Source: Candidatus Poribacteria bacterium | Lineage (GTDB): Bacteria > Poribacteria > DTPJ01 > WJIO01 | Assembly: GCA_014730235.1 (NCBI GenBank) | Contig: WJIO01000445.1 | Span: 1 to 5,194 of the forward strand | Direction of reading: 5' to 3' | DNA length: 5,194 nt | Part shown: positions 1-5,194 of the stretch, piece after piece | Layout: the number at the start of each line of letters is the position of its first letter | Position numbering within the stretch: the first letter of the stretch is position 1 | The notes under the pieces: generated by a model | Told to the model about the DNA's origin: nothing | Seen by the model: the letters and a program-made list of their open reading frames with translations, nothing else | The model's database searches: none | Program-made: the position numbers and the translations under genes

Positions 1-1486
1 GTCTATATGCAAAGACGGCTCTACCTATACCCAGGCGTATAAAATGGGCTTCGTTGTGAGTTTTAACCTCACGATCCACCTCAGGAGGTAGATTAAGAAG
101 CTTCAGCAGTTCCAGAGCCATAGGCTTAATTTCATCCGATGACGGTAAAGCCCGAAATGTCAGCTTATGCTGTCCTTTGGAAAGCTGATGAGTTCCCAGA
201 AGCAGATCGGTTTCTTCAAAGGAATCTGTGCAGAAATTGGCCTCTGGATAGATTTTCTCACCGTCCAGTTCAATATCATAAACACCATGTTCAGGGGAAG
301 AAAAAGTTACCAACCTAACAGCATAACGTCCTTCTTTTGAAACTTCAAAGGGCATGGCCAAAGTAGCACCGGCTTCCATTGCTTTCCATTGTAATGATGG
401 ACGACCTCCAAAAAGCCCTACAGCCTGTAATTTCAACTCTCCCTTTCCCTCAATCTCAGCCTTAGTGAATTTCCGTACCAGGTTGAAATTCTCCCAGGGC
501 ACACATCGCTCTTTATAGGATGGTAATTCTGCGAAAGGTTTTGGTTTTCCTATCTGATACCAATAGGCTATGCTTGATATAAAATCCGGGCGTTCGATGT
601 ACCAGGCTTCTTCTGAATTTTCCCGATTGCCCTTATGTTCTATGGTAACTTTCAGAGATTCTCTGAATCCTACCGGATCCAGTATATGCCATCGGTAGCA
701 TATGCCATTATCACCGGCCCGGTATCCCTGCCATCGTGGTTGACCAAACCAAGGGCTTGTACGCTGTCGGAACCCCCATGCGTCGTTAAAATAATCCTCG
801 CTTCCAGTTCCCTGCAAGCTGGGAATTTCCTCACCGTCAATATAAAAGAAATCGTCCCCCTCACCGAACCAGCCGTCCTGGGACATGGTTATAGACATAA
901 CAGTTCCCACATACTGTCCGCATCCCTCGATGTCGGCAATAAGGTAATCCTGATCCATTACTGCTGGATATTCCCGGCGATATTTGGCGTAGAAATAAGG
1001 TGTATCCGGGGGAAGCTCGTTCAGTTCCACCCAGTCAACCTGCCAGTATAGACCTGTGCGTCGGTCTGGATTATCGTTGGTAACCACAATTCGAGCAGAT
1101 TCGGCAAAAGGCATACGCCAGTAACACGAAAGACTACCTGAAGGAGATACCTGGACAGGAAAGCTGTCCACAACTTCCGGGCTTTGACCAACTGCAAAGA
1201 AATCTCCCAGGGGTACTTCTACACCAGGTTCATCAGAATCATCCCAGTAAATACGCAAACTCAAAGCGTTAAGCTCATTTGCCCCACCGGCATGGCTGGT
1301 AAGCCATATATGGTTAATAACTCCAGGTCCTTTCAGCACCGGCATTTCCAGCACCTCACCGGGAGGGATGGGTGTCATATCAAAATTTCCATCGTTCCAG
1401 TTAGGCTGTTCATTGCTGGAAATCCTGCGATTTCGACCTATGGGAGGGCCGGCAAGAGAGCCCATAAGATCACCGAATAAAGACAT
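1..1486 (-). CDS. GH172 (DUF2961) glycoside hydrolase with C-terminal extension, 3'-partial
   Basis: I read 495 codons from ATG at 1486 to the window edge with no stop, so the C-terminus is missing. The first ~330 residues carry DUF2961/GH172 landmarks: NRRISS near the N-terminus, GPGVINHIW, PLGDFF, CYWRMPF, YFYAKYRREYP, GEGDD, GTGSEDYF, AWGF, YRWHI and AYWYQ. Known GH172 enzymes cleave furanosides (difructose dianhydride/alpha-fructofuranoside, alpha-D-arabinofuranoside). Glu209 (in GEGDD) and Glu230 (in GTGSED) are 21 residues apart, the spacing I remember for the nucleophile and acid/base pair (Glu270/Glu291) of the bifidobacterial enzyme, so the active site looks intact. Residues ~340-450 look like a beta-sandwich accessory domain (EGRYAVRLVTF, GVYDIELDGEKI, KGQHKLTFRA). 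From ~456 a more helical stretch starts and leaves the window. No signal peptide is seen, so a cytoplasmic location is likely. It lies 22 bases after the protease frame's TAA, so the two are probably co-transcribed. The substrate is unknown. Confidence 0.9.
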   Translation of the reverse strand, partial: MSLFGDLMGSLAGPPIGRNRRISSNEQPNWNDGNFDMTPIPPGEVLEMPVLKGPGVINHIWLTSHAGGANELNALSLRIYWDDSDEPGVEVPLGDFFAVGQSPEVVDSFPVQVSPSGSLSCYWRMPFAESARIVVTNDNPDRRTGLYWQVDWVELNELPPDTPYFYAKYRREYPAVMDQDYLIADIEGCGQYVGTVMSITMSQDGWFGEGDDFFYIDGEEIPSLQGTGSEDYFNDAWGFRQRTSPWFGQPRWQGYRAGDNGICYRWHILDPVGFRESLKVTIEHKGNRENSEEAWYIERPDFISSIAYWYQIGKPKPFAELPSYKERCVPWENFNLVRKFTKAEIEGKGELKLQAVGLFGGRPSLQWKAMEAGATLAMPFEVSKEGRYAVRLVTFSSPEHGVYDIELDGEKIYPEANFCTDSFEETDLLLGTHQLSKGQHKLTFRALPSSDEIKPMALELLKLLNLPPEVDREVKTHNEAHFIRLGIGRAVFAYR

Positions 1487-1492
1487 TACAAT

Positions 1493-1499
1493 ACCTCCT
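1493..1499 (-). promoter_or_regulatory. Ribosome binding site of the GH172 gene
   Basis: On the minus strand AGGAGGT ends seven bases before the ATG at 1486. This near-perfect Shine-Dalgarno sequence fixes the GH172 start. It sits in the 22-base gap after the TAA at 1511-1509, which is what one expects if the protease frame once ran, or still runs, to that TAA. Confidence 0.88.
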
Positions 1500-1508
1500 A
1501 TATATGAT

Positions 1509-2213
1509 TTATATGGCTTCGATCCATGCGGCGTCATTCATGTAAGCTTTTACATATTCATAGGACATAAAACCTTTCCGGCTGTTATCGCCGGAATTGC
1601 GGATGATAAATACACCGCCGCACGTTTCCGGATCGTCTTTATATCATGAAATTACTATGCAGTGACCGTCAAAAACCTTCGAAGGTGGACTCATCTGGAG
1701 AACTCCGTCCTCCCATTTTGCCTCTTTTGGCCAGCGAAAGCCGCCTAATACAGGATAATTATTGGCTAATGTCTCTTTGATGCCCTGAAAATGTTCCTCA
1801 GTCAGACCTGTTTCCACATCCCACTCTTTGATCCAGTGGTATTTCACCGGGGTTGATTTTACCTTTTCTGCCTTTTTTATGATTTCATCAGACGGCTGTA
1901 AATCAACATCAAATTCGTCCTGATAGGGCAAGTCTTTTTCCTCACAGATTCCATATTCCTGGTAACCATCCCATAATTCAGAGAAAAAAGCACCGTCCTG
2001 TTTACGATCTGCTGCCTTGTGAGATGCCCAGTTGGCAAATTCAACACTGAGCAAAGTACCTTTGCTTTTATTAACAGCAACAGCATATTCCAGAGCGCCT
2101 ACAAAGGTAAAGACAGAGCAGGTTCCTCTTTTGCCCTGGGGTCTGGTGGGCAGTTTCATTTTTTCAAAACGTGGAGTCAAGTCCACTGAGGTTGGTAAAA
2201 TACTTTTTGACAC
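1509..2213 (-). pseudogene. Papain-family (C1) cysteine protease, interrupted by one in-frame TGA
   Basis: Translation from GTG at 2213 gives a papain-like protease: SVDLTPRF, then RPQGKRGTC with the oxyanion Gln26 and nucleophile Cys32, LSVEFANWAS, a YGICEEKDLPY segment, then FDGHCIVIS with catalytic His184. A TGA follows at 1646-1644 as codon 190. Read on in the same frame, the next 44 codons give YKDDPE, then GGVFIIRNSG with candidate catalytic Asn206 and a KGFMSYEYV strand, ending in TAA at 1511-1509. This is the ordinary C1 C-terminus (VGY..., NSWG-like, GY...YEYV), although the Trp usual after Asn-Ser is absent. TGA sits at the conserved Gly of 'GY', one base from GGA. A product stopping at 189 residues would lack the catalytic Asn and probably be inactive. 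No signal peptide or long propeptide is visible, so it may be cytosolic. The start is chosen from GGGAGG six bases before GTG. It is called a pseudogene only because of the TGA. Readthrough or sequencing error remain possible. Confidence 0.85.
1644..1646 (-). other. In-frame TGA inside the protease reading frame
   Basis: The minus-strand reading is ATT TCA TGA TAT AAA GAC, with good family similarity on both sides and no change of frame. A GGA-to-TGA change restores the expected Ser-Gly-Tyr. Immediately downstream only a weak CCG/CGG pairing is visible, so there is no convincing selenocysteine (SECIS-like) hairpin, and Sec is not expected at this position in C1 proteases. Confidence 0.85.
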
Positions 2214-2219
2214 AATTAT

Positions 2220-2225
2220 CCTCCC
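2220..2225 (-). promoter_or_regulatory. Ribosome binding site that fixes the protease GTG start
   Basis: GGGAGG lies six bases upstream of GTG at 2213 on the minus strand. An in-frame TTG at 2279 and an ATG at 2234 lie further up, but neither has a Shine-Dalgarno of this quality. The TTG also falls inside the -35 box of the probable promoter, upstream of the expected transcription start. Confidence 0.85.
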
Positions 2226-2250
2226 TTGAGTCATCGCATAGTTAGTATTT

Positions 2251-2279
2251 ATTATACATTTAATTTCATTAACCTTCAA
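2251..2279 (-). promoter_or_regulatory. Promoter for the protease and GH172 genes
   Basis: On the minus strand TTGAAG (2279-2274, four of six matches to TTGACA) is followed by a 17-base spacer and a consensus TATAAT (2256-2251). Transcription would start near 2244, giving a leader of about 30 bases that contains the GGGAGG site. The -35 box overlaps the last codons of the upstream TIM-barrel gene. The protease and GH172 genes could therefore be expressed apart from the first gene as well as by read-through. Confidence 0.7.
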
Positions 2280-3051
2280 GAATCCGCCGAACGATATTCA
2301 CATTTTCTTCCACCATATCATCTTTATCTCCCCGGTGCATACCTACGTTTACAACATCAGTCGGCTTAATATTCTCAAAGGCAAATTCAAAAGACATTAA
2401 AGGATCAATACGTCCTGCACCCATGATTTTATAACCTATACATGGCTTTTTAATGCTTTTTATACACTCCACAGCAGGAAAAATATCAGCTAATTTAAAT
2501 TTATCACCTTTTCCACTATGCAGACTACCGCAGTTAAAGAAACATACTACATGAAAGTCCACCAGATCAAGGCTATCAACCCAGTAATGAACATCGGGAC
2601 TATGAGCAGCAACTCCCATGGGAATACCCTGAGCCTGTCCGTGCTTGATATGCTCCCGTAGGGCCTTTTCATCTTTTGTCTTGTAAAGATTATCTACAAA
2701 ACCTCCATGAAGATATCCGGCTTTACATCCTATCTCTATACATTTATCAATGGCCACATTCATATCCGGGCAAGTATGGCAGTTAATCTGGGCTATCCAC
2801 TGCAAGGTGCCACCCTCTGCCAGATATTCCGCCGTGGTTTTTACCACATGCGGTGTTTCATTATTTGTTATCATGGTATTAATACCGGCTTTCCAGGCCC
2901 TTTCCCATGTTTCCTTAATTATTTCGGGAGTATTAAACGCAACCATCTCTTTATCCCGATCCCGGTTCTGATGGCTGAAACCCCCAAAGGGATTCGCTCC
3001 GATAATTAATCTGGTTACTTCCATTCCACAAAAATCTACTGTTGGCAGCAT
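2269..3051 (-). CDS. Uncharacterised TIM-barrel protein, aldo/keto reductase-like but without a recognisable catalytic tetrad
   Basis: A complete 260-residue protein starting at ATG 3051, with AAAGGAG eight bases upstream, and ending in TAA. It opens like an aldo/keto reductase (beta strand VTRLIIGANPFGG, residues 12-24) and has the helix/strand rhythm of a TIM barrel: GINTMIT (56-62), LQWIAQI (83-89), AGYLHGG (111-117), IPMGVAAHSPDVH (143-155), VDFHVVCFFN (164-173), CIGYKIMGAGR (204-214), DVVNVGMHRG (232-241). Where true reductases have GxxFFDTAxxYG, this protein reads GINTMITNNETPH, so the active-site Asp and Tyr are not recognisable and oxidoreductase activity is doubtful. His115, His150 and His155, and nine cysteines including Cys91-x2-Cys94, could suit metal or sugar chemistry, which is inference. 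I recall similar LHGG/HHGG proteins without known function in environmental bacteria. It precedes the protease and GH172 genes and may be a sugar isomerase, epimerase or lyase-like partner; function unassigned. Confidence 0.85.
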   Translation of the reverse strand: MLPTVDFCGMEVTRLIIGANPFGGFSHQNRDRDKEMVAFNTPEIIKETWERAWKAGINTMITNNETPHVVKTTAEYLAEGGTLQWIAQINCHTCPDMNVAIDKCIEIGCKAGYLHGGFVDNLYKTKDEKALREHIKHGQAQGIPMGVAAHSPDVHYWVDSLDLVDFHVVCFFNCGSLHSGKGDKFKLADIFPAVECIKSIKKPCIGYKIMGAGRIDPLMSFEFAFENIKPTDVVNVGMHRGDKDDMVEENVNIVRRILEG

Positions 3052-3130
3052 TACAGGAACTCCTTTTGTTTATATACTGATATTTCTAAAATTAACTAAA
3101 ACCAGATGTTGCAGTGCTTAAAGAGACACT

Positions 3131-3234
3131 AGCAAATGAAAATGCTATCAGGCTGTCATTCCTGCTTCAAGCTTTTTAAAAAGCTTGAAGCAGGAATGAC
3201 ATAGAACTATATTCTTTGAGCATTTTCATCTGTT
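3131..3234. repeat. Nested inverted-repeat element enclosing the 48-bp palindrome
   Basis: ATGAAAATGCT at 3136-3146 is exactly complementary to AGCATTTTCAT at 3219-3229. Further out, 3131-3134 pairs with 3231-3234 (one G-T pair) after a single mismatch. The arms flank the perfect palindrome, with seven unpaired bases on the left and seventeen on the right. A ~104-base element with two coaxial inverted repeats fits a small non-autonomous mobile element or a structured RNA in the leader of the TIM-barrel gene. No flanking target-site duplication was recognised. Confidence 0.6.
3154..3201. repeat. Perfect 48-bp palindrome (REP-like), arms 3154-3177 and 3178-3201
   Basis: Two 24-base arms are exact reverse complements with no spacer. 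The outer ends read TGTCATTCCTGC...GCAGGAATGACA and the centre CTTTTTAAAAAG. The TGTCATTCC/GGAATGACA ends resemble the hairpin tips of REP-type and other dispersed palindromes in many bacteria, which is recall rather than a match I could test. As RNA it would fold into a very stable hairpin. As DNA it could extrude a cruciform. It lacks a following T-run on either strand, so a simple rho-independent terminator is unlikely, although it could still shield a 3' end or slow polymerase. Confidence 0.92.
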
Positions 3235-3324
3235 TCTTCATGCTGAAGCCTTATAAACATTGGTTTTAGAGATTTTTTAGAATTCTCAGATATAGATATT
3301 ATTAAGATTACTATACAGATAGAT

Positions 3325-3354
3325 ATTTTACATTATTTATGGATGGGATTGCAA
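3325..3354 (-). promoter_or_regulatory. Candidate promoter for the TIM-barrel gene group
   Basis: On the minus strand TTGCAA (3354-3349) is followed by 18 bases and TAAAAT (3330-3325), just after the ogt stop codon. Transcripts from here would have a leader of about 265 bases that includes the nested inverted repeat before the TIM-barrel start at 3051. The matches are moderate and the region is AT-rich, so this could be chance. Confidence 0.4.
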
Positions 3355-3356
3355 TA

Positions 3357-3860
3357 CTAACTCGATCTTTTATCAGTTCTTTCCAGCTTTATTAATTTTT
3401 CTTTTAAACCCAGACCAGCGGAAAATCCCCCCAAAGTGCCATCAGAACGCACAACCCGATGACATGGAATAACGATAGGCAGTCGGTTAGAACCTAAAGC
3501 CTGACCTACCGCTCTTGAGGCTCTGGGTTTACCTATCTTTTCTGCGATCCATCCGTAGCTTCTAAGGTCACCAAAGGGAATTTTTGCCGTTGTTTCCAAA
3601 ACTGATCTCTGGAAATCTGTGTATCCTGTCAGATCTAGGGGATAATCGAAGTTGGCTTTTTCTCCTATAAAGTAATGGACGAGAGAGTATTTTATTTCTT
3701 TAAAGTTGTTATCTTTCAATAAAATCCCTTCTGAAGGTAAGGTATTCAGTGATTCCTGCATGGTGGGTTTTGGTAAACACAAGCTGTATAAGCCAATTTC
3801 TGTGGCAGTTACGGACATCCAACCCCAGCTTGCTTCAAAATATGAATAAATTAAAGGCAT
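3357..3860 (-). CDS. ogt: Methylated-DNA--[protein]-cysteine S-methyltransferase (Ogt/MGMT type)
   Basis: This suicide DNA-repair protein transfers the alkyl group from O6-alkylguanine (or O4-alkylthymine) in DNA to its own cysteine. The 167 residues match the length of Ogt-type proteins (E. coli Ogt is about 171). The C-terminal domain has the full signature: FQRSVLETTAKIPFGDLRSYGWIA (83-106), RASRAVGQALGSN (113-125) with arginine-finger Arg116 and hinge Asn125, IPCHRVV with acceptor Cys133, and GTLGGFSAGL (141-150). One small oddity is Leu127-Pro in place of the usual Asn-Pro-x-Pro run before the active site. The N-terminal ~80 residues form the poorly conserved Ogt-like domain, with no Ada regulatory domain. 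ATG at 3860 follows AAAGGA by nine bases. The gene starts five bases after the rimI stop, with its ribosome binding site inside the rimI end, so it is the last gene of the pgeF-rimI-ogt operon. It ends in TAG. Confidence 0.95.
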   Translation of the reverse strand: MPLIYSYFEASWGWMSVTATEIGLYSLCLPKPTMQESLNTLPSEGILLKDNNFKEIKYSLVHYFIGEKANFDYPLDLTGYTDFQRSVLETTAKIPFGDLRSYGWIAEKIGKPRASRAVGQALGSNRLPIVIPCHRVVRSDGTLGGFSAGLGLKEKLIKLERTDKRSS

Positions 3861-3865
3861 ACAAA

Positions 3866-4402
3866 TTAATCCTTTATAGTTTCCTGCATGCTTTCGTCTT
3901 CTTCATTGTGAATAATTCTCCAGGCGATGGCATTGATTTCCCCAATTTTTTCTTTTAGATCATAAATCCACATTATATAAGCATCTTCACCTGTATCCGA
4001 ATAAAACCTTCTTCTGATGGCTACGGCTTTAAAGCCAAATTTCTTATACAGATTCTGGGCGGAATGATTGGATACCCTAACTTCTAGAGTAACTTTATCC
4101 GCATTTAACTTTTCAGCCAGATTAAGGGCCGAGGCCATAAGTAAACTTCCTGCGCCTCTCTGTCGGTAATCCTGACGAACTGCAATAGTTACAATATGGG
4201 CTTCGTCCACTAAAAGCCAAAAACCTATGTAACCTACAACATTCTTGCCATCTCTTATCACCAGGAAATGAGAACGGTCGGGGTTTTGCAGTTCTTTTTC
4301 AAACATCCATCTGTTCCAGGGCATAGTAAAGGCGTTACGTTCAATTCTCATAACCTGATCCAGATCCCTTATTTTCATTCTATCTACTTCAAAATTAATC
4401 AT
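3866..4402 (-). CDS. rimI: GNAT N-acetyltransferase, RimI-type (ribosomal protein S18 alanine N-acetyltransferase)
   Basis: A 178-residue GNAT protein. RimI acetylates the N-terminal alanine of ribosomal protein S18 using acetyl-CoA. Motifs in order: IRDLDQVMRIERNAF (11-25) with the RimI-like MPWNRWMFEKEL stretch (27-38), VGYIGFWLLVDEAHIVTIAV (56-75), the acetyl-CoA loop RQRGAG (80-85), LEVRVSNHSAQNLYKKFGF (106-124) with likely catalytic Glu107 and Tyr119, and YSDTGEDAYIMW (134-145). The GNAT fold ends near 148. The remaining ~30 charged residues extend beyond the usual ~145-155 length and I do not recognise them. ATG at 4402 shares its A with the last base of the pgeF TAA (TAATG) and has no good Shine-Dalgarno, which suggests translational coupling to pgeF. 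A related GNAT with another protein target cannot be excluded, because the usual tsaB/tsaD neighbours are not in the window. Confidence 0.87.
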   Translation of the reverse strand: MINFEVDRMKIRDLDQVMRIERNAFTMPWNRWMFEKELQNPDRSHFLVIRDGKNVVGYIGFWLLVDEAHIVTIAVRQDYRQRGAGSLLMASALNLAEKLNADKVTLEVRVSNHSAQNLYKKFGFKAVAIRRRFYSDTGEDAYIMWIYDLKEKIGEINAIAWRIIHNEEDESMQETIKD

Positions 4403-5194
4403 TATATACGCTTTATTATTGACATTATGCGTCCTGTATGACCATTTTCCGCCCTGTGAGAATAAAGAAGGTCAGTATTACAGGATGTGCATAAGCTTTC
4501 TATAAATATATTTTCTTTTTGTATTCCTGCCTTAACCAGTTGTATCTCCAATGCTTTATGTAGATCAAGATTGTTACCAGAAACACACACCTCGGACCCG
4601 AATTCCTGAATAAAATGTTTTACCAGGTCTTCACCAACAGAATAGCAGCATGGTCTTATTGCAGGGCCCAGAATAACAATGCAATTTTTAGGTTTTATAG
4701 CAAATTCATTCTGCATCTTAATAACTGTTTTTGCACCGATACTGTGTAAAGTTCCCCGCCAGCCGGCGTGGGCTATTCCAAAAGTATCTTCTACTGGATC
4801 AGCAATCATGATAGGTACGCAGTCAGCGGTTAATATACCCAGGGTTAATTTTTTCGACCTGGTAATCATGGCATCCGCTCCGGGTATTGCATTTTTGTGA
4901 GTAAATGCCCCGCATCCGGCTTTGGAATTATCCACAACAGAAACTTTATCCCCATGAACCTGTTGAGCTATAACCAGAGAATCCAGATCAAAACCGATAG
5001 CTTCGGAAAAGCGTTCTCTGTTTTCATTTACAGCTTCAGGATCGTCACCTACATGATATGAAAGATTTAGAGAATGGTAAGGTTTTTGACTTACACCGCC
5101 AATTCGGGTGCTTATTGATACAAGAAAACCACTTTTTTGCAGGAACGGGACAGAAAGGTAAGATACGGATTTCAAGTGTAACGAAAATCCAGAA
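4402..5194 (-). CDS. pgeF: Laccase-domain purine nucleoside phosphorylase / peptidoglycan editing factor PgeF, probably 5'-partial
   Basis: A member of the YfiH/YlmD (COG1496, DUF152) family. These cytosolic zinc enzymes are reported as purine nucleoside phosphorylases/adenosine deaminases and, in E. coli, as PgeF, which prevents L-Ser incorporation at the first peptidoglycan stem position. Numbered from an in-frame TTG at 5175, motifs are STRIGGVS (22-29), QQVHGD with metal ligand His74, TADCVPIM with Cys119, AHAGWRGT with His136, LGPAIRPCCYSVG (169-181), and the C-terminal CTSCNTDLLYSHR...GHTGRI (229-250). All three His/Cys ligands are present. Nothing resembling a Shine-Dalgarno precedes the TTG, and the frame stays open to the window edge (codons for S-G-F-S-L-H). 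Those residues resemble the usual family N-terminus before 'YL..P.L', so the real start probably lies outside. It is the first visible gene of an operon with rimI and ogt, and its TAA overlaps the rimI ATG. Confidence 0.92.
   Translation of the reverse strand, partial: SGFSLHLKSVSYLSVPFLQKSGFLVSISTRIGGVSQKPYHSLNLSYHVGDDPEAVNENRERFSEAIGFDLDSLVIAQQVHGDKVSVVDNSKAGCGAFTHKNAIPGADAMITRSKKLTLGILTADCVPIMIADPVEDTFGIAHAGWRGTLHSIGAKTVIKMQNEFAIKPKNCIVILGPAIRPCCYSVGEDLVKHFIQEFGSEVCVSGNNLDLHKALEIQLVKAGIQKENIFIESLCTSCNTDLLYSHRAENGHTGRIMSIIKRI

Follow-up and report, generated by a model that had tools for sequence, protein, structure and literature searches.

A single in-frame TGA at an invariant glycine codon of a papain-family protease gene, most likely a young broken copy or a sequence error

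Introduction

The window, i.e., the whole 5,194-base stretch of DNA analyzed here, is a complete contig (C398) of a 451-contig draft genome (5.53 Mb; estimated completeness, 91.6%), and it contains a papain-like protease frame that is interrupted by a single TGA and then continues as apparently sound protease sequence. This raises the question of whether the codon is a lesion, an error in the determined sequence, or a sense codon that the organism decodes. As set out below, the most likely answer is a gene copy that broke very recently or an error in the sequence, and not a new decoding mechanism.

A protease frame interrupted at a glycine codon

On the minus strand, the window carries, in order, pgeF, rimI, ogt (coding for O6-methylguanine-DNA methyltransferase), a 260-codon gene, the protease frame, and a DUF2961 gene, with all of the genes other than the protease being intact. 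The relevant features are as follows.

2269 to 3051, minus strand: 260-codon gene directly upstream of the protease
2217 to 2226 (bounds approximate), minus strand: ribosome-binding site, AAGGGAGG (GGGAGG), upstream of GTG 2213
1509 to 2213, minus strand: papain-family (C1, PF00112) cysteine protease gene, from GTG 2213 to TAA 1511-1509, with one interruption
2118 to 2120, minus strand: codon of catalytic Cys32, in QGKRGTCSVF; Cys in 21 of the 21 homologues covering the site
1662 to 1664, minus strand: codon of catalytic His184, six codons ahead of the TGA; His in 22 of 22 homologues
1644 to 1646, minus strand: in-frame TGA, codon 190, in a column with Gly in 22 of 22 homologues
1596 to 1598, minus strand: codon of candidate catalytic Asn206, 3' of the TGA; Asn in 13 and Asp in 9 of 22 homologues
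1512 to 1643, minus strand: 44-codon 3' part of the protease frame, coding-like, conserved, and without an internal stop
2 to 1486, minus strand: DUF2961 (GH172-type) gene with its own Shine-Dalgarno sequence, starting at ATG 1486 and intact up to the contig end

Translation of positions 1485 to 2279 of the minus strand yields DGHCIVIS, the stop, YKDDPETCGGVFIIRNSGDNSRKGFMSYEYVKAYMNDAAWIEAI, and a second stop. This confirms the proposal of the initial annotation that the TGA lies in frame at 1646-1644 without any frameshift and that the frame runs on to a TAA (1511-1509) 22 bases ahead of the next start, the DUF2961 ATG at 1486; every coordinate in it that could be tested proved correct. The numbering of Asn206 also holds when codons are counted from GTG 2213, from which the frame extends for 234 codons up to the TAA. 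The span that had been assigned to the observation, 1509-1660, marks something real but takes in only the end of the gene. The sequence upstream of the GTG is AAGGGAGGATAATT, and the ribosome site lies within TATGCGATGACTCAAGGGAGGATAATTGTGTCAAA.

Profile searches bear out the claim that both halves are C1 protease: Pfam Peptidase_C1 (curated cut-off, 20.7) matches the part ahead of the TGA with 25.1 bits over profile positions 1 to 159 and the joined frame with 34.8 bits over positions 1 to 192 (192 of the 220 positions). The nearest solved relative, the cysteine protease 3ois, aligns almost end to end, and an AlphaFold model built with a three-row alignment had a mean pLDDT of 43.9 and was set aside. 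The active-site set is nevertheless divided between the two sides of the stop, with Gln26, Cys32, and His184 before the TGA and Asn206 after it, and termination there removes Asn206, as had been noted. By the standard code, the window copy is thus a broken member of the C1 family, unlike its relatives, which are intact. The five residues that separate His184 from the TGA, CIVIS (1647-1661), all differ from the family consensus, SVLLV; four of these changes are absent from the two nearest relatives, and all five are mild.

The 22 homologues were drawn from the window's phylum and Planctomycetota, and each of them has glycine in the TGA column, the residue that had been anticipated there. Across about 545 genomes of the two phyla, none of the protease homologues found has an internal stop. 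The nearest relative, from another family of the phylum, is 57% identical, and synonymous sites are probably saturated in comparison with it; the single genome of the same order that was examined lacks a copy of the protease. No relatives were found in the viral contigs scanned, and the plasmid search returned two remote C1 peptidases with 26 to 27% identity. In more distant C1 homologues (L034, L035, L038, and L039), DUF2961 is replaced by another C-terminal domain of about 130 residues with the motifs EAESL and SFGIDA.

State of the sequence beyond the stop

The 44 codons after the TGA, which had rightly been described as free of any other stop, have a coding score of 0.13 bits/codon, at the 58th percentile of the real genes of the genome, and the other five frames over the same stretch score from −0.05 to −0.27. 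The tail is 51 to 71% identical to ten homologues, with all 9 of the invariant and 16 of the 18 near-invariant positions retained. When branch lengths were compared on a fixed ten-sequence tree, that of the window's protease came to 0.41 in the tail and 0.47 in the stretch ahead of the TGA. The absence of drift in the tail leaves three possibilities: a very recent lesion, an erroneous base, or a tail that is still translated.

The contig itself belongs to the source genome because it bears a palindromic repeat family that is dispersed through that genome; its presence ruled out a contaminant contig. The copy in the window (3154-3201) is a perfect palindrome with two 24-base arms and no spacer (TGTCATTCCTGCTTCAAGCTTTTT plus its complement), and the REP- or MITE-like family to which it belongs has about 36 copies in 318 kb of the genome. 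A search of the window against Rfam gave only subthreshold matches. The 260-codon gene (2269-3051) has no Pfam or NCBIfam match and, by eye only, resembles a TIM-barrel oxidoreductase or aldolase-type protein.

A recent nonsense substitution or a base error

On balance, we favor the view that one recent nonsense substitution turned the codon of an invariant glycine into the TGA and that the protease gene, present in a single copy, is normal in all other respects. This view accommodates the glycine shared by all 22 homologues, the lack of stops within them, the ordinary use of UGA as a stop in this genome, the tail without decay, the failure of the site to match a bacterial SECIS model (see below), and the placement of the contig in the genome. 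We infer that the base is real. Translation would then end at codon 190, leaving a 189-residue fragment that would keep Cys32 and His184 and lose Asn206, the last strands, and the end of the domain; judging from the C1 fold, such a fragment would most likely be inactive. The DUF2961 gene downstream should still be translated because it has its own ribosome site. Several points temper the preference for a nonsense substitution. There is one assembly, in which a real mutation and a base error look alike, and the lack of further lesions fits an error or continued use equally well. Moreover, internal stops are rare in the genome, so a random event of this kind is uncommon per gene, although chance nonsense mutations are still expected in a few among several thousand genes. 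Should the base be real, it would mark a single pseudogene of an ordinary kind and very recent origin, or else a strain variant.

The main rival is that an assembly, consensus, or sequencing error created the TGA and that the organism itself has an undamaged gene, which we regard as a possible but clearly less probable explanation. It would account for a difference of one base only, with no second lesion and no decay past the stop, in a 451-contig draft in which the window makes up a whole contig of 5,194 bases. Against it, none of the 174 sampled domains is interrupted and the other genes of the window are intact, so the assembly is not generally error-ridden. Recent inactivation and base error, two of the three options offered by the initial annotation, therefore both fit all of the findings; the third, a readthrough switch, has no support.

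Is UGA read as sense?

A code in which UGA is reassigned (code 4 or 25) was rejected, as the genome uses UGA as a regular stop. Of 139 long genes, 28 end in it, and 174 domain matches in the genome (68 of ABC ATPases and 106 of GFO/IDH oxidoreductases) were all free of internal stops; general readthrough of UGA is ruled out on the same two counts. Among the eight tRNA loci checked, the sole tRNA with a UCA anticodon is tRNA-Sec, and tRNA-Trp has CCA. A codon-score scan for further interrupted genes recovered only neighboring genes that start just past a stop; its threshold was so strict that the window's own case was missed, and it therefore does not serve as a base rate.

Leaky readthrough confined to this site, by tRNA-Trp(CCA) or Sec-tRNA, would yield a little full-length protease, either tolerated or serving as a switch. 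The apparent conservation of the tail is in keeping with such leakage, as is the report that in-frame stops retaining a dN/dS below 1 are widespread in bacteria (PMC7918605). We nonetheless consider it improbable: the inserted residue would be Trp or Sec and not the glycine that is invariant in the family, UGA is a normal stop in the genome, and the stop occurs in no relative. Nor is there a sign of conserved programmed readthrough, as the TGA is present in none of the homologues found, all of which are at most 57% identical, and no recoding signal follows it. The more specific idea that selection has kept the UGA as a rheostat, whereby leaky decoding would supply a little full-length, partly active protease beside the DUF2961 enzyme, appears more doubtful still.

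Selenocysteine was a serious rival that had to be put to the test because the genome has the machinery for it, encoding tRNA-Sec(UCA), SelA, SelB, and SelD. UGA really is decoded as selenocysteine elsewhere in the genome, which the initial annotation had missed. SelD (L067, 1408-2529) is itself a selenoprotein, with an in-frame UGA in the usual motif THGAG-U-ACK and a good bSECIS hairpin, and its gene lies beside a hypE-like gene. According to this reading, SelB would direct selenocysteine to the protease UGA, and the product would be a selenoprotein. Nearly all known selenoproteins have counterparts with Cys (PMC13188914), whereas the protease site aligns with Gly in all 22 homologues and never with Cys or Sec. 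We further coded a bSECIS model with constraints from PMC13188914, requiring a loop of 3 to 9 nucleotides whose first two positions include G, a position 16 to 37 nucleotides after the UGA, an upper stem of at least 4 bp, and an energy of at most −7.5 kcal/mol; 28 of 400 random coding sites (about 7%) pass it, and some true bSECIS elements lie outside it (PMC13188914). The UGA of selD passes (−10.2 kcal/mol; spacing, 33 nucleotides), and the protease TGA fails. A stem-loop does exist downstream of the latter (−17.3 kcal/mol), but it is not unusual (z, −1.45), and its UAUU loop lacks a G at the first two positions. With an invariant glycine and the SECIS failure, selenocysteine was rejected as a highly improbable explanation. 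The case carries the caution that an in-frame UGA in a selenoprotein-making genome must be tested against selenocysteine; here, both standard tests (Cys counterpart and SECIS) turn out negative, and selD passes the SECIS one.

Least probable of all, the notion of a split protein, with each half made separately and the two then assembling, draws on the intact tail and nothing more, and it was rejected because the tail has no usable start, the sole in-frame ATG past the TGA lying beyond Asn206 and leaving about 19 residues.

Comparison with known systems

Like the conserved in-frame stops described in bacteria (PMC7918605), the protease frame has a single stop with coding-like sequence on both sides, but its stop was found in no second species; given that in-frame stops are generally widespread in bacteria, a lone unconserved one adds nothing new. 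With bacterial selenoproteins, such as the organism's own SelD, it shares an in-frame UGA in an organism with Sec machinery and differs in having neither a Cys counterpart nor a bSECIS match. In common with papain-family C1 peptidases (PF00112), it has the QG..TC, DGH, and RNS motifs and, in the joined frame, a match to 192 of the 220 profile positions; it departs from them in the in-frame TGA before the Asn, and no propeptide was seen upstream.

The protease, whose downstream partner in the window is the DUF2961 gene, also precedes a DUF2961 gene in two further genomes from the phylum (L003 and L021), and in Planctomycetota (L030 to L033), a C1 protease domain is N terminal to DUF2961 in one polypeptide. 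The association has already been reported, with PF00112 listed among DUF2961 fusions (PMC8812541). The fusion in Planctomycetota and the adjacency in the window's phylum suggest that the two act together, and the intact protease family is therefore likely to work with the DUF2961 (GH172-type) enzyme. The window thus matches the planctomycetal C1 peptidase-DUF2961 proteins in both domains and in their order, with two adjacent genes in place of a single polypeptide.
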